64,000 nucleotides of DNA, taken from Streptomyces sp. B3I8 (lineage in GTDB: Bacteria > Actinomycetota > Actinomycetes > Streptomycetales > Streptomycetaceae). The notes beneath the pieces are model-generated. The model made no database searches, was not told where the DNA came from, and saw only the letters and a list, made by a program, of their open reading frames with translations. Where the stretch lies: positions 4,849,501-4,913,500 of the forward strand of contig NZ_JAUSYN010000002.1 of assembly GCF_030816915.1 (NCBI RefSeq), read 5' to 3'. Both the position numbers and the translations under genes were made by a program. This document shows positions 1 through 64,000 of the stretch, in pieces; position 1 is the stretch's first letter; every line of letters begins with the position of its first letter.

Positions 1-379
1 CGAGTTCGTGTCGATGATGACGCAGACGGCGCTCGGGGACCGGCTGCTGCCGCTCAGCCTCGACGAGGTGGCCAAGGAGTCGCCGGCGAAGGACGAGATC
101 CTTCCGCTGTACGACTTCGAGCCGTCGGCGGAGGACGTCCTCGACGCCCTGCTGCCGCGCTACGTCGAGAGCCGGATCTACAACGCGCTGCTCCAGTCGG
201 CCGCCTCCAAGCACGCCGCGACGCGGCGCGCGATGAAGTCGGCCACCGACAACGCCGGGGAGCTCATCGAGACGCTGTCCCGGCTTGCCAACGCGGCCCG
301 CCAGGCCGAAATCACCCAGGAAATCAGCGAGATCGTCGGTGGCTCCGCAGCCCTGGCCGACGCGACCGCGGGGAAGTGA
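1..379 (+). CDS. atpG: ATP synthase F1 gamma subunit, C-terminal part (5' truncated by window edge)
   Basis: This is the C-terminal ~125 residues of the F1 gamma subunit, the central rotor shaft of the F1Fo ATP synthase. The reading frame is open from base 2, so the gene begins left of the window; the in-frame GTG at base 8 is internal. Visible family features are the segment ending [22 protein letters not shown] followed by [15 protein letters not shown], the conserved C-terminal helix that packs in the alpha3beta3 barrel. The stop lies 6 bp before atpD, the usual gamma-beta order, which supports co-transcription and the identity. Confidence 0.96.
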
Positions 380-1822
<1,443 letters not shown>

Positions 1823-1835
1823 GCCGTGCGCTCGC

Positions 1836-1872
1836 GGAGGAGGGGACGGGGGTCGTCTCCGTCCCCTCCTCC
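1836..1872 (+). terminator. Intercistronic hairpin between atpD and atpC
   Basis: A perfect 14-bp inverted repeat (arms 1836-1849 and 1859-1872) with a 9-nt loop lies in the 114-bp gap between atpD and atpC. It looks like a G/C-rich Streptomyces terminator without a T run. Because atpC still has to be expressed, it may act as an attenuator or as an RNA-stability element rather than a full stop. Confidence 0.65.
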
Positions 1873-1936
1873 TCGCCCATTAGACTTGTAACCAACACCC
1901 GGCATCACCGCCGGGTGGTGACCCGAGGAGCCACCC

Positions 1937-2311
1937 TTGGCTGCTGAGCTGCACGTCGAGCTGGTCGCCGCCGACCGCCAGGTCTGGTCCGGCGAGGCCA
2001 CCCTGGTCGTCGCGCGCACCACGTCCGGCGACATCGGCGTCATGCCCGGTCACCAGCCGCTGCTCGGTGTGCTGGAATCGGGCCCGGTGACCATCCGTAC
2101 GAGTGAAGGTGGGACGGTCGTCGCCGCGGTGCACGGCGGTTTCCTCTCCTTCGCGGACGACAAGCTGTCGCTGCTGGCCGAGATCGCCGAGCTGTCGGAC
2201 GAGATCGACGTCCAGCGCGTGGAGCGGGAGCTCGAGCGCGCGAAGGCGGAGGGCGACGCGTCCGCGGAGCGTCGCGCGGACGTCCGACTGCGTGCGGTGG
2301 CGGCGCGCTGA
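1937..2311 (+). CDS. atpC: ATP synthase F1 epsilon subunit
   Basis: This is the epsilon subunit of F1 (124 aa), which links the gamma rotor to the c-ring and inhibits ATP hydrolysis. The N-terminal beta-sandwich is recognisable from HVELVAADRQVWSGEATLVVARTTSGDIGVMPGHQPLLGVL, the DIGxMPGHxPLL family signature. A short helical C-terminus (DVQRVERELERAKAE) follows. The start is a rare TTG at 1937 with GAGGAG about 7 bp upstream; no better start fits the family N-terminus. It is the last gene of the atp operon and is followed by a long hairpin terminator. Confidence 0.96.
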   Translation: MAAELHVELVAADRQVWSGEATLVVARTTSGDIGVMPGHQPLLGVLESGPVTIRTSEGGTVVAAVHGGFLSFADDKLSLLAEIAELSDEIDVQRVERELERAKAEGDASAERRADVRLRAVAAR

Positions 2312-2336
2312 CCGCCTCGCCCATGCCATGACGCGT

Positions 2337-2384
2337 CTCAGCCGCGGTCGGCACCGGAGCAATCCGGCGCCGACCGCGGCTGAG
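2337..2384 (+). terminator. Terminator of the atp operon
   Basis: A 16-bp perfect stem (arms 2337-2352 and 2369-2384) with a partly self-pairing loop lies 26 bp after the atpC stop. Strong G/C stems without a U tract are the usual form of Streptomyces terminators. Confidence 0.8.
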
Positions 2385-2464
2385 GCGAATGTGGATGTTT
2401 TTTCCGTTCCGTTACCTGATCCGACGGCCTGGGACATGGCCGGGAGACGAGGAGGTCGGTGCCG

Positions 2465-2911
2465 ATGGTCCTCGCTCTGACTGTGTGCGGGGCGGTGATC
2501 CTGCTCCTGGCCGTGGCGCTGTTCGTCTTCGGCCTCAGGCGGCGGCTGATCCAGCGCTCGGGCGGCACCTTCGACTGCAGCCTGCGCTGGGACGTCAGCG
2601 AGCAGACCGACACCAGTGGCAAGGGCTGGGGTTACGGCATCGCGCGTTACAACGGCGACCGCGTCGAGTGGTTCCGCGTCTTCTCCTACGCGCCCCGCCC
2701 GCGCCGTGTCCTGGAGCGCTCGGCCATCGAGGTGGCCGGCCGCCGGGCCCCCGAGGGCGAGGAGGAGCTGGCGCTGCTGTCCGACGCCGTCATCCTGACC
2801 TGTGTGCACCGCGGGGTGCGGCTGGAGCTGGCGATGAGCGACGACGCGCTGACCGGCTTCCTGGCCTGGCTGGAGGCGGCGCCGCCAGGACAACGAGTGA
2901 ACGTGGCGTAG
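2465..2911 (+). CDS. DUF2550 family membrane-anchored protein
   Basis: This protein of about 148 aa belongs to the DUF2550 family, which in actinobacteria sits immediately downstream of the atp operon. An N-terminal membrane segment (VLALTVCGAVILLLAVALFVFG) is followed by RRRLIQRSGGTFDCSLR and a cytoplasmic PH-like beta domain (GWGYGIARYNGDRVEWFRVFSYAPRP). Its biochemical role is unknown to me. I chose ATG 2465 because GGAGG at 2451-2455 is 9 bp away; GTG 2459 is in frame but too close to that site. Confidence 0.85.
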   Translation: MVLALTVCGAVILLLAVALFVFGLRRRLIQRSGGTFDCSLRWDVSEQTDTSGKGWGYGIARYNGDRVEWFRVFSYAPRPRRVLERSAIEVAGRRAPEGEEELALLSDAVILTCVHRGVRLELAMSDDALTGFLAWLEAAPPGQRVNVA

Positions 2912-2935
2912 GCCGGGGGGTTCCCGGACACGCAT

Positions 2936-2973
2936 CGGCCCCCTTCCCGTGTGAGCGAGCGGGAAGGGGGCCG
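2936..2973. terminator. Bidirectional terminator between the DUF2550 gene and chiC
   Basis: A perfect 14-bp inverted repeat (2936-2949 / 2960-2973) with a 10-nt loop sits between two convergent genes, 25 bp after one stop and 21 bp after the other. It should stop transcription from both sides. Confidence 0.8.
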
Positions 2974-2993
2974 ACGTGTGTGCGCGGTCGTCG

Positions 2994-4841
<1,848 letters not shown>

Positions 4842-4894
4842 CCGCGCCTCCTTGTGTGGGGTTTGTCGGGGCCATGACTGTGCACGCTGCCGCG

Positions 4895-4936
4895 AGAGTA
4901 GAAAGGTCTGGACCATCCGTCAATAGGTCTGGACCA
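4895..4936 (-). promoter_or_regulatory. chiC promoter with two DasR-type direct repeats
   Basis: Reading toward chiC, TTGACG (4923-4918) and TACTCT (4900-4895) are spaced by 17 bp, a good housekeeping-type -35/-10 pair. Two exact 12-bp copies of TGGTCCAGACCT occupy 4936-4925 and 4915-4904, 21 bp apart, flanking and overlapping the -35. Such repeats are known in Streptomyces chitinase promoters as sites of the GntR-family regulator DasR, which releases DNA in response to glucosamine phosphates. The sites are visible; the regulator is inferred from that knowledge. Confidence 0.82.
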
Positions 4937-5162
4937 GTGAGCGGTGTGCGCGAGGAGTGCCGCTCGGATCCCCAACTCCCCTGTGGTTCACGAGTAATCG
5001 CGATACCTGACGGGTATCGTGCGCCCAGTACCCGCGCCCGCCGCGCCGCGCCGGCAACGCGGGTTCCCGCGGGCGCGCTTCGGGCCCGCGGGCCGGAAGG
5101 CTCTCCAGGGCCGGGTTCCTGACGTCACCGGCAGAGCGGACGTGACCATGGAGGTCGTGAAG

Positions 5163-5831
5163 GTGCGTCGTCGAGTACTGAGCCTGATGTCGGCCCTGGT
5201 CTGTGCGGGCGCCGCCGTGACAGGCGCGGGGTCCCCGGCAGGTGCCGCGGAACCGGATCCCGAGACCATTCCCATCGATCTGATACTCGCCGGTTCCTAC
5301 GCGGATCCCGTCCGTGACGCGATGAGGATCTGGAACACGGCCGTCCCGGGAATCAAGTTCGTGGAGCAGAGCACCCCCGCCTCACTGCGGGTCAAGGAGT
5401 ACACGACCGCGACCGGTACCGGTTCGCACGTCTTCCTCGACGGAGCGGGGAGAGGCTGGGTATATCTCGAGACCGGAGACGCGAAGGTCTACCCGCCCAC
5501 CCGTGTCGCCGTTCACGAACTGGGGCACACCCTGTCACTCGCCGATCTCGGGCCGGGCAGCCCGTGTTCCAAAGTGATGTCGGGGGGATGGGCGGGGCCC
5601 GAGTGCGTCAACACCCAGCCCGACGCGGAGGAGGTCGCCGAAGTGGCGGCCTACTTCGCCGGTCACGATGTCGGCGATCAAGTACCGGGATGGCCGCCTC
5701 CGTCGGACGAACAGGGCCTGTCCGGCGATTCCCGCCGCCCGTCCGACAGGACCCCGGGGGCCCCTGGGCAGGGCCCCCACCGCGTCGGCGCCGTCGGCCC
5801 GCTGCGACCTGATCCGAACGACGGACCCTAG
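5163..5831 (+). CDS. Snapalysin-like (M7) secreted zinc metalloprotease with an abnormal C-terminal tail
   Basis: This is a predicted secreted neutral metalloprotease of the snapalysin family (~222 aa). It has a signal peptide (RRRVLSLMSALVCAGAAVTGAGSPAGA), a short pro-region, the zinc motif HELGHTLSLAD near residues 118-128 and a Met-turn VMSGG near residue 139. GTG 5163 is preceded by GGAGG at 5150-5154 (8 bp); in-frame starts at 5148 and 5157 are possible. Family members end shortly after the region equivalent to EVAEVAAYFAG. Here about 55 Pro/Gly/Asp-rich residues follow, and the stop codon is the TAG inside the CTAG target site of the neighbouring IS. The tail therefore probably derives from mobile-element DNA, and activity after that change is unknown. 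Confidence 0.75.
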   Translation: MRRRVLSLMSALVCAGAAVTGAGSPAGAAEPDPETIPIDLILAGSYADPVRDAMRIWNTAVPGIKFVEQSTPASLRVKEYTTATGTGSHVFLDGAGRGWVYLETGDAKVYPPTRVAVHELGHTLSLADLGPGSPCSKVMSGGWAGPECVNTQPDAEEVAEVAAYFAGHDVGDQVPGWPPPSDEQGLSGDSRRPSDRTPGAPGQGPHRVGAVGPLRPDPNDGP

Positions 5832-7248
5832 TAGTGCTTCGTTAGGTTCTGGGCTGTCTGCGGCGGGTTCGTGGGCTGGGCAGGGGTCGGCCGCAGGTGG
5901 TGCAGACACCGGTCCAGCACCTCAGCAGGTCCTGAAGAACGTCGAGGACCTGGTAGAGGGTCAGGCCGGTGTGTGGGCTTTTGGGTCGAGCCGCCGGAGG
6001 GTGAGGAAGGCCTGGGCGGCGGTGACGAGGGTGACGTGGTGGTGCCAGCCGCGCCAGGTGCGGCCCTCGAAGTGGTCCAGGCCCAGGCCGTGCTTGAGCT
6101 CGCGGTAGTCGTGCTCGATCCGCCGGCGCATCTTGGCCCACCGCACCAGGTCGGTGACGGGTGTGGTGGCGGGCAGGTTCGATATCCAGTAGTCCGTCGG
6201 GGTGTCCTGGCCGTCCGGCCACTCGATGAGGAGCGTCTGGACGGGCAGGACGCCGTCCCACCGGTTGCGGCCGCCGCCGGCCTCCTGAGCCGCGGCCAGG
6301 GACTGCTTGCCCGCGGGCCGTACTGTCAGGACCGCGAACCGTGAGGTCATCGCGTCTTTGCTGCCCTGCCTCCAGGTCACCTCGGTGAACCGCTCCGCAC
6401 CCGCCTGTGCGGCGAGGACGCAGACGGCTTGTGGTGGGGTGCGGTAACGGGGAAGGGTGGGTGGTCCGAGCCCGCCATAAGCAGGCTGGTGCGGCTCGGC
6501 ATCCTCGGGGTGGGCGACTTCCTTCCCGTTCAGGGCCAGGACATAGGACAGCCCTCGCGTCTGGAGGCCGAGCCGGAACAGGGTGCTGACGCCGTAGCCG
6601 GCGTCGGCGACCACGACCGGAGCCTTCAGCCGCCACTGGGCGAGCGTGTCCAGCAGGCCGAGCGCCAGACGCCACTTCTCCCGGTGCACCACCTCGTCGG
6701 GGACTCCTGCCCTGCGGCACCGGTCCGGCTCGTCCGTCCACTCACGCGGCAGATACAACTGCCACTCCAACGGGCACGAGGCGGTGTCGGTGGCGGCATG
6801 GACACTGACCGCGACCTGGCAGTTCGCCCGCTTGCCGACCGCTCCGCAGTACTGGCGGGCCACCCCGACCGACGCCTTGCCGCACTTGGGGAACGACACG
6901 TCGTCGATCACCCACACCTCAGGGCGGATGGCCTCGCACAACCACTCGGCGATCCGCCGCCTGACCGGTAACGGATCCCACGGCGACTGGTTCACGAACT
7001 GCTGCAGGGCCTGCATGTTCCCGTCCGGCAGACGCTCGGCCATCGGCTGGATGGACTTGCGCCGGCCGTCGAGCATCAAGCCTCGCAGATAGCACTCGCC
7101 CCACCGCCGCTGATCCCGCCGCGGAAACGACCCGAACACATCGGCAACGAACTCCGCCAACTCGCCCCGGAGCCGTTCCACCTCCCCCAACCTCACTCCA
7201 GGAAGCTGCCCACGATCAGCAGAGATCACTCCACGTAACGAAGCACTA
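5832..7248 (-). mobile_element. Complete IS701-family insertion sequence
   Basis: The element is 1417 bp. Perfect 13-bp terminal inverted repeats, TAGTGCTTCGTTA at 5832-5844 and its complement at 7236-7248, enclose one transposase gene. CTAG occurs on both sides (5828-5831 and 7249-7252), matching the YTAR-type 4-bp target duplication described for IS701-family elements. Intact ends, an intact target duplication and an open transposase frame indicate a recent insertion. Confidence 0.9.
5961..7196 (-). CDS. IS701-family DDE transposase
   Basis: This is the transposase of the surrounding IS (~411 aa). Family features include LRGLMLDGRRKSIQPMAERL near the N-terminus, WVIDDVSFPKCGKASVGVARQYCG with the first catalytic Asp, VVADAGYG with the second Asp, and the C-terminal RRRIEHDYRELKHGLGLDHFEGR carrying the Glu. 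The GTG at 7196 begins just ahead of the conserved N-terminal domain. GTG 7229 is also inside the element and in frame, and neither has a convincing ribosome site. In-frame codons upstream of 7248 lie outside the IS and cannot belong to it. Confidence 0.9.
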   Translation of the reverse strand: MRLGEVERLRGELAEFVADVFGSFPRRDQRRWGECYLRGLMLDGRRKSIQPMAERLPDGNMQALQQFVNQSPWDPLPVRRRIAEWLCEAIRPEVWVIDDVSFPKCGKASVGVARQYCGAVGKRANCQVAVSVHAATDTASCPLEWQLYLPREWTDEPDRCRRAGVPDEVVHREKWRLALGLLDTLAQWRLKAPVVVADAGYGVSTLFRLGLQTRGLSYVLALNGKEVAHPEDAEPHQPAYGGLGPPTLPRYRTPPQAVCVLAAQAGAERFTEVTWRQGSKDAMTSRFAVLTVRPAGKQSLAAAQEAGGGRNRWDGVLPVQTLLIEWPDGQDTPTDYWISNLPATTPVTDLVRWAKMRRRIEHDYRELKHGLGLDHFEGRTWRGWHHHVTLVTAAQAFLTLRRLDPKAHTPA

Positions 7249-7252
7249 CTAG

Positions 7253-7434
7253 GGCCTCTCGTTCGGATCATTCCGGCGTCGCGGGGTCCGGTACGCGCCT
7301 GTGCGGCGTTGTCGTCGGTTGCCGGGGCTCCGCCCTGGCGCCCTCGCGCCTTGGCAGCCGCACGCACCGGACCCCGCTCGGGTCGGTCGAGGACGCACCG
7401 CGCCTCCCAGTCGGCCTGATCCAGACGAAAGACC
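7253..7434. mobile_element. 182-bp non-coding MITE-like element flanked by CTAG
   Basis: Imperfect 18-bp terminal inverted repeats (14 of 18 matching) lie at 7253-7270 and 7417-7434, each bordered by CTAG (7249-7252 and 7435-7438). The interior has no convincing gene. This is the structure of a miniature inverted-repeat element or a deleted IS with a CTAG target preference. The right-hand CTAG contains the stop codon of the adjacent cobalamin adenosyltransferase gene, and the left-hand CTAG is shared with the IS701 element. Confidence 0.6.
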
Positions 7435-8007
7435 CTAGCGCTCGCCCCCCGGCACCCACAGCACGTCGCCGGTCCCCAGGTTCGCCACGCGGGCCAGGAT
7501 GAACAGGAGGTCGGAGAGGCGGTTGAGGTAGGTCGCGGTCAGCGGGTTCATGACCTCGCCGTGCGCCTCCAGCGCCGCCCACGTCGACCGCTCGGCCCGC
7601 CGCACCACCGTGCACGCCTGGTGCAGCAGGGCCGCGCCCGGGGTGCCGCCGGGCAGGATGAAGGAACGCAGCTTCTCCAGCCGCTCGTTGAACCGGTCGC
7701 AGTCCGCCTCGAGCCGGTCGACGTAGAACTGCTCCACCCTCAGCGGCGGGAACTCGGGGTTCTCCACCACCGGAGTCGACAGGTCGGCCCCGACGTCGAA
7801 CAGGTCGTTCTGGACCCGGACGAGCACCTTGCCGACCTCCTCGTCCAGGCCGCCCAGCGCGATCGCCGTCCCGATCACCGCGTTCGCCTCGTTGGCGTCC
7901 GCGTACGCCGAGATCCGAAGATCGGTCTTGGGGACGCGGCTCATGTCACCGAGGTTGGTGGTGCCCTTGTCGCCGGTCCGCGTGTAGATGCGTGTCAGAT
8001 TGACCAT
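7435..8007 (-). CDS. PduO-type ATP:cob(I)alamin adenosyltransferase
   Basis: This enzyme transfers the adenosyl group of ATP to cob(I)alamin to make adenosylcobalamin, the cofactor of methylmalonyl- and isobutyryl-CoA mutases. At 190 aa it has normal length. Family motifs are TRTGDKGTTNLGD at the N-terminus (ATP binding), SFILPGGTPGAALLHQACTVVRRAER in the middle and NRLSDLLFILAR near the end. ATG 8007 begins MVNLTRIYTRTGDKG; an upstream in-frame start would only add a non-conserved stretch. The stop codon TAG is part of the CTAG target of the adjacent MITE-like element, so the element abuts but does not disrupt the gene. It probably supplies IcmA (39 kb) and methylmalonyl-CoA mutase with cofactor. 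Confidence 0.92.
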   Translation of the reverse strand: MVNLTRIYTRTGDKGTTNLGDMSRVPKTDLRISAYADANEANAVIGTAIALGGLDEEVGKVLVRVQNDLFDVGADLSTPVVENPEFPPLRVEQFYVDRLEADCDRFNERLEKLRSFILPGGTPGAALLHQACTVVRRAERSTWAALEAHGEVMNPLTATYLNRLSDLLFILARVANLGTGDVLWVPGGER

Positions 8008-8244
8008 GCGGCCAGGGTATGTACGCCGTCGCCCGGCGCGGTGCACCTGTGCGCACCGTCACGGCGCGGTCCGTGCCCTCCCGGTCGTCCCCCGGCGGCG
8101 CGGAAGGCCCGCGTGCCGACCGCCGGCGCGAGAACGCCGAAGGCGAGCTGGGCGCGCGGCCGGGACACGGGGGAGTCGGCCACGCGGGCCGTGCCGCGCG
8201 AACCGCGCGCCGAGGTGGAGGCCGTCTCGCCCCGGGGTTGACTC

Positions 8245-8569
8245 ATGGAGGACTACGACCGTTTCGTGCGTTGCCTCCAGGAGGCGCCGCCGCGTTCCCG
8301 GCTGTGGGGCATGCGGCAGGAGATCCACGCCCACCTCGAGGCGCCCCGGCGCGAGGAGGCCGCCGCTCCCCGCCGGCGACCCGGTGCCCGACCTGATGGC
8401 CGGACAGATCCGCTGGATCCACCGGGGCGTGTTCGGCGCCACCGGCCGGGAGACGCCCGGCGGACGCGACCCGTGGGAAGTGTCGCGGGAGGCGCCGGTC
8501 CTCCTCGACGGCATCGAGGAGCTGTTGAGCGATCGGGTGCGCAACTACGCCGTCCGGGGCACGGAATGA
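8245..8569 (+). pseudogene. Small ORF with an apparent frame break (hypothetical protein)
   Basis: ATG 8245 opens MEDYDRFVRCLQEAPPRSRLWGMRQEIHAHLEAP in frame 1. After about 8365-8385 the protein-like sequence continues in frame 2 as GDPVPDLMAGQIRWIHRGVFGATG... and ends at 8567-8569. Frame 1 beyond the break reads as Arg/Pro-rich noise. A single-base shift in the G/C run around 8360-8385 would join the halves into a protein of about 107 aa. I do not recognise the family. It may be a decaying gene, a sequencing error, or two unrelated pieces. Confidence 0.4.
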
Positions 8570-8698
8570 CCCGCCCCGGTGTGATGTCCGTCAAGTGGGA
8601 CGTGACCCGCGTTACTTAGCGGTCACAGGCGGGCGGACGGGCGCTAGGGTCCGCCGAAGGAGCACGGGACAACGCAAGGACGCGTAAGGGGTCGCACA

Positions 8699-9547
8699 GT
8701 GGCAGGGAAGGTCGCCGTCATCGGAGCCGGGCTCATGGGGTCCGGCATCGCCCAGGTCGCCGCGACCGCGGGCTGGGACGTCGTCCTGCGGGACGTCACC
8801 GACGAGGCGCTCACCCGCGGCACGGACGCGATCAAGGCCTCGTACGAGAAGTTCGTGGCCAAGGGGACGCTGGAGGCGGCCGACGCCGAGGCCGCCCTCG
8901 GGCGGATCGGCACCACCACCGACCTCGACGCCGCCGCCGACGCGGACCTCGTCGTCGAGGCGGTGTTCGAGCAGCTCGACGTCAAGCACGACCTCTTCCG
9001 CACGCTCGACACGCTCGTGCGGGAGGACGCCGTGCTCGCGTCCAACACCTCGGCCATCCCGATCACCAAGATCGCGGCGGCCACCGCCCGGCCCGAACGG
9101 GTCGTCGGCGTGCACTTCTTCTCACCGGTGCCGATGATGCGGCTCGTCGAGCTGGTGCGCGGATACAAGACGAGCGACGAAACGCTCGCCACCGCGCGGC
9201 GGTTCGCCGAGTCCGTCGGCAAGATCTGCATCGTCGTCAACCGGGACGTGGCGGGCTTCGTGACCACCCGGCTCATCTCCGCGCTTGTCGTGGAGGCCAC
9301 CAAGCTGTACGAGTCGGGCGTCGCCACCGCCGAGGACATCGACCTGGCCTGCAAACTGGGCTTCGGTCATGCGATGGGGCCGCTGGCGACGGCCGACCTC
9401 ACCGGCGTCGACATCCTGTTGCACGCCACCGGCAACATCTACACCGAGTCCCAGGACGAGAAGTTCGCCCCGCCGGAGCTGATGCGCCGGATGGTGGACG
9501 CCGGTGACATCGGCCGCAAGAGCGGGCAGGGCTTCTACACGTACTGA
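8699..9547 (+). CDS. 3-hydroxybutyryl-CoA dehydrogenase (FadB2-like)
   Basis: This NAD(P)-dependent enzyme oxidises (S)-3-hydroxybutyryl-CoA to acetoacetyl-CoA, or runs the reverse step (282 aa). The N-terminal Rossmann motif is KVAVIGAGLMGSGIAQVAA, followed by the catalytic region PERVVGVHFFSPVPMMRLVELV with the active-site His, and the C-terminal dimerisation domain with NRDVAGFVTTRLI and GPLATADLTGVDI. GTG 8699 is preceded by an AAGGGG ribosome site. It is monocistronic here. It is syntenic with SCO5385 and fits the acyl-CoA metabolism genes later in the window. Confidence 0.93.
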   Translation: MAGKVAVIGAGLMGSGIAQVAATAGWDVVLRDVTDEALTRGTDAIKASYEKFVAKGTLEAADAEAALGRIGTTTDLDAAADADLVVEAVFEQLDVKHDLFRTLDTLVREDAVLASNTSAIPITKIAAATARPERVVGVHFFSPVPMMRLVELVRGYKTSDETLATARRFAESVGKICIVVNRDVAGFVTTRLISALVVEATKLYESGVATAEDIDLACKLGFGHAMGPLATADLTGVDILLHATGNIYTESQDEKFAPPELMRRMVDAGDIGRKSGQGFYTY

Positions 9548-9927
9548 CGCCCCGTCCGCACCCGCCGGGACCTCGGCGGGCGCCGGCCGCGCACGGCTCG
9601 CACGAACGGCGTACACCGGCACCGTACGCACCCCGGGGGGATCACCCGCAGGAGTGAATTCGGTATCGGTTCGCCAACAACCAGCAACCGGACCGCCGCT
9701 CAGGCAGTCAGAAGTTGCATCGGAACGTGCATCAGGTCTTACATCAACGACTTGCCGCACAAGCGCATCGAACGGTGCATCGGAAGGTGCGGCGGACGGT
9801 GAGTCGTACCGGTGCCGGGCCGGTGCCGTACCGGTGCCGGAGTTCCGCCACCGTGGCACCGCATATCGAACACCGATCGAACGTCCGCCGATGACGGAGC
9901 ACGACACCGCACTCTCGGGGAGCGCAT
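9548..9927. other. 380-bp intergenic region with short direct repeats
   Basis: No convincing gene is visible. Around 9716-9800 copies of TGCATCGGAA/GCATCGAACGG recur, and around 9805-9840 GGTGCCG/TACCGG units recur. The region should hold the promoter of the STAS gene, but I cannot place -35/-10 boxes with confidence. Confidence 0.5.
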
Positions 9928-10251
9928 ATGTACATCAGGGGCGACCACGCCGGGCTGGTCGTCGGGGGCCGCCTCGACGTCCGCAGCGCGGCGGACGCCC
10001 GTACGGTCCTGCACTCGGCCGTCGACGACGGAGCCGGCGACCTGGTTCTCGACCTGTCCGGACTGGACTCGTGGGACGCCACCGGACTCGGCGTGATCAT
10101 GGGAGCCCACCGGCGGGCCGGACGGTGCGGCAGGCGGCTCGTCCTGCGCGGCGTCCCGCCCCAGATGCAGCGCCTGCTGGTGGCCACCCGGCTGCACCGC
10201 ATCCTCGCCATCGAGGGCGGCATCGGCGTGGAGTCCCTGCCCCGCGTCTGA
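9928..10251 (+). CDS. STAS-domain anti-sigma factor antagonist-like protein
   Basis: This single-domain STAS protein (107 aa) resembles SpoIIAA/RsbV/BldG, which bind anti-sigma-factor kinases to free sigma factors. The strand-helix pattern and the signature LVLDLSGLDSWDATGLGVIMGAHRRAG are clear. In phosphorylatable members the signature reads D-S-T-G, with the Ser as phosphate acceptor; here it is D-A-T-G, so the usual acceptor is missing. The ATG is preceded by GGGGAG at a good distance. No anti-sigma kinase lies nearby, so the partner is unknown. Confidence 0.85.
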   Translation: MYIRGDHAGLVVGGRLDVRSAADARTVLHSAVDDGAGDLVLDLSGLDSWDATGLGVIMGAHRRAGRCGRRLVLRGVPPQMQRLLVATRLHRILAIEGGIGVESLPRV

Positions 10252-10524
10252 CCGTCCCCCCCCGGCGCCCGGCGCCCGGCGCCCGGCACCGGGCAGGAGC
10301 GCACGACTCGGCGCGAACCGTACGACGCGCTCAATCTCCATGAAGCCGTGATGTTGCGGACCGCGCGGTACCCCGGCTGTTCCGCGATACTGTGCGAAGG
10401 TTTAGGGTTCGGCTGCCCGCCGCCCGTCAGCCCGGGCGGGTACCGGACCAGAAGCGACAGCGTCGCGGTGTGCGGCAAGGCCGGGAGGGTTTTCGGCACA
10501 CGACGCTTTTGGGGGCTAGAACCG
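10252..10524. other. Intergenic region with GGCGCCC tandem units
   Basis: Three to four 7-bp GGCGCCC units at about 10264-10287 follow the STAS stop codon and could form hairpins that terminate transcription. The remainder presumably holds the promoter of the next gene; a GGGGG ribosome site is at 10511-10515. Confidence 0.45.
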
Positions 10525-13183
10525 ATGGACCCGAACACCGCGGGACCCGAGGAGTACGGCCACGACGGTGACGGCCACCAGGGCCGTGACAGCCGTGACG
10601 CCCAGGCCCGCGCCGCCGGCCGGCGCTCGCCCCGGGATTCCCTCACCGCCGACTTCGGCCAGCACGCGCCCGCGCCGGCGCGCACCGCCCGGATCGTGGC
10701 GGGTGAGTTCCTGCTCACCGTCAACCCGGTGGACGGCAGCGAGATCGAGAACCGGCCGCCCCAGGAGCACCCCGGGCGGCCGGCCAAGTACACCGCCGCC
10801 CGTCGCTCGGAGAGCGAGCGCGCCGCCCGGCCGCCCGTGCCGCCGGGCTCCGCACTCCCCGACTCCGGCCTGCTCCAGCGCGACGAGGAACGCGATCGGC
10901 TGGTCGGGCTGCTGGCCCGTGGCCGCTCCGTCCGCCTCGTCGGCGCCCCCGGCTCCGGCCGCACCGTCCTGCTGGACGCGGTCGCCGTGGACTGCGCCGA
11001 TCTCGCCCCCGACGGCGTCGTCCGCCTCTCCGGCCACCGGCGCACCGTCGACGACCTGATGGGCGATCTCTATCACGCCGTGTTCGACGCCCCCGAGTAC
11101 CGCCCGGGCCGCGACGAGCTGCGCGAGGCCCTCGCCGAGATCGGCGCCGTCGTCCTCCTCGACGACCTCGAGTTCGGCGGTGCCGCCCTCGACGAACTCC
11201 TCGACGCCACCCCCGAGTGCGCCTATCTGTGCGCCGTCACCCCCGACGTGCCGGCCCCCTCGGCCGAGGCCGCCTTCGAGGACGTCGCGCTCGGCGGGCT
11301 CGACCGCGCGGGCTGCGTCGAACTCCTGGAGCGGGCCGTCGGACGCGTTCTCACCGAGGAGGAGTCCAACTGGGCCGGCGACCTCCTGTTCGAGTCCGAG
11401 GGCCTGCCGCTGCGGTTCAAGCAGGCCGGGGCGCTGCTGCGGCAGCGGGACCGGCTGCGCCTGGAGGCCGAGGCCTTCGACGAGTACGGCGTCTTCGAGG
11501 ACGCCAAGGCGGAGGCCGCCACCGTCCGCGACACCGTGCCCGAGTCCGTGACCGGTGACGAGGAGCCGCTGCCACCGCTCGCCGAGGCCGCGGCGGCCGC
11601 GCCGCTGCTCGCCTCCCGGCTGAGCCGGTCGGCCCGCGAGACCCTGCGGTTCGCCGTCGCGCTCGACGGCGAGGTGCCGCACCTCACCCACCTCCCCGCG
11701 CTCGTCGACGACACCCACGCGGACGCCGCCCTCGCCGAGCTGGCCGGCTGCGCGCTGGTCACCCCGGTCGGCGCCCGCTACCGGCTCGCCGCCGGGGTCC
11801 TGGCGCAGCTCGTGGCCGCCGGGTACGACACCGACGCCGAGGAACACCTGCTGACCGCCGCCCGGCACTACGCCTGGTGGGCCGGACACCCCTCGGTCAC
11901 CCCCGAGCGGGTCGCGGCCGAGGCCGACGCCGTGCTGGCCGCGCTCACCGCGCTGGTGCCGCTCACCACGCCGGTGGACGAGAACTCCGAGGCCGCCGAG
12001 GACACAGCGGAGCCGGAGGGCCGGGGAGGAGCCGGAGCGGCCCGTCGCCGTGCGGCTCGCCCGGCAGGCCGCGCCCGCGTTCGCCGCAGGGCTGCGCTGG
12101 GGCGCCTGGGAGCGGGCGCTGCGGGCCGGTGCGGAGGCCTCGCGGCTGGCGGGGGAGGTGGCCGACCAGGCGTACTTCCACCACGAGCTGGGCGTCCTCG
12201 CGCTCTGCGAGGGCCAGTTGGACCGGGCCCGGGCCGAGCTGGAGACGTCCGTAGGACTGCGCGGCGCGGTCGCCGACCGGCGGGGGACCGTCGCGGGGCG
12301 GCGCGCCCTGGCGCTGGTCGACGACCGGGCGGGCACCGCATCGGGCACGGCGCTGGTCCTGGCGTCCGACGTCGTCTCCGCCGCGTCGCCGGCCGGGCCG
12401 GCGGCCGGGGAACCGGGCACGGGGGGTTCGGCGGCGTGGCCCCCGGTGGGCGACACCGCGACCCTGGTGTCGTACCGGGCGGCCGCGGCACTGCCGCCGG
12501 GGTCGGGAGCGGGGGCCGCCGCCGGCGCCGCGGCCGGTACCGGCGGGCGCCGGCGGGGCGGGTTGCGCTCAGCGGCGCGCGGCACCCGGCGCAATCTCGT
12601 GGCCGCGGGGGCGGGGGCGCTGCTCGTGGCCGCGCTCGGCACGGTGGTGACGCTCGGCGCAACCTCCGACAACAACCACAACGAGAACGCGCCCTCCGAG
12701 CGGGTCGGGGTCGACCCCTCGATCGGCCAGGACAGCGGGGACGACAGCCTGGGCGCGGACAAGACGAAGAAGGACGACGCCGGGGGTGGGGTGCCGGCCG
12801 GGCACAAGTCGGCGGCGCCGTCGGATCCCGGGCCGGACGGGACGTACGGGACGGCGGACGATCCGTCGCCGACGGCGTCGTCCTCGCCTTCGGCGACGCG
12901 GTCGGTGTCGACGACGGGGAAGGGGCACGGCGGGGGAGACAAGGGGGACGGTGGGGGCGGGAAGACGTCGTCGGGGTCGACGCCGTCCTCGAAGCCTCCG
13001 AAGTCCTCGACGCCTGCGGGGTCGCCGACACCGTCGAGCACGGCTCCGAGCTCGCCGGAGTCGCCGTCGGAGACGGCCTCCGAGGATCCGGGCATGACGA
13101 ACTCGGCGTCGGCGTCGTCTAGTACGACGGTGACGAACAGTGCGTCGCAGAGCGGCGCGGGGACCGGGACGCCGGTGGCCTGA
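10525..13183 (+). pseudogene. STAND/NB-ARC-like ATPase with one transmembrane segment, interrupted by a single-base frameshift
   Basis: Frame 1 from ATG 10525 encodes an N-terminal tail and an ATPase domain with Walker A GAPGSGRT near residue 150 and a Walker B-like AVVLLDDLEF, plus a helical region. At 12019-12031 the protein-like reading moves to frame 2 (GEEPERPVAVRLARQAAPAFAAGLRWG...). It continues as a TPR-like helical segment, a membrane segment (NLVAAGAGALLVAALGTVVTLGA) and a long Ser/Thr/Pro-rich tail ending at 13183. Removing one base in the GGCCGGGG run restores a protein of about 885 aa. Frame 1 runs open to 13122 but becomes Arg/Gly noise. The break may be a real mutation or a homopolymer error. 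Confidence 0.7.
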
Positions 13184-13258
13184 CCCGGGTTCTTTCCGCC
13201 CCCGCCTGCCCTTGCCCTTCCCGTTCCCGGGGGCTCCGCCCCCGGAGCCCGAAAGGAT

Positions 13259-13304
13259 CGCGCGGTTCCCCGTGCCCCTGATCAGGGGCACGGGGAACCG
13301 CGCG
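13259..13304. terminator. 46-bp perfect palindrome, bidirectional terminator
   Basis: Bases 13259-13281 are the exact reverse complement of 13282-13304, giving a 23-bp stem with no spacer, followed on the + strand by a run of A. It lies between two convergent genes, 15 bp from the nucS stop. Its core (GGTTCCCCG...) resembles hairpins at 53888-53925 and around 61755-61890. Confidence 0.85.
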
Positions 13305-13319
13305 AGAAAAAAACGGAGG

Positions 13320-13991
13320 TCAGAACAGGCGGAGTTTGTCGTCCTCGATGCCGCGGAGCGCGTTGTAGTCGAGGATCTGGCAGCGGATGCCACGGTCCGT
13401 CGCCAGCACCCGTGCCTGCGGCTTGATCTCCTGCGCCGCGAACACCCCCTGCACCGGCGCCAGATGCGGATCCCGGTTCAGCAGATCCAGGTACCGCGTC
13501 AACTGCTCGACGCCGTCGATCTCGCCCCGCCGCTTGATCTCGACGGCGACGGTCCCGCCGTCGGAGTCCCGGCACAGGATGTCGACCGGACCGATCGCCG
13601 TCATGTACTCGCGCCGGATGAGCGTGTAACCGTCTCCGAGCGTCTCGATGCGGTCCGCGAGCAGTTCCTGAAGGTGTGCTTCCACGCCGTCCTTGATCAG
13701 CCCGGGGTCCACCCCGAGTTCGTGCGAGGAGTCGTGGAGGATCTCCTCCATCGTGATGATGAGCTTCTCGCCCGCCTTGTTGACGACGGTCCACACCCCG
13801 GCCTCGTCGCCGCTGCCCTCCTTCAGGGTGCAGGGTGGAGACATCCAGTTCAGAGGCTTGTAGGCCCGGTCGTCCGCATGGATCGACACACTGCCGTCGG
13901 CCTTCACGAGGATCAGACGGGGCGCCGGAGGAAGGTGGGCGGTGAGCCGGCCCGCGTAGTCGACGGAGCACCGGGCGATGACGAGACGCAT
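13320..13991 (-). CDS. nucS: Mismatch-specific endonuclease NucS/EndoMS
   Basis: NucS cuts both strands at mismatched bases and is the non-canonical mismatch-repair enzyme of actinobacteria and archaea lacking MutS/MutL. The protein has 223 aa. The N-terminal DNA-binding domain starts [16 protein letters not shown], and the C-terminal RecB-like nuclease domain shows [23 protein letters not shown] (D-ExK motif) and [16 protein letters not shown]. It ends with the hydrophobic clamp-binding-like tail DDKLRLF. ATG 13991 fits the family start. It is convergent with the broken ATPase gene across a long terminator palindrome. Confidence 0.95.
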
Positions 13992-14290
13992 GGTGCGCAA
14001 CGCTACTCGACGCGCCCGCCCCCGCGCGATCCGCCCATGCCCGCGGACTATTCGCGCACGTCGGCGGCGTTGCTGCCGTCTTCAATCCCCTTTTCGACCG
14101 GGCCTGTTCGCAGATGGCCGATTGTGTGCCCACAGGGGGGCGGCCGTATCCGCGTTTTCCTGGTGCGACCCCGTTTGGTTGCCTACCGTAGAAACTGGAG
14201 GTCGCGGGCCATGTACGCAGCGTGTTGGTGACGCGGCCTCTCCGCCCTGTCCGTCGGCCCCCGCGCACCGGGGGTGTGAGAGGAGAACCC

Positions 14291-14683
14291 ATGTCGCTCG
14301 ACGTCTCACCGGCCCTACTCGAGAAGGCCGAGCGAGGCGAGGTCGACGAAGCGGAATTCGTCGACTGCGTCCGGACCTCCCTGCCCTTCGCATGGGAGAT
14401 GATCAGCTCCCTGGTGGCCCAGCTGAAGGTGGACGGCGGCCAGTTCGCCGACAACCAGACGCCGCCGCCGGACGAGCACGCGCGCGGCCAACTGCTGCGC
14501 GCGCTCGCCAGTGACGCGATACGTGGCGCGCTGCAGCGGCACTTCGGAGTGCGACTGGCCTTCCAGAACTGCCACCGGGTGGCGGTCTTCCCGCTGGACT
14601 CCTCGGTGGACGAACGCCTGGCCCGTTTCACCTCGGTCCGCAGCCAGTTGCTCAACCAGTCCCCGGAACTCCGGGACTGCTGA
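14291..14683 (+). CDS. Conserved actinobacterial protein of unknown function
   Basis: This is a 130-aa acidic soluble protein starting MSLDVSPALLEKAERGEVDEAEFVDCVRTSLPFAWEMISSL. ATG 14291 has AGGAG 5 bp upstream. It has no signal peptide or membrane helix, and the sequence is mainly helical with one Cys. I recognise it only as a protein found in Streptomyces at this position, next to nucS, and assign no function. It is preceded by a ~300-bp intergenic region that presumably carries divergent promoters for it and nucS. Confidence 0.75.
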   Translation: MSLDVSPALLEKAERGEVDEAEFVDCVRTSLPFAWEMISSLVAQLKVDGGQFADNQTPPPDEHARGQLLRALASDAIRGALQRHFGVRLAFQNCHRVAVFPLDSSVDERLARFTSVRSQLLNQSPELRDC

Positions 14684-14823
14684 GCCGTGTGACGCGGTAC
14701 GGCCCGCCGCTCCGGTGCGGAAGGAACGTGCACGGATGTATACCGACGTACGTGGACATAAGCGAACGTCGTGCGGGGAGTGATCCCCCTTCCTTCCGCG
14801 ACGGAGCGGCGGGCACCCGGCCC

Positions 14824-15885
14824 CTACGGCGCGGCCGGTGACGGCGCCCGCGGCGGCCGTCCCAGCCGTGGAAGCACCTCCGCGCCCAGCCGCCGCACGT
14901 TCTCCTCGGTGGCCGCGAGGTCGCCCGAACCCTCCACGAGCAGCGCGAAGCGGGTGATGCCGGTCCGTTCCGACGTCGCGGCGAGGCGGTCGGCGCAGCG
15001 CCGCGGCGTGCCCACCGGGTGCAGCCCGCACAGCAGTTCCGTGTACGCCAGCGGATCGCGCATGGCACGCACCCGGCCGTCCACCGTGACATGGGCGCCG
15101 AGGCCCTGCCGCAGCCAGCCGGGCATCGCCTTGGTCAGCGTCTCCACCGCGTCGCCGTCGCGGTCGGCGACCTGGCAGACCCCGGCCGAGACATGGCCGG
15201 CGCCCGCGATCACGTCCCCGGCGACGCCCGCGGCCTGTGCGTGGTGTTCCCACAGGGACACCATCGAGGCCTTCTCCTCGTCCCCGCAGTGCATCCCGAG
15301 CAGCATCGGCAGCCCGCGCTCGGCGGCGAGCCGGACACTGGAGGGAGAGGTGCAGGCGACGACGACCTCCGGCCCCGGGTCCTCCGTGAGCGACTCCGAG
15401 GGGCGGGGCACGACGGGCACCTCACGGAAGGTGAATCGTTCCCCCGAGGCGGCGACGGCGGGTTCCGTCAGCCAGCGCACCAGCAGATCGAGTGATTCCG
15501 GGAACCCCTTCTCGTACGCCTCCAGGCCGGCGCCGAAGACCTCCAGGTCCACCCAGGGGCCGCCGCGGCCCACCCCCAGGGTGAACCGGCCGCCCGAGGT
15601 GAGGTGGAGCAGCGCGGCCTGTTCGCCGAGCGCCACGGGGTGCGCGGTGGGCAGCACGCTCACCGCCGTGCCGACGCGGAGCCGCCGGGTGCGGCCGAGC
15701 AGCAGCGCGGCCAGCGTGACGGCCGACGGGCAGGTGCCGTACGGCACGAAGTGGTGCTCGGCCAGCCAGACCTCGTCCAGTCCCGCCTCCTCGGCGACCT
15801 CCGCCGACCGTACGGCCCGGTGCAACGCCTCCCCGGGGCCCTGGCCCGGGAACTGGGCCGCCAGTACAAAACTTCCGACATGCAT
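14824..15885 (-). CDS. LLM-class flavin-dependent oxidoreductase (luciferase-like monooxygenase)
   Basis: This 353-aa protein belongs to the bacterial luciferase-like F420/FMN-dependent oxidoreductases. A TIM-barrel pattern is seen with EVAEEAGLDEVWLAEHHF near the N-terminus, LRVGTAVSVLPTAHPVALGEQAALLHLTSGGRFTLGVGRGG in the middle and GTPRRCADRL towards the end. The substrate cannot be deduced. ATG 15885 is preceded by AGGAAG; in-frame codons upstream give a non-conserved extension. The gene stands alone, convergent with the conserved small gene at 14291. Confidence 0.85.
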   Translation of the reverse strand: MHVGSFVLAAQFPGQGPGEALHRAVRSAEVAEEAGLDEVWLAEHHFVPYGTCPSAVTLAALLLGRTRRLRVGTAVSVLPTAHPVALGEQAALLHLTSGGRFTLGVGRGGPWVDLEVFGAGLEAYEKGFPESLDLLVRWLTEPAVAASGERFTFREVPVVPRPSESLTEDPGPEVVVACTSPSSVRLAAERGLPMLLGMHCGDEEKASMVSLWEHHAQAAGVAGDVIAGAGHVSAGVCQVADRDGDAVETLTKAMPGWLRQGLGAHVTVDGRVRAMRDPLAYTELLCGLHPVGTPRRCADRLAATSERTGITRFALLVEGSGDLAATEENVRRLGAEVLPRLGRPPRAPSPAAP

Positions 15886-16087
15886 GGTGCTTCCTGCTTC
15901 CTTGGCTCCGACGTGGAGCTCCCCCGCAGGGCATAACTGCCTGACATGTGCCGAAGTCACGGCTTGACGGCGCACTTTGCGGATTGTCTTCTCAATGGGC
16001 CGCTCGGCCCCACTCGGCTCCTCGAAGGGGTCCCTCGGCGCCGCGTAACCTGGAGCGCACCCCGTACCCGGACCCGTGAGGTGTGCT

Positions 16088-16420
16088 GTGTCCCCGCGTC
16101 GCAACCGACCCAAGGGCGGCGGCTCGTCCGGCCGGAGCGCCGAGGAGGACGCGCCCGGCCGTTACGGCGGCTGGCACTCGACCGAGAGCTGGCAGGGCGA
16201 GGAGTGGATCGTGCGCCATGTCGCGGGCGCCTCGGCCCAGGGCAAGACCTACCGCTGCCCCGGCTGCGACCAGCTCATCCCCTCCGGCGTGCCGCACGTG
16301 GTGGCCTGGCCCGACCACTCGGGCGTGGACGAGCGCCGGCACTGGCACAAGGCGTGCTGGAACGCGCGGGACCGCCGCACCACGCGGGTGCAGCGGTCCC
16401 GTAACGCGCCCAGATTCTGA
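16088..16420 (+). CDS. Small zinc-ribbon-like protein of unknown function
   Basis: A basic 110-aa protein. The N-terminus is rich in Arg/Ser/Gly (SPRRNRPKGGGSSG) and the C-terminus contains YRCPGCDQLIPSG...RRHWHKACWNARDR, i.e. a CxxC pair followed by HWHKAC, which could hold one zinc ion. Some databases label relatives ATP/GTP-binding, but I see no nucleotide-binding motif. GTG 16088 has GAGG 6 bp upstream. It is convergent with the ABC exporter operon. Confidence 0.75.
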   Translation: MSPRRNRPKGGGSSGRSAEEDAPGRYGGWHSTESWQGEEWIVRHVAGASAQGKTYRCPGCDQLIPSGVPHVVAWPDHSGVDERRHWHKACWNARDRRTTRVQRSRNAPRF

Positions 16421-16465
16421 GACCGGCGGCGCGGGCCGGCCGTACGTCCCGCTCTCGCGGGCCGG

Positions 16466-17335
16466 TCAGACGTCCCGCTTCTCCAGCAGCGCGTACGCGC
16501 CGGCGAAGGCGACGGCGGTGATGCCGAGGACGATCCAGAGCGGGTCCCAGCCGTCGGGGCCGCTCTGGCTCAGCGAGTTCTCGTAGAAGATGCTGAGCTG
16601 GTTCGGGATCGAGTACTCGACCATCGCCTTCTGGATGCTGCGCAGGGGGCTGGCGATCAGGAACAGCGCGATCACCAGCGGGGCCAGCACCACCCCGATC
16701 ATCAGCGTGATCGCACCCGCCGAGTGCCGGATCACCGAGCCGACCAGCAGCGAGAGCAGCCCGAGCAGCGCGACGTAGAACGACATGCCGACGGTCGCCT
16801 TCAGCCACTCCGCGCCGGTGGGCTCCCGGCCGCCGTGGTTCTCCAGGACCGACACCTGGAACAGGGCGACGACCGAGGTGGCCACCAGCGTCACCACGAA
16901 CGCCAGGGTGAAGAACACGATCGACTTCGCCACGAGCACCCGGCCGCGGCCCGGGCACGCGGTCATGGTGGTGCGGATCAGACCGGTGCCGTACTCCGAG
17001 GCCGTGGTCAGCACCCCGAGGGTGATCACACAGATCGAACCGGTCAGCACACCGGGGAAGCCCAGAGCCAGCGCGGGCCCCCCGTCCAGGTCCTGGTCCG
17101 AGGCGGCGACGACGACCGTGATCAGCACGCCCAGGCCGAACATCAGCAACAGGTAGACCCCCATCGTCCACACCGTGGACCGCACCGTGCGGAGCTTGGT
17201 CCACTCGGCGGCGACGGCGTGCCCGAGATGAGTGCGCACGACGGGGATCGGCGAGGTGTACGCGGCGCCGGGCGCCGGGTGCCAGGAGGGAGCGGGCGCG
17301 GCCTGCTGCGGCATCGGGGGCTGGGGCGTACTCAT
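16466..17335 (-). CDS. ABC-2 type exporter permease (pair 1)
   Basis: A 289-aa integral membrane protein with about six transmembrane helices (e.g. VWTMGVYLLLMFGLGVLITVVV, GVLTGSICVITLGVLTTASEYGTGLIRTTM). It is the membrane half of an ABC-2 exporter, and its N-terminal ~35 residues are Pro/Ala-rich. The start ATG 17335 overlaps the stop of the ATPase gene by 4 bp, showing translational coupling. The substrate is unknown; relatives often export lipids, peptides or drugs. Confidence 0.9.
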   Translation of the reverse strand: MSTPQPPMPQQAAPAPSWHPAPGAAYTSPIPVVRTHLGHAVAAEWTKLRTVRSTVWTMGVYLLLMFGLGVLITVVVAASDQDLDGGPALALGFPGVLTGSICVITLGVLTTASEYGTGLIRTTMTACPGRGRVLVAKSIVFFTLAFVVTLVATSVVALFQVSVLENHGGREPTGAEWLKATVGMSFYVALLGLLSLLVGSVIRHSAGAITLMIGVVLAPLVIALFLIASPLRSIQKAMVEYSIPNQLSIFYENSLSQSGPDGWDPLWIVLGITAVAFAGAYALLEKRDV

Positions 17336-18654
17336 CGGTTGTCCTCGCTGTCGCGCTCGGTGAGGTCGGCGGGGCCCGACGCGGCGGCGACCGCGTCGGC
17401 GGACGGGGCGGACCCGGAAGCCTCGGCGTGCACGGCGGGCCCGGCCGGCTCGGCGGCGGGCACCGGGGCCGGGGCACTGGCGGCCGGCGGCTGCGCGGCG
17501 ATCGACCGGGGAGCCGGTGCCGCGGCGTACGGGTCGGGGCCGGCCGGCCCCGGGGCGCCCTGCGGCGCGTACGGGTTGGGCGGGGCGCCGTAAGGGGCCG
17601 CTCCGGACCCGCCCGGCCCGAACTGCTGGGGCGGCGGCGGGGCGTACCACCCCGGCTGCCCCTGTCCCGGCACCGGCACCGGTACCGGCGGCAGCGCCCC
17701 GGGCGGCAGCGGCTGCTGGAACCCGGCCTTCTGGTCGGTGGTCGAGCGGTAGTCGACGGCGCCCTGCGTCATCCGCATGTACGCCTCCTCCAGCGACGCC
17801 TGGTGCGGGGAGAGCTCCCACAGCCGCACGTCGGCGGAGTGCGCGAGGTCGCTGATCCGGGGCAGCGGCAGCCCGGTCACCCGCAGCGCGCCGTCCTGCT
17901 CCGGCAGGACGCGGCCGCCGGCCTCGGTCAGCGCGGAGCTCAGCTTCTCGCGCTGCTGCTGATCACCTTCGGGGGTGCGGACCCGGGCGAAGTCGGCGGA
18001 GTTGGCGGAGATGAAGTCCCGCACACTCATGTCGGAGAGGAGTTGGCCGCGGCCGATGACGACGAGGTGGTCGGCGGTGAGCGCCATCTCGCTCATCAGG
18101 TGGGAGGAGACGAAGACCGTGCGGCCCTCCGCCGCGAGGGACCTCATCAGGTTGCGCACCCAGAGGATGCCCTCCGGGTCGAGGCCGTTGACCGGCTCGT
18201 CGAAGAGCAGCACCTGGGGGTCGCCGAGGAGGGCGGCCGCGATGCCGAGGCGCTGGCCCATGCCGAGCGAGAAGCCCTTGGAGCGGCGTTTGGCGACGTC
18301 CTGCAGGCCGACGACGCCGAGCACCTCGTCGACGCGGCGCGGCGGGATGCCGGAGAGCTGCGCGAGACTGAGGAGGTGGTTGCGGGCGCTCCGCCCGCCG
18401 TGCACGGCCTTGGCGTCCAGCAGGGCGCCGACGTGGCGGGCGGCGTTCGGGAGCCTGCGGTAGGGGTGGCCGCCGATGGTGACATGACCGGCGGTGGGGT
18501 TGTCCAGGCCGAGGATCATGCGCATGGTGGTGGACTTGCCGGACCCGTTCGGACCGAGGAAGCCGGTCACCATGCCGGGCCGCACCTGGAAGGAAAGGTT
18601 GTGCACGGCCGTCTTGTCGCCGTAGCGCTTGGTCAGGCCGACTGCCTCGATCAT
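17332..18654 (-). CDS. ABC exporter ATPase (pair 1) with long Pro/Ala-rich tail
   Basis: ATP-binding subunit (440 aa). The domain order is Walker A GPNGSGKSTT, a Q-loop-like region, signature KGFSLGMGQRLGIAAALLGDP, Walker B VLLFDEPVNGLDPEG and H-loop VFVSSHLMSE. The NBD ends near residue 310. The remaining ~130 residues are a low-complexity Pro/Gly/Ala/Tyr tail not seen in the second ATPase of this window and likely unstructured. ATG 18654 begins MIEAVGLTKRYGDKTAVHNL. It is the first gene of its operon. Confidence 0.92.
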   Translation of the reverse strand: MIEAVGLTKRYGDKTAVHNLSFQVRPGMVTGFLGPNGSGKSTTMRMILGLDNPTAGHVTIGGHPYRRLPNAARHVGALLDAKAVHGGRSARNHLLSLAQLSGIPPRRVDEVLGVVGLQDVAKRRSKGFSLGMGQRLGIAAALLGDPQVLLFDEPVNGLDPEGILWVRNLMRSLAAEGRTVFVSSHLMSEMALTADHLVVIGRGQLLSDMSVRDFISANSADFARVRTPEGDQQQREKLSSALTEAGGRVLPEQDGALRVTGLPLPRISDLAHSADVRLWELSPHQASLEEAYMRMTQGAVDYRSTTDQKAGFQQPLPPGALPPVPVPVPGQGQPGWYAPPPPQQFGPGGSGAAPYGAPPNPYAPQGAPGPAGPDPYAAAPAPRSIAAQPPAASAPAPVPAAEPAGPAVHAEASGSAPSADAVAAASGPADLTERDSEDNR

Positions 18655-18804
18655 TCTCCGCACCCATCGACAGGATCAGGACGTACGTATGTCGGGGCCG
18701 GACGCCCCCCGTAAGGGTTAGGAGAATAACGGGCCACTGACAGTTCCCGCCCGGTGACTACGGTTCGGGAACGCTCCCGCCCCGGGGGCGACGCGAGGTC
18801 TCCG

Positions 18805-19575
18805 TCACGCGTCCCGGCGGCGGAGCACCGCGTAGCCGCCCACGAGGGCCGCCACCACCCACAGGAGCATGATGCCGAGGCCGCCCCAGGGACCGTAGGG
18901 GGTGTCGTCGCCCACGCGGGGCACCACCTGCATGATGCGGCTGCCCGCCTGGTCGGGCAGGAACTGGCCGACCTTCTTCGTCACCGAGACGTTCCCCAGG
19001 ATGTTCGAGATCAGGAAGAAGAAGGGCATCAGGATGCCGAGCGACAGCATCGGGGAGCGCAGCATCGCGGCCACCCCCATCGAGAACATCGCGATCAGCG
19101 TCATGTAGAGCCCGCCGCCGATCACCGCCCGCAGCACCCCCGGCTCGCCGAGCGAGGTCCGGTGCGGTCCGAGCATCGCCTGGCCGAGGAAGAACGCGAC
19201 GAAGCTCGTCACCATCCCGACCACCAGGGCGAGCACGGTCGCCACCCCGATCTTGCTGAACAGGAACGTCGCCCGCCGCGGCACCGCCGCCAGCGACGTG
19301 CGGATCATGCCGGTGCTGTACTCGTTCGACACCACCAGCACCCCGAACACGATCATCGCGAGCTGCCCGAGCGTCATCCCCGCGAAGCTGACGAACGTCG
19401 GGTCGAAGGTGGCCCGGTCGCTCCGGCTCATGTCGCCGAACTCGTGCCGGGACAGCGCCGAGATGAGCATGCCGAGCGCGACGGTGACGACCACCGCCAG
19501 CGAGAGCGTCCACACGGTGGACGCCACCGACCGGATCTTGGTCCACTCGGAGCGGACGACCTGGCTCGCCGCCAT
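18805..19575 (-). CDS. ABC-2 type exporter permease (pair 2)
   Basis: A 256-aa membrane protein with about six helices, related to the pair 1 permease (same EWTKIRSVASTVWTLSLAVV opening and the NEYSTGMIRTSLAAVPRR cytoplasmic loop). ATG 19575 lies 2 bp after the stop of its ATPase partner. It pairs with the ATPase encoded immediately upstream in the same transcript. The substrate is unknown. Confidence 0.9.
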   Translation of the reverse strand: MAASQVVRSEWTKIRSVASTVWTLSLAVVVTVALGMLISALSRHEFGDMSRSDRATFDPTFVSFAGMTLGQLAMIVFGVLVVSNEYSTGMIRTSLAAVPRRATFLFSKIGVATVLALVVGMVTSFVAFFLGQAMLGPHRTSLGEPGVLRAVIGGGLYMTLIAMFSMGVAAMLRSPMLSLGILMPFFFLISNILGNVSVTKKVGQFLPDQAGSRIMQVVPRVGDDTPYGPWGGLGIMLLWVVAALVGGYAVLRRRDA

Positions 19576-19577
19576 CG

Positions 19578-20540
19578 TCAGCCCACCTTCTTCCAGGTCT
19601 CGCGGTTCTCGCCCCGGTCGCGGTCCGGCGCGGGCCCGGAGTGCGCGTGGTACTCCACGGACTCGGCGGTCAATTGCATGAACGCCTCCTCCAACGACGC
19701 CTGCTGCGGGCTGAGTTCGTGCAGGACGAGTCCGTGCCGCGCGGCCAGCTCGCCGATCCGCTCGGCCATGTCGCCGTCGATCTCCAGCGCCCCGCCGCCC
19801 GCCTCGATCACGGTGATCCCCGCGTCGTGCAGCGCGTCGAGGAGCCGCTCGCGCTGGGGGGAGCGGACCCGTACGAAGGCGCGGGAGTTGCGGGCGATGA
19901 AGTCCGCCATCGTGGTGTCGGCGAGCAGCCGGCCCTGGCCGATGACCACGAGGTGGTCGGCGGTGAGCGCCATCTCGCTCATCAGGTGGGAGGAGACGAA
20001 GACCGTACGGCCCTGGGCGGCCAGGGACTTCATGAGCGTACGGATCCAGTGGATGCCCTCGGGGTCGAGACCGTTGACCGGCTCGTCGAACATCAGGATC
20101 CGCGGATCGCCGAGGAGTGCGGCGGCGATGCCCAGGCGCTGACCCATGCCCAGCGAGAACCCCTTGGCCTTCTTGCGGGCGACGGACGTCAGCCCGACCG
20201 TGTCCAGGACCTCGTGGACCCGGGAGGCGGGGATGCCGTTGCTCTGCGCCAGGCACAGCAGATGGTTGTAGGCGCTGCGGCCGCCGTGCGTCGCCTTGGC
20301 GTCGAGGAGGGCACCGATGTACTTCAGCGGGTCCGCGAGCTCCTCGTAGCGCCGGCCGTCGATGCGGACGCGGCCCGCGGTGGGGCGGTCCAGACCGAGC
20401 ATCATCCGCATGGTGGTGGACTTGCCGGCGCCGTTGGGGCCGAGGAAGCCGGTGACCACACCGGGGCGGACCGTGAAGGAAAGGTGGTCCACCGCCAGCT
20501 TCCCGCCGTAGCGCTTGGTCAGGCCCTCGAGCTCGATCAT
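19578..20540 (-). CDS. ABC exporter ATPase (pair 2)
   Basis: ATP-binding subunit (320 aa) with Walker A GPNGAGKSTT, signature KGFSLGMGQRLGIAAALLGDP, Walker B ILMFDEPVNGLDPEG and H-loop VFVSSHLMSEM. The NBD is very close in sequence to the pair 1 ATPase, suggesting duplication of an ATPase-permease unit. A short charged C-terminal tail replaces the long Pro-rich tail of pair 1. ATG 20540 gives MIELEGLTKRYGGKLAVDHL. Confidence 0.92.
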   Translation of the reverse strand: MIELEGLTKRYGGKLAVDHLSFTVRPGVVTGFLGPNGAGKSTTMRMMLGLDRPTAGRVRIDGRRYEELADPLKYIGALLDAKATHGGRSAYNHLLCLAQSNGIPASRVHEVLDTVGLTSVARKKAKGFSLGMGQRLGIAAALLGDPRILMFDEPVNGLDPEGIHWIRTLMKSLAAQGRTVFVSSHLMSEMALTADHLVVIGQGRLLADTTMADFIARNSRAFVRVRSPQRERLLDALHDAGITVIEAGGGALEIDGDMAERIGELAARHGLVLHELSPQQASLEEAFMQLTAESVEYHAHSGPAPDRDRGENRETWKKVG

Positions 20541-20682
20541 GCGTGTCACGCTAGAACGGCGGGAAGCCCTCCGCCACCCGAAATGGCGAAGGGCTTTCCA
20601 CACCGTGCGGAAGGGGCAGCCTCCCGCGCTCTCCTGTGACTGCCGGGGCGTACGAGCCCGGACGCCGGAGCCCCGCGGAGCC

Positions 20683-21618
20683 CTACCGGGTCTGCTGGGC
20701 CGGTACCCCGCGGGAGACGGAGTCGTCCTCGGACGGGGAACCGGTGGCGGCCACCGCGGCACCCGTGAGCGTCGCCAGCATCTCGCGCACGTTGGTGAGC
20801 TGCGCGTTGATCGAGTCGCGGCGGTTGGTGAGGGCGGCCAGCTCGCGCTCCGATTCCGAACGGATGCGGTCGGCCTTGGCGTTGGCGTCGGCCACGATGT
20901 CCTCGGCCTGTCGCTGGGCCGTCTCCACCGTCTGGCGGGCGCGGCGCTCGGCGTCCGTGCGCAGCTTCTCCGCCTCCAGGCGCAGCTGCTCCGCGCGGTG
21001 CTCGATCTCCGCGAGACGCTTCTCGGCCTTGGCCTGACGCGAGGCCAGGTCGCGCTCGGACTGCTCGCGGCGCTTGGCGAGGTTGGTCTCGAAGTCGGCG
21101 GCGGCCTGCGCGGCCTTGGCGCGCGTCTCCTCGAAGAGGGCGTCCGCCTCCTCGCGCTTGGACTGCGCGTCCTTCTGGGCCTCGGAGCGCAGCTGGGAGG
21201 CGTCGCTCTTGGCCTTCTCGACGATCCGGACGCCCTCGTCCTCGGCCTTGGACTTGCGCTCGGCGGCGAACGACTCCGCGTCGTTGCGCACCTGCTGGGC
21301 CGCCGACTCGGCGAGCTCGCGGTGCTGCTCGGCGGCGCGCCGGGCCTCCTCGCGCAGGTCCTTCGCCTCTTCCTCGGCGAGACGCAGGATCTTCTCGACG
21401 CGCGCACCGAGACCGGCGTACGACGGCTCGGCGTCGGTGACCTGGGCCTGGGCGTTCTGCGTCTCGAGGTGGAGCTCCTCGATGCGCTTTTCCAGTGCGG
21501 TGATGCGGGCCAGTGCGCTGTCACGGTCGGAGACGAGCTTGGAGATGCGTTCGTCCACCTGAGCGCGGTCGTACCCACGCCGCACAAGCTCGAAGCCGTA
21601 GGGGGAAGTGTCGCTCAT
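20683..21618 (-). CDS. filP: FilP, coiled-coil cytoskeletal protein
   Basis: FilP (311 aa) is an intermediate-filament-like protein that assembles into networks behind the hyphal tip, interacts with DivIVA and gives hyphae rigidity. The N-terminus (MSDTSPYGFELVRRGYDRAQVDERISKLVSDRDSALARI) is DivIVA-like with a heptad coiled coil. A Pro-containing linker (DAEPSYAGLGARV) follows, then a long Ala/Glu/Arg-rich coiled coil (~75-285) and a short tail. Length and sequence match S. coelicolor FilP (SCO5396). It is transcribed in the same direction as scy, 180 bp downstream of it. Confidence 0.95.
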   Translation of the reverse strand: MSDTSPYGFELVRRGYDRAQVDERISKLVSDRDSALARITALEKRIEELHLETQNAQAQVTDAEPSYAGLGARVEKILRLAEEEAKDLREEARRAAEQHRELAESAAQQVRNDAESFAAERKSKAEDEGVRIVEKAKSDASQLRSEAQKDAQSKREEADALFEETRAKAAQAAADFETNLAKRREQSERDLASRQAKAEKRLAEIEHRAEQLRLEAEKLRTDAERRARQTVETAQRQAEDIVADANAKADRIRSESERELAALTNRRDSINAQLTNVREMLATLTGAAVAATGSPSEDDSVSRGVPAQQTR

Positions 21619-21800
21619 GGGGTTCCTGTCGAAAGAGACCGGTGAGGTGATAGAGGGAATCCTAGGGGCCGAAGCGGTGTGTCATCGAGCGGATACGTGT
21701 TTGATCTGGAGAATGACACCTCTTTCGGGTGGCTGACCGCCGGAACCCTTGCCGACACCCGTGTGTTACGCCCCGTCGAGTACGGAATGTACAGCCCTGG

Positions 21801-24800
21801 CTACCCCTCTGACGCCTTGCCACCCGAACGAGGACCGACGACGGCCGCCGCCTTGGCTCCGCCGTCCTTGCCGCCGCCCGGTGCCTCGAAGGACTCCAGG
21901 GCCTCCAGCACGTCCTGCACCCGGGAGATCTCGGCGTTGATGTCCTGTCGCCGGCGCACCAGGATCTCCAGCTCCCGCTTGCCCTCCTCGACCGCCTGCC
22001 GGGCCTCGCGGATCGCCTCGGCCTTGATCTCCTCCGCCTCGGCGACCAGCGAGGTCTTCTTCTGCTCGGCCTCCTTGAGCAGCCCCTCGGCCTTCCGCAC
22101 GGCGGCGATGCGCACCTTGCTCGCCTCCGAGTTGGCCTCCGACATCAGCTCCTCGGCCTTGTCCCGGGCCTCGGCGAGCTGCTCCTCGGCCGCCTTCACC
22201 AGCGCGTCGCACCGCTCGCCCGCCGACTTCATCGCCTCGGCCGACTCGCGCCGCGCCCGCTCGTGCAGCTCCTCGATCTCGGTGGTGATGCGGTCGCGCA
22301 GCTCCTCCGCCCGCTCCCTTATGGCCGTCGCGTCCCGGCGCGCGCCCACCAGCAGCTCGTCGGCGTCCGCGCGGGCCCGCTCCACCAGGCCGTTGCCCTC
22401 GATGGTCGCCTCCGAGACCAGCCGGTCGGCCTCCGTGCGGGCGGCGCCCACCATGCTGTCGGCCTGGGTCTCGGCGTCCGCCGTCGTCCGCTGCGCGTTC
22501 TGCTGGGCGTCCGCGAGGAGCTTGTCGGCCTCCGCCGCCGTCTCCGTGATGAGGGTGTCGACCTGCTCGGCCGCCTCCGAACGCCGCTTGTTGGCCTCCT
22601 TGCGGGCCTCGTCCAGCGTCCGCTCGGCCTCCTCGCGGGCCTGGGCGGTGACCCGCTCGGCCTCCGCCCGCATCCGCTCCGCGTGCTGCTGGGCCGAGCC
22701 GACCGTCTCGGCGGCCTCGGCGCGCAGCCGCTCCGCCTCCTCGGAGGCGTCCCCGACCAGCCGCTCGGCCCGGGCCACGGACTCCGCCCGCACCCGCTCC
22801 GCCTCGGCGTTCGTCTCGGTCAGGACCCGCTCGGCCTCGGCGTTGGTCTCCGTGGTGAGCCGCTCGGCCTCCGACCGCGCCTCGGTGATGAGGGTGTCCG
22901 CCTGCGTCGCCGCGTCCGACCGCATGCGGTTGGCGTCCTCGCGCGCCTCCGCGCGGGTCCGCGCGGCGTCCTGCTCCGCGTGGGCGATGGCGTCCGAGGC
23001 CTCGGTGCGCACCCGCTGGGCGTGGTCCGCGGCGTCCGCGCGCACCCGCTCCGACTCGGCGGCCGCCTCGGCGAGCGTGCGCTCCGCCAGCGAGGCCGCC
23101 GTCTCCCGCTCCTCGGCCGCCTCCCGGCGCAGCCGGCTCGCGTCCTCCGCGGCCCGCTCCCGCTCGGCGTAGGCGTCGGCGCGGACCCGGTCGGACTCCT
23201 CCTCGGCCTCCCGGCGCGTACGCTCCGCCGCGTGCTCGGCGGCGCTGCGCAGTCCGGCGATCTCCTCCTGCGCCTGCTCGTGCAGACCCGCCACCGCGTC
23301 GCGTACCTGCTGGGCGGTCTGCTCGGCGGCGGTGACCATCTCGGTGGCCCGCCGGTCCGCCTCCTCCACCAGCCGCTCGGCCTCGGCCTGCGCCTCCTCG
23401 ACGCGGGCCCTGGCCACCGCGAGGAGCTCCTCGCTCTGCTCGCCGGCCCGCTCCCGCTCCTGGTCGGCGTCCCGGCGCGCGGCGCCGAGCAGTTCCTCGG
23501 CCTCGCGGCGACGACGGGCGGCCTCCTCCTGCGCGGCCGCCAGCGTCTCGGTGGCCTCCTTGTTGAGCCGCTCGGCCGCGGCCTGCGCCTCGGCCCGCAC
23601 CCGGTCGGCGGTGTCCTGCGCCTCCGTCTTGAGCCGCTCGGCCTCCGCCGCCGCCTCCGAACGCAGCCGTACGGCGATGGCCTCGCCCTCGGCGCGGGAG
23701 GCGGACGCGTCGGCCACGGCCTCGTCGCGCAGCCGCTCGGCCTCCGCCTCGGCCTGCGCCTGGAGCGTACGGATCCGCTCGGCGGCCTCCGTGCGCAGCC
23801 GCTCGGTCTCCTCGACGGCCTCGCGGCGCAGCCGTTCGGCCTCCTGGTGGGCGTCGCTCAGCGCCTGCTCGGCGGCGGTGACCCGCTGCTCGGCCTCCTC
23901 CTTGAGCCGTGTCAGCTCCTCGGCGGCCTCCTCGCGACGGGCCTCGACGCCCCGCTCGGTCTCCTCGCGCAGCTCGCGCGCGGCCCGCTCGGCGTCCTCC
24001 TTGAGCGCCTCCGCCTGCTCGGTGGCCTCGGCGCGCTGCCGCTCGGCCTCCTTGCGGGTGCGCTCCAGGGTCTCCTCGGCCTGCCGGCGCAGGGTGGAGG
24101 CCCGCTCGATGGCCTCGGTGCGCACCTTCTCGCTGTCCGTGGCCGCCGTGGCCCGCAGCTCGTCCGCGTCCGCCTTGGCCTTGGCCAGCAGCTCCTCGGC
24201 GGTCTTGGCCGCCTCCTCGATCTGCTGGACGGCCTCCCGCCGTGCCTCGGCGCGGATCTTCTCGCCCTCGGCGACCGCGTCGGCCCGCAGCTGCTCGGCC
24301 TCGCCGCGCAGCCGGCGGGCCTCCTCCTGCAGCTCGACCGTCTTGGCCCGGTACTCCTTGGTGTCGTCCTTCGCCGCGCCCTTGAGCTCCTCGGCGATGT
24401 CGTGCGCCTCGGCACGCAGTCGGTCCGCCTCGGCCTCCGCCTCGCGGCGGATCCGTTCGGCCTCCTCGGCGGCGGCCCTGGTGGTCGCTTTGGCGTCCTC
24501 CGACGCCTTGTTCAGCACGTCCTCCGCCGTACGGGCGGTCTTGGCGAGCTGGGAGGCGGTCTCCTCGGCGGTGATGCTGCGGGCCTTCTCCGCGGCCTCC
24601 GCGACGATCTTCTCCGCCTCGGCGCGAGCGTCCGCGACGACCTGCTCGGCCTCCGTCCTGGTGGACTCCGCCTCCTTGGTGGCCTCGCTGACCAGCCGGG
24701 CGACCTGCTCCTTCGCCGTGCGGGTGCGCTGCTCGTTGGCCGACTCCGCGCTCGACAGCGCCTTCGCGGCGGCCTCCTTGGCCTCCGCGACGACCTTGTC

Positions 24801-25646
24801 GGCCTCGGCGCGCGCCTCGCGCAGCGCCGCCTCGGCCTCGCTCATCCGCTGCTCGGCGCCCCGGCTCAGCTCGGCGGCCTGGCGGCGCGCGGCGTCCGAC
24901 TCCGACGCGGTGCTGGAGCGGAGCTGCTCGGCGTGGTCGGTGGCCTCCTGCGCCTGGGTGGAGGCGGCGTTCAGCAGCCGCTCGGCCTCGGCGCGGGCCC
25001 GCCGCAGGATCTGGTCGGCCTCCGCACGGGCCGCCTCGGCATCACCCTGGAGCCGCTGGCGGGCCTCGGCGGCGATCCGCTCGGCCTCGGCGCGGGCGGT
25101 GGCCAGCGACTGCTCGGCCTCGGCCCGCGACTCGTCCAGCAGCCGCCGGGCCTGCGACTCGGTGCGGGCCCGCAGCTGCTCGGCCCACGCCACGTTCTCG
25201 TTGACGTGCGACTCGACGGTCTGCCGGCGCTCGGCCAGCTCCTGGTCGAGCTGCTGGCGGCGGTTGACCGCCTCCTGGTGCAGCTCCGCCTGGAGCCGCG
25301 CGGCCTGCTCGGCGTGTTCCTGCAGGATGCGCTGGGTCTGCGCGCGGGCCTGACTCAGCTCCCGCTCCGCCTCGCTGCGCAGCTGGTCGGCCTGCGCCTG
25401 GGCGTTGCGGAGCATCTGCTCGGCCTGATAGCCGAGGTCCGTCCCGTCGTAGGCGGGCCGGGACATGAGCGTGCGGCGCGCCTCGTGCAGCTTGGCGCGC
25501 AGCACCTCGACCTGGTAGCCGAGGTCCTCGGCGTGCTGGATCGCCTTTTCCCGCTCGGTCTTCAGCCGTTCCATCTCGGCCTCGAACCGAGAGAGGTGGT
25601 CGACGTCAGCCGCCGGCTCTCGCTCCTGGCGTTCGTAGCCCCGCAC
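21801..25646 (-). CDS. scy: Scy, giant coiled-coil polarity scaffold
   Basis: Scy is the polarisome organiser of Streptomyces; it gathers DivIVA and FilP at future hyphal tips and also affects sporulation septation. Here it is ~1281 aa, almost entirely coiled coil. The N-terminal heptad region (VDHLSRFEAEMERLKTEREKAIQHAEDLGYQVEVL) is followed by the linker SRPAYDGTDLGYQAEQML and a very long array of Ala/Glu/Arg repeats. The repeats are rich in AEAERLRxEA units and match the 51-residue pattern described for this protein. GTG 25646 (RGYERQEREPAADV) was chosen by family start; an in-frame TTG lies 30 bp upstream. S. coelicolor Scy is somewhat longer, as expected for a repeat array. Confidence 0.94.
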   Translation of the reverse strand: MRGYERQEREPAADVDHLSRFEAEMERLKTEREKAIQHAEDLGYQVEVLRAKLHEARRTLMSRPAYDGTDLGYQAEQMLRNAQAQADQLRSEAERELSQARAQTQRILQEHAEQAARLQAELHQEAVNRRQQLDQELAERRQTVESHVNENVAWAEQLRARTESQARRLLDESRAEAEQSLATARAEAERIAAEARQRLQGDAEAARAEADQILRRARAEAERLLNAASTQAQEATDHAEQLRSSTASESDAARRQAAELSRGAEQRMSEAEAALREARAEADKVVAEAKEAAAKALSSAESANEQRTRTAKEQVARLVSEATKEAESTRTEAEQVVADARAEAEKIVAEAAEKARSITAEETASQLAKTARTAEDVLNKASEDAKATTRAAAEEAERIRREAEAEADRLRAEAHDIAEELKGAAKDDTKEYRAKTVELQEEARRLRGEAEQLRADAVAEGEKIRAEARREAVQQIEEAAKTAEELLAKAKADADELRATAATDSEKVRTEAIERASTLRRQAEETLERTRKEAERQRAEATEQAEALKEDAERAARELREETERGVEARREEAAEELTRLKEEAEQRVTAAEQALSDAHQEAERLRREAVEETERLRTEAAERIRTLQAQAEAEAERLRDEAVADASASRAEGEAIAVRLRSEAAAEAERLKTEAQDTADRVRAEAQAAAERLNKEATETLAAAQEEAARRRREAEELLGAARRDADQERERAGEQSEELLAVARARVEEAQAEAERLVEEADRRATEMVTAAEQTAQQVRDAVAGLHEQAQEEIAGLRSAAEHAAERTRREAEEESDRVRADAYAERERAAEDASRLRREAAEERETAASLAERTLAEAAAESERVRADAADHAQRVRTEASDAIAHAEQDAARTRAEAREDANRMRSDAATQADTLITEARSEAERLTTETNAEAERVLTETNAEAERVRAESVARAERLVGDASEEAERLRAEAAETVGSAQQHAERMRAEAERVTAQAREEAERTLDEARKEANKRRSEAAEQVDTLITETAAEADKLLADAQQNAQRTTADAETQADSMVGAARTEADRLVSEATIEGNGLVERARADADELLVGARRDATAIRERAEELRDRITTEIEELHERARRESAEAMKSAGERCDALVKAAEEQLAEARDKAEELMSEANSEASKVRIAAVRKAEGLLKEAEQKKTSLVAEAEEIKAEAIREARQAVEEGKRELEILVRRRQDINAEISRVQDVLEALESFEAPGGGKDGGAKAAAVVGPRSGGKASEG

Positions 25647-25869
25647 TGCGCGGTCCCATCCGTCCCCTGGTCGCAAGCTTGATCAACCGAGCACCGTCCA
25701 TCCGCCGAACGGGGCCCCCGGGGAATGGTGTCAGATTCAACGGCGGAGCACGGGCTGCTGCCCCGACGCTCGTCCCCCGAAACCCGGACCCCGGCAAGTG
25801 GCCACGCGCTCCCGCAGACACACGGGAGGCACGACCGCCCCCAACCCTACCGGCCCTTATGTACGTCGG

Positions 25870-26310
25870 TCAGTGCTCCGCCGACTCAACAGCCGCCGAA
25901 GTGACCAGTTCTGTCAGTACGCCATGACAGTCCTTCGGGTGCAGGAAGGTGATCCGCGACCCCATGGAGCCGCGCCGTGGCTCCTCGTACAGGACGCGGA
26001 CGCCCTTGTCCCGGATGTCCGCCGCCTCGGCGTCGACGTCCGCCGTGCCGAAAGCGATGTGGTGCACCCCCTCGCCATTTTTGGCCAGCCACTTGGCGAC
26101 GGTGGAATCCTCGCGGACGGGTTCGAGCAGTTGCAGGTAGGAGGCGCCGCCGTCGTCGGTGCCGTTGATCCGCAGCATGGCCTCGCGGACCCCCTGTTCC
26201 TCGTTGACCTCGGTGTGGAACACCTCGAAGCCGTACGTGGCCCGGTAGAACTCGACGGTCGCGTCGAGGTCGTGACAGGCGATCCCGATGTGGTCGATTC
26301 GCGTCAGCAT
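25870..26310 (-). CDS. mce: Methylmalonyl-CoA epimerase
   Basis: This enzyme interconverts (2S)- and (2R)-methylmalonyl-CoA, linking propionyl-CoA carboxylase to the B12-dependent mutase and setting extender supply for polyketides. It is a 146-aa VOC-fold protein. Metal ligands are visible in [29 protein letters not shown] and the C-terminal [13 protein letters not shown] 26310 is the only sensible start. It is divergent from the thiolase gene, sharing a 158-bp promoter region with a clear palindrome. Syntenic with SCO5398. Confidence 0.94.
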
Positions 26311-26405
26311 GGTGTCAGTGCAGCGCTACGGCGACGGTTACGCAACGTGCGCGCGATCACACCGTAAGGACGATGACGGCACGGAGTGCCACTCAGTACC
26401 TTGGA

Positions 26406-26423
26406 AGTGAACCCTCGTTCACT
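26406..26423. promoter_or_regulatory. Palindromic operator candidate AGTGAACcctcGTTCACT
   Basis: A perfect 7-bp inverted repeat with a 4-bp spacer lies between the divergent mce and thiolase starts, 46 bp before the thiolase ATG. Its size and symmetry suit a TetR- or GntR-type dimer. The regulator is not identifiable from this window. Confidence 0.5.
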
Positions 26424-26468
26424 CCCACTCACTCCTCGGCAGTGCAGCCGGTAAGGGGATCGCAGCTC

Positions 26469-27671
26469 ATGACCCGAACGAACAGCAATACCTCGGTGAT
26501 CGTCGCGGGCGCGCGGACGCCCATGGGACGGTTGCTGGGCTCCCTGAAGTCCTTCTCCGGAGCCGATCTCGGCGGCTTCGCGATCAAGGCCGCCCTCGAC
26601 CGTGCGGGCATCGGCGGCGACCAGGTGCAGTACGTGATCATGGGCCAGGTGCTGCAGGCGGGAGCGGGGCAGATCCCGGCGCGGCAGGCCGCGGTCAAGG
26701 CCGGCATCCCCATGAGCGTGCCGGCGCTCACGATCAACAAGGTGTGCCTGTCCGGCCTCGACGCCGTCGCGCTCGCCGACCAGCTCATCCGCGCCGGAGA
26801 GTTCGACGTGATCGTGGCCGGCGGCCAGGAGTCCATGACCAACGCCCCCCACCTGCTGCCGGGGTCCCGCGAGGGCTTCAAGTACGGCGCCGTGCAGATG
26901 CTCGACGCGATGGCGTACGACGGCCTCACCGACTCCTTCGAGAACATCGCCATGGGGGAGTCCACCGAGAAGCACAACACCCGCCTCGGCATCCCCCGCG
27001 AGGCGCAGGACAAGATCGCCGCCCTGTCCCACCAGCGGGCCGCCGCCGCGCAGAAGAACGGCCTGTTCGAGGCCGAGATCACCCCCGTGGAGATCCCGCA
27101 GCGCAAGGGCGAGCCGGTCATCTTCAGCAAGGACGAGGGCATCCGCCCCGAGACGACCGCCGAGTCGCTCGGCAAGCTGCGGCCCGCGTTCAGCAAGGAC
27201 GGCACGATCACCGCGGGCTCCTCCTCGCAGATCTCCGACGGTGCCGCCGCCGTCGTCGTCATGAGCAGGGCGAAGGCCGAGGAGCTGGGCCTGGAGTGGA
27301 TCGCCGAGATCGGCGCCCACGGCAACGTGGCCGGGCCGGACAACTCGCTGCAGTCCCAGCCGTCGAACGCGATCCGGCACGCGCTCGGCAAGGAGGGCCT
27401 GGACGTCACCGACCTCGACCTCATCGAGATCAACGAGGCCTTCGCCGCCGTGGCCGTGCAGTCAATGAAGGACCTGGGAATTTCCTCCGAAAAGGTGAAT
27501 GTGAACGGTGGCGCGATCGCGCTCGGCCACCCCATCGGCATGTCCGGCGCACGGCTCGTCCTGCACCTGGCGCTGGAGCTCAGGCGGCGCGGTGGCGGGG
27601 TCGGCGCGGCGGCGCTGTGCGGCGGCGGGGGTCAGGGCGACGCGCTGATCCTGCGGGTCCCGGGCGCCTGA
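26469..27671 (+). CDS. Acetyl-CoA C-acetyltransferase (thiolase)
   Basis: This biosynthetic-type thiolase (400 aa) condenses two acetyl-CoA to acetoacetyl-CoA or cleaves it. The nucleophilic Cys is in [19 protein letters not shown] (about residue 93), the His in [19 protein letters not shown], and the second Cys in [23 protein letters not shown] is also present. ATG 26469 is preceded by AAGGGG. Together with 3-hydroxybutyryl-CoA dehydrogenase (8.7 kb) it can route acetyl-CoA towards butyryl-CoA. meaB follows 91 bp downstream. Confidence 0.95.
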
Positions 27672-27762
27672 CGGCCGCCCTTCGCGTAGGTCTGTTCTTC
27701 TGTAGGTCTGTAGGTCTGTAGGCCTGCTGGTTTGTCGGTCCGCTTGTCCGAACGGAGCTGTG

Positions 27763-28719
27763 ATGCAGGACGTCGCCACGCTGGTCGCCCGGGCGAGGGA
27801 GGGCCGGCCGCGTGCCGTGGCCCGGCTGATCTCCCTCGTGGAGGGGGCGTCCCCGCAGCTCAGGGAGGTCATGGCCGCGCTCGCCCCGCTCACCGGCGGG
27901 GCGTACGTGGTGGGGCTGACGGGGTCGCCGGGCGTCGGCAAGTCGACGTCCACGTCCGCGCTGGTCACCGCCTACCGGAAGGCCGGGAAACGGGTCGGTG
28001 TGCTCGCCGTCGACCCGTCCTCCCCGTTCTCCGGGGGCGCGCTGCTCGGTGACCGGGTGCGGATGTCGGAGCACGCCTCCGACGCGGGCGTCTACATCCG
28101 TTCGATGGCGACGCGCGGGCACCTGGGCGGCCTCGCCTGGGCCGCGCCCCAGGCGATCCGGGTGCTGGACGCGGCGGGCTGCGACGTGATCCTCGTCGAG
28201 ACGGTCGGCGTCGGGCAGTCGGAGGTCGAGATCGCCTCCCAGGCCGACACCTCGGTGGTGCTTCTCGCGCCCGGGATGGGCGACGGCATCCAGGCCGCCA
28301 AGGCGGGCATCCTGGAGATCGGCGACGTCTACGTCGTCAACAAGGCGGACCGCGACGGCGCCGACGCGACCGCCCGCGAGCTGAACCACATGCTGAGCCT
28401 CGGCGAGGCGCGGGGCCCGGGCGACTGGCGTCCCCCGATCGTCAAGACGGTCGCGGCGCGGGGCGAGGGCGTCGAGGAGGTCGTCGAGGCGCTGGAGAAG
28501 CACCGTGCGTGGATGGAGGAGCGGGGGGTCCTGGCCGAGCGCCGCAGGGCGCGGGCGGCCCGCGAGGTCGAGACGATCGCCGTCACGACGCTGCGCGAAC
28601 GCATCGGCGACCTCCACGGCGACAGGCGCCTGAGCGCGCTGGCGGACCGCATCGTGCAGGGCGAACTGGACCCCTACCGGGCGGCGGACGAGCTGGTGGA
28701 GGGCTTGGTGGGGGGCTGA
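27763..28719 (+). CDS. meaB: MeaB, G-protein chaperone of B12-dependent acyl-CoA mutase
   Basis: MeaB/ArgK-type GTPase (~318 aa) gates loading of adenosylcobalamin into methylmalonyl-CoA (and related) mutases and protects them from inactivation. The P-loop is GLTGSPGVGKSTSTSAL, then VDPSSPFSGGALLGDRVRM, the switch region ETVGVGQSEVEIA, and base-recognition NKADRDGAD. The C-terminal dimerisation arm (VEALEKHRAWMEERGVL...) is present. ATG 27763 is 5 bp from GGAG; GTG 27760 is too close to it. Location beside mce and thiolase matches SCO5398-5400. Confidence 0.94.
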   Translation: MQDVATLVARAREGRPRAVARLISLVEGASPQLREVMAALAPLTGGAYVVGLTGSPGVGKSTSTSALVTAYRKAGKRVGVLAVDPSSPFSGGALLGDRVRMSEHASDAGVYIRSMATRGHLGGLAWAAPQAIRVLDAAGCDVILVETVGVGQSEVEIASQADTSVVLLAPGMGDGIQAAKAGILEIGDVYVVNKADRDGADATARELNHMLSLGEARGPGDWRPPIVKTVAARGEGVEEVVEALEKHRAWMEERGVLAERRRARAAREVETIAVTTLRERIGDLHGDRRLSALADRIVQGELDPYRAADELVEGLVGG

Positions 28720-28726
28720 GAACCGC

Positions 28727-28790
28727 GTCCCGCGAGGGGGCGCGGGGGACGGGAAGGGGCGGCGGGGGCGAGAGAAAGCCCCCCGGCCAC
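28727..28790. repeat. Copy of the dispersed G/C-rich intergenic element (reverse orientation)
   Basis: Between the convergent meaB and PepSY genes. On the - strand it reads ...CGCCCCCGCCGCCC..TTCCCGTCCC..., the same core as at about 13195-13230, 53795-53825, 61608-61645 and, reversed, 52895-52955. It probably acts as a bidirectional terminator. Confidence 0.55.
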
Positions 28791-28799
28791 CCCTGTCCG

Positions 28800-29474
28800 T
28801 CACGGGTGACCGGGGGTCACTCCCGCACCCCGCAACCCGACCGTCCAGTCCCGCTCCCCACCGCCGGAGGCGACCGTCTCCGCCTCCCATCCGCGCTCGT
28901 CCAGTTCCACGGACGTCACCGCCCCCTTCGACGCGGCCGCCCGCGCCGCCTCCTCCGCCGACGTCGAGGCTCCCTTCAGCGCGGCGCGCGCCTCCGTCAC
29001 GTCCTCCGCGTCCTCGTGCTCGACACGTACCGCCCGCACCTTCCCGGTGTCCGGGTCCACCCGTACGTCACGCCAGGAGTCGTCCGCGGACAGCACCTCC
29101 ACCGACCAGACCGAGTCGTCCAGCTCCGCCCGCACCACCGCGCCCGGCGTGTGCCGCAGGGCGGCGGCGATCGCCTCGGCGGCGGTCACCCCGGCGGAGG
29201 ACACGGCGACGGAGTCGTCGTCGCGCCCGTCCCGGCCGTGGTGACGTCCGTGGTCGTCGCGTCCGTCGTCGAGTCCGTCGTGGTGTCGCCCGTGGTCGTC
29301 GAGTCCGTCGTGGTGCCGGGCGTTCACCCGGTCGTCCGCACCGGATCCGGGCGCGCCCGATGCGGCCACGTCCGACCCCGCTCCACCGTCGTCCGCGACG
29401 GCCAGTGCCGTCGCCGTACCGCCTCCCACCAGCACCGCCGCCGCGACGACCGCAAGTACGATGTTCCGCTTCAT
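28800..29474 (-). CDS. Exported PepSY-domain protein with His/Asp-rich segment
   Basis: A 224-aa exported protein with a signal/anchor segment (RNIVLAVVAAAVLVGGGTATALAV). Next comes a His/Asp/Gly-rich low-complexity stretch with HHDGLDDHGRHH units (~residues 50-85), then two PepSY-like repeats (AAEAIAAALRHTPGAVVRAELDD... and EAARAAASKGAVTSVELDERGWEAET). PepSY domains bind or inhibit peptidases or act as extracytoplasmic sensors. GGAGG precedes ATG 29474. It is divergent from the adjacent two-component system, whose kinase carries a similar Asp/His repeat, which suggests they act together. Confidence 0.82.
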   Translation of the reverse strand: MKRNIVLAVVAAAVLVGGGTATALAVADDGGAGSDVAASGAPGSGADDRVNARHHDGLDDHGRHHDGLDDGRDDHGRHHGRDGRDDDSVAVSSAGVTAAEAIAAALRHTPGAVVRAELDDSVWSVEVLSADDSWRDVRVDPDTGKVRAVRVEHEDAEDVTEARAALKGASTSAEEAARAAASKGAVTSVELDERGWEAETVASGGGERDWTVGLRGAGVTPGHP

Positions 29475-29550
29475 GCCGCTCCTCCATGAGGTCGGGTGGA
29501 CCCCGGAACCGTCCGGGGCCGATGACACGGACCACCGTCGCCCACCCGTG

Positions 29551-29589
29551 CTGAACGCAGCCTGAAGCCACCTGAAGAACCCTTCAGGT
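29551..29589. promoter_or_regulatory. Phased CTGAA repeats and inverted repeat between the PepSY gene and the response regulator
   Basis: CTGAA occurs at 29551, 29562 and 29572, 10-11 bp apart, as expected for tandem binding of OmpR-type regulators on one DNA face. The last copy is half of the perfect inverted repeat ACCTGAAG-aacc-CTTCAGGT (29570-29589). It lies 21 bp upstream of the response-regulator start in the divergent promoter region and is a likely autoregulatory box. Confidence 0.6.
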
Positions 29590-29610
29590 TCTCTCTGTCA
29601 CGCTGGGCGC

Positions 29611-30273
29611 GTGCGCCTGTTGATCGTGGAGGACGAGAAGCGGCTCGCCCTGTCGCTCGCGAAGGGCCTGACCGCCGAGGGCTACGCCGTGGACGTCGTC
29701 CACGACGGACGCGAGGGCCTGCACCGGGCCGGCGAGGGGCCGTACGACCTGGTGATCCTCGACATCATGCTGCCCGGCCTGAACGGCTACCGGGTCTGCG
29801 CCGCCCTGCGCGCCGCCGGCCATGACGTGCCGATCCTCATGCTCACCGCGAAGGACGGCGAGTACGACGAGGCCGAGGGCCTGGACACCGGTGCCGACGA
29901 CTACCTCACCAAGCCGTTCTCCTACGTCGTCCTCGTCGCCCGGGTGAAGGCCCTGCTGCGCCGCCGCGCCCGCCCGGGCCCCTCACCCGTGCACGTCCGC
30001 GGCGGCCTCACCGTCGACACCGCGGCCCGCCGCGTGCTGTGTGACGGCGCCGACGTCGCCCTGACCGCCAAGGAGTTCGCCGTCCTGGAGCACCTGGTGC
30101 TGCACCCGGGAGAGGTCGTCTCCAAGGCCGACATCCTCGATCACGTCTGGGACTTCGCCTACGACGGCGACCCCAACATCGTCGAGGTGTACATCAGCGC
30201 CCTGCGCCGCAAGCTGGGCGCCGAGCGCATCCGCACCGTGCGGGGTGCCGGGTACCGGCTGGAGGCACGGTGA
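29611..30273 (+). CDS. OmpR-family response regulator
   Basis: A 220-aa response regulator. The receiver domain has the acidic pocket (VEDEK), phospho-acceptor Asp51 in DLVILDIMLPG and Lys101 in LTKPF. The C-terminal winged helix carries EFAVLEHLVLHPGEVVSKADILDHVWDFAYDGDPNIVEVYISALRRKLG, typical of OmpR/PhoB regulators. GTG 29611 starts MRLLIVEDEK. The stop overlaps the kinase start by 4 bp. It probably controls itself and the divergent PepSY gene. Confidence 0.93.
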   Translation: MRLLIVEDEKRLALSLAKGLTAEGYAVDVVHDGREGLHRAGEGPYDLVILDIMLPGLNGYRVCAALRAAGHDVPILMLTAKDGEYDEAEGLDTGADDYLTKPFSYVVLVARVKALLRRRARPGPSPVHVRGGLTVDTAARRVLCDGADVALTAKEFAVLEHLVLHPGEVVSKADILDHVWDFAYDGDPNIVEVYISALRRKLGAERIRTVRGAGYRLEAR

Positions 30274-31982
30274 CCCGGCGGCGGCCGTTCGGCTCCGTCC
30301 GGGCCCGGGCCACGCTCGCCGCGAGCTGCGTGGTGGCCGTCGCGCTGCTGGCCGCCGGGGCCGCGCTGGTGCTCTCGCTGCGCGCCAACCTCGTCGGTCA
30401 GGCGGACACCCAGGCCGAGTCCGCCGCCCGTCGGGTCGCCTCCCAGCTCGCCGCGGGCATCGCCTACGCCAGGCTCGACTGGCCGGACGAGGAGGACCAT
30501 CCGGTGGCGGTCGAGGACGAGCGGGGCCGGACGGTGGCGGCCGGTGAGGACCTGCGCGCCGTCGACGGCACCCCCGTGCACGTCGCACGTACGGCTCCCA
30601 CCGCCCCCACGTCCGCTCAGGCGCCCACCCCGAGCGCCGCCGGCACGGGGTCCGGCTCCGCAGGGTCCGCAGGGTCCTCCGGCAGGTCCGGCTCTTCCGG
30701 GAGCTCGGACGACGACGGCTCCGGCGACGACTCGGACGACCACGGCGGCGGCCGTACCGACGACCACGGCGGAGGCCGCTCCGACGACCACGGCGGCGGC
30801 CGCGACGACGACGGTTCCACCGGCCGCGACCAGGCCGACCAGGCCGACGGGAAGGACGAGACCGACGACGACCCCGCCGTCGGCGAGATCTCCGACGACG
30901 TCACGCACACCGTCGGCACCGCCACCGTCGACGACGGCACCCGCGACTACCGGTTCGCCGCGCTGGAGGTCACCACCCCCGGCGACGTCACCCTGACCGT
31001 CCGGGCCGGTGCCCCGCTCGACGCCGAGCGCGGCGCCGTGAACACCGCCCTGACGACGCTCTCGGTCGGGCTGCCCCTGCTGCTGCTCACCGTGGCGGGC
31101 GTGACCTGGCTGGTGACCCGGCGCGCGCTGCGCCCGGTGGAGGACATCCGCGTGGAGATGGCCGCGATCACCGCCTCCGAGGACCTGGCCCGCCGGGTCC
31201 CGGTGCCCGGCACCGGCGACGAGGTCGCCCGGCTGGCCCGTACGACCAACCGGACCCTCACCGCGCTGGAGGCGTCGGTGGAACGGCAGCGGCGGTTCGT
31301 CGCGGACGCCTCGCACGAGCTGCGCAGCCCGCTGGCCTCCCTGCGCACCCAACTGGAAGTGGGTGCCGCCCACCCCGCGCTCCTCGACGTGGACGGGGCC
31401 GTCGAGGACACCGTACGGCTGCAGCACCTCGCCGCCGATCTGCTGCTGCTCGCCCGGCTGGACGCGGGGGAGCGGCCGGGGGACGCGCGCGTCCCGCTGG
31501 ACACGCTGGCGCGGGAGGCGGCACGGGGCCGGAAGGGCGTCGTCGTCGAGGAGACTGAGGAGGCTGAGGGAGCGAGCGCGGCCGAGGGGGCCGAGGGGGT
31601 CGCGGTCGTCGGGTCCCGGGGGCAGCTGGCCCGGGTCCTGGCCAACCTGCTGGACAACGCCGCGCGGCACGCCCGGCAGCGGGTCACGGTGACGGTCCGC
31701 CGGGAGGGCGGGCACGCCGTCCTCTCGGTCGCGGACGACGGGCCCGGCATCCCCGCCGACCAGCGCGAGCGCGTCTTCGAGCGGTTCGTCCGACTGGACG
31801 ACGCCCGCGCGCGTGACGACGGCGGTACGGGGCTGGGGCTGGCCATCGCCAGGGACATCGCCCGCCGCCACGGCGGCACCCTGACGGCCACGGAGGCCCC
31901 CGGCGGCGGAGCCCTCCTCACCCTGCGTCTGCCGACGGCGGACCAGGGCCTCTCAGCACGGACGCGGGCCCACGGCCCCTGA
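30270..31982 (+). CDS. Membrane sensor histidine kinase with His/Asp-rich extracytoplasmic loop
   Basis: A 570-aa kinase partner of the preceding regulator (GTGA overlap). It has TM1 (~13-35), a large extracytoplasmic region, TM2 (~258-283), HAMP, HisKA with FVADASHELRSPLASLRTQLE (His near 350) and HATPase_c with NLLDNAARHA, DDGPGIP and GGTGLGLAIA. The extracytoplasmic region contains a Ser/Gly tract followed by three 24-bp direct repeats (30735-30803) encoding DDHGGGRx units, then an acidic stretch. This low-complexity insert is unusual for the family and resembles the His/Asp segment of the divergent PepSY protein. Confidence 0.92.
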   Translation: MTRRRPFGSVRARATLAASCVVAVALLAAGAALVLSLRANLVGQADTQAESAARRVASQLAAGIAYARLDWPDEEDHPVAVEDERGRTVAAGEDLRAVDGTPVHVARTAPTAPTSAQAPTPSAAGTGSGSAGSAGSSGRSGSSGSSDDDGSGDDSDDHGGGRTDDHGGGRSDDHGGGRDDDGSTGRDQADQADGKDETDDDPAVGEISDDVTHTVGTATVDDGTRDYRFAALEVTTPGDVTLTVRAGAPLDAERGAVNTALTTLSVGLPLLLLTVAGVTWLVTRRALRPVEDIRVEMAAITASEDLARRVPVPGTGDEVARLARTTNRTLTALEASVERQRRFVADASHELRSPLASLRTQLEVGAAHPALLDVDGAVEDTVRLQHLAADLLLLARLDAGERPGDARVPLDTLAREAARGRKGVVVEETEEAEGASAAEGAEGVAVVGSRGQLARVLANLLDNAARHARQRVTVTVRREGGHAVLSVADDGPGIPADQRERVFERFVRLDDARARDDGGTGLGLAIARDIARRHGGTLTATEAPGGGALLTLRLPTADQGLSARTRAHGP

Positions 31983-32006
31983 CGCTCCCGGGACCGCAGG
32001 GGAACA

Positions 32007-32483
32007 TCACGGTTTGCCGCGCTGCGTCCGCAGCCGCTCCGCCACCGGCCGCAACGACGTACGCAGATGCTCCAGATCCTCCTCCGACAGCAGATCGATG
32101 AAGTGCCGCCGCACGGAGGCGACATGGTGCGGCGCCACCTTCCGCATCATGTCCGTGCCGTGCTCGGTGAGCACGGCGAAGAGCCCGCGCCGGTCGGACT
32201 CGCAGTTCTCGCGCCGCACCAGGTCGGCGTTCTCCATGCGGGTGATCTGGTGCGAGAGCCGGCTCTTGGACTGCATGGTCGCGGCCGCCAGGTCGCTCAT
32301 CCGCATCCGGACGCCCTCCGACTCGGAGAGATTCACCAGGATCTCGTAGTCGTTCATTGTCAGGCCGAACGGCTGCAGGTCCTTCTCTAGCTGGTACGTC
32401 AACAGCCTGTTGACCTCCAGGTGGGTGCGCCAGGCGCACTGCTCCGCATCGGTCAGCCAGCGGGTGGCCGTCTCGGTCTCCAT
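32007..32483 (-). CDS. MarR-family transcriptional regulator
   Basis: A 158-aa winged-helix dimer. The MarR core is seen in LEKDLQPFGLTMNDYEILVNLSESEGVRMRMSDLAAATMQSKSRLSHQITRMENADLVRRENCESDRRGLFAVLTEHG: recognition helix, wing with DRRG, and dimerising ends. The ligand is unknown. A short inverted repeat 12 bp upstream of the start may be its operator. It is convergent with the kinase gene and is followed, in the same orientation upstream, by the AIM24 operon. Confidence 0.9.
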   Translation of the reverse strand: METETATRWLTDAEQCAWRTHLEVNRLLTYQLEKDLQPFGLTMNDYEILVNLSESEGVRMRMSDLAAATMQSKSRLSHQITRMENADLVRRENCESDRRGLFAVLTEHGTDMMRKVAPHHVASVRRHFIDLLSEEDLEHLRTSLRPVAERLRTQRGKP

Positions 32484-32494
32484 GGATGAAGTCT

Positions 32495-32505
32495 ACCTAA
32501 AAGGT
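32495..32505. promoter_or_regulatory. Candidate MarR operator ACCTaaaAGGT
   Basis: A short inverted repeat 12 bp upstream of the MarR start codon, in an A/T-richer patch than the surroundings. MarR proteins usually bind such sites over their own promoters. It is short, so the assignment is tentative. Confidence 0.35.
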
Positions 32506-32595
32506 TGAATGGCGAACTAGTGAGGGCGGTGACGTCGATGACGTGCGCCGATGGGTACGTGCACCCGTTCGACGTCACCCTCCGCAGACTACCGC

Positions 32596-33441
32596 TCACA
32601 GCCCGAAGCGACGCTGGAGGTCACCGAGCTGTCCGGGAAGACGCGATCCCCCGGCCCCCTGCCCCTGGCCCCCGGGTGCCCCGCCCCCGCCGGGCACGCC
32701 CGGTTCCGGCGGCACCGCCCCCGTGGCCTGCTCCGCCATCAGTGCCTCGGAGGACTGCAGCAGCACCGTGCCCGCCCCGACGAACTCGAACTGGTGCTCC
32801 TCGCCGGAGGCCCCGCCCAGGCCCGTCATCGCACGTAGACCGCCCATCACGCCCGTCAGATAGCCGTGGTCGTAGTGGTGGCAGGGGGAGGGGCAGTCGG
32901 CCCAGCCGACCAGGGCCTGCGGGTCCACCCGGATCGGCGGTTCCATGAACACCACCGGCCCGTTGGACGCCGCCACGAACTTCCCCGTACCGATGAGCGT
33001 CAGGAACCCCGGAACGATCGACTGCTTCAGCGCGAGAGTTGGCTGAAAAGCGAGAAGGTTGCCTGAGCGAATGGTCAGGTTGCCCTCCTCCAAGTCATAC
33101 GAATTCACGTCGAAGGCCCGGTCGGCGAGGAGCATCTTGCCCGAGCCCTCCGCCACCACCCAGTCGCTCGCGTGCAAAGGCGAATGGAACGACGTACGCA
33201 CCAGACGGTCCAGCCGGCCGTGCCCGATGCCGTTGAAGTCGATCGACCCGTAGTAGGCGATCATCTTCCCCTTCTGCAGGAACCACTGGCCGCCCTTGAG
33301 CTCCACGCAGAAGGTGTACGCGTTCACGTTGTCGTCGACCGGCAGCGTCAGGGGGTCGTGAACCGTCGGCCCGCCCGGCATCCCGGGACCGCCGACTCCG
33401 CCGGGCATCCCGCCCCCGCCGGCCATTCCGTAGCCGCTCAC
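32596..33441 (-). CDS. AIM24 family protein (third of three tandem paralogues)
   Basis: A 281-aa protein of the AIM24/TIGR00266-like beta-helix family. Gly/Met/Pro-rich ends (MSGYGMAGGGGMPGG... and GVPGGGGAPGGQGQG) flank the core, with AYTFCVELKGGQWFLQKGKMIAYYGSIDFNG and GTGKFVAASNGPVVFMEPPIRVDPQALVGWADCPSPCHHYDHGY. The GTG start overlaps the stop of the preceding paralogue by 4 bp. The bacterial function is unclear (the fungal relative affects mitochondrial inner-membrane organisation). The CPSPCHHYDH segment could bind metal. Confidence 0.85.
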   Translation of the reverse strand: MSGYGMAGGGGMPGGVGGPGMPGGPTVHDPLTLPVDDNVNAYTFCVELKGGQWFLQKGKMIAYYGSIDFNGIGHGRLDRLVRTSFHSPLHASDWVVAEGSGKMLLADRAFDVNSYDLEEGNLTIRSGNLLAFQPTLALKQSIVPGFLTLIGTGKFVAASNGPVVFMEPPIRVDPQALVGWADCPSPCHHYDHGYLTGVMGGLRAMTGLGGASGEEHQFEFVGAGTVLLQSSEALMAEQATGAVPPEPGVPGGGGAPGGQGQGAGGSRLPGQLGDLQRRFGL

Positions 33442-34088
33442 AGCTTCTCCTCCGAGGCCTGCACGTACACCGAGCCGTTGCCGCTCAGCTCCAGCTGGAA
33501 GGCCTCGCCCGAACCGCGGCCCACCATGTCCCGCCAGCCCAGCGCCGTCGACAGTCTGTTGCGTACGTCCCCGTGGTGGGCGACGTAGGCCTGCGGGTCC
33601 ACATGGACCGGGCGCTGCGGGGTGATCGGCACCTCGAACACTCCGCCGTGCGCCATCACCGCCACCGCGCCGTGCCCCTTCAGGCTGGTGGTGAACAGGC
33701 CCTGCCCGGTGACCTGCCCGCGCACCATGCCCATCACCCCGCCCTGCGAGCCGAGGAACACCGTGCCCTGCTGGAGCGAGCCGTCGAAGGCGAGCAACCG
33801 GTCCGCCTCCACGTACAGCGTGTCCCCGGCGAGCCGTATCACCTGCACGTGGTGGCCGCCGTGCCCGAACAGCACCGTGCCGCTGCCCTCCACCGTCATC
33901 AGCGGCGTCGCCTCGTTCGCCACCCGGCGGCCGATCATCGACATCAGCCCGCCCTGACCGCCCTGCATGTTGGGTGTGAAGGACACCTCCCCCTTGTACG
34001 CGAGCATCGCGCCGCGCTGGCTGAACAGCCGCTCCCCGGGAGCCACGGTCGCCTCGACCATCTTGGAGTTGATCTCACGGAACGCCAT
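33438..34088 (-). CDS. AIM24 family protein (second of three tandem paralogues)
   Basis: A 216-aa AIM24-domain protein (MAFREINSKMVEATVAPGERLFSQRGAMLAYKGEVSFTP...). Repeated short beta-strand motifs such as GDTLYVEADRLLAFDGSLQ and GHGAVAVMAHGGVFEVPITPQRPVHVDPQAYVAHHGDV are shared with the flanking paralogues. ATG 34088 lies 1 bp after the upstream stop, so translation is coupled. The function is unknown. Confidence 0.85.
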   Translation of the reverse strand: MAFREINSKMVEATVAPGERLFSQRGAMLAYKGEVSFTPNMQGGQGGLMSMIGRRVANEATPLMTVEGSGTVLFGHGGHHVQVIRLAGDTLYVEADRLLAFDGSLQQGTVFLGSQGGVMGMVRGQVTGQGLFTTSLKGHGAVAVMAHGGVFEVPITPQRPVHVDPQAYVAHHGDVRNRLSTALGWRDMVGRGSGEAFQLELSGNGSVYVQASEEKL

Positions 34089-34089
34089 C

Positions 34090-34728
34090 TCACACATCCC
34101 CCGCGATCGTGTTCCGCTCGCTCGGCTGCACGTACACCAGGCCGTCCCCCTCGAACCGGATCTGGAACGCCTCGCCACCGCCCTCGCCCATGAAAGTGCG
34201 GAACGTCACCCCCGACTGGAAGGACTGCCGGACGTTCCCCTGGTGCGCGATGTACGCCCCCGGGTCCACCGTCAGCGGGTACTGCGCGCTCACCCGCAGC
34301 ACCACCGCCGGACCGTCCGACAGCAGCGCCGCCTGTCCGTGCCCCTCCACCGTGGTGGTGAACAGGCCGTTGCCCTGCGAGGCGCCGCGCAGTCCCGTGA
34401 ACGTCGTACCCGTGCGCAGGCCGGCGTCCGTCACGAGCAGATTGCTCGACTCGACGTACAGCTTGTCCCCCTGGAGGGAGACGAGGTTTATCTCGGAGGC
34501 GCGGTCGGCGAACCAGCAGGTGCCGTGCCCGCGCGCCTCCATCACGGTCATCTGTTCGCCGGTGAGCCGCCGGGTCACCATCCCCCGCAGGCCCTCACCG
34601 CCGCCGCTGAGCTTCTTGAAGGCGATCTGCCCGTCGTACGCGACCATGGAGCCGTTCTTCGCCTTCACGGCGTCGCCGGTCATGTCGACGGCCAGCACCT
34701 TGCTGCCTTGGAGTCGGAAGGTTGCCAC
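34090..34728 (-). CDS. AIM24 family protein (first of three tandem paralogues)
   Basis: A 212-aa protein ([40 protein letters not shown]...) with the AIM24 signature [22 protein letters not shown]...[44 protein letters not shown]. It has no signal peptide. The GTG start at 34728 is the first gene of the three-gene operon. The tandem set probably forms a hetero-oligomer; this is inference. Confidence 0.85.
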
Positions 34729-34947
34729 GTTGCGAAGGTAGCCGTGCCGAGGGTGGAGACAACACCACCCGTGGGTGGATCCCGACCCGGAACCCGCCCC
34801 TAGGGGACGCCCCGGTACCCCCTGAGGAAGGGCGCGACCCGGGCAGTGCCAGAATGGGGCCCACGCTTGTGCGTCCGTTCACAAGCCGTGGCGCGTCCGC
34901 GCCGTGCACGCCCGCCCCGTCATCCGACGTCTCCCACGAGGTGATCC

Positions 34948-35292
34948 GTGGACATCAAGACCGCCACCGCCCTGCGCCGACTCCGCCTGGTCTCCGCCCC
35001 CGAGGCCGTCTCCTTCCTGCTCCTTCTCGTCTGCTCCGTACTGAAGCGGACCACGGACTTCAACGCGGTGCCCGTGATGGGCGCGGTCCACGGAGTCCTC
35101 TTCATCCTCTACGTGATCTTCTGGGCCGACGCCTGGAACCGAGCCAAGTGGGGCCCCGGCACCGCCGCGCTCTACTTCGTCCTCTCCGTCCTGCCCACCG
35201 GCGGTTTCTTCGCCGAGCGCAAGCTGCGCCGCGAGGCCGAGGACGCCGTGATCGCCGCCCGTGCCCGCCGCGAAGGGGTGGTCGGCGCATGA
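34948..35292 (+). CDS. DUF3817 membrane protein (copy 1)
   Basis: A 114-aa protein with three hydrophobic segments ([55 protein letters not shown]) typical of DUF3817. The motif AVHGxxFxxYxxxxxD is visible. GTG 34948 is preceded by GAGG. Its stop overlaps the start of the thiamine-binding protein gene by 4 bp. The function is unknown. A second copy lies at 38678. Confidence 0.85.
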
Positions 35293-35639
35293 TCGTCGCC
35301 TTCTCCGTGACGCCCCTGGGTGTCGGCGAGGACGTGGGCGAGTACGTCGCCGACGCCGTCCGCGTCGTCCGTGCCTCGGGGCTGCCGCACCGCACGGACG
35401 CCATGTTCACCTCGATCGAGGGCGAGTGGGACGAGGTCATGGACGTCGTCCGGCGCGCCGTGGCCGCGGTCGAGGCACGCGCGCCGCGCGTCTCCCTCGT
35501 CCTGAAGGCGGACATCCGCCCCGGCGTCACCGACGGCCTCACCAGCAAGGTCGCCACGGTCGAACGTCACCTCTCCGAGAACCCGGCGCCCTCCGGAGAC
35601 CCGGAACCTTCGGAGAACCCGGTGCCCTCCGGGGACTGA
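35289..35639 (+). CDS. MTH1187/YkoF-type thiamine-binding family protein with repetitive C-terminus
   Basis: A 116-aa protein whose first ~95 residues ([61 protein letters not shown]...) match the ferredoxin-like MTH1187/DUF77 family, some members of which bind thiamine or its pyrimidine part. The C-terminal 20 residues are two Ser/Glu/Pro repeats encoded by a 36-bp direct repeat. These last 73 bp overlap, tail to tail, the end of the ArsR gene on the other strand. ATGA overlap with DUF3817 indicates an operon. Confidence 0.83.
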
Positions 35640-36631
35640 GCGAAGCCGCCCCCCGCCGCCAGCGCGATCCCGAGCGGTGTGCGCTCGTACAGCACCTGGT
35701 GGCCGTAGCGCCGCGACAGCAGCAGCCCGGCCTCGCGCAGCGTCGTCAGATGCGCCGAGACCGACGAGGGCGCGAGCCGCAGCCGGTGGGCGAGCGCGGT
35801 GGTGCTGGCCGGCTCGTCCAGCGCGGCGAGCACGGCCGCCCGGCCGCGCCCCAGCAGCCGTACCAGCGCCTCGGGCGTCCCCGCGGCCGGCTCCGCCCAC
35901 AACCCGCCGATGCCGCGCGCCGGATAGACGAGCGTCGGCTGCCACGGCGGCTCGAACGTGCTGACGACGTCCGGCCACACGAAGACGCTCGGCATCAGCA
36001 CCAGGCCCCGCCCGTCCAGCCGCCGCTCGTGCTCACCCCGGTACTCGACGGTCAGCGTCCCCGCATGCCAGCCGAACCGCCGGTTGATCTCCGGCAGCAG
36101 CCCCCCGAGCCCCACCTCGGCCAGCCGCCGCGAATGGAACGCCACGTCGGCCTCCAGCAGCGCCCGCAGCCGGGGCCAGTCCGGGGCGACGAGCGTGTAC
36201 CAGACCTCCTCCACGGCATCGGCCAGCTCCCGGATCATCCGGGCCGGGTCCGCCAGCCAGGCCCGGCCGCGCTCCGAGGCGAGCGCCCCCGGCGTGTCCG
36301 CCAGCGACCGCGCGGTCTCCTCGCGCGCCGCCTCGGGATCGGCCGCGCGCACCGCGGCGATCTCCTCCTCGAACCGGGCCGCGGGCCCGATCGGCGGCGG
36401 CGCCAGCCAGTCCGGGGTGTTCCCGAAGCGCGGCATCAGCAGCCACAGCGGCGTGAGGTCCAGCCGCGCCGCGGCCGGTGCGACCCGCCGCAGCCAGCGC
36501 GCGTGGTACCCGTGCCGCTCCGGCCGCTTCAGCGTCCGTACGACGTCCTGCGTCTCCCACAGGGGCGACAGGGCGAACCGGCAGGACAGGAAGTCCTCCT
36601 CGGCGAAGTGCAGCCGCGACGGCACGGACAC
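35567..36631 (-). CDS. ArsR-type winged-helix transcriptional regulator
   Basis: A 354-aa regulator with a large N-terminal domain of unknown ligand specificity and a C-terminal ArsR-like winged helix ([60 protein letters not shown]). The extreme C-terminus is a repetitive SPEGxGFSE tail encoded by DNA that also encodes the end of the thiamine-binding protein. It is divergent from an MFS transporter gene (64 bp between starts), the usual arrangement for a local repressor and its exporter. Confidence 0.87.
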
Positions 36632-36695
36632 CTCCAGGATTCGGCGACAGCCGAAACTCTAGGTGCCGCGACGGGCGGGGCCCCACGCTGTTCCC

Positions 36696-38069
36696 ATGCC
36701 CGAGGACGAACATTCCCGACAACGACCGTTTCCGACGACGGCCACACCCGAGAACGACCGGCCGGGGACGGCCACGCCCGAGAACGCGCACCCCCCTGCG
36801 GATACGGCCCCGGGCGCGGGCCCCGGCGGCTACACCCGCGTCCTGCGCATCCCCGAGTACCGCGCGGTCTTCGTCGCCCACACACTCTCCCTCCTGGGCG
36901 TCGTCGTCAGCGAGATCGCCCTCTCCGTCCTCGTCTACGACCTCACCGGCTCGCCCCTGCTCAGCGCGCTGACCTTCGCACTCGGCTTCCTGCCGTACCT
37001 CGTCGGCGGCACCCTGTTCGCCGGGGTCGCCGACCGGTTCCCGGCCCGCCGCGTCCTGGTCGTCTGCGACCTGGTCTGCGCGGCCTGCGTGGCCGTCATG
37101 GCCGTCCCCGGCACCCGTATCGGCGTCCTGCTCGCCCTGCGCTGCGCGCTCGCGGTCGTCTCGCCCGTGTTCCAGGGCACCCGCATGGCGACCCTCACCG
37201 ACGTCCTCGGTGACGGCGACCTCTTCGTGCTCGGCCGCTCGCTGCTGCGGATCGTCTCCCAGACCGCCCTCCTGTCCGGCTACGGCTGCGGCGGGCTGCT
37301 GCTCACGGTGCTCACCCCGCGCCACGCACTGCTGATCACCGTCGCCACCTTCCTCTCCTCGGCGCTGCTGCTGCGGCTCGGCACCCGGCGCCGCCCGGCC
37401 CGCGCCGGCCGCGGCGGCGCCCCGGCCGACGGACCGCTCACCGGTGCCCGGCGGGTGCTCGCCGACCGCCGGACGCGTGTGCTGCTCCTGCTGTTCTGGG
37501 TGCCGCCGATGTTCTGTGTCGTCCCGGAGGCGCTGGCCGCCCCGTACGCCGACCGGATCGGCGCCGGGTCGACCGGGCTCGGGCTGCTGATGTGCGCGCT
37601 GCCCATCGGCACCATCGCCGGTGAGCTGTTCGCGGGGGCGCGGTTGCGCCCCGCCACCCGCGAGCGCGTCGCGCTGCCGCTGATCTGCTGCATGCTGCTG
37701 CCCTACCTCGGCTTCGCCCTCGCCCCCGGCCTCGGCTGGACGATGCTCCTGCTGGTGCTCACCGGCGCGGGGTCCGCGTACACGCTGGGCCTGGACCAGT
37801 GGTTCGTGGCCGCGGTGCCGAAGGAGCTGCGGGGCCGCGCGATGACGCTCAACACGGCCGGGCTCATGACCGTGCAGGGCATCGGGATGGCGCTGGCGGG
37901 CGTCGTCGCGCAGTTCGCGGGAGTGCCCGCCACGGTGGCAGGCGCGGGGGCGATCGGCACGCTGACCTGCGTACTGCTGGCGGCCGCGGCCCGACGCGGA
38001 GCCGGCCCGGCCGATGCCTACCGAAAGAATGAGCGACCGAACCGCGAGACGGGGCTGACCAGCATGTGA
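36696..38069 (+). CDS. Major facilitator superfamily transporter
   Basis: A 457-aa MFS protein with a ~45-residue Pro/Thr-rich N-terminal tail, then twelve predicted helices. MFS features include the loop LVGGTLFAGVADRFPARRVLVVCD between TM2 and TM3 and LGLDQWFVAAVPKELRGRAMTLNTAG. It is probably a drug or metabolite exporter. ATG 36696 has no clear ribosome site and may be leaderless; an in-frame start 33 bp upstream exists. It is divergent from the ArsR regulator, and a MarR gene follows after 22 bp. Confidence 0.87.
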   Translation: MPEDEHSRQRPFPTTATPENDRPGTATPENAHPPADTAPGAGPGGYTRVLRIPEYRAVFVAHTLSLLGVVVSEIALSVLVYDLTGSPLLSALTFALGFLPYLVGGTLFAGVADRFPARRVLVVCDLVCAACVAVMAVPGTRIGVLLALRCALAVVSPVFQGTRMATLTDVLGDGDLFVLGRSLLRIVSQTALLSGYGCGGLLLTVLTPRHALLITVATFLSSALLLRLGTRRRPARAGRGGAPADGPLTGARRVLADRRTRVLLLLFWVPPMFCVVPEALAAPYADRIGAGSTGLGLLMCALPIGTIAGELFAGARLRPATRERVALPLICCMLLPYLGFALAPGLGWTMLLLVLTGAGSAYTLGLDQWFVAAVPKELRGRAMTLNTAGLMTVQGIGMALAGVVAQFAGVPATVAGAGAIGTLTCVLLAAAARRGAGPADAYRKNERPNRETGLTSM

Positions 38070-38091
38070 CCGGCCGGTAAGGTCTCATGCC

Positions 38092-38601
38092 GTGCCAAAG
38101 CCCCTCGGTCTCTCCTTCGACCCCATCGCGCGCGCCGACGAACACTGGAAGCAGCGGTGGGGCAGCGTGCCCTCCATGGCGGCGATCACCTCGATCATGC
38201 GGGCCCAGCAGATCCTGCTCGCCGAGGTCGACGCGGTCGTCAAACCGTACGGACTGACGTTCGCGCGGTACGAGGCGCTGGTGCTGCTCACGTTCTCCAA
38301 GTCGGGAGAACTGCCGATGTCCAAGATCGGCGAGCGGCTCATGGTGCATCCGACCTCCGTCACCAACACCGTCGACCGGCTGGTGACGTCGGGCCTGGTC
38401 GCCAAGCGCCCCAACCCCAACGACGGCCGCGGCACCCTCGCCTCCATCACCGACAAGGGCCGCGAGGTGTGCGACGCCGCCACCCGCGAGCTGATGGCGA
38501 TGGACTTCGGGCTGGGCGCGTACGACGCGGAGGAGTGCCAGGAGATCTTCGCGATGCTGCGGCCGCTGCGGGTGGCGGCGCACGACTTCGAGGACGAGTG
38601 A
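38092..38601 (+). CDS. MarR-family transcriptional regulator
   Basis: A 169-aa MarR protein. DNA-binding core: TFARYEALVLLTFSKSGELPMSKIGERLMVHPTSVTNTVDRLVTSGLVAKRPNPNDGRGTLASITDKGREV, with recognition helix and wing (DGRG). It starts at GTG 38092, 22 bp after the MFS gene in the same direction, so it may be co-transcribed and regulate it. The ligand is unknown. Confidence 0.9.
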   Translation: MPKPLGLSFDPIARADEHWKQRWGSVPSMAAITSIMRAQQILLAEVDAVVKPYGLTFARYEALVLLTFSKSGELPMSKIGERLMVHPTSVTNTVDRLVTSGLVAKRPNPNDGRGTLASITDKGREVCDAATRELMAMDFGLGAYDAEECQEIFAMLRPLRVAAHDFEDE

Positions 38602-38677
38602 CCGGACCCCCGAGGGGTGTCGTACGCCACCGGGGGCGCCCGAAGATCGGCCCCCGGCGGTCGTTACGCTCGTACGC

Positions 38678-39019
38678 ATGAAGAAAAGCGTGCTGACCCG
38701 CTACCGCGTCATGGCCTACGTCACCGGTGTGCTCCTGGTCCTGCTGTGCCTCAGCATGATCGCCAAGTACGGGTTCGACGTCGACGGCGCCGCGGACTTC
38801 ACCCGGGTCGTCGCCATCGCGCACGGCTGGCTCTACGTCGTGTACCTCGTCTTCGCCTTCGACCTGGGCGCGAAGGCGAAGTGGCCGGTCGCCAAGCAAC
38901 TGTGGGTGCTGCTCGCGGGCACCGTGCCGACCGCGGCCTTCTTCGTGGAGCGCAGGATCAGCCACGAGCTGGAGCCGAAGCTCGCGCAGGACGCGGCACC
39001 GGCGACCGCCAAGGCCTGA
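38678..39019 (+). CDS. DUF3817 membrane protein (copy 2)
   Basis: A 113-aa protein with three hydrophobic segments (MAYVTGVLLVLLCLSMIAKYG, VVAIAHGWLYVVYLVFAFDLG, LWVLLAGTVPTAAFFVERRI), the same topology as the protein at 34948. The conserved AHGxxYxxYLxxxFDL motif is visible. The function is unknown. It is followed by a hairpin at 39097-39122. Confidence 0.85.
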   Translation: MKKSVLTRYRVMAYVTGVLLVLLCLSMIAKYGFDVDGAADFTRVVAIAHGWLYVVYLVFAFDLGAKAKWPVAKQLWVLLAGTVPTAAFFVERRISHELEPKLAQDAAPATAKA

Positions 39020-39096
39020 GTCCTCGGCAGTCGGGGCCCGAGGCCCGGCAGCCGAGGCCCGAGCGCCTTCCCGGGGCCCGGCGCAGCGGCTCCGCG

Positions 39097-39122
39097 CCGC
39101 CGTACGGACACACGTACGGCGG
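39097..39122 (+). terminator. Hairpin terminator after DUF3817 copy 2
   Basis: A 10-bp perfect inverted repeat CCGCCGTACG/CGTACGGCGG with a 6-nt loop lies 78 bp after the DUF3817 stop and just before the icmA promoter, insulating icmA from upstream transcription. Confidence 0.6.
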
Positions 39123-39134
39123 TCCCCCATCGAC

Positions 39135-39158
39135 ATTTACTTGGACGTCCTAGTAAAT
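39135..39158. promoter_or_regulatory. 24-bp palindromic operator candidate upstream of icmA
   Basis: Outer arms ATTTACT/AGTAAAT enclose the palindrome GGACGTCC, with only one T/T mismatch position across the whole 24 bp. It ends 8 bp before the icmA start and so overlaps the promoter or initiation region. A dimeric repressor (TetR-type by symmetry) is likely. The nearby TetR gene at 41.1-41.7 kb is one candidate. Confidence 0.6.
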
Positions 39159-39166
39159 TCGAGGGT

Positions 39167-40867
39167 ATGGACGCTGACGCCATCGAGGAGGGCCGCCGTC
39201 GCTGGCAGGCCCGCTACGACGCCTCCCGCACCCGGGACGCGGACTTCACCACGCTCTCCGGCGACCCCGTGGAGCCGGTCTACGGGCCCCGGCCCGGCGA
39301 CACCTACGAGGGCTTCGAACGGATCGGCTGGCCGGGGGAGTACCCCTTCACCCGCGGCCTGTACCCGACCGGCTACCGCGGCCGGACATGGACCATCCGG
39401 CAGTTCGCCGGGTTCGGCAACGCCGAGCAGACCAACGAGCGCTACAAGATGATCCTCGCCAACGGCGGCGGAGGACTGTCGGTCGCGTTCGACATGCCCA
39501 CCCTCATGGGCCGCGACTCCGACGACCCGCGCTCGCTCGGCGAGGTCGGGCACTGCGGGGTGGCGATCGACTCGGCAGCCGACATGGAGGTCCTGTTCAA
39601 GGACATCCCGCTCGGCGACGTGACGACCTCCATGACGATCAGCGGCCCCGCCGTGCCCGTCTTCTGCATGTACCTGGTCGCCGCCGAGCGCCAGGGCGTC
39701 GACCCCGGCGTCCTCAACGGCACGCTCCAGACGGACATCTTCAAGGAGTACATCGCGCAGAAGGAGTGGCTCTTCCAGCCCGAGCCGCACCTGCGCCTCA
39801 TCGGCGACCTGATGGAGCACTGCGCCGCCCGCATCCCCGCGTACAAGCCGCTGTCCGTCTCCGGCTACCACATCCGCGAGGCCGGCTCCACGGCCGCGCA
39901 GGAGCTCGCCTACACCCTCGCGGACGGCTTCGGGTACGTCGAGCTGGGGCTCTCCCGCGGCCTCGACGTGAACGTGTTCGCCCCCGGGCTGTCCTTCTTC
40001 TTCGACGCGCACCTCGACTTCTTCGAGGAGATCGCCAAGTTCCGGGCCGCCCGGCGCATCTGGGCGCGCTGGATGCGGGACGTGTACGGGGCGACGTCGC
40101 AGAAGGCGCAGTGGCTGCGCTTCCACACCCAGACCGCCGGGGTCTCGCTGACCGCGCAGCAGCCGTACAACAACGTGGTGCGTACGGCGGTGGAGGCGCT
40201 GGCGGCGGTGCTGGGCGGCACCAACTCGCTGCACACCAACGCGCTCGACGAGACCCTCGCGCTGCCGAGCGAGCAGGCGGCGGAGATCGCGCTGCGCACG
40301 CAGCAGGTGCTGATGGAGGAGACGGGCGTCGGCAACGTGGCCGACCCGCTGGGCGGCTCCTGGTACGTCGAGCAGCTCACCGACCGGATCGAGGCGGACG
40401 CGGAGAAGATCTTCGAGCAGATCAGGGAGCGGGGGCAGCGCGCGCACCCGGACGGGCAGCACCCCATCGGCCCGATCACCTCCGGCATCCTGCGCGGGAT
40501 CGAGGACGGCTGGTTCACCGGCGAGATCGCGGAGTCCGCGTTCCGTTACCAGCGGGCGCTGGAGAAGGGCGACAAGCGGGTCGTGGGCGTCAACGCCCAC
40601 ACCGGGTCGGTCACCGGCGACCTGGAGATCCTGCGGGTCAGCCACGAGGTGGAGCGCGAGCAGGTACGGGTGCTCGGCGAGCGGCGGGCCGCGCGGGACG
40701 ACGCGGCGGTACGAGGCGCGCTGGACGCGATGCTGGCGGCGGCGCGGGGCGGCTCGAACATGGTCGAGCCGATGCTGGACGCGGTGCGGGCGGAGGCGAC
40801 GCTGGGCGAGATCTGCGGCGCGCTCCGCGAGGAGTGGGGCGTCTACACGGAGCCCCCGGGCTTCTGA
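39167..40867 (+). CDS. icmA: Isobutyryl-CoA mutase large subunit
   Basis: IcmA interconverts isobutyryl-CoA and n-butyryl-CoA using adenosylcobalamin carried by a separate small subunit (IcmB). The protein has 566 aa, the exact IcmA length, and lacks the C-terminal B12-binding domain of methylmalonyl-CoA mutase. The two residues described as separating IcmA from methylmalonyl-CoA mutase are IcmA-like: Phe80 ([11 protein letters not shown], mutase Tyr89) and Gln198 (KEYIAQKEW, mutase Arg207). The catalytic region [22 protein letters not shown] is intact. No icmB is in the window. Syntenic with SCO5415. A palindrome covers its 5' region. Confidence 0.95.
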
Positions 40868-40891
40868 CCCTCCGCCGAGGACTCGTCGAGG

Positions 40892-40926
40892 GGCGCGGGG
40901 CCGCCGGGCGCGCGCGGCCCCGCGCC
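40892..40926. terminator. Terminator between icmA and the TetR gene
   Basis: A 12-bp perfect stem (40892-40903 / 40915-40926) with an 11-nt G/C loop lies 25 bp after the icmA stop, between convergent genes. Confidence 0.65.
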
Positions 40927-41056
40927 GCCTCACGTCGTCCCTCGCCCTCTCACACCCGTCCGTGATGCGGGAACCTCGCGGACCGTGGGCACGGCCTCGT
41001 CGCCGGCGAAGGCGCGGATCCGCCCGTCGTGGTCGTCCTCGGGCGGATCCGTCGCG

Positions 41057-41686
41057 TCACACCGCCGACAGGCCGTCCAGCAGAAGGCGGGTGAACGCCC
41101 GGGTCCACTCCGCGTCCGCCGGTTCCCCGCTCACCAGCGTGCGGTGGACCACCGCTCCCGCGACCACGTCGAAGATCAGGTCCGCGGCCCGGTGCGCCGC
41201 GCCCGCGTCCGGCTCGGCCGGCAGCTCGCCGCGGGCGGTCGCCCGTGCGCGGCCCTCCACCACCAGCCGCTTCTGCCGCTCCACGATCGACGTCCGGATC
41301 CGCTCCCGCAGCGGCGCGTCCCGCGTGGCCTCCGCCACCACCGCCATCAGGGCCGTCTTCGTCTCCGGCCGGTCGAGGATCGCCGCGAACTGCCGCACCA
41401 CGCCCTCGACATCGGCCGCCAGGCTGCCCCGGTCCGGCAGTTCCAGCTCGTCGAAGAGGACCGCGACCGCGTCCACGACGAGTTCGTTCTTCCCGGCCCA
41501 CCGCCGGTACAGCGTCGTCTTCGCCACCCCGGCCCGGGTCGCCACGTCGCCGAGCGTCAGCCGGGACCAGCCCAGCTCCACCAGTGCCGCCCGTGTCGCC
41601 TGGAGGATCGCGGCGTCCGCGGCGGCGCTGCGGGGGCGCCCGGCGGGACGGGGCGCGGAAGGACGAGAGGGCATGTCAGCGACCAT
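41057..41686 (-). CDS. TetR-family transcriptional regulator
   Basis: A 209-aa TetR regulator. The N-terminal helix-turn-helix is DAAILQATRAALVELGWSRLTLGDVATRAGVAKTTLYRRWAGKNELVVDAV, followed by a helical ligand-binding domain ending VHRTLVSGEPADAEWTRAFTRLLLDGL. In-frame ATGs at 41686 and 41674 are both possible; neither has a strong ribosome site. The ligand is unknown. It lies convergent to icmA and divergent from the thioredoxin gene. Confidence 0.9.
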   Translation of the reverse strand: MVADMPSRPSAPRPAGRPRSAAADAAILQATRAALVELGWSRLTLGDVATRAGVAKTTLYRRWAGKNELVVDAVAVLFDELELPDRGSLAADVEGVVRQFAAILDRPETKTALMAVVAEATRDAPLRERIRTSIVERQKRLVVEGRARATARGELPAEPDAGAAHRAADLIFDVVAGAVVHRTLVSGEPADAEWTRAFTRLLLDGLSAV

Positions 41687-41918
41687 ATCCGGCCGCTCTG
41701 CGACGTCTGTGCGTCAGACTTGTGAAGTCGTGAGGGAGATCACCGGGAGAGAGCCTGCGGGCTCCCCGGACCCCGGTTACGCTACGACTCGTAGCGAAAC
41801 GCGACGACCACGGCGCCAGGTGGGGACCCGGCGCACTCGTGCTCGATTCCCGTGGACTTGTTTCCCATGGAGCGGGCGCGGGGACCACGCGTGTGCGCGG
41901 AAGGGGGAGGATGTACTC

Positions 41919-42893
41919 ATGCAGCCACGGAACATGTCCATGAGCGGAGTCGTCGACCTCGCCGCGGTGAAGGCGGCCCAGGAGGCCAAGGCGAAGGCGG
42001 AGCAGGCGCGGGCCGAAGCCGCCCGGCGGGGCGACACGGGGGCGGTGTCCCCCGCGGAGCTGGTGCTCGACGTCGACGAGGCCGGATTCGAACGTGACGT
42101 ACTGCAGCGCTCCACCGAGGTGCCCGTCGTCATCGACTTCTGGGCCGAGTGGTGCGAGCCCTGCAAGCAGTTGAGCCCGGTCCTGGAGCGGCTGGCCGTC
42201 GAGTACAACGGCCGGTTCCTGCTCGCGAGGATCGACGTCGACGCCAACCAGATGCTGATGCAGCAGTTCGGCATCCAGGGCATCCCGGCGGTCTTCGCCG
42301 TCGTCGCCGGCCAGGCGCTGCCCCTCTTCCAGGGAGCGGCGGGCGAGCAGCAGATCCGGGAGACGCTGGACCAGCTCGTCCAGGTCGCCGAGCAGCGGTT
42401 CGGACTGACGGGGCTGACCGTCGACCCGGACGCCGTGCCCGGCGCGCGCCCGGCGGAGGCCGAGGCCCCGGCCGGCCCGTACGACGAGACGCTGGAGGCC
42501 GCCGTCCGCGCCCTGGACTCGGGTGACCTGGCCGGCGCGGTCGCGGCCTACGAGAACGTGCTCGGCGAGGACCCCGGCAACCCGGAGGCCAAGCTGGGGC
42601 TCGCCCAGGCCGAGCTGTTGCAGCGGGTGCAGGGTCTGGATCCGCGGAAGGTGCGTCAGGAGGCCGCCGAGAAGCCCGGCGACGTGGCCGCGCAGATCAC
42701 CGCCGCCGACCTGGACCTGGTGGGCGGTCACGTCGAGGACGCCTTCGGCCGGTTGACCGACACGGTGCGACGCACGGCGGGCGACGACCGGAACACGGCG
42801 CGGGTGCGGCTGCTGGAGCTGTTCGAGGTCGTCGGGGCCGACGACCCCCGGGTGACGGCGGCGCGCAGGGCGCTGGCCCGAGCCCTGTTCTGA
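41919..42893 (+). CDS. Thioredoxin-domain/TPR protein (CnoX/YbbN-like)
   Basis: A 324-aa cytoplasmic protein. An Ala/Glu-rich helical N-terminus is followed by a thioredoxin fold (~55-160) with active site WAEWCEPCKQL, cis-Pro in GIQGIPAVFAV, and a C-terminal TPR-like region (DSGDLAGAVAAYENVLGEDPGNPEAKLGLAQAELL). This is the architecture of YbbN/CnoX, a redox-linked holdase chaperone. Unlike E. coli CnoX, the CxxC pair is complete, so redox activity is expected. ATG 41919 has GGGGGAGG 8 bp upstream. Confidence 0.88.
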   Translation: MQPRNMSMSGVVDLAAVKAAQEAKAKAEQARAEAARRGDTGAVSPAELVLDVDEAGFERDVLQRSTEVPVVIDFWAEWCEPCKQLSPVLERLAVEYNGRFLLARIDVDANQMLMQQFGIQGIPAVFAVVAGQALPLFQGAAGEQQIRETLDQLVQVAEQRFGLTGLTVDPDAVPGARPAEAEAPAGPYDETLEAAVRALDSGDLAGAVAAYENVLGEDPGNPEAKLGLAQAELLQRVQGLDPRKVRQEAAEKPGDVAAQITAADLDLVGGHVEDAFGRLTDTVRRTAGDDRNTARVRLLELFEVVGADDPRVTAARRALARALF

Positions 42894-42980
42894 CCGGTTT
42901 TACGCGACTTGCTGATGACCTGTCGCTAAACACCGGGTGCTGTGATGCCGCGGTGAAAATTCGCCGACCGAGTGGCGCAG

Positions 42981-43018
42981 GCGGCCGCGTTTTGCCAAAA
43001 CTTGGCAATGGCGGCCGC
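42981..43018. promoter_or_regulatory. Nested inverted repeat with TTGCCAA-aac-TTGGCAA core
   Basis: The core at 42992-43008 is a perfect 7-bp inverted repeat with a 3-bp spacer; it is framed by GCGGCCGC on both sides (42981-42988, 43011-43018). It may be an operator or the terminator of the thioredoxin gene; the G/C arms favour a terminator, the A/T core an operator. Confidence 0.45.
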
Positions 43019-43148
43019 TGTTACTCCGAGTAAACCAGCGTCGTCGCCCTGTCGGTCTCTGTCCGTACTTCAACCGTTTCGTCGCCCGGTTCGGCGACAC
43101 CCAGCGTCGCCGTACGGCCGCGACGGGTCGTGGCGCGGTTACCCGGCC

Positions 43149-43164
43149 GTTACTAGCGAGTAAC
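43149..43164. promoter_or_regulatory. Palindrome GTTACTAGCGAGTAAC
   Basis: A 6-bp perfect inverted repeat with a 4-bp spacer. A second, shorter version, TTACTccgAGTAA, lies at 43021-43033. Two related symmetric sites in one intergenic region suggest binding by one dimeric regulator; its identity is unknown. Confidence 0.45.
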
Positions 43165-43542
43165 GAACCCCCTTGCGGGGGCGGCCGGAATGCACCACGA
43201 TCGGCGACGCTCGGTCCATTGCCGTACCCCGCAGCCAGTCGGGTCGCGGAGCTTCTCTGGGTCCCCACCGGGCAGGGGCCGGCGACAGTGACGCCGGCTC
43301 CTGGACAGGGGGGTCTCCGCCGTCCGGCGGAGCCTGTCCGGCAGGTTGTGCGTGATGCGTGTCAGGCGCGACCAGTGGTTGTCGCTCGGGGGTGATCGCC
43401 GGTGATCCGGGCGCGGTCCGTGCCCGGCGCACCAGGCGCTCTCCTTACCGAGGACGTAGCACTTCTCCCATCCCTGCCCGGCCCGGCCGCCCACTCGGGG
43501 GACCGCCGGGGCCAGGAGATGTACGTCCGAGAAGGAGGAAAT

Positions 43543-44187
43543 ATGGAGTCCCAGGTGCGTGGCGGGACCAGATGGAAGCGGTTCGCTGTGGTCATGGTGC
43601 CCAGCGTGGCCGCTGCCGCAGCGATCGGAGTGAGTCTGGCCCAGGGCGCGCTGGCCGCGTCGTTCAGTGTGTCCGGCCAGGAGTTCAAGGTGCGGGCCGG
43701 CCACCTCGAGGGCACGGGATTCGCTCAGTACGGTGGTATCGACAGCGGTTACACGACGACCGAGGGCAAGGAAAAGACGGTTCACCCCGTCGCGATCTCG
43801 TCGTTCAAGAACGCCGAGATCACGAACATGTGCCAGTCGGTCAAGACGGAGATCCCGCTCATCGGGAAGACGTTCTACCTCCGTCTCGAGGCCGGTCCGG
43901 ACGCGGACCACAAGGTCGAGGCGAAGAACCTCTACATCGATGTGGCCCAGCTCGACGCCGATGCGACGTTCAAGAACATCGACATCGGTGTGGCCGTCAA
44001 GGACCAGACCAAGGGTCCGGCCGTCAAGAGCGGTGAGAACGCGCTGCCGGGCGGCTTCGCCCAGCAGGCGGACAAGGCCGACCTGACGGACGTCAAGCAG
44101 ACGGCCTGGGCGACCACGGCCGGCACCTTCAAGCTCAGCGGCCTGAAGATGCGGCTCGGCACCGACCCCAAGATGGAGTGCTTCTGA
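43543..44187 (+). CDS. DUF6230 exported protein
   Basis: A 214-aa protein starting ATG 43543 after a consensus AGGAGG. An N-terminal membrane/signal segment (RFAVVMVPSVAAAAAIGVSLAQGALAASF) is followed by a beta-rich extracellular domain (FSVSGQEFKVRAGHLEGTGFAQYGG...) with two Cys (NMCQSV and MECF at the end) that may form a disulfide. This is the DUF6230 family of Streptomyces, sometimes mislabelled cholesterol esterase; I see no hydrolase motif. It is the first gene of a three-gene locus with DUF6114 and a poly-Ser protein. Confidence 0.85.
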   Translation: MESQVRGGTRWKRFAVVMVPSVAAAAAIGVSLAQGALAASFSVSGQEFKVRAGHLEGTGFAQYGGIDSGYTTTEGKEKTVHPVAISSFKNAEITNMCQSVKTEIPLIGKTFYLRLEAGPDADHKVEAKNLYIDVAQLDADATFKNIDIGVAVKDQTKGPAVKSGENALPGGFAQQADKADLTDVKQTAWATTAGTFKLSGLKMRLGTDPKMECF

Positions 44188-44231
44188 CGGCTCCCGCGGC
44201 ACGGGTGTCTCCGGTCAACTGAGGCATCGAG

Positions 44232-44261
44232 GGGGTGGGGAGGCCGAGGCTTCCCCACCCC
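44232..44261 (+). terminator. Hairpin between DUF6230 and DUF6114 genes
   Basis: GGGTGGGGA...TCCCCACCC arms around GGCCGAGGC form a stem of about 10-12 bp, 45 bp after the DUF6230 stop. It could terminate part of the transcript and make the first gene more abundant than the next two. Confidence 0.5.
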
Positions 44262-44372
44262 GGTTCCCGGTCGGCGCCACGCGCCGGGCACCCTTGCAGA
44301 CTTCGACTTCCGGCTTACCGCCCCATGGCCGAGCCGGTACGTACTTCCACCGGACCCAGGGAGCTGTTTTCC

Positions 44373-44996
44373 ATGAGTGCCGAGACCCCGGTCCACGACG
44401 TCGGGACCTTCACCCGGGCGCGTCTGGGCTTCCGCGACTGGCGGGGCAGCCGGCCGTTCTGGGCGGGCCTTCTCACCGCGCTCGGCGGAGTGCCGATCGC
44501 CTACTTCCCGTATGCCACGCTCAAGCTGGGCACCATGTCGGTCACCATGGCGACCACGGCGGGTTCCGCGTCACTGATCATCGGCGTGCTGCTGTTCACG
44601 CTGGGGCTGACGATGTGGTTCCAGAAGGCCACGAGGGTCTTCGCCGGAATCGCGGCGATCATCCTGGGCCTGGTGTCCCTGGTGGTGTCCAACATCGGCG
44701 GATTCGTGATCGGCTTCCTGCTGGCGATGCTGGGCGGCGCCATGGCCGTCTCCTGGGTGCCCACCAAGGCCAAGCCCGAGCGGGCCAAGGGCGAGCCGGA
44801 CACCGGGAAGCAGGACCCGGACGGCGAGAGCGCCACCCCCGCCGCCCCCGTCCTGCCCGCCCAGGGCGAGCCGGGCACGCCGTACGGGGCCGTGAACGAC
44901 CCGGCGGCGCCGTCCGCCCCGCGTCCGCCGGCGGGCGGGGACGTCGCGGACGCCCGCGGCTTCGAGGGCCAGGACGGGGGGTACCGTGTCCGCTGA
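44373..44996 (+). CDS. DUF6114 membrane protein
   Basis: A 207-aa protein. The cytoplasmic N-terminus (FTRARLGFRDWRGSRPFWAGLLTALGGVPIAYFPY) leads into about four hydrophobic segments up to residue ~130, then a Pro/Ala/Gly-rich tail. The DUF6114 family typically neighbours DUF6230 genes. The function is unknown. Its last 11 bp overlap the start of the poly-serine protein gene, so the two are translationally coupled. Confidence 0.85.
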   Translation: MSAETPVHDVGTFTRARLGFRDWRGSRPFWAGLLTALGGVPIAYFPYATLKLGTMSVTMATTAGSASLIIGVLLFTLGLTMWFQKATRVFAGIAAIILGLVSLVVSNIGGFVIGFLLAMLGGAMAVSWVPTKAKPERAKGEPDTGKQDPDGESATPAAPVLPAQGEPGTPYGAVNDPAAPSAPRPPAGGDVADARGFEGQDGGYRVR

Positions 44997-46395
44997 CGAG
45001 GTGCGCGACATCGAGGCGCCCCCGAGAACCGGGCCGCGCCACGCGGCCCCGAGGAAGCCGCTGTTCACCCGCTTCCACGTACCGGCCGGCAAGGCGATAG
45101 CGCTCGCGGCGATGCCGACGGCGGTCCTCATGGGGATGGGGCTCACGCCGACCCTCGCCAGCGCCGACGACCACACGTCGTCCAAGAGCCTGACGGCCGA
45201 CGAGTACAAGGACTGCATGGACGCGCTGGCCTCCGCGTCGGCCTCGCCGTCCGCCTCGAAGTCCGCGACCCCCACGGAGTCCGCGAAGGACACGGAGTCG
45301 GGGAAGGCGGACGGGAAGACGGGCTCGTCGTCCTCCGACGACTCGTCCGGCAAGTCGGGTTCGGGTTCGGGCGGATCGTCGGACTCGAAGTCCGGGTCCG
45401 GGTCCCCGTCGAAATCCGGCTCGGGTTCGTCGTCCTCTTCGTCCTCTTCGTCCTCGTCTTCTTCGTCGTCCTCGTCGTCCTCTTCGTCGGATTCAGGTTC
45501 CGACGACAAGGGCGCGGGCGACCAGGGGACCGAGCCGTCCTCCTCCGCCACCGCGAGCGGCCACGGCGGGCTGCTGGGCGGCCTCGGGGACACCCTGAAG
45601 GACATCCTCACCCCGGGCCAGGACTCCGGCACCGACTCCTCGTCGACGGCCTCCCCGGCCCCCTCGGCGTCCAAGGCGGCGGACGACGCCACGTCCGCCA
45701 CGTCCAAGGCCGAGGAGACCACCAAGAAGGTCACCGACACGGTCAAGGGCACCGTCAAGGACGTCACCGACCCGGTGACCGAGGCGGCCGGCGACGCGGC
45801 GGACAAGGCCACCGAGAAGGCGAAGGAGGCGGCGGACAAGGCGACGTCCTCGCCGTCCCCCACCAGCTCGGCCGACGCCGGTCCGTCGGCCACCGCGAGC
45901 GAGGGCACCGACCCGGACGACTGCCCGGTGGCCACCGACGCCGAGGGCGGCGTCGACAACCAGGTGCTCCTTCCCGACGACCCCTGGCACCTGCAGGCCA
46001 GTTCGCTCACGCTGAAGGGCGCCGACTACCAGGGCATCGTGAAGGTCAGGACCGCCGACGGCACCGTCAAGAAGGTGCTCAAGTACGTCATCTCCGCCGG
46101 CACCGACATCGGCGACCTGCACCAGACGGTCAACGACCCCAAGAGCGGCAAGACGTACCACGTCCAGGCCGCCGACGGCTCGACGTCGACCATCCGCGAC
46201 GGTGACACCGTCATGTACACGGAGAGCATCTCCGGCAACCTGCTCGGCCTCATCCCGATCACGTTCGACCCGGAGCACCCGCCGCCGCTGAACATCCCGC
46301 TGATCTACTTCACCAAGGTCGAGGTCGTCCAGGCCGGCCAGTTCGGCGGCACCCTGCACATCCCCGGTCTGCGCCAGTACACGACCGACAACTGA
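44986..46395 (+). CDS. Secreted protein with poly-serine linker
   Basis: A 469-aa predicted exported protein. The signal/anchor is GKAIALAAMPTAVLMGMGLTPTLASADD. Next is a Ser/Lys/Gly/Asp-rich region containing 21 consecutive Ser codons (about 45428-45490), an Ala/Lys/Thr-rich helical stretch (TTKKVTDTVKGTVKDVTDPVTEAAGDAADKA), and a folded C-terminal domain (~330-469) with DDCPVATDAEGGVDNQVLLPDDPWHLQASSLTLKGADYQGIV. The long linker suggests the C-terminal domain is held beyond the cell wall. The function is unknown. GTG 44986 overlaps the DUF6114 gene. Confidence 0.82.
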   Translation: MSADEVRDIEAPPRTGPRHAAPRKPLFTRFHVPAGKAIALAAMPTAVLMGMGLTPTLASADDHTSSKSLTADEYKDCMDALASASASPSASKSATPTESAKDTESGKADGKTGSSSSDDSSGKSGSGSGGSSDSKSGSGSPSKSGSGSSSSSSSSSSSSSSSSSSSSSDSGSDDKGAGDQGTEPSSSATASGHGGLLGGLGDTLKDILTPGQDSGTDSSSTASPAPSASKAADDATSATSKAEETTKKVTDTVKGTVKDVTDPVTEAAGDAADKATEKAKEAADKATSSPSPTSSADAGPSATASEGTDPDDCPVATDAEGGVDNQVLLPDDPWHLQASSLTLKGADYQGIVKVRTADGTVKKVLKYVISAGTDIGDLHQTVNDPKSGKTYHVQAADGSTSTIRDGDTVMYTESISGNLLGLIPITFDPEHPPPLNIPLIYFTKVEVVQAGQFGGTLHIPGLRQYTTDN

Positions 46396-46433
46396 CCTCG
46401 GACCCTCGGACCTTCCCGGGAGCCGCACACGGA

Positions 46434-46476
46434 CTGTGGCCCGGTACCCGCCGGTGAGGCGGGTACCGGGCCACAG
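46434..46476. terminator. Bidirectional terminator between the poly-serine gene and pyk
   Basis: A perfect 19-bp stem (46434-46452 / 46458-46476) with a 5-nt loop between convergent genes, 38 bp after one stop and 33 bp from the other. Confidence 0.85.
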
Positions 46477-46509
46477 CCCTGCTGTCCTGCTCGTGGTGAG
46501 CGCCGCTGT

Positions 46510-47940
46510 CTAGCCGCGCGCCCCCTCGCCCAGGTGCAGCACGCGGACCATGTTGGTGGTGCCGGACACGCCGGGCGGGGAACCGGCGGTGACGATCACG
46601 ATGTCACCGGCGTTGAACCGCTTCAGGCGGATCATCTCCTGGTCGACCAGGTCGACCATCTCGTCCGTGGTGTTCACGAACGGTACGACGTGCGACTCCA
46701 CGCCCCAGCTCAGCGCGAGCTGGTTGCGCGTCGACTCGTCCGTGGTGAAGGCGATGATCGGCTGGGCCGCGCGGTAGCGGGAGAGCCGGCGGGCGGTGTC
46801 GCCGGACTGGGTGAAGGCCACCAGCCCCTTGCCGCCCAGGAAGTCGGCGATCTCGGCGGCCGCACGGGCCACCGAACCGCCCTGCGTGCGCGGCTTCTTG
46901 CCCGGCACCAGCGGCTGCAGCCCCTTGGAGAGCAGCTCCTCCTCGGCCGCGGCGACGATCTTCGACATCGTCTTGACCGTCTCGATCGGGTACGCGCCCA
47001 CGCTCGACTCGGCCGACAGCATCACCGCGTCCGCGCCGTCCAGGATCGCGTTGGCCACGTCGGACGCCTCGGCGCGGGTGGGCCGGGAGTTGGTGATCAT
47101 CGACTCCATCATCTGGGTCGCCACGATCACCGGCTTGGCGTTGCGGCGGCACAGCTCGATGAGCCGCTTCTGCACCATCGGGACCTTCTCCAGCGGGTAC
47201 TCCACGGCGAGGTCGCCGCGGGCCACCATCACGCCGTCGAAGGCCATCACGACGGCCTCCATGTTCGCCACCGCCTGCGGCTTCTCCACCTTGGCGATGA
47301 CGGGGACCCGGCGGCCCTCCTCGTCCATGACGCGGTGCACGTCCTTGACGTCGCCGGCGTCACGCACGAAGGAGAGCGCCACCAGGTCGCAGCCCATGCG
47401 CAGTGCGAACCGCAGGTCCTCGATGTCCTTCTCGGACAGCGCCGGGACGTTCACGGCCGCGCCGGGCAGGTTGATGCCCTTGTGGTCGGAGATGACACCG
47501 CCCTCGATGACGATGCTCCGTACCCGGGGGCCCTCGACGTCCAGGACCTTCAGCTCGACGTTGCCGTCGTTGATCAGGATCTGGTCGCCCTTGGAGACGT
47601 CGCCGGGCAGGCCCTTGTACGTCGTGCCGCAGATCGACTTGTCGCCCGGCACGTCCTCGGTGGTGATGGTGAACTCGTCACCGCGCACCAGCTCGACCGG
47701 GCCCTCGGCGAAGGTCTCCAGGCGGATCTTCGGGCCCTGGAGGTCGGCGAGGACACCGATGGCCCTGCCCGTCTCCTCGGCGGCGGCACGGACGCGGTCG
47801 TAGCGCCCCTGGTGTTCGGCGTGCGAGCCGTGGCTGAAATTGAAGCGGGCCACGTTCATGCCGGCCTCGATCAGCGCGACGAGCTGCTCGTGGGAGTCGA
47901 CCGCGGGGCCGAGAGTACAGACGATTTTCGAACGGCGCAT
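46510..47940 (-). CDS. pyk2: Pyruvate kinase
   Basis: Catalyses phosphoenolpyruvate + ADP to pyruvate + ATP, the last step of glycolysis (476 aa). Visible motifs are MRRSKIVCTLGPAVDSHEQL, NVARFNFSHGSHAEH, DLQGPKIRLE, VIAKVEKPQAVANMEAVVMAFDGVMVARGDLAVEYPLE and KPVIVATQMMESMITNSRPTRAEASDVANAILDGADAVMLSAESSVGAYP. The C-terminal regulatory domain is complete. Position next to ackA-pta matches SCO5423 of S. coelicolor, one of two pyk genes there. Confidence 0.96.
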   Translation of the reverse strand: MRRSKIVCTLGPAVDSHEQLVALIEAGMNVARFNFSHGSHAEHQGRYDRVRAAAEETGRAIGVLADLQGPKIRLETFAEGPVELVRGDEFTITTEDVPGDKSICGTTYKGLPGDVSKGDQILINDGNVELKVLDVEGPRVRSIVIEGGVISDHKGINLPGAAVNVPALSEKDIEDLRFALRMGCDLVALSFVRDAGDVKDVHRVMDEEGRRVPVIAKVEKPQAVANMEAVVMAFDGVMVARGDLAVEYPLEKVPMVQKRLIELCRRNAKPVIVATQMMESMITNSRPTRAEASDVANAILDGADAVMLSAESSVGAYPIETVKTMSKIVAAAEEELLSKGLQPLVPGKKPRTQGGSVARAAAEIADFLGGKGLVAFTQSGDTARRLSRYRAAQPIIAFTTDESTRNQLALSWGVESHVVPFVNTTDEMVDLVDQEMIRLKRFNAGDIVIVTAGSPPGVSGTTNMVRVLHLGEGARG

Positions 47941-48013
47941 GGGGCGATCCTATCGGTTTGTTTCACTGCGGAATATTCCGTCTGGCGGAAGATACAAATG
48001 CGCGGGAAGCCGC

Positions 48014-49252
48014 TCAGCTGTGATCCTCCAGGGCGGTCCCGTCCGCGACCAATGCGTAGGTCTGGGTGGCGATCTCCATCTCCTCGTCGGTGGGCACGAC
48101 GGCGACGGCGACCCGCGCGGAGTCCGCAGAGATCAGCCGCGCCTCGTCACCGCGCACCGCGTTGCGCTCCTCGTCGACCGCGAGCCCGAACATGTCCAGG
48201 CCCTCGATCGCGGCCCGCCGCACCGCCGCCGCGTTCTCGCCGACCCCCGCGGTGAAGGCCACCGCGTCCACCCGCCCGAGCACCGCGCAGTACGCGCCGA
48301 TGTACTTCCGCAGCCGGTGGACGTAGAGGTCGAAGGCGAGTTTCGCGTGCGCGTCACCCGCGTCGATCCGCCGCTGGATCTCCCGCATGTCGTTGTCGCC
48401 GCAGAGACCGAACAGGCCGCTCCGCTTGTTCAGGAGTGTGTCGATCTCGTCCATGGACATCCCGCCCACCCGCCGCAGGTGGAAGATGACCGCGGGGTCC
48501 ATGTCGCCCGAGCGGGTACCCATCACCAGCCCCTCCAAAGGCGTCAGCCCCATGGAGGTGTCCACGCACACCCCTCCCCGTACCGCCGAGGCGGACGCCC
48601 CGTTGCCCAGGTGCAGCACGATCACGTTGACGTCCTCGGGAGCCTTGCCGAGCAGCGCGGCGGTGGCCCGGGAGACGTAGGCGTGCGAGGTGCCGTGGAA
48701 GCCGTAGCGGCGGATCCGGTACCGGTCGGCGATCTTGGGGTCGATCGCGTAGCGGGCGGCGTGCTCCGGCATCGTCGTGTGGAACGCGGTGTCGAACACG
48801 GCGACCTGCGGCAGGTCCGGGCGCAGCCCCAGGGCGGTGCGGATGCCGGTGAGGTTGGCCGGGTTGTGCAGCGGCGCCACCGGGATCAGCCGTTCGATCT
48901 CGGTGAGCACGGCGTCGTCGACGATCGTGGGCTCGGTGAAGAACTTCCCGCCGTGCACCACGCGGTGGCCGATCGCGGCCAGGTCGGGGGAGTCCAGGCC
49001 GAGGCCGTCGGCGGCGAGCTCCTCGGCGACGGCGTCGAGCGCGGCCCCGTGGTCGGCGATCGGCCCGCCGCGCTCGCGGGTGGCCTCCGCGGTGCCGTCG
49101 GTGCCGAGGCGGGTGTGCTTGAGGTGGGACGTCTGCTCGCCGATGCGCTCCACCAGGCCGACGGCGAGCCGGCTGCGGTCGCGCATGTCCAGGAGCTGGT
49201 ACTTCACCGACGAGGAGCCGGAGTTGAGGACGAGGACGCGGGTCGCGGTCAC
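48014..49252 (-). CDS. ackA: Acetate kinase
   Basis: Interconverts acetyl phosphate + ADP and acetate + ATP (412 aa). The family start is RVLVLNSGSSSVKYQLLD. Further motifs are GHRVVHGG, VFDTAFHTTMPEHAARYAID, RYGFHGTSHAYVSRA, VLHLGNGASASAVRGG, SMGLTPLEGLVMGTRSGDMDPAV and AFTAGVGENAAAVR. GTG 49252 is used. It follows pta in the same direction with an 85-bp gap, forming the classical pta-ackA overflow pathway. Confidence 0.96.
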   Translation of the reverse strand: MTATRVLVLNSGSSSVKYQLLDMRDRSRLAVGLVERIGEQTSHLKHTRLGTDGTAEATRERGGPIADHGAALDAVAEELAADGLGLDSPDLAAIGHRVVHGGKFFTEPTIVDDAVLTEIERLIPVAPLHNPANLTGIRTALGLRPDLPQVAVFDTAFHTTMPEHAARYAIDPKIADRYRIRRYGFHGTSHAYVSRATAALLGKAPEDVNVIVLHLGNGASASAVRGGVCVDTSMGLTPLEGLVMGTRSGDMDPAVIFHLRRVGGMSMDEIDTLLNKRSGLFGLCGDNDMREIQRRIDAGDAHAKLAFDLYVHRLRKYIGAYCAVLGRVDAVAFTAGVGENAAAVRRAAIEGLDMFGLAVDEERNAVRGDEARLISADSARVAVAVVPTDEEMEIATQTYALVADGTALEDHS

Positions 49253-49337
49253 GGGGGCTGATGCTCTCTGTCGAAGGTGGCGGGAAAATGGCGGCGAGGT
49301 GGCGAACGGACGGGTACGGGCCGCCCGTTCGCCGCGC

Positions 49338-51413
49338 TCACTCCGCCGGGGTCTGCGCCTGGATCGCGGTGATGGCGACGGTGTTCACGATGTCGCCGAC
49401 GAGTGCCCCGCGGGACAGGTCGTTGACCGGCTTGCGCAGGCCCTGCAGCACCGGCCCGACGGCGATCGCGCCGGCCGAGCGCTGCACGGCCTTGTAGGTG
49501 TTGTTGCCGGTGTTCAGGTCCGGGAAGATCAGCACCGTCGCCTGCCCGGCCACCTCGGAGCCGGGCAGCTTGGTCGCCGCGACCGAGGGCTCCACCGCGG
49601 CGTCGTACTGGATCGGCCCCTCGACCCGCAGATCGGGCCGGCGCGCGCGGACCAGCTCGGTGGCCGCGCGCACCTTGTCGACGTCCGCGCCGGATCCGGA
49701 ACTGCCGGTGGAGTACGACAGCATCGCGATCCGCGGCTCCACCCCGAACCGCGCGGCCGTGGCCGCCGACTGCGTGGCGATGTCCGCGAGCTGCTCGGCG
49801 TCCGGGTCGGGGTTGACCGCGCAGTCGCCGTAGACCAGCACCTTGTCGGCGAGGCACATGAAGAACACCGACGAGACGATCGAGGCGTCCGCGCGCGTCT
49901 TGATGATCTCGAACGCGGGCCGGATCGTCGCGGCCGTCGAGTGCACGGAGCCCGACACCATCCCGTCGGCCAGCCCCTCCTGCACCATCAGGGTGCCGAA
50001 GTAGTTGACGTCCGAGACGACGTCGTACGCCAGCTCGACCGTGACCCCCTTGTGGGCGCGCACGGCGGCGTACCGCTGGGCGAAGGACTCCCGCAGCTCG
50101 CTGGTGGCCGGGTCGACCAGCTGCGCGTCGGCGAGGTCGACGCCGAGGTCGGCGGCCCTCTTGCGGATCGCGTCCACCGGGCCGAGCAGCGTCAGATCGC
50201 ACACGCCCCGGCGCAGGAGCACCTCGGCGGCGTGCAGCACGCGCTCCTCGGTGCCCTCCGGGAGCACGACCCTGCGCTTGTCGGAGCGGGCCTGTTCCAG
50301 CAGCTCGTGTTCGAACATCATCGGTGTGACCCGGCCGCTGCTCGGCGCCGAGACGCGGGTGAGCAGGTCGGTCGTGTCGACATGGCGTTCGAACAGGCCG
50401 AGCGCGGTCTCCGCCTTGCGCGGGGTGGCCGCGTTCAGCCTGCCCTCCAGGGAGAACAGCTCGGCGGCGGTCGGGAAGCTGCCGTCGGGCACGGAGAGCA
50501 CCGGGGTGCCGGGCGCGAGGCGGGCGGCCAGGGTGAGGATCTCCGGGCTCGGCACCTCGGCCAGGGTGAGCAGCACGCCCGCGATCGGCGGGGTGCCGGC
50601 GCTGTGCGCGGCGAGCGCGCCGACGACCAGATCGGCACGGTCCCCGGGGGTGACGACCAGGCAGCCCGGGGTCAGCGCGGGCAACAGGTTCGGCAGCATG
50701 GCGCCGCCGAAGACGAAGTCGAGCGCGTCCCGGGCGAGCCCCGAGTCGTCACCGAGCACGATCTTGGCGCCGAGCGCCTGAGCGATCTGCGCGACGGTCG
50801 GCGCGGAGAGCGCGGGCTCGTCGGGCAGCACGTACCCGGGCACCGGGAGCAGCGGGCCGAGCCGCTCCGCGATGAGGTCCCGGTCGGCCCGGTCCACCCG
50901 GTTGGCCACCATGGCGAGCACGTCGCAGCCCAGGCCCTGGTAGGCGCGGTGGGCGTTGCGGGTCTCGGCGAGCACGGACTCGGCGGACTGCCCCCGCCCG
51001 CCCACCACGGGTATCACGGCCGCGCCGAACTCGTTGGCCAGCCGGGCGTTGAGCGCGAGCTCGTCCGGGAGCTGGGTGGCGGAGAAGTCGGTGCCGAGGA
51101 CGAGGACGACGTCGTAGTCACGGGCGACCAGGTGGAACCGGTCGACGAGCGTGGAGACGAGTTCGTCGGTGCCGCGCTCGGCCTGGAGGGCGGAGGCCTC
51201 GTGGTAGTCCATGCCGTAGACGGTCGCCCCGTCCTGGGAGAGCCGGTAGCGGGAGCGCAGCAGCTCGAACATGCGGTCGGGGCCGTCGTGGACGAGTGGC
51301 CGGAACACGCCCACCCGGTCGACCCGGCGGGTCAGCAGCTCCATGACCCCCAGCTCGACGACCTGGCGGCCGTCGCCGCGGTCGATGCCGGTCACGTACA
51401 CGCTGCGCGTCAC
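49338..51413 (-). CDS. pta: Phosphate acetyltransferase, long form
   Basis: Transfers acetyl between CoA and phosphate (691 aa). It is the long, two-part type with an N-terminal P-loop-like DRTGG regulatory region (RSVYVTGIDRGDGRQVVELGVMELL...) and a C-terminal PTA catalytic domain from about residue 370 (RRVVLPEGTEERVLHAAEVLL; VSGSVHSTAATIRPAFEIIKT; SSVFFMCLADKVLVYGDCAVNPDP; MLSYSTGSSGSGADVDKV). It is the first gene of pta-ackA, divergent from pfkA across a repeat-rich 327-bp region. Confidence 0.96.
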   Translation of the reverse strand: MTRSVYVTGIDRGDGRQVVELGVMELLTRRVDRVGVFRPLVHDGPDRMFELLRSRYRLSQDGATVYGMDYHEASALQAERGTDELVSTLVDRFHLVARDYDVVLVLGTDFSATQLPDELALNARLANEFGAAVIPVVGGRGQSAESVLAETRNAHRAYQGLGCDVLAMVANRVDRADRDLIAERLGPLLPVPGYVLPDEPALSAPTVAQIAQALGAKIVLGDDSGLARDALDFVFGGAMLPNLLPALTPGCLVVTPGDRADLVVGALAAHSAGTPPIAGVLLTLAEVPSPEILTLAARLAPGTPVLSVPDGSFPTAAELFSLEGRLNAATPRKAETALGLFERHVDTTDLLTRVSAPSSGRVTPMMFEHELLEQARSDKRRVVLPEGTEERVLHAAEVLLRRGVCDLTLLGPVDAIRKRAADLGVDLADAQLVDPATSELRESFAQRYAAVRAHKGVTVELAYDVVSDVNYFGTLMVQEGLADGMVSGSVHSTAATIRPAFEIIKTRADASIVSSVFFMCLADKVLVYGDCAVNPDPDAEQLADIATQSAATAARFGVEPRIAMLSYSTGSSGSGADVDKVRAATELVRARRPDLRVEGPIQYDAAVEPSVAATKLPGSEVAGQATVLIFPDLNTGNNTYKAVQRSAGAIAVGPVLQGLRKPVNDLSRGALVGDIVNTVAITAIQAQTPAE

Positions 51414-51740
51414 GCCTGCGCTCCTTCTCGGTTGCGTCGGTCGGTGTGGGTGGTCGGTTCGGGGTGGTCGGTTCGGGGTGGTCTGTGAGGGGCGGTCGGT
51501 GTGAGTCGGTCGTTCGGGCCTCGGGCCTCGGGCGGTGTGCGGTGTGCGGTGTGCGGTGTGCGGTGTGCGGTGTGCGGAGAAGTCTCCTGACGGTACCCCC
51601 GGCCCTGGTCGAGGCGCCCGTCAGTACGGGTGACGGGGCTGCGCGGATCGGGTGAACCGGGCGCGCGCCGCAGCGTGTCGCGAGGCGTGAAACAATCGGA
51701 GTGGCTCACAGGTACCGAAGCGAGCAGGAGACACAGCACG
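51414..51740. other. 327-bp divergent promoter region between pta and pfkA with tandem repeats
   Basis: No gene. It contains two 14-bp units (GTGGTCGGTTCGGG, about 51449-51477) and six 7-bp GGTGTGC units (51534-51575). The start-proximal parts should contain the pta and pfkA promoters; AGGAG precedes the pfkA ATG. Confidence 0.55.
51534..51575. repeat. Heptanucleotide tandem repeat, six copies of GGTGTGC
   Basis: Six exact 7-bp units in a row. Perfect short-unit arrays are prone to slippage, so copy number may vary between strains. Confidence 0.9.
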
Positions 51741-52766
51741 ATGCGTATCGGAGTTCTCACCGCCGGCGGCGACTGCCCGGGGCTGAACGCAGTGATCCGG
51801 TCGGTCGTGCACCGGGCGGTCGCACAGTACGACGACGAGGTGATCGGCTTCGAGGACGGGTACGCCGGTCTGCTCGACAGTCACTACCGCACCCTCGACC
51901 TCAACGCCGTCAGCGGCATCCTGGCCCGCGGCGGCACGATCCTCGGTTCCTCCCGCCTGGAGCGCGACCGGCTGCGCGAGGCGTGCGAGAACGCCTCCGA
52001 CATGATCCACGAGTTCGGCATCGACGCGCTCATCCCGATCGGCGGCGAGGGCACGCTGACCGCCGCCCGGATGCTGTCGGACGCGGGCCTGCCGGTCGTG
52101 GGCGTTCCGAAGACGATCGACAACGACATCTCCTCCACCGACCGCACGTTCGGCTTCGACACGGCCGTCGGCGTGGCCACCGAGGCGATGGACCGCCTCA
52201 AGACCACCGCGGAGTCGCATCAGCGGGTCATGGTCGTCGAGGTCATGGGCCGGCACGCGGGCTGGATCGCCCTGGAGTCCGGCATGGCCGCCGGCGCCCA
52301 CGGAATCTGCCTGCCCGAGCGCCCCTTCGACCCCGCCGACCTGGTCAAGATGGTCGAGGAGCGGTTCGCGCGCGGCAAGAAGTTCGCGGTCATCTGCGTC
52401 GCCGAGGGCGCGCACCCGGTGGACGGCTCGATGGACTACGGCCACGGCGAGATCGACAAGTTCGGCCACGAGCGGTTCCAGGGCATCGGTACGGCACTGG
52501 CGTACGAGCTGGAGCGCCGGCTCGGCAAGGAGGCCAAGCCGGTCATCCTCGGTCACGTCCAGCGCGGCGGCGTCCCGACCGCGTACGACCGCGTCCTCGC
52601 GACGCGCTTCGGCTGGCACGCGGTCGAGGCGGCCCACCGGGGCGAGTTCGGCCGCATGACGTCCCTGCGCGGCACGGACATCGTCATGGTCCCCCTGGCC
52701 CAGGCGGTCACCGAACTGAAAACGGTCCCGAAGGACCGGATGGAGGAAGCGGAGTCGGTGTTCTAG
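51741..52766 (+). CDS. pfkA2: 6-phosphofructokinase
   Basis: Phosphorylates fructose 6-phosphate to fructose 1,6-bisphosphate (341 aa). Motifs: MRIGVLTAGGDCPGLNAVIR (nucleotide-binding loop), IPIGGEGTLTAARML, VVGVPKTIDNDISSTDRTFGFDTAV (catalytic Asp) and VVEVMGRHAGWIALESG. This is the group III type PFK (PKTIDND), which in Streptomyces is ATP-dependent. ATG 51741 has AGGAG at a good distance; an upstream in-frame start would add a non-conserved extension. Matches SCO5426. Confidence 0.95.
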   Translation: MRIGVLTAGGDCPGLNAVIRSVVHRAVAQYDDEVIGFEDGYAGLLDSHYRTLDLNAVSGILARGGTILGSSRLERDRLREACENASDMIHEFGIDALIPIGGEGTLTAARMLSDAGLPVVGVPKTIDNDISSTDRTFGFDTAVGVATEAMDRLKTTAESHQRVMVVEVMGRHAGWIALESGMAAGAHGICLPERPFDPADLVKMVEERFARGKKFAVICVAEGAHPVDGSMDYGHGEIDKFGHERFQGIGTALAYELERRLGKEAKPVILGHVQRGGVPTAYDRVLATRFGWHAVEAAHRGEFGRMTSLRGTDIVMVPLAQAVTELKTVPKDRMEEAESVF

Positions 52767-52871
52767 GAGGTTGGGGCCCGGTAGGAGGCGCGGGGCTGTG
52801 CCGACCTGCGGCTCCGCCGCGTGGGCGCGAGAAGCCCCACCCACCCGTACTCCCCGACGCGCCCCATCCAC

Positions 52872-52970
52872 CCGAGCTCTCCCGGGGTGGAAAGGGCGCA
52901 GCCCCTTGAGGACGGGGAGGGCGAGGGCGGCGGGGGCGAAAAAACCCCGCGCCCCCCGGGAGGTCAGTAC
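52872..52970. repeat. Dispersed G/C-rich intergenic element (reverse orientation) between pfkA and the XRE gene
   Basis: On the - strand it carries a CGCCCCCGCCGCCC core followed by CCCCGTCC and an AAGGGGCTGCGCCC hairpin, with an A/T-run (GAAAAAA) on the + strand. It lies between convergent genes and probably terminates both. Confidence 0.55.
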
Positions 52971-53698
52971 CCCCGCCCCACCGTCTCCCAGAAAACACCC
53001 ACCACCCTCTCGAGGAACTCCCGCCCCGCGTCCCCGGACGCCGTCGCCGCCACGCCCCGGAACCCCCCGGCCACCGGCGTCGGCACCAGCTCCCCCTGAT
53101 ACGACGCGTGCATCTCCGCCAGCACCTCCTCGATCACCCGCCGATGCAACGGGACCACCTTCCCCACCTGCCGCACATACCCCTGCCACCGCGTGGTGAC
53201 GGCCCCCCGCAGCAGCTCCGCGAGCCGCTCCTCCCGCCCCGTCACGGTGACGAAATCCGGCAACGACAGCTCCAGCACGTCGGCCAGCGCCGCCGACTGC
53301 CGGTCGGTGCCGCGCCACTCGTCCGCCTCCTCCATCCGCACGTAGGCGAGGAGCTGGACCCCGACCGCATGCGCGACGTCCTCCGGCGCGAGGCCCCGCG
53401 CCACCCGGTGCTCGCGCAACGTGCGGGGCGCGCCCACGAGTTCGCCCGGCGCGCACCACAGGACGCCGGCGAGGGCGACCAGCTCGGGGGAGGTGGGGGC
53501 GACGTCCCCGTGTTCCCAGGCGACCACGAGGTCGGGGGTGACGTACGGCAGCCCGAACGAGGCGCGCATGCCGTAGGCGACGTGTTCGGGTGCCATGCCG
53601 AGGGCCGCGCGGAGGCGGCGGGCGGCGAGGGGGTCGAACGGGGGAGCGGGGGGAGTAGGGGGCGGCGGAACGTGTGATGGGTGCGTCACGGTGCACAC
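52964..53698 (-). CDS. XRE-type helix-turn-helix regulator
   Basis: A 244-aa protein. Two helix-turn-helix-like segments are visible: RRLRAALGMAPEHVAYGMRASFGLPYVTPDLVVAWEHGDVAPTSPELVALAGVLWCAPGEL and REHRVARGLAPEDVAHAVGVQLLAYVRMEEADEWRGTDRQSAALADVLEL. The C-terminus (~150-244) is a conserved helical region of unknown role (TTRWQGYVRQVGKVVPLHRRVIEEVLAEMHASY). The start could be GTG 53698 or the in-frame GTG 53689. It could regulate the neighbouring SWIM/VWA/MoxR operon, but this is only proximity. Confidence 0.8.
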   Translation of the reverse strand: MCTVTHPSHVPPPPTPPAPPFDPLAARRLRAALGMAPEHVAYGMRASFGLPYVTPDLVVAWEHGDVAPTSPELVALAGVLWCAPGELVGAPRTLREHRVARGLAPEDVAHAVGVQLLAYVRMEEADEWRGTDRQSAALADVLELSLPDFVTVTGREERLAELLRGAVTTRWQGYVRQVGKVVPLHRRVIEEVLAEMHASYQGELVPTPVAGGFRGVAATASGDAGREFLERVVGVFWETVGRGY

Positions 53699-53787
53699 CG
53701 TAGGGCTTCGGGGCTGCGGTGACTACGTTCTGTTCGGCCACAGATACGGATTGTAGGAAGATACGGATCCGGAGCGCCGTGACGTTT

Positions 53788-53925
53788 CTCCGCCCCCGCC
53801 GCCCTTACCTTTCCCGTCCCTTGGGCGGGCCGCCCCCACCCGCCATGGGGTGCGTCGTCGGCCGCGGGCCGGTGGGGGCCTGTCGCGCGGTTCCCCGCGC
53901 CCCTTCACCGGGGCGCGGGGAACCG
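53788..53925. repeat. Dispersed G/C-rich element plus terminator hairpin downstream of the DUF5682 gene
   Basis: The left part (about 53795-53825) has the CGCCCCCGCCGCCC core and TTCCCGTCCC. The right part is a perfect 16-bp stem (53888-53903 / 53910-53925) with a 6-nt loop that overlaps the DUF5682 stop region and should terminate the four-gene operon. Confidence 0.65.
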
Positions 53926-56805
53926 TCAGACGTTCAGCAGGGCCTCCAGCGCCGCCCCCGTCGCCGGGTGGCGGGTCGTCAGGGTCGCCGCGCCCGACGG
54001 CGCCGGTGTGTCCGCCGATGGCCAGTTCTGCTCGCAGCCCAGCAGACGCGCCACCGCCTCGGTGGTCGCCCGGTGGGCCCGGAGCAGCGCGGCGCCGCCC
54101 GACGCGCGCGCGGCCCGCGCCGTCGGTTGCGTGACCGGTGCCGCCCGCCACGGCGGTATCCACGTGTCCAGCTCCGCCAGCCGCCCCGGGAAGATCCGGC
54201 CCGCCTCGCGGATCAGCAACGGCACCGGCCCGGCCCCGCCCGCCCGCAGCGACGTGATCAGCGTCGGCAGCCAGGGCAGCAGCACCGCGTCCGGCAGCCG
54301 CCCGAACGCGTTGGACACCGACTCCACCACGAAGTCCGCGAGCTGCGGCACCGGCTCCAGCGCGTGCAGGAACCCGCTCAGATAGCGCGGGTAGGACGGC
54401 ACCACCAGCGGGTTGCCCAGCAACTCGTCGCACCGCCGCCGCAGTTCCGCCCGCGACAGCCGGCCCAGGTGCACCTGCGCCGCCCACAGCAGCGCCACCT
54501 TCGCCGGTTCCTCCGGATGCGACTGGGCGACCGCCAGTTCGAGCTGGGTCCGGTCGCAGCCCAGCGACAGCGCGAGCCCCTCCATGCCGAAGAGGAAGCC
54601 CAGCGTCGCCGCCACCTGCTCCACCGTCGCCTCGTCGTCGGTGAACGCCATCGGCAGCAGCGTGCAGTAGTGCGCGTAACCGGTGCGGACGAAGGACTCC
54701 ACCCACTGCGGCAGCTCCGGCGCGCTGGTCCGGTAGTACGCCAGCAGCCGTCGTACCCGGCGCAGCACCTCGGGCGCGCCGTCGACGCTGCGCTCGGTCG
54801 CCAGGACCTCCAGCGCCCGCGTGCCCAGCTCGTCGGCGAGACGCCGGCTGCCCAGATACAGCACCGCGTCCTCGACCGCCCCCAGTACCGCCGCCGTCGT
54901 CGCCCGCGGCGCGTACGCCGTCCGCCGAAGCCGCTGCTCCAGGACCTGTTCGATGCTCACGCCCTCGTAGCCGAGCTCGATCAGTGACCGCTGGTGGGTG
55001 CCGAGCGCCAGGTCCCACGACTCCTGCAACGACCGCTCGCCCAGCGCCCGTTCGCCCATGATCGGCCGGGCGGCACCCTGCGGCAGCAGATACCGCAGCA
55101 TCCACAGCACGTCGGAGCAGCGCTCCAGCTCGGGCCGGCCGGCGATGTCCAGCAGCGCCCGCTGCACGCCCCGCTGCTGCAGCTTCATGCCGAGCGGTGC
55201 GAGCCGGTCGTGCACATCACGGGCGAGCGGCGGCAGGGCGTCGTAGCCGACCTGCCCGACCCGGTCGCCGCCCATCATGATCTCGACGAGCCGCCGCACG
55301 TCGCGCCGCCCCGGCACCCTGTCCTTCTCGATACACGTGACGGCCGCGTCCTGGAAGTCGTACGGCGTCGGCTTGGCCCGGTCGCGCATCCCGGCCAGCA
55401 GGATCGACGTCTCGAACACGGCGATGGCGTCCGCCGTGGAGGCGAGGTAGCCGTTGCGGCGCGCGGCCCGCACGATGTCCACCGACCAGCCGAGCAGCTC
55501 CGCCTCGTCCACGCCGTCCAGCACGGGCGGCCGGCGCAGGAAGCCGGACAGCCGGTCCGGCGCCGGCTCCGGCTCCGGTGCCCCGGTCGCGGGCGCCGGG
55601 GCGGCCGGCGCCCGCTTCGCGACCGCCTTCCTCTTCGTACCGGCCTGCCCGTCCAGCCGGTACGGCTTCACCTTCGTGCGCCTGACGTTCTTCGCCCACT
55701 CCGTCGCCGCGATCGACACCGAACCGGCGGCCAGCCCGAACTGCGCCTCGATCGCCGCGTGGCTGGACGGGATCAGGCCGTGCTGCCAGGTGCTCCCGCT
55801 GGGCGGCGTGATCTCGAAGGTGTCGGCGCCCCCGACTCCGAACTCCGCCACCCTGCTGGCCGCGTGGAACGCCCCGCACACGTACAGGCAGTCCGCCGGG
55901 TCCGTACCGGTCGTGGACAGATGCTCCCGCATCCGGGTCCACATGTACCGCTCGCGGTCCTCGTCCACCCGTACCCGCCCGGCGTCCCCGGGCGCCAGGC
56001 GCCGGAACAGGCTGCCGATCAGCAGCATCACCTGGCGGTAGGTGTCGTGGTCGGCAGCCGCGTCGCCGAGCGGGACCTCCACGTACTGGTGCCACCACTC
56101 CGACCAGTGCCGCACCCGGCCGTGCCGCAGCAGGTGCTCCTCCAACTCGGCGAACCGGGGCCGCAGATCACCGATCTCCACGCCGACCGCGTCACCGTGC
56201 AGCGCGGCCTCCTCCTCGGCCGAGGGCGTGTCCGGGTGTGCGGACCCCGTGGACCCGGCGGGGTCTTCGACCCGGGTCTCGTGCGACTGCCACTGGAAGA
56301 CGTGGTCCGAGGAACGGTCGACGAGGACCAGTTCGACGCCCGGCGTGTCCAGCGCGTACGCGATCGCCTGGTACTCCGCCGACGCCTCGGTGATCGGCGC
56401 GACCACCGACAGCGGCGCCCACTCGGCGGGCAGCCCCTTCACGTCGCTGGCGAACGCCTGCACCGCCACCGGGAGGCGGCAGTTGCGCAGCTCGGTCAGG
56501 AGCGGCGCCATGTCCTCGCACAGCTCCAGATACACCACCTTCGGCTGCTTCTCCCGCAGCCGCCGGGCCATCGCCAGCGCCGAGGCCGGCGAGTGGTGAC
56601 AGACCGGGAAGATCTCCAGCGGCTCGCGCACCGCCCGGTCCACGTCGTCGACGATGCCGAGCAGGATGCCCTCCAGCGCGCCCGGCCCGTCGGCGAACTC
56701 CGTGGCCGCCTCGTGAAGTTGCGAACGCAGCGCCTCGAACGGGCCGATCCCCGCCCCCGACGTCGCCCCTGCCCCCGTGGCGCGCACGGTCTCCGCCCCG
56801 CTCAC
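53926..56805 (-). CDS. DUF5682 protein with TraB/TIKI-like N-terminal motifs, YehM-like component of the MoxR-VWA operon
   Basis: A 959-aa protein, the last gene of the SWIM-VWA-MoxR-DUF5682 operon. I recognise DUF5682. Its first ~320 residues show, in order, FPVCHHSPAS (His70-His71), VVYLELCED (Glu94, Glu97), EYQAIAYALDTPGVELVLVDRS (Asp163-Arg164), DRERYMWTRMREHL and LYVCGAFHAAS (Gly311...His314). This motif order resembles the TraB/PrgY/TIKI family (GTxHxS, VxxELDxxR, LIDR, ERDxxM, GxxH). A Pro/Ala/Lys linker (~390-430) and a long helical C-terminus follow. The TraB relation is my inference. The GTG start overlaps the MoxR stop by 4 bp. Confidence 0.8.
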   Translation of the reverse strand: MSGAETVRATGAGATSGAGIGPFEALRSQLHEAATEFADGPGALEGILLGIVDDVDRAVREPLEIFPVCHHSPASALAMARRLREKQPKVVYLELCEDMAPLLTELRNCRLPVAVQAFASDVKGLPAEWAPLSVVAPITEASAEYQAIAYALDTPGVELVLVDRSSDHVFQWQSHETRVEDPAGSTGSAHPDTPSAEEEAALHGDAVGVEIGDLRPRFAELEEHLLRHGRVRHWSEWWHQYVEVPLGDAAADHDTYRQVMLLIGSLFRRLAPGDAGRVRVDEDRERYMWTRMREHLSTTGTDPADCLYVCGAFHAASRVAEFGVGGADTFEITPPSGSTWQHGLIPSSHAAIEAQFGLAAGSVSIAATEWAKNVRRTKVKPYRLDGQAGTKRKAVAKRAPAAPAPATGAPEPEPAPDRLSGFLRRPPVLDGVDEAELLGWSVDIVRAARRNGYLASTADAIAVFETSILLAGMRDRAKPTPYDFQDAAVTCIEKDRVPGRRDVRRLVEIMMGGDRVGQVGYDALPPLARDVHDRLAPLGMKLQQRGVQRALLDIAGRPELERCSDVLWMLRYLLPQGAARPIMGERALGERSLQESWDLALGTHQRSLIELGYEGVSIEQVLEQRLRRTAYAPRATTAAVLGAVEDAVLYLGSRRLADELGTRALEVLATERSVDGAPEVLRRVRRLLAYYRTSAPELPQWVESFVRTGYAHYCTLLPMAFTDDEATVEQVAATLGFLFGMEGLALSLGCDRTQLELAVAQSHPEEPAKVALLWAAQVHLGRLSRAELRRRCDELLGNPLVVPSYPRYLSGFLHALEPVPQLADFVVESVSNAFGRLPDAVLLPWLPTLITSLRAGGAGPVPLLIREAGRIFPGRLAELDTWIPPWRAAPVTQPTARAARASGGAALLRAHRATTEAVARLLGCEQNWPSADTPAPSGAATLTTRHPATGAALEALLNV

Positions 56806-57926
56806 GACAGGGTCGCGATCGCGTCGCGGCCGCCCTCGAGGAACTCGGGCCAGGAGCCACCCTCCTGCGTGCTGCGCGGCTCGACGACGCCGTGCAGGTA
56901 CTTGTTGAGGATGGCCAGGTCCTCCGGCGCCCGCCGGGCCAGCGACCCCACCAGCGAGGAGGCGAGCGTACGGGCGTTCAGCGCGCTCTCACCGAAGAAG
57001 TTGCTGTGCAGGATCGCGTCCTCCAGCACGCCGATCTGCTCGGCGGTGGACAGCGCCGACTCCAGCTTCTCGTCGTCGCTGCCCGCCGCGGCGGCCGAGG
57101 CACGCAGGTCGGCGAAGCTGCGCAGCAGCACATCGAGCAGCGTGGGCGGCACGTCCAGCTCTATGCGGTGCCGGCGCAGCAGCTCCTCGGTGCGGAAGCG
57201 GACGATCTCCGCCTCGCTCTTCTTGTTGGTCACCACCGGGATGCGGACGAAGTTGAAGCGGCGCTTGAGCGCGGACGACAGGTCGTTGACGCCCCGGTCG
57301 CGGCTGTTGGCGGTGGCGATGACGGAGAAGCCGGGCTTGGCGAAGACGATGTTGTCGCTGTCGTCGTCACTGCCCAGCTCCGGGACCGAGATGTACTTCT
57401 CGGACAGGATCGAGATGAGCGCGTCCTGGACGTCGCTGGTGGAGCGGGTGAGCTCCTCGAAGCGGCCGATCGCGCCGGTCTCCATGGCGGTCATGATCGG
57501 GGAAGGGATCATCGACTCCCGGGACTGCCCCTTGGCGATCACCATGGAGACGTTCCACGAGTACTTGATGTGGTCCTCCGTGGTGCCGGCCGTGCCCTGC
57601 ACCACCAGCGTGGAGTTGCGGGAGATCGCAGCCGACAGCAGTTCGGCCAGCCAGCTCTTTCCGGTACCGGGGTCGCCGATCAGCAGCAGACCGCGGTCGG
57701 AGGCCAGCGTCACGATGGACCGCTCGACGAAGCTGCGGTCGCCGAACCACTTCTGCGCCACCTCCCGGTCCAGGCCGTCGGAGCGCTCGGACCCCAGGAT
57801 GAACAGGCGCACCATCTTGGGCGACAGCCGCCAGGAGAACGGCTTGGGGCCGTCGTCGATCGACTCCAGCCAGTCCAGCTCCTCGGCGTACTTGATCTCG
57901 GCGGGGGCGCGCAGCAGGTCGGACAT
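56802..57926 (-). CDS. MoxR-family AAA+ ATPase, YehL type
   Basis: A 374-aa AAA+ ATPase. Walker A is GDPGTGKS (residues 84-91), Walker B/sensor region IGRFEELTRSTSDVQDALISILSEK, sensor 1 VIATANSRDRGVNDLSSALKRRFNFVRIP and a C-terminal lid. MoxR ATPases work with VWA proteins as chaperones that mature or remodel target complexes, and a VWA gene is directly upstream. Neighbours and sequence suggest the YehL subgroup. The N-terminal ~60 residues precede the core. The stop overlaps the DUF5682 start. Confidence 0.9.
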   Translation of the reverse strand: MSDLLRAPAEIKYAEELDWLESIDDGPKPFSWRLSPKMVRLFILGSERSDGLDREVAQKWFGDRSFVERSIVTLASDRGLLLIGDPGTGKSWLAELLSAAISRNSTLVVQGTAGTTEDHIKYSWNVSMVIAKGQSRESMIPSPIMTAMETGAIGRFEELTRSTSDVQDALISILSEKYISVPELGSDDDSDNIVFAKPGFSVIATANSRDRGVNDLSSALKRRFNFVRIPVVTNKKSEAEIVRFRTEELLRRHRIELDVPPTLLDVLLRSFADLRASAAAAGSDDEKLESALSTAEQIGVLEDAILHSNFFGESALNARTLASSLVGSLARRAPEDLAILNKYLHGVVEPRSTQEGGSWPEFLEGGRDAIATLS

Positions 57927-58014
57927 GATGAACCTCTCGGAGGAAGGTGGTGGGCAAGGACGAGCAAGTGGGTGGAGCGAGAAGGCGCGGTGCGCAAGCG
58001 GGGATCCGCGACGC

Positions 58015-59484
58015 TCAGGTCAGGAACGTCTTCAGCTCGTGCACGAGCTTGCGGATGTGACCGGAGAGCACCGGTGCGCCGAGGTCCTTGAACCGTTCCC
58101 GGAACCAGGGGTTGACGCTGCCGCGCCCCGAGCTGGTCACCGAGCCGACCGGGATGAACTTGGCCCCGGACCGGTGGATCGCGGCCATCGACTCGAACAG
58201 CGGCTCGGCTCGCCACTCGTAGAAGTCGGATATCCAGACGACGACGGTGTTGCGCGGCTCCGCGATCTTCGGTTGGGCCAGCGCCATCGCGACCGTGCCG
58301 TCCGTCCCGCCGCCGAGGTTGGTGCGCAGCAGGGTCTCGAAGGGGTCGTGCACCCAGGGCGTCAGGTCGAGCGCCTGGGTGTCGTACGCGATCAGGTGGA
58401 CGTCGACCTTGGGCAGTCCGGCGAAGATCGATGCCAGGATGGTGCAGTTCACCATGGAGTCGACCATCGAGCCCGACTGGTCCACCACCACGATCAGCCG
58501 CTGCGGCGTGGTCTTGCGGGCGGTGTGCCGGTAGTAGAGGCGGTCGACGTAGAGCCGCTCCTCCTCGGGGTCCCAGTTGGTGAGGTTCTTCCAGATGGTG
58601 CGGTCCAGGTCGAGGTTGCGGTAGACCCGCTTCGGCGGGACCGACCGGTCCAGGGCGCCGACGGTGGTCTTCTCCACCTGGGTCCGCAGCACCTCGGCGA
58701 CCTCGTCGACGAAGCGGCGGATCAGCGACTTGGCGTTGGCCAGGGCGACGCCGGACAGGTTGTTCTTGTCCCGCAGGAGCTGTTCGATCAGCGACATGCT
58801 CGGGGTGAGCCGAGAGGCCAGCGCCGGGTCGGCGAGCACCTCGCGCAGCCGCATCCGCTTGACGAGATCGGCCTCGACGGCGCCCAGCTCGGGGCCGATG
58901 GCCGGGATCAGCGTGCTCAGGTCCGGCGTCGGGGCGCCGAACCCGGTGCCGGTCGGGCTCACCCCGCCGGGGCCCGAGGCGCCGGGGCCCGCGCCGCCGC
59001 CCCGCAGTCCGCCGGGCTCGCAGCCCAGCGCGCGCTCCAGCCAGCCCGCGTCGGACTGCCAGCGCGCGAGCTGCTCGGCGGTGACCGCCCCGGAGCCGGT
59101 GGCGAAGACGTTGAGCAGCACCTTCGACACCAGCGTCGCGCGGCGCACCTCGGCGGCCCGGTCGCGCCCGTCGTCACCCTCGACGTCGACGTCGGGCACC
59201 ATCAACTGGTCGAACTCGTCGGCCAGTCGGGGATGGCGCTGCACGATCGAGTCGACGGACGCCCTGGGGTCGAGCAGCGCGGGCGGCAGGCCGATGTCCT
59301 TGACGACGGCGAGGCTCGACGACTCGAGGGTGGCCTGCTCCTCGGGGTCGAACAGCCGGGCGAGCAGCCGCCAGTAGAGCACCTGTCGGCGGTTGTCGTA
59401 GGGGTTGGCCTCGGGAGCCTTCGACGTGGTCGGCCCGGTGCGGGGCTCGGTCGGCCCGGTGAGGGGCCCGGTCGGGTCGGTCAT
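58015..59484 (-). CDS. VWA-domain protein partner of the MoxR ATPase (YehP-like)
   Basis: A 489-aa protein. The N-terminal helical region (~30-320) includes a Gly/Pro-rich linker (GGLRGGGAGPGASGPGGVSPTG). The C-terminal VWA domain begins at RLIVVVDQSGSMVDSMVN, a complete MIDAS DxSxS near residue 335, followed by NLGGGTDGTVA (MIDAS Thr) and VWISDFYEW (Asp). It is therefore predicted to bind Mg2+ and a protein partner. ATG 59484 overlaps the SWIM gene stop by 4 bp. The same frame stays open far upstream, but that part is antisense/shadow of the SWIM gene and is not included. Confidence 0.9.
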   Translation of the reverse strand: MTDPTGPLTGPTEPRTGPTTSKAPEANPYDNRRQVLYWRLLARLFDPEEQATLESSSLAVVKDIGLPPALLDPRASVDSIVQRHPRLADEFDQLMVPDVDVEGDDGRDRAAEVRRATLVSKVLLNVFATGSGAVTAEQLARWQSDAGWLERALGCEPGGLRGGGAGPGASGPGGVSPTGTGFGAPTPDLSTLIPAIGPELGAVEADLVKRMRLREVLADPALASRLTPSMSLIEQLLRDKNNLSGVALANAKSLIRRFVDEVAEVLRTQVEKTTVGALDRSVPPKRVYRNLDLDRTIWKNLTNWDPEEERLYVDRLYYRHTARKTTPQRLIVVVDQSGSMVDSMVNCTILASIFAGLPKVDVHLIAYDTQALDLTPWVHDPFETLLRTNLGGGTDGTVAMALAQPKIAEPRNTVVVWISDFYEWRAEPLFESMAAIHRSGAKFIPVGSVTSSGRGSVNPWFRERFKDLGAPVLSGHIRKLVHELKTFLT

Positions 59485-61415
59485 TTCCGCAGCAGCCTTC
59501 CCGCGCGCTCGCGCAGCACCGTGACCGCGTCCGTCGCCGCCTTCTCCGCCTTGAGTCCGGCCTTGTCGGTGGTGCCGCCCGCCCACGCCCCCGCGTGCAC
59601 GGCGACGGGCTTCTTCCGTACGGTCGTCTCGACGGCCAGCGGCTGCAGCCGGAAGCGCCCGGCGTCCCAGCGCAGCAGCCCGATGCACGCGTGCGACGCC
59701 GCCACGGCCTCCGGGGTGAGCGGCCCGGCGGCCGGCACGCGGTCGGTGTCGACGACGAGACGGTGACCGGCGACGGTGAACGTCAGGGTCCCGGTGTCGT
59801 CGTCCCGGTGGCTCTCGTAGCCCTCCAGGAAGACCGGTTCCGCGATCCGCGCGGGGTGCCGGTCCAGCGGCGCGGTCGCCGCGGTGGTGGCGGTGGGCAG
59901 GGCGACGCGGGCGGTGGCGAAGGCGTCGGCGGGCTCGCCGTTGCGGGCGTGCTCCTCGTCCCACACCAGATCGCCCTCGGCGGTGACCGGCATGTCGGTG
60001 ACGTCCATCGCGCGGCCCTCGCCGGCCGCCCCGAGCAGCGACAGGTGCGGGCGCAGCAACTGCCAGACGCCGGCCCCGACGACCGTGTCGGGCTTCGGCA
60101 CCGAGACCCCCGCCCGCACCAGGCGGGGCGACGAGCCGTCGGCGGGCTCCAGCACGGCGTGCACCTGGGCCTGCGCGGCCGTCGCGTGCTCGTGCAGGTC
60201 GATGCCGAGCGGCAGCAGCCGGCCGGTGACCGTACCGGCCGGGGCCGCGCCGGCGGCTCCGGGCACGGTCAGCAGCATCGCCCGCGACCACAGGTCGCCC
60301 CAGCGCCGCTCGGGCACCCGCTCCAGGGCGGAGCCCGGGCAGGAGGCGGCGAGCTCGGTGGCCAGACCGTCCAGCAGCGTCGCCAGACGGCGCAGCGACG
60401 GCTCCGGGAGCATCGCGGAGACGACGGGGGCGGCACCGGCGACCACCTCGTGGTCGAGGTTGCGCCAGCCCGTGCGGGCCAGGTCGCAGAGCCAGGAGCG
60501 GGCGGCGACCAGCAGGTTCGCCGGCTGCGGCGCGGCGGGCACCGGCTCCGGGTCCGCGTCGTGCGTGCGGCCGGTCAGCTCCTCGCCGCGGACCGTCAGC
60601 GCGTCGTGGACGGAGCCGAGGAGTGCCGTGCGGGCGGCGGCGAGGGCGGTGAAGTGGTCCTCTCCGGCGGCGCCGGCCGCGGCCTTCTCGGCCGCCTCGG
60701 TGGTCCGCGCGGCCAGCGGCGAGGCCGCCAGGGCCGCGGCGAAGACCTGAAGGTCGGCGGCCTGGGCCGGGGCCGGGCGCAGCAGCCCGCCGACGAGGGC
60801 GCGGTCGAGGGCGCCGACGGCGTCCAGCGCGTCGTCCAGGCCGGGGACGGGGGCGCCGAGCAGGGCGGACTCGGGGTCCTCGGGGCCGGCGCCGGCCGGG
60901 GGAGCGGGGGTCGTCGCCCTGGTGGGCGGGAACCAGTGCATCTCCGGGGACGGGGTGGTGGCGGGGGCCAGTTCGAGGTAGGCGAGGTGGCGCAGGAAGC
61001 GGCTGAAGACGGAGGCGGCGGCCTTGCTGCCGTCCGGCTGGGGGTGGGTGGCGGTCAGGGCGGCGGTGATGCCGGGTGCGGTCGGCTCCTCGCCGTCGTC
61101 GGCGGGGTCGAGGCGGAGGTAGCGGGCGACGCGGTCGGGGCCGTACTGCAGTACGGCCTCGGTGATCAGGGCCCTGATGTGGTTGCAGTAGCCGCCGCGG
61201 GCGCCGCCGCAGGGGCGGTTGTTGTTGGTGCTGCAGGCGTACGCGAAGGTGCCGGTGGCGACCGACGAGACGTAGACCCGTTCGATGTCCGAGCCGCTGG
61301 AGACGACGCCCTGCAGGCGGCCGTCGGCCAGTTCGACGAACGGGACCTTGGCGAGCTTGCGCGGCCGGGCGGGTGGCGTCACCCGGGCCGTGCTTGCCGT
61401 TTCCCACTCCGACAA
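59481..61415 (-). CDS. SWIM zinc-finger protein, first gene of the MoxR-VWA operon (YehQ-like)
   Basis: A 644-aa protein beginning MSEWETASTARVTPPARPRKLAKVPF. The SWIM-type zinc finger is AYACSTNNNRPCGGARGGYCNHIRALI (Cys61, Cys69, Cys77, His79), a fold implicated in binding nucleic acid or protein. The rest is helical and Ala-rich, with the late conserved segment RFRLQPLAVETTVRKKP. TTG 61415 was chosen because GGGAG lies 8-9 bp upstream and no conserved sequence precedes it, although the frame is open to 61904. It is translationally coupled to the VWA gene. Confidence 0.8.
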   Translation of the reverse strand: MSEWETASTARVTPPARPRKLAKVPFVELADGRLQGVVSSGSDIERVYVSSVATGTFAYACSTNNNRPCGGARGGYCNHIRALITEAVLQYGPDRVARYLRLDPADDGEEPTAPGITAALTATHPQPDGSKAAASVFSRFLRHLAYLELAPATTPSPEMHWFPPTRATTPAPPAGAGPEDPESALLGAPVPGLDDALDAVGALDRALVGGLLRPAPAQAADLQVFAAALAASPLAARTTEAAEKAAAGAAGEDHFTALAAARTALLGSVHDALTVRGEELTGRTHDADPEPVPAAPQPANLLVAARSWLCDLARTGWRNLDHEVVAGAAPVVSAMLPEPSLRRLATLLDGLATELAASCPGSALERVPERRWGDLWSRAMLLTVPGAAGAAPAGTVTGRLLPLGIDLHEHATAAQAQVHAVLEPADGSSPRLVRAGVSVPKPDTVVGAGVWQLLRPHLSLLGAAGEGRAMDVTDMPVTAEGDLVWDEEHARNGEPADAFATARVALPTATTAATAPLDRHPARIAEPVFLEGYESHRDDDTGTLTFTVAGHRLVVDTDRVPAAGPLTPEAVAASHACIGLLRWDAGRFRLQPLAVETTVRKKPVAVHAGAWAGGTTDKAGLKAEKAATDAVTVLRERAGRLLRK

Positions 61416-61965
61416 CGCGTCATCTCCCTCGATGTGGTGGCGGGGTCGCCGCCGGAGGAGGGCGTGTCCGGGCATGCCTGGAGAACCCCCCTCGCGGCGG
61501 AACCGCGGTACGGAAATGAAGCTAGCGGGGGGCACTGACAACGGGATTCGCGTGGGGTGGGGTGGTGTGGGGTGGGGATGCGGGTGGTGGGGGCGCGCGT
61601 GCGGGGAGTTCGCCCCGCCGCCCCTGCCCTTCCCGTCCCCCAGGGGCTCCGCCCCTTCGGCCCGCGGGAGGCGGAACGCTGCGGTAGGGGGGCGGCGCGG
61701 GAGAGCCCGGGTGGTGCGGTACGTCGGGCGGATACGGGCCCGTCGTGGTCTCCCGCGCAGTTCCCCGCGCCCCTGACGGAACGCGCCCACGGCAACCACA
61801 CCCGCCCCCGGAGCGCGGGGAACCGCGCGGGCAACCACATCCGGCCCGCACGTGAAGTACCGGGGGCGCCCCCCGAGGGCGCGGGGAACCGCGCGAGCGG
61901 CCACGGCGTGCCGACAGCCGGGGGACCAGGAAAAACAGGCAGGGCGCCCCCCGAAGGGGGGAGCC
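61416..61965. other. 550-bp intergenic region with dispersed repeats upstream of the SWIM operon
   Basis: No supported gene. It contains a copy of the G/C-rich element (61608-61645), three half-copies of the GTTCCCCGCG/CGCGGGGAAC sequence (about 61758, 61816, 61877) able to pair with one another, a run of GGTGGG units (61553-61590), and the terminator of the citB-type gene. The operon promoter must lie in the right-hand part nearest 61416-61550. Confidence 0.55.
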
Positions 61966-61967
61966 CT
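61941..61967 (-). terminator. Terminator of the CitA/CitB-type two-component operon
   Basis: An imperfect hairpin AGGGCgcCCCCC-gaa-GGGGGgaGCCCT overlapping the last codon and stop of the response-regulator gene. On the transcript strand it is followed by a T-rich stretch (complement of GGAAAAACAGG), as in intrinsic terminators. Confidence 0.7.
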
Positions 61968-62673
61968 ACCGTGTCCAGCGGTAGATGAGTTCCGGGCGGC
62001 CCACCTGGCCGTACAGCGGGCGGCGTGTGGCCGTGCCCGCGTCGACCAGGTGTTCCAGGTACCGCCGCGCGGTGATCCGCGAGATCCCCACCGTCTCCGC
62101 GAGCCCCGCCGCCGTGAGGCCCTCCGGCGCGGCCTCCCGCAACGTCCTGGTGACGCGCTCCAGCGTCGGACCGCTCAGCCCCTTCGGCAGCGCCGCCGGC
62201 CCCGGCGCGCGCAGCGCCGCCAGCGCGCGGTCCACCTCGTCCTGTCCGCTCGCCTCCCCCACCGTCGCGTGGAACTCCGCGTACCGCACCAGCCGGTCCC
62301 GCAGCGTCGCGAAGGTGAACGGTTTCAGCACATACTGGACCACCCCCAGCGACACTCCCTCCCGCACCACCGCCAGGTCCCGCGCGGAGGTCACCGCGAT
62401 CACGTCCGCGTGATGTCCCGCCCCCCGCAGCGAGCGGGCGAGCTGCAGCCCGTGCACGTCCGGCAGGTGGAGGTCGAGCAGGAGCAGATCCACCGGCATC
62501 CGTTCCAGCGCGCGCCGCGCCTCCGCACCGCTGTGCGCCTTGCCGACCGCGACGAAACCCGGCACCCGGCCGACGTACATCACGTGCGCGTCGGCGGCGA
62601 CGGGATCGTCCTCCACCACCAGTACGCGGATCAGCTCGCCCCCGCCGGCCCCGGACGCCTCCGCCCCCGTCAC
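61966..62673 (-). CDS. CitB/DcuR-type response regulator
   Basis: A 235-aa response regulator. The receiver domain has VVEDDPVAADAH and phospho-acceptor Asp67 in DLLLLDLHLPDVHG, with Lys in VLKPF. The C-terminal helix-turn-helix GLTAAGLAETVGISRITARRYLEHLVDAGTATRRPLYGQVGRPELIYRW is typical of the CitB/DpiA family that controls di- and tricarboxylate uptake. GTG 62673 overlaps the kinase stop by 4 bp. Target genes are not in the window. Confidence 0.92.
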   Translation of the reverse strand: MTGAEASGAGGGELIRVLVVEDDPVAADAHVMYVGRVPGFVAVGKAHSGAEARRALERMPVDLLLLDLHLPDVHGLQLARSLRGAGHHADVIAVTSARDLAVVREGVSLGVVQYVLKPFTFATLRDRLVRYAEFHATVGEASGQDEVDRALAALRAPGPAALPKGLSGPTLERVTRTLREAAPEGLTAAGLAETVGISRITARRYLEHLVDAGTATRRPLYGQVGRPELIYRWTR

Positions 62674-64000
62674 GCGCCCTCCCCTCCGGCCGCGGCCGCC
62701 GCGCCGGGCGCACTGTCCGGCGCCCCCACGGCCGTCCCCACCGTGGGCAACGGCAGCCGTACCTCGAACTCCGCCCCGCCCCCGTCCGCCCGCGCCACCG
62801 ACAGCCGGCCCCCGTGCCGCTGCACGGTCTGGCGCACCAGGGCGAGCCCCAGGCCGCGCCCGCCGGGACCGGCCGGCTTCGTCGACCAGCCGCGCCGGAA
62901 CACCGCCTCCGCGTGCTCCGGGTCCACCCCGGCCCCGGTGTCCGCGACCCGCAGCACCAGCGCGGGACCGCCCTCGTCGGCCGTGCCGGCCGTGTCCGCC
63001 GATCGGGCCGTGTACGCGGCGACCGTCACCCGGGCGCCCACCGAGCCCTGTGCCGCGTCGACCGCGTTGTCGATGAGATTGCCCAGGATCGTCACCAGGT
63101 CGCGGGCCGGGAGGGACGGCGGGAGCAGCCCGTCGTCGATGCCGCTGTCCTCGCTGACCACCAGCTCCACGCCCCGCTCGTTGGCCAGCGCCGCCTTGCC
63201 GAGCAGCAGCGCGGCGAGCACCGGCTCGCTGACGGCGGCGACGACCTGGTCGGTCAGCGCCTGCGCCAGTTCCAGCTCGGCGGTGGCGAAGTCGACCGCC
63301 TCCTCCGCGCGCCCCAGCTCGATCAGCGAGACCACCGTGTGCAGCCGGTTGGCCGCCTCGTGCGCCTGCGAGCGCAGCGCCAGCGTGAAGCCGCGCTCCG
63401 AATCCAGCTCGCCCATCAGCGACTGCAGCTCGGTGACGTCCCGCAAGGTCACCACCGTGCCCCGGCGCTCCCCGCCGGAGACGGGGGAGGTGTTCACCGT
63501 CAGCACCCGGTCGGCCGTCAGATGGATCTCGTCCACCCGCGGCCGCGACGACAGCAGTGCCCCCGTCAGCGGCGCGGGCAGCCCCAGCTCGGCCACCGAC
63601 CGCCCGACCACCGACCCCCCGTCGGCCGGCCCCCCGGCCGCTGCCGATCCCTCGACCACCTCGTCGCTCACCCCGAGCAGCTCCCGCCCGCCGTCGTTGA
63701 TCAGCGCCACGCGGTACTGCCCGTCCAGCATCAGCAGCCCCTCGCGCACCGCGTGCAGCGCCGCCTCGTAGTAGTCGTGCATCCGGCTCAGCTCGGCGGC
63801 GTTCATCCCGTGGGTCGAGCGCCGCAGTCGTGCGTTGATCACGTACGTGCCGACGGCGCCCAGCGCCAGGGCCCCGCCGGCGACCTCGGCGAGCGTGGTG
63901 ACCTGGTCGTGGATGCGCCGGGAGATCGCCTCCACCCGTATCCCGGCGCTGACCAGGCCGATGATCTCGTCGTGGTCGTCCCGGATCGGCGTCACGGCCC
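62670..64000 (-). CDS. CitA/DcuS-type sensor histidine kinase, C-terminal part (N-terminus beyond right edge)
   Basis: The frame is open to the window edge, so the sensor domain is missing. Visible parts are the end of a PDC/sCache-like domain (IRDDHDEIIGLVSAGIRVEAISR), a transmembrane helix (LAEVAGGALALGAVGTYVIN), a PAS domain (HAVREGLLMLDGQYRVALINDGGRELLGV), a dimerisation helix with QAHEAANRLHTVVSLIELGRAEEA, and HATPase_c (LGNLIDNAVDAAQ, DTGAGVDPEHAEAVFRRGWSTK, GRGLGLALV). It partners the following response regulator and probably senses a carboxylate. Confidence 0.9.
   Translation of the reverse strand, partial: AVTPIRDDHDEIIGLVSAGIRVEAISRRIHDQVTTLAEVAGGALALGAVGTYVINARLRRSTHGMNAAELSRMHDYYEAALHAVREGLLMLDGQYRVALINDGGRELLGVSDEVVEGSAAAGGPADGGSVVGRSVAELGLPAPLTGALLSSRPRVDEIHLTADRVLTVNTSPVSGGERRGTVVTLRDVTELQSLMGELDSERGFTLALRSQAHEAANRLHTVVSLIELGRAEEAVDFATAELELAQALTDQVVAAVSEPVLAALLLGKAALANERGVELVVSEDSGIDDGLLPPSLPARDLVTILGNLIDNAVDAAQGSVGARVTVAAYTARSADTAGTADEGGPALVLRVADTGAGVDPEHAEAVFRRGWSTKPAGPGGRGLGLALVRQTVQRHGGRLSVARADGGGAEFEVRLPLPTVGTAVGAPDSAPGAAAAAGGEGA

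Follow-up and report, generated by a model that had tools for sequence, protein, structure and literature searches.

The window analysed here is a 64,000-nucleotide stretch of the genome of Streptomyces sp. B3I8. It contains a four-gene operon that, on balance, we take to encode a DNA-damage-inducible ATPase machine, probably a mobile form of the YehL-type system of MoxR, VWA and DUF5682 proteins; this judgement gives a damage-induced machine more weight than its detailed steps. The genes, designated S, V, M and D, are co-directional on the minus strand, and a predicted DNA-damage promoter lies ahead of S. The features of the region are as follows.

61519..61541, minus strand: RecA-NDp/PafBC-type promoter, TTGTCAGTG (61533-61541), 8-nt spacer, TAGCTT (61519-61524); exact consensus match
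59481-61415, minus strand: S, 644 aa if translated from the assumed TTG start; a further ATG lies in frame at 61475
61179..61235, minus strand: codons of the putative zinc finger of S, residues 61-79, C-x7-C-x7-C-x-H
58015-59484, minus strand: V, VWA protein of the CoxE type, MIDAS motif DQSGSM ... ISDFYE
56802-57926, minus strand: M, MoxR AAA+ ATPase, YehL-like
53926-56805, minus strand: D, divergent DUF5682 protein, 959 aa
55666..56634, minus strand: N-terminal α/β domain of D, residues 58-380, weakly matching an EreA/ChaN-like fold, conserved HHxP, E, D and GxxH
53890..53923, no strand assigned: probable terminator, 14-bp perfect inverted repeat with a 6-nt loop directly past the D stop, read by eye

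The coordinates bear out the compact layout described in the initial annotation, with 4-bp overlaps between S and V (59481-59484) and between M and D (56802-56805) and 88 bp from the V stop (58015) to the M start (57926). The start of S is ambiguous: the TTG at 61415 is preceded by GGGAGATGACGCG, with the upstream ATG as the alternative. A genome collection yielded 330 relatives, and the analysis continued with the best 80 as close relatives. A strict start-context pattern was matched upstream of S in 14 of these 80 regions (best 80 of 330). All four genes occur on one strand in the order S-V-M-D in 79 of the best 80 of 330 loci; the remaining one, L061, is truncated where its contig ends. A deeper relative, L104 (63% identity in D), has the same order with S split. 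The median best-segment identity to the window is 94% for M, 84% for V and 80% for D (80 loci each) and 73% for S (79 loci), again among the best 80 of 330.

We distinguish four arrangements of DUF5682 systems, the letters A to D being labels of this analysis. In type A, S lies apart from M-D-V and, in Streptomyces, is transcribed divergently; type B has M, then fused D and V, then S; type C is M-D-V-S, as in E. coli; and type D is S-V-M-D, the arrangement in the window. We compared 29 DUF5682 loci (28 actinobacterial and that of E. coli), chosen from PF18934 matches and not at random. Despite the four arrangements, the M, D and V genes are adjacent in all 29. In 28 of them, tblastn located a finger-type S partner no more than about 4 kb away, and that of L105 was recognized by motif only; the S queries for types A, B and C came from three of the same loci, where they had been selected on their finger motif. 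The proposal that the set stays together thus holds in these loci chosen from DUF5682 matches, where the families do not occur mostly independently. The window operon, with adjacent MoxR, VWA_CoxE and DUF5682 genes, agrees with a YehL-type system in these three parts. In all seven type-B loci a single open frame spans D and V, and Pfam places DUF5682 and VWA_CoxE in one protein in both type-B loci scanned (L097 and L100). This frame sharing supports a physical coupling of D and V and, together with their constant linkage, makes it likely that the two proteins reside in one complex. A D-V-S triple fusion in L100 was considered and rejected: the S match lies in another frame, and the long D-V frame runs beyond V.

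The initial annotation held that the role of the operon could not be told from sequence. The promoter, which lies outside the region then considered, indicates a part in the response to DNA damage. A consensus for LexA-independent DNA-damage promoters has been published as tTGTCRgtg-8nt-TannnT (PMC5656591, excerpt). The RecA-NDp motif is described as the route by which PafBC acts (PMC6789036, excerpt), and a motif of this type was earlier reported before a UV-inducible Streptomyces gene (PMC5087735, excerpt). The site ahead of S is the one exact match in the window, and 100 shuffles gave none. With a promoter of the kind found ahead of recA and other repair genes, the operon is probably an unrecognised part of the DNA-damage response, and we regard its damage inducibility in Streptomyces, as predicted from the promoter sequence, as highly probable.

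The promoter is conserved with the operon. Comparison of 81 upstream regions revealed TTGTCAGTG-N8-TAnnnT as a shared pattern ∼70 bp before S. Among the best 80 of 330 relatives, the exact site is present in 61 of 78 type-D loci, and the remaining 17 carry one mismatch (15 loci) or two (2 loci); the 8-nt spacer is kept in all exact and mismatched sites. Sixty of the exact sites lie within 250 bp, that of L025 being somewhat further from its extrapolated start, and the 61 account for every exact match on both strands of those 80 loci. The background, allowing up to two mismatches and spacers of 7–9 nt, was 0.027 per region (part of 20 loci). In all eight further type-D genomes analysed (chosen from 14), the D start is preceded at 4.5–4.7 kb by an exact site, a spacing like that in the window (distances worked out manually); each genome has 16–40 exact sites and 0–1 matches to the reversed pattern. 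Control by LexA, whose box is GAAC-N4-GTTC, was rejected: this box does not occur in the 80 upstream regions.

The genome of the window has 28 exact sites and no match to the reversed pattern. A script picking the likeliest gene behind each site returned one for 26 of the 28, and 20 were scanned. Among these 20 are genes for RecA, UvrA, UvrB, DnaX, a UDG-family protein, an O6-methylguanine methyltransferase, an Exo_endo_phos protein, two UvrD helicases, a DEAD helicase, a PD-(D/E)XK nuclease and a RecD2-type HHH protein. Another five of the 20 are without an obvious repair link (a PASTA kinase, an MFS transporter, a 2-hydroxyacid dehydrogenase, a Methyltransf_4 protein and a SUKH-4 protein), and three gave no match, one of them being the type-A S gene. 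Nine WYL matches occur in the genome, of which two that are ∼1 kb apart (C2:1209624 and 1210625) fit PafB and PafC and are candidates for them. A LexA study of S. venezuelae describes the PafBC motif as seemingly not conserved there (PMC9380542, excerpt); the genome of the window, in contrast to that report, does show the motif.

DUF5682 systems account for two of the 28 sites, one belonging to the window operon and the other to the divergently transcribed type-A S. In each of the seven Streptomyces type-A loci fetched whole, the site facing S is exact and the one facing M has a single mismatch. In the type-A loci of the further type-D genomes, an exact site lies beyond M in six of seven that could be checked (none in G223; G236 is outside the count). 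The four type-C loci each have an exact site ∼3.6–3.9 kb upstream of M, which precedes a gene of 1,151–1,224 aa in the three loci with genes listed; the two such genes scanned, from Streptomyces, both encode DUF4132 proteins, one with a WGR domain. Counting against a general link, none of the seven type-B loci has a site ahead of M or S, and the eight type-A loci from other genera have none. Of the four types seen in Streptomyces, three lie behind RecA-NDp sites. In E. coli, WGR (yehF) and DUF4132 (yehI) genes are located upstream of the yeh cluster; E. coli is not known to have PafBC. Genes of the WGR/DUF4132 type go up on DdrO depletion in Deinococcus radiodurans (PMC8533742, excerpt), and a table in the M. 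smegmatis study lists less MoxR1 and MoxR2 protein upon pafBC deletion (PMC5656591, excerpt).

The family labels of the initial annotation stand for MoxR, VWA and DUF5682, and the SWIM label does not. M matches AAA_5 at 132 bits and V matches VWA_CoxE at 105 bits in Pfam. The GDPGTGKS (Walker A), ATANSRDRG and SALKRRF (arginine) motifs of M and the DQSGSM and ISDFYE motifs of V are present in all of the best 80 of 330 loci, with the third motif of V being GGGTD in 61 and GGGND in 19 of them. Sequence searches of the PDB returned no match for M and a chance-level match for V.

D is a divergent DUF5682 protein. The window copy has no match up to E = 1 in Pfam or NCBIfam, and the copies of L007, L008 and L104 have none up to E 0.1. 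The L022 orthologue (81% identity, best segment) scores 103 bits against PF18934, with a cut-off of 26, and matches of 98–107 bits occur at the orthologue position in 11 of 15 genomes with the subfamily. By hhalign, the D profile aligns with 13 classical DUF5682 proteins over 683 columns (99.9% probability, E 4e-31). Based on the orthologue score and the profile-profile match, the DUF5682 label is right for the subfamily; the window copy itself gives no match to PF18934, which looks like a search-filter effect. One plasmid orthologue is publicly annotated as "DUF5682 family protein". Foldseek searches gave nothing at E 1e-3 or better with the full-length model of D, whose matches were mostly to helical repeats, or with its N-terminal domain, and D has no sequence match in the PDB. 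From the modelled fold and the invariant residues, we consider it about an even chance that D is a hydrolase.

S was labelled a SWIM protein, an identity that we reject. Neither the whole protein nor its N-terminal part has a SWIM match, or any match, in Pfam. The pattern of the SWIM zinc finger (PF04434) is C-x-C-x(n)-C-x-H, and the finger of S is spaced C-x7-C-x7-C-x-H in every one of the 81 loci that yielded the N-terminal part, usually as CSTNNNRPCGGARGxxC[NKR]H. Profile comparison of S by hhalign reached 0.2% probability with the YehQ type and 0.1% with type-A S. As the true SWIM partners themselves, the YehQ type and type-A S, reach 3.9% with the finger alone in common, a distant kinship of S with them is possible. 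S is fused, as in the window, in 20 of 78 scorable loci and split in 58 (best 80 of 330; L052 and L061, with S cut by contig ends, are outside the count), the split form consisting of adjacent genes for a finger protein of ∼170 aa and a partner of ∼460 aa. On a tree of D, which leaves out L025, L032 and L061, the fused or split state requires 10 changes over 21 fused and 57 split rows.

PF18934 was detected in 17 of 196 Actinomycetota genomes and in 58 of 61 genomes of the genus, with several paralogous DUF5682 types per genome. Type A is near-universal in the sampled genus, with a type-A-like match of at least 799 bits in 56 of the 61 genomes, whereas type D is patchy (15 of 61). The flanks of type-D loci, grouped by common DNA (500 bp at 70%), fall into 48 upstream contexts for 76 loci and 52 downstream contexts for 74. 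Five records of a plasmid collection carry the system, two being Streptomyces plasmids of 0.93 and 0.97 Mb and the other three, of 3.1–11.9 Mb, possibly chromosomes; phage records searched for the system gave no match. Identity of the type-D D protein is 79–81% in Kitasatospora, Embleya, Sphaerisporangium and Actinophytocola, and that of type A is 51–68% in the same genera, as measured by a different method; the two identities are alike in the Streptomyces loci L007, L008 and L010, and a type-A match is absent from three of 10 genomes compared. Patchiness, variable flanks and identity suggest that the operon is probably a mobile variant of the YehL-type system. The D tree does not by its own topology demonstrate transfer between orders, as trees in which each order forms a single clade pass the test (p-AU 0.92 and 0.89).

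We propose the following mechanism, which as a whole we hold tentatively, at somewhat less than even chances. Upon DNA damage, PafBC would turn on the operon through the RecA-NDp promoter, along with recA, uvrA, uvrB and the UvrD helicases. The VWA and DUF5682 proteins would form a complex acted on by the MoxR ring. The putatively EreA/ChaN-like N-terminal domain of D, with a long helical arm behind it, would be a hydrolase acting most likely on protein, and the MoxR ring would load, activate or remove this hydrolase via the MIDAS of the VWA protein. In the weakest step, S with its CCCH finger may guide the machine to what it acts on, possibly damaged nucleoprotein. More broadly, YehL-type systems might form an overlooked branch, possibly recruited more than once, of the LexA-independent damage response of actinobacteria, in which an ATPase-driven DUF5682 hydrolase clears or remodels proteins on damaged chromosomes; we consider this plausible, though short of probable. 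The damage promoter supplies a concrete condition, a laboratory strain and a regulator mutant for a phenotype search.

Other explanations bear on the same evidence. M and V could be a cofactor-insertion chaperone that places metal or haem into a ChaN-like D, with damage merely raising its level. Such a role would follow the analogy to NorQ/NorD or CoxD/CoxE, yet no constant cofactor enzyme was seen among the few neighbours read in the 29 loci, and we consider it unlikely. The patchy occurrence in 15 of 61 genomes, the variable surroundings, the two Streptomyces plasmids among the five plasmid-collection records and the several paralogous types per genome would all suit a conflict system (defence or abortive infection) resembling the ternary MoxR-vWA systems described by Kaur et al. 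and triggered by the DNA damage of an infection. However, PADLOC gave weak matches only (mad8 for M, TerY for V), and PADLOC and PHROGs scans yielded no defence assignment. The match of M to bpMoxR is below its cut-off (E 0.059), and no VMAP, iSTAND, FtsH or propeller part is among the Pfam matches of D, V and S at E ≤ 1. Furthermore, the same four parts recur at median identities of 73–94% without swapped effector domains (best 80 of 330), and the breadth of type-A-like matches across the genus is more like housekeeping. We rate a conflict role slightly lower still.

The operon might instead control DNA topology by adjusting the amount of topoisomerase, a role reported for SCO4804 in S. coelicolor. 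Disruption of this 815-aa, 86.04-kDa protein lowers topA, and depletion of TopA raises sco4804 and adjacent genes eightfold (PMC8120823, excerpt). Five type-A D proteins are of similar size, 792–825 aa and 84.9–87.1 kDa (starts picked by hand). The type-A cluster in the genome of the window lies upstream of sucC and sucD (read by eye), and we take sco4808 to be sucC. SCO4804 would then be a type-A D, an identification drawn from protein size and gene order as opposed to sequence. Against this reading, the authors call the effect on topA indirect, as SCO4804 bound DNA non-specifically only and did not bind TopA (PMC8120823, excerpt), and TopA depletion may simply damage DNA. We consider topology control improbable. 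Under the preferred reading of a damage-induced machine, if SCO4804 is a type-A D, its induction on TopA depletion may itself be a damage response, which would offer a new reading of the SCO4804/topA relationship.

Comparison with known systems places the operon within the YehL type. The closest known set of genes is yehL-yehM-yehP-yehQ of E. coli: M is 39% identical to YehL and V 30% to YehP, and D belongs with the cluster by its DUF5682 profile match. As noted initially, the gene order differs, being M-D-V-S in E. coli and S-V-M-D in the window; in addition, the SWIM finger of YehQ is genuine (31.5 bits), and S lacks one. The Streptomyces type-A system (G000:C2:4278294 in the genome of the window) shares the M, D and V parts and the RecA-NDp sites, but its S is a divergently transcribed SWIM protein, which the window S is in neither respect, and its D is 28% identical to that of the window over ∼250 residues. 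NorQ/NorD, CoxD/CoxE and RavA/ViaA serve dedicated metabolic clients and are not known to include a DUF5682 or finger protein. They have in common with the operon a MoxR ATPase with a VWA partner, the VWA being of the CoxE type, and YehL is one of the seven named MoxR subfamilies (PMC3893208, excerpt). The MoxR-vWA ternary conflict systems share the MoxR and VWA core and a third conserved protein, which in the window is DUF5682 in place of VMAP, iSTAND, FtsH or beta-propeller parts (PMC7159879, excerpt); the main text of that paper contains no word starting with SWIM or Yeh. Among the papers searched, none mentions DUF5682, and the one that joins PafBC, MoxR, von Willebrand and DNA damage does not mention Streptomyces. 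Overall, the operon is a new and probably DNA-damage-inducible variant of the uncharacterised YehL-type system.

A deeper branch of the window's operon type (gene order S, VWA, MoxR, DUF5682, where S encodes the finger protein) occurs in another genome (L104, G233), in which the DUF5682 and MoxR proteins are 63–65% and 86% identical, respectively. Its S gene is split, and the locus is of use as an outgroup. In Sphaerisporangium (the L068 genome), the DUF5682 gene of the type with SWIM apart from the other three genes appears to be broken into three parts and contains a TGA (G258:C3:172856-175573); it is possibly decaying or misassembled. The window VWA protein (58015-59484) is strongly matched (E 3e-37) by phrog_31592, a phage family of unknown function; some phages thus encode relatives of it. 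Repeats of the GTTCCCCGCGCCCC type flank the operon on both sides, at 53890-53923 and about 61750-61900; they resemble common Streptomyces terminator-like repeats.

In Streptomyces, the E. coli-like type is preceded by DUF4132 genes, themselves behind an exact RecA-NDp site (the LexA-independent, PafBC-type damage promoter motif):

L103, 2052-5557, DUF4132 gene
L121, 1939-5640, DUF4132 gene with WGR
L101, upstream of MoxR, candidate DUF4132 gene, from reading of the gene (domain scans cover L103 and L121)

In E. coli (L155), the WGR gene yehF and the DUF4132 gene yehI lie upstream of yehL.

The window's own genome (G000) contains 28 RecA-NDp sites (L127-L154), with recA, uvrA and uvrB among the genes behind them. 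Others are:

G000:C2:2643565-2643587 (L140), exact site, SUKH-4 immunity-type protein gene behind it
G000:C2:1682943-1682965 (L136), exact site, then a PASTA Ser/Thr protein kinase gene

The former arrangement suggests a damage-controlled toxin-immunity gene. Whereas a passage of PMC9380542 suggests that the PafBC motif is not conserved in S. venezuelae, a putative RecA-NDp regulon including recA, uvrA and uvrB is visible in the sequence of this Streptomyces.
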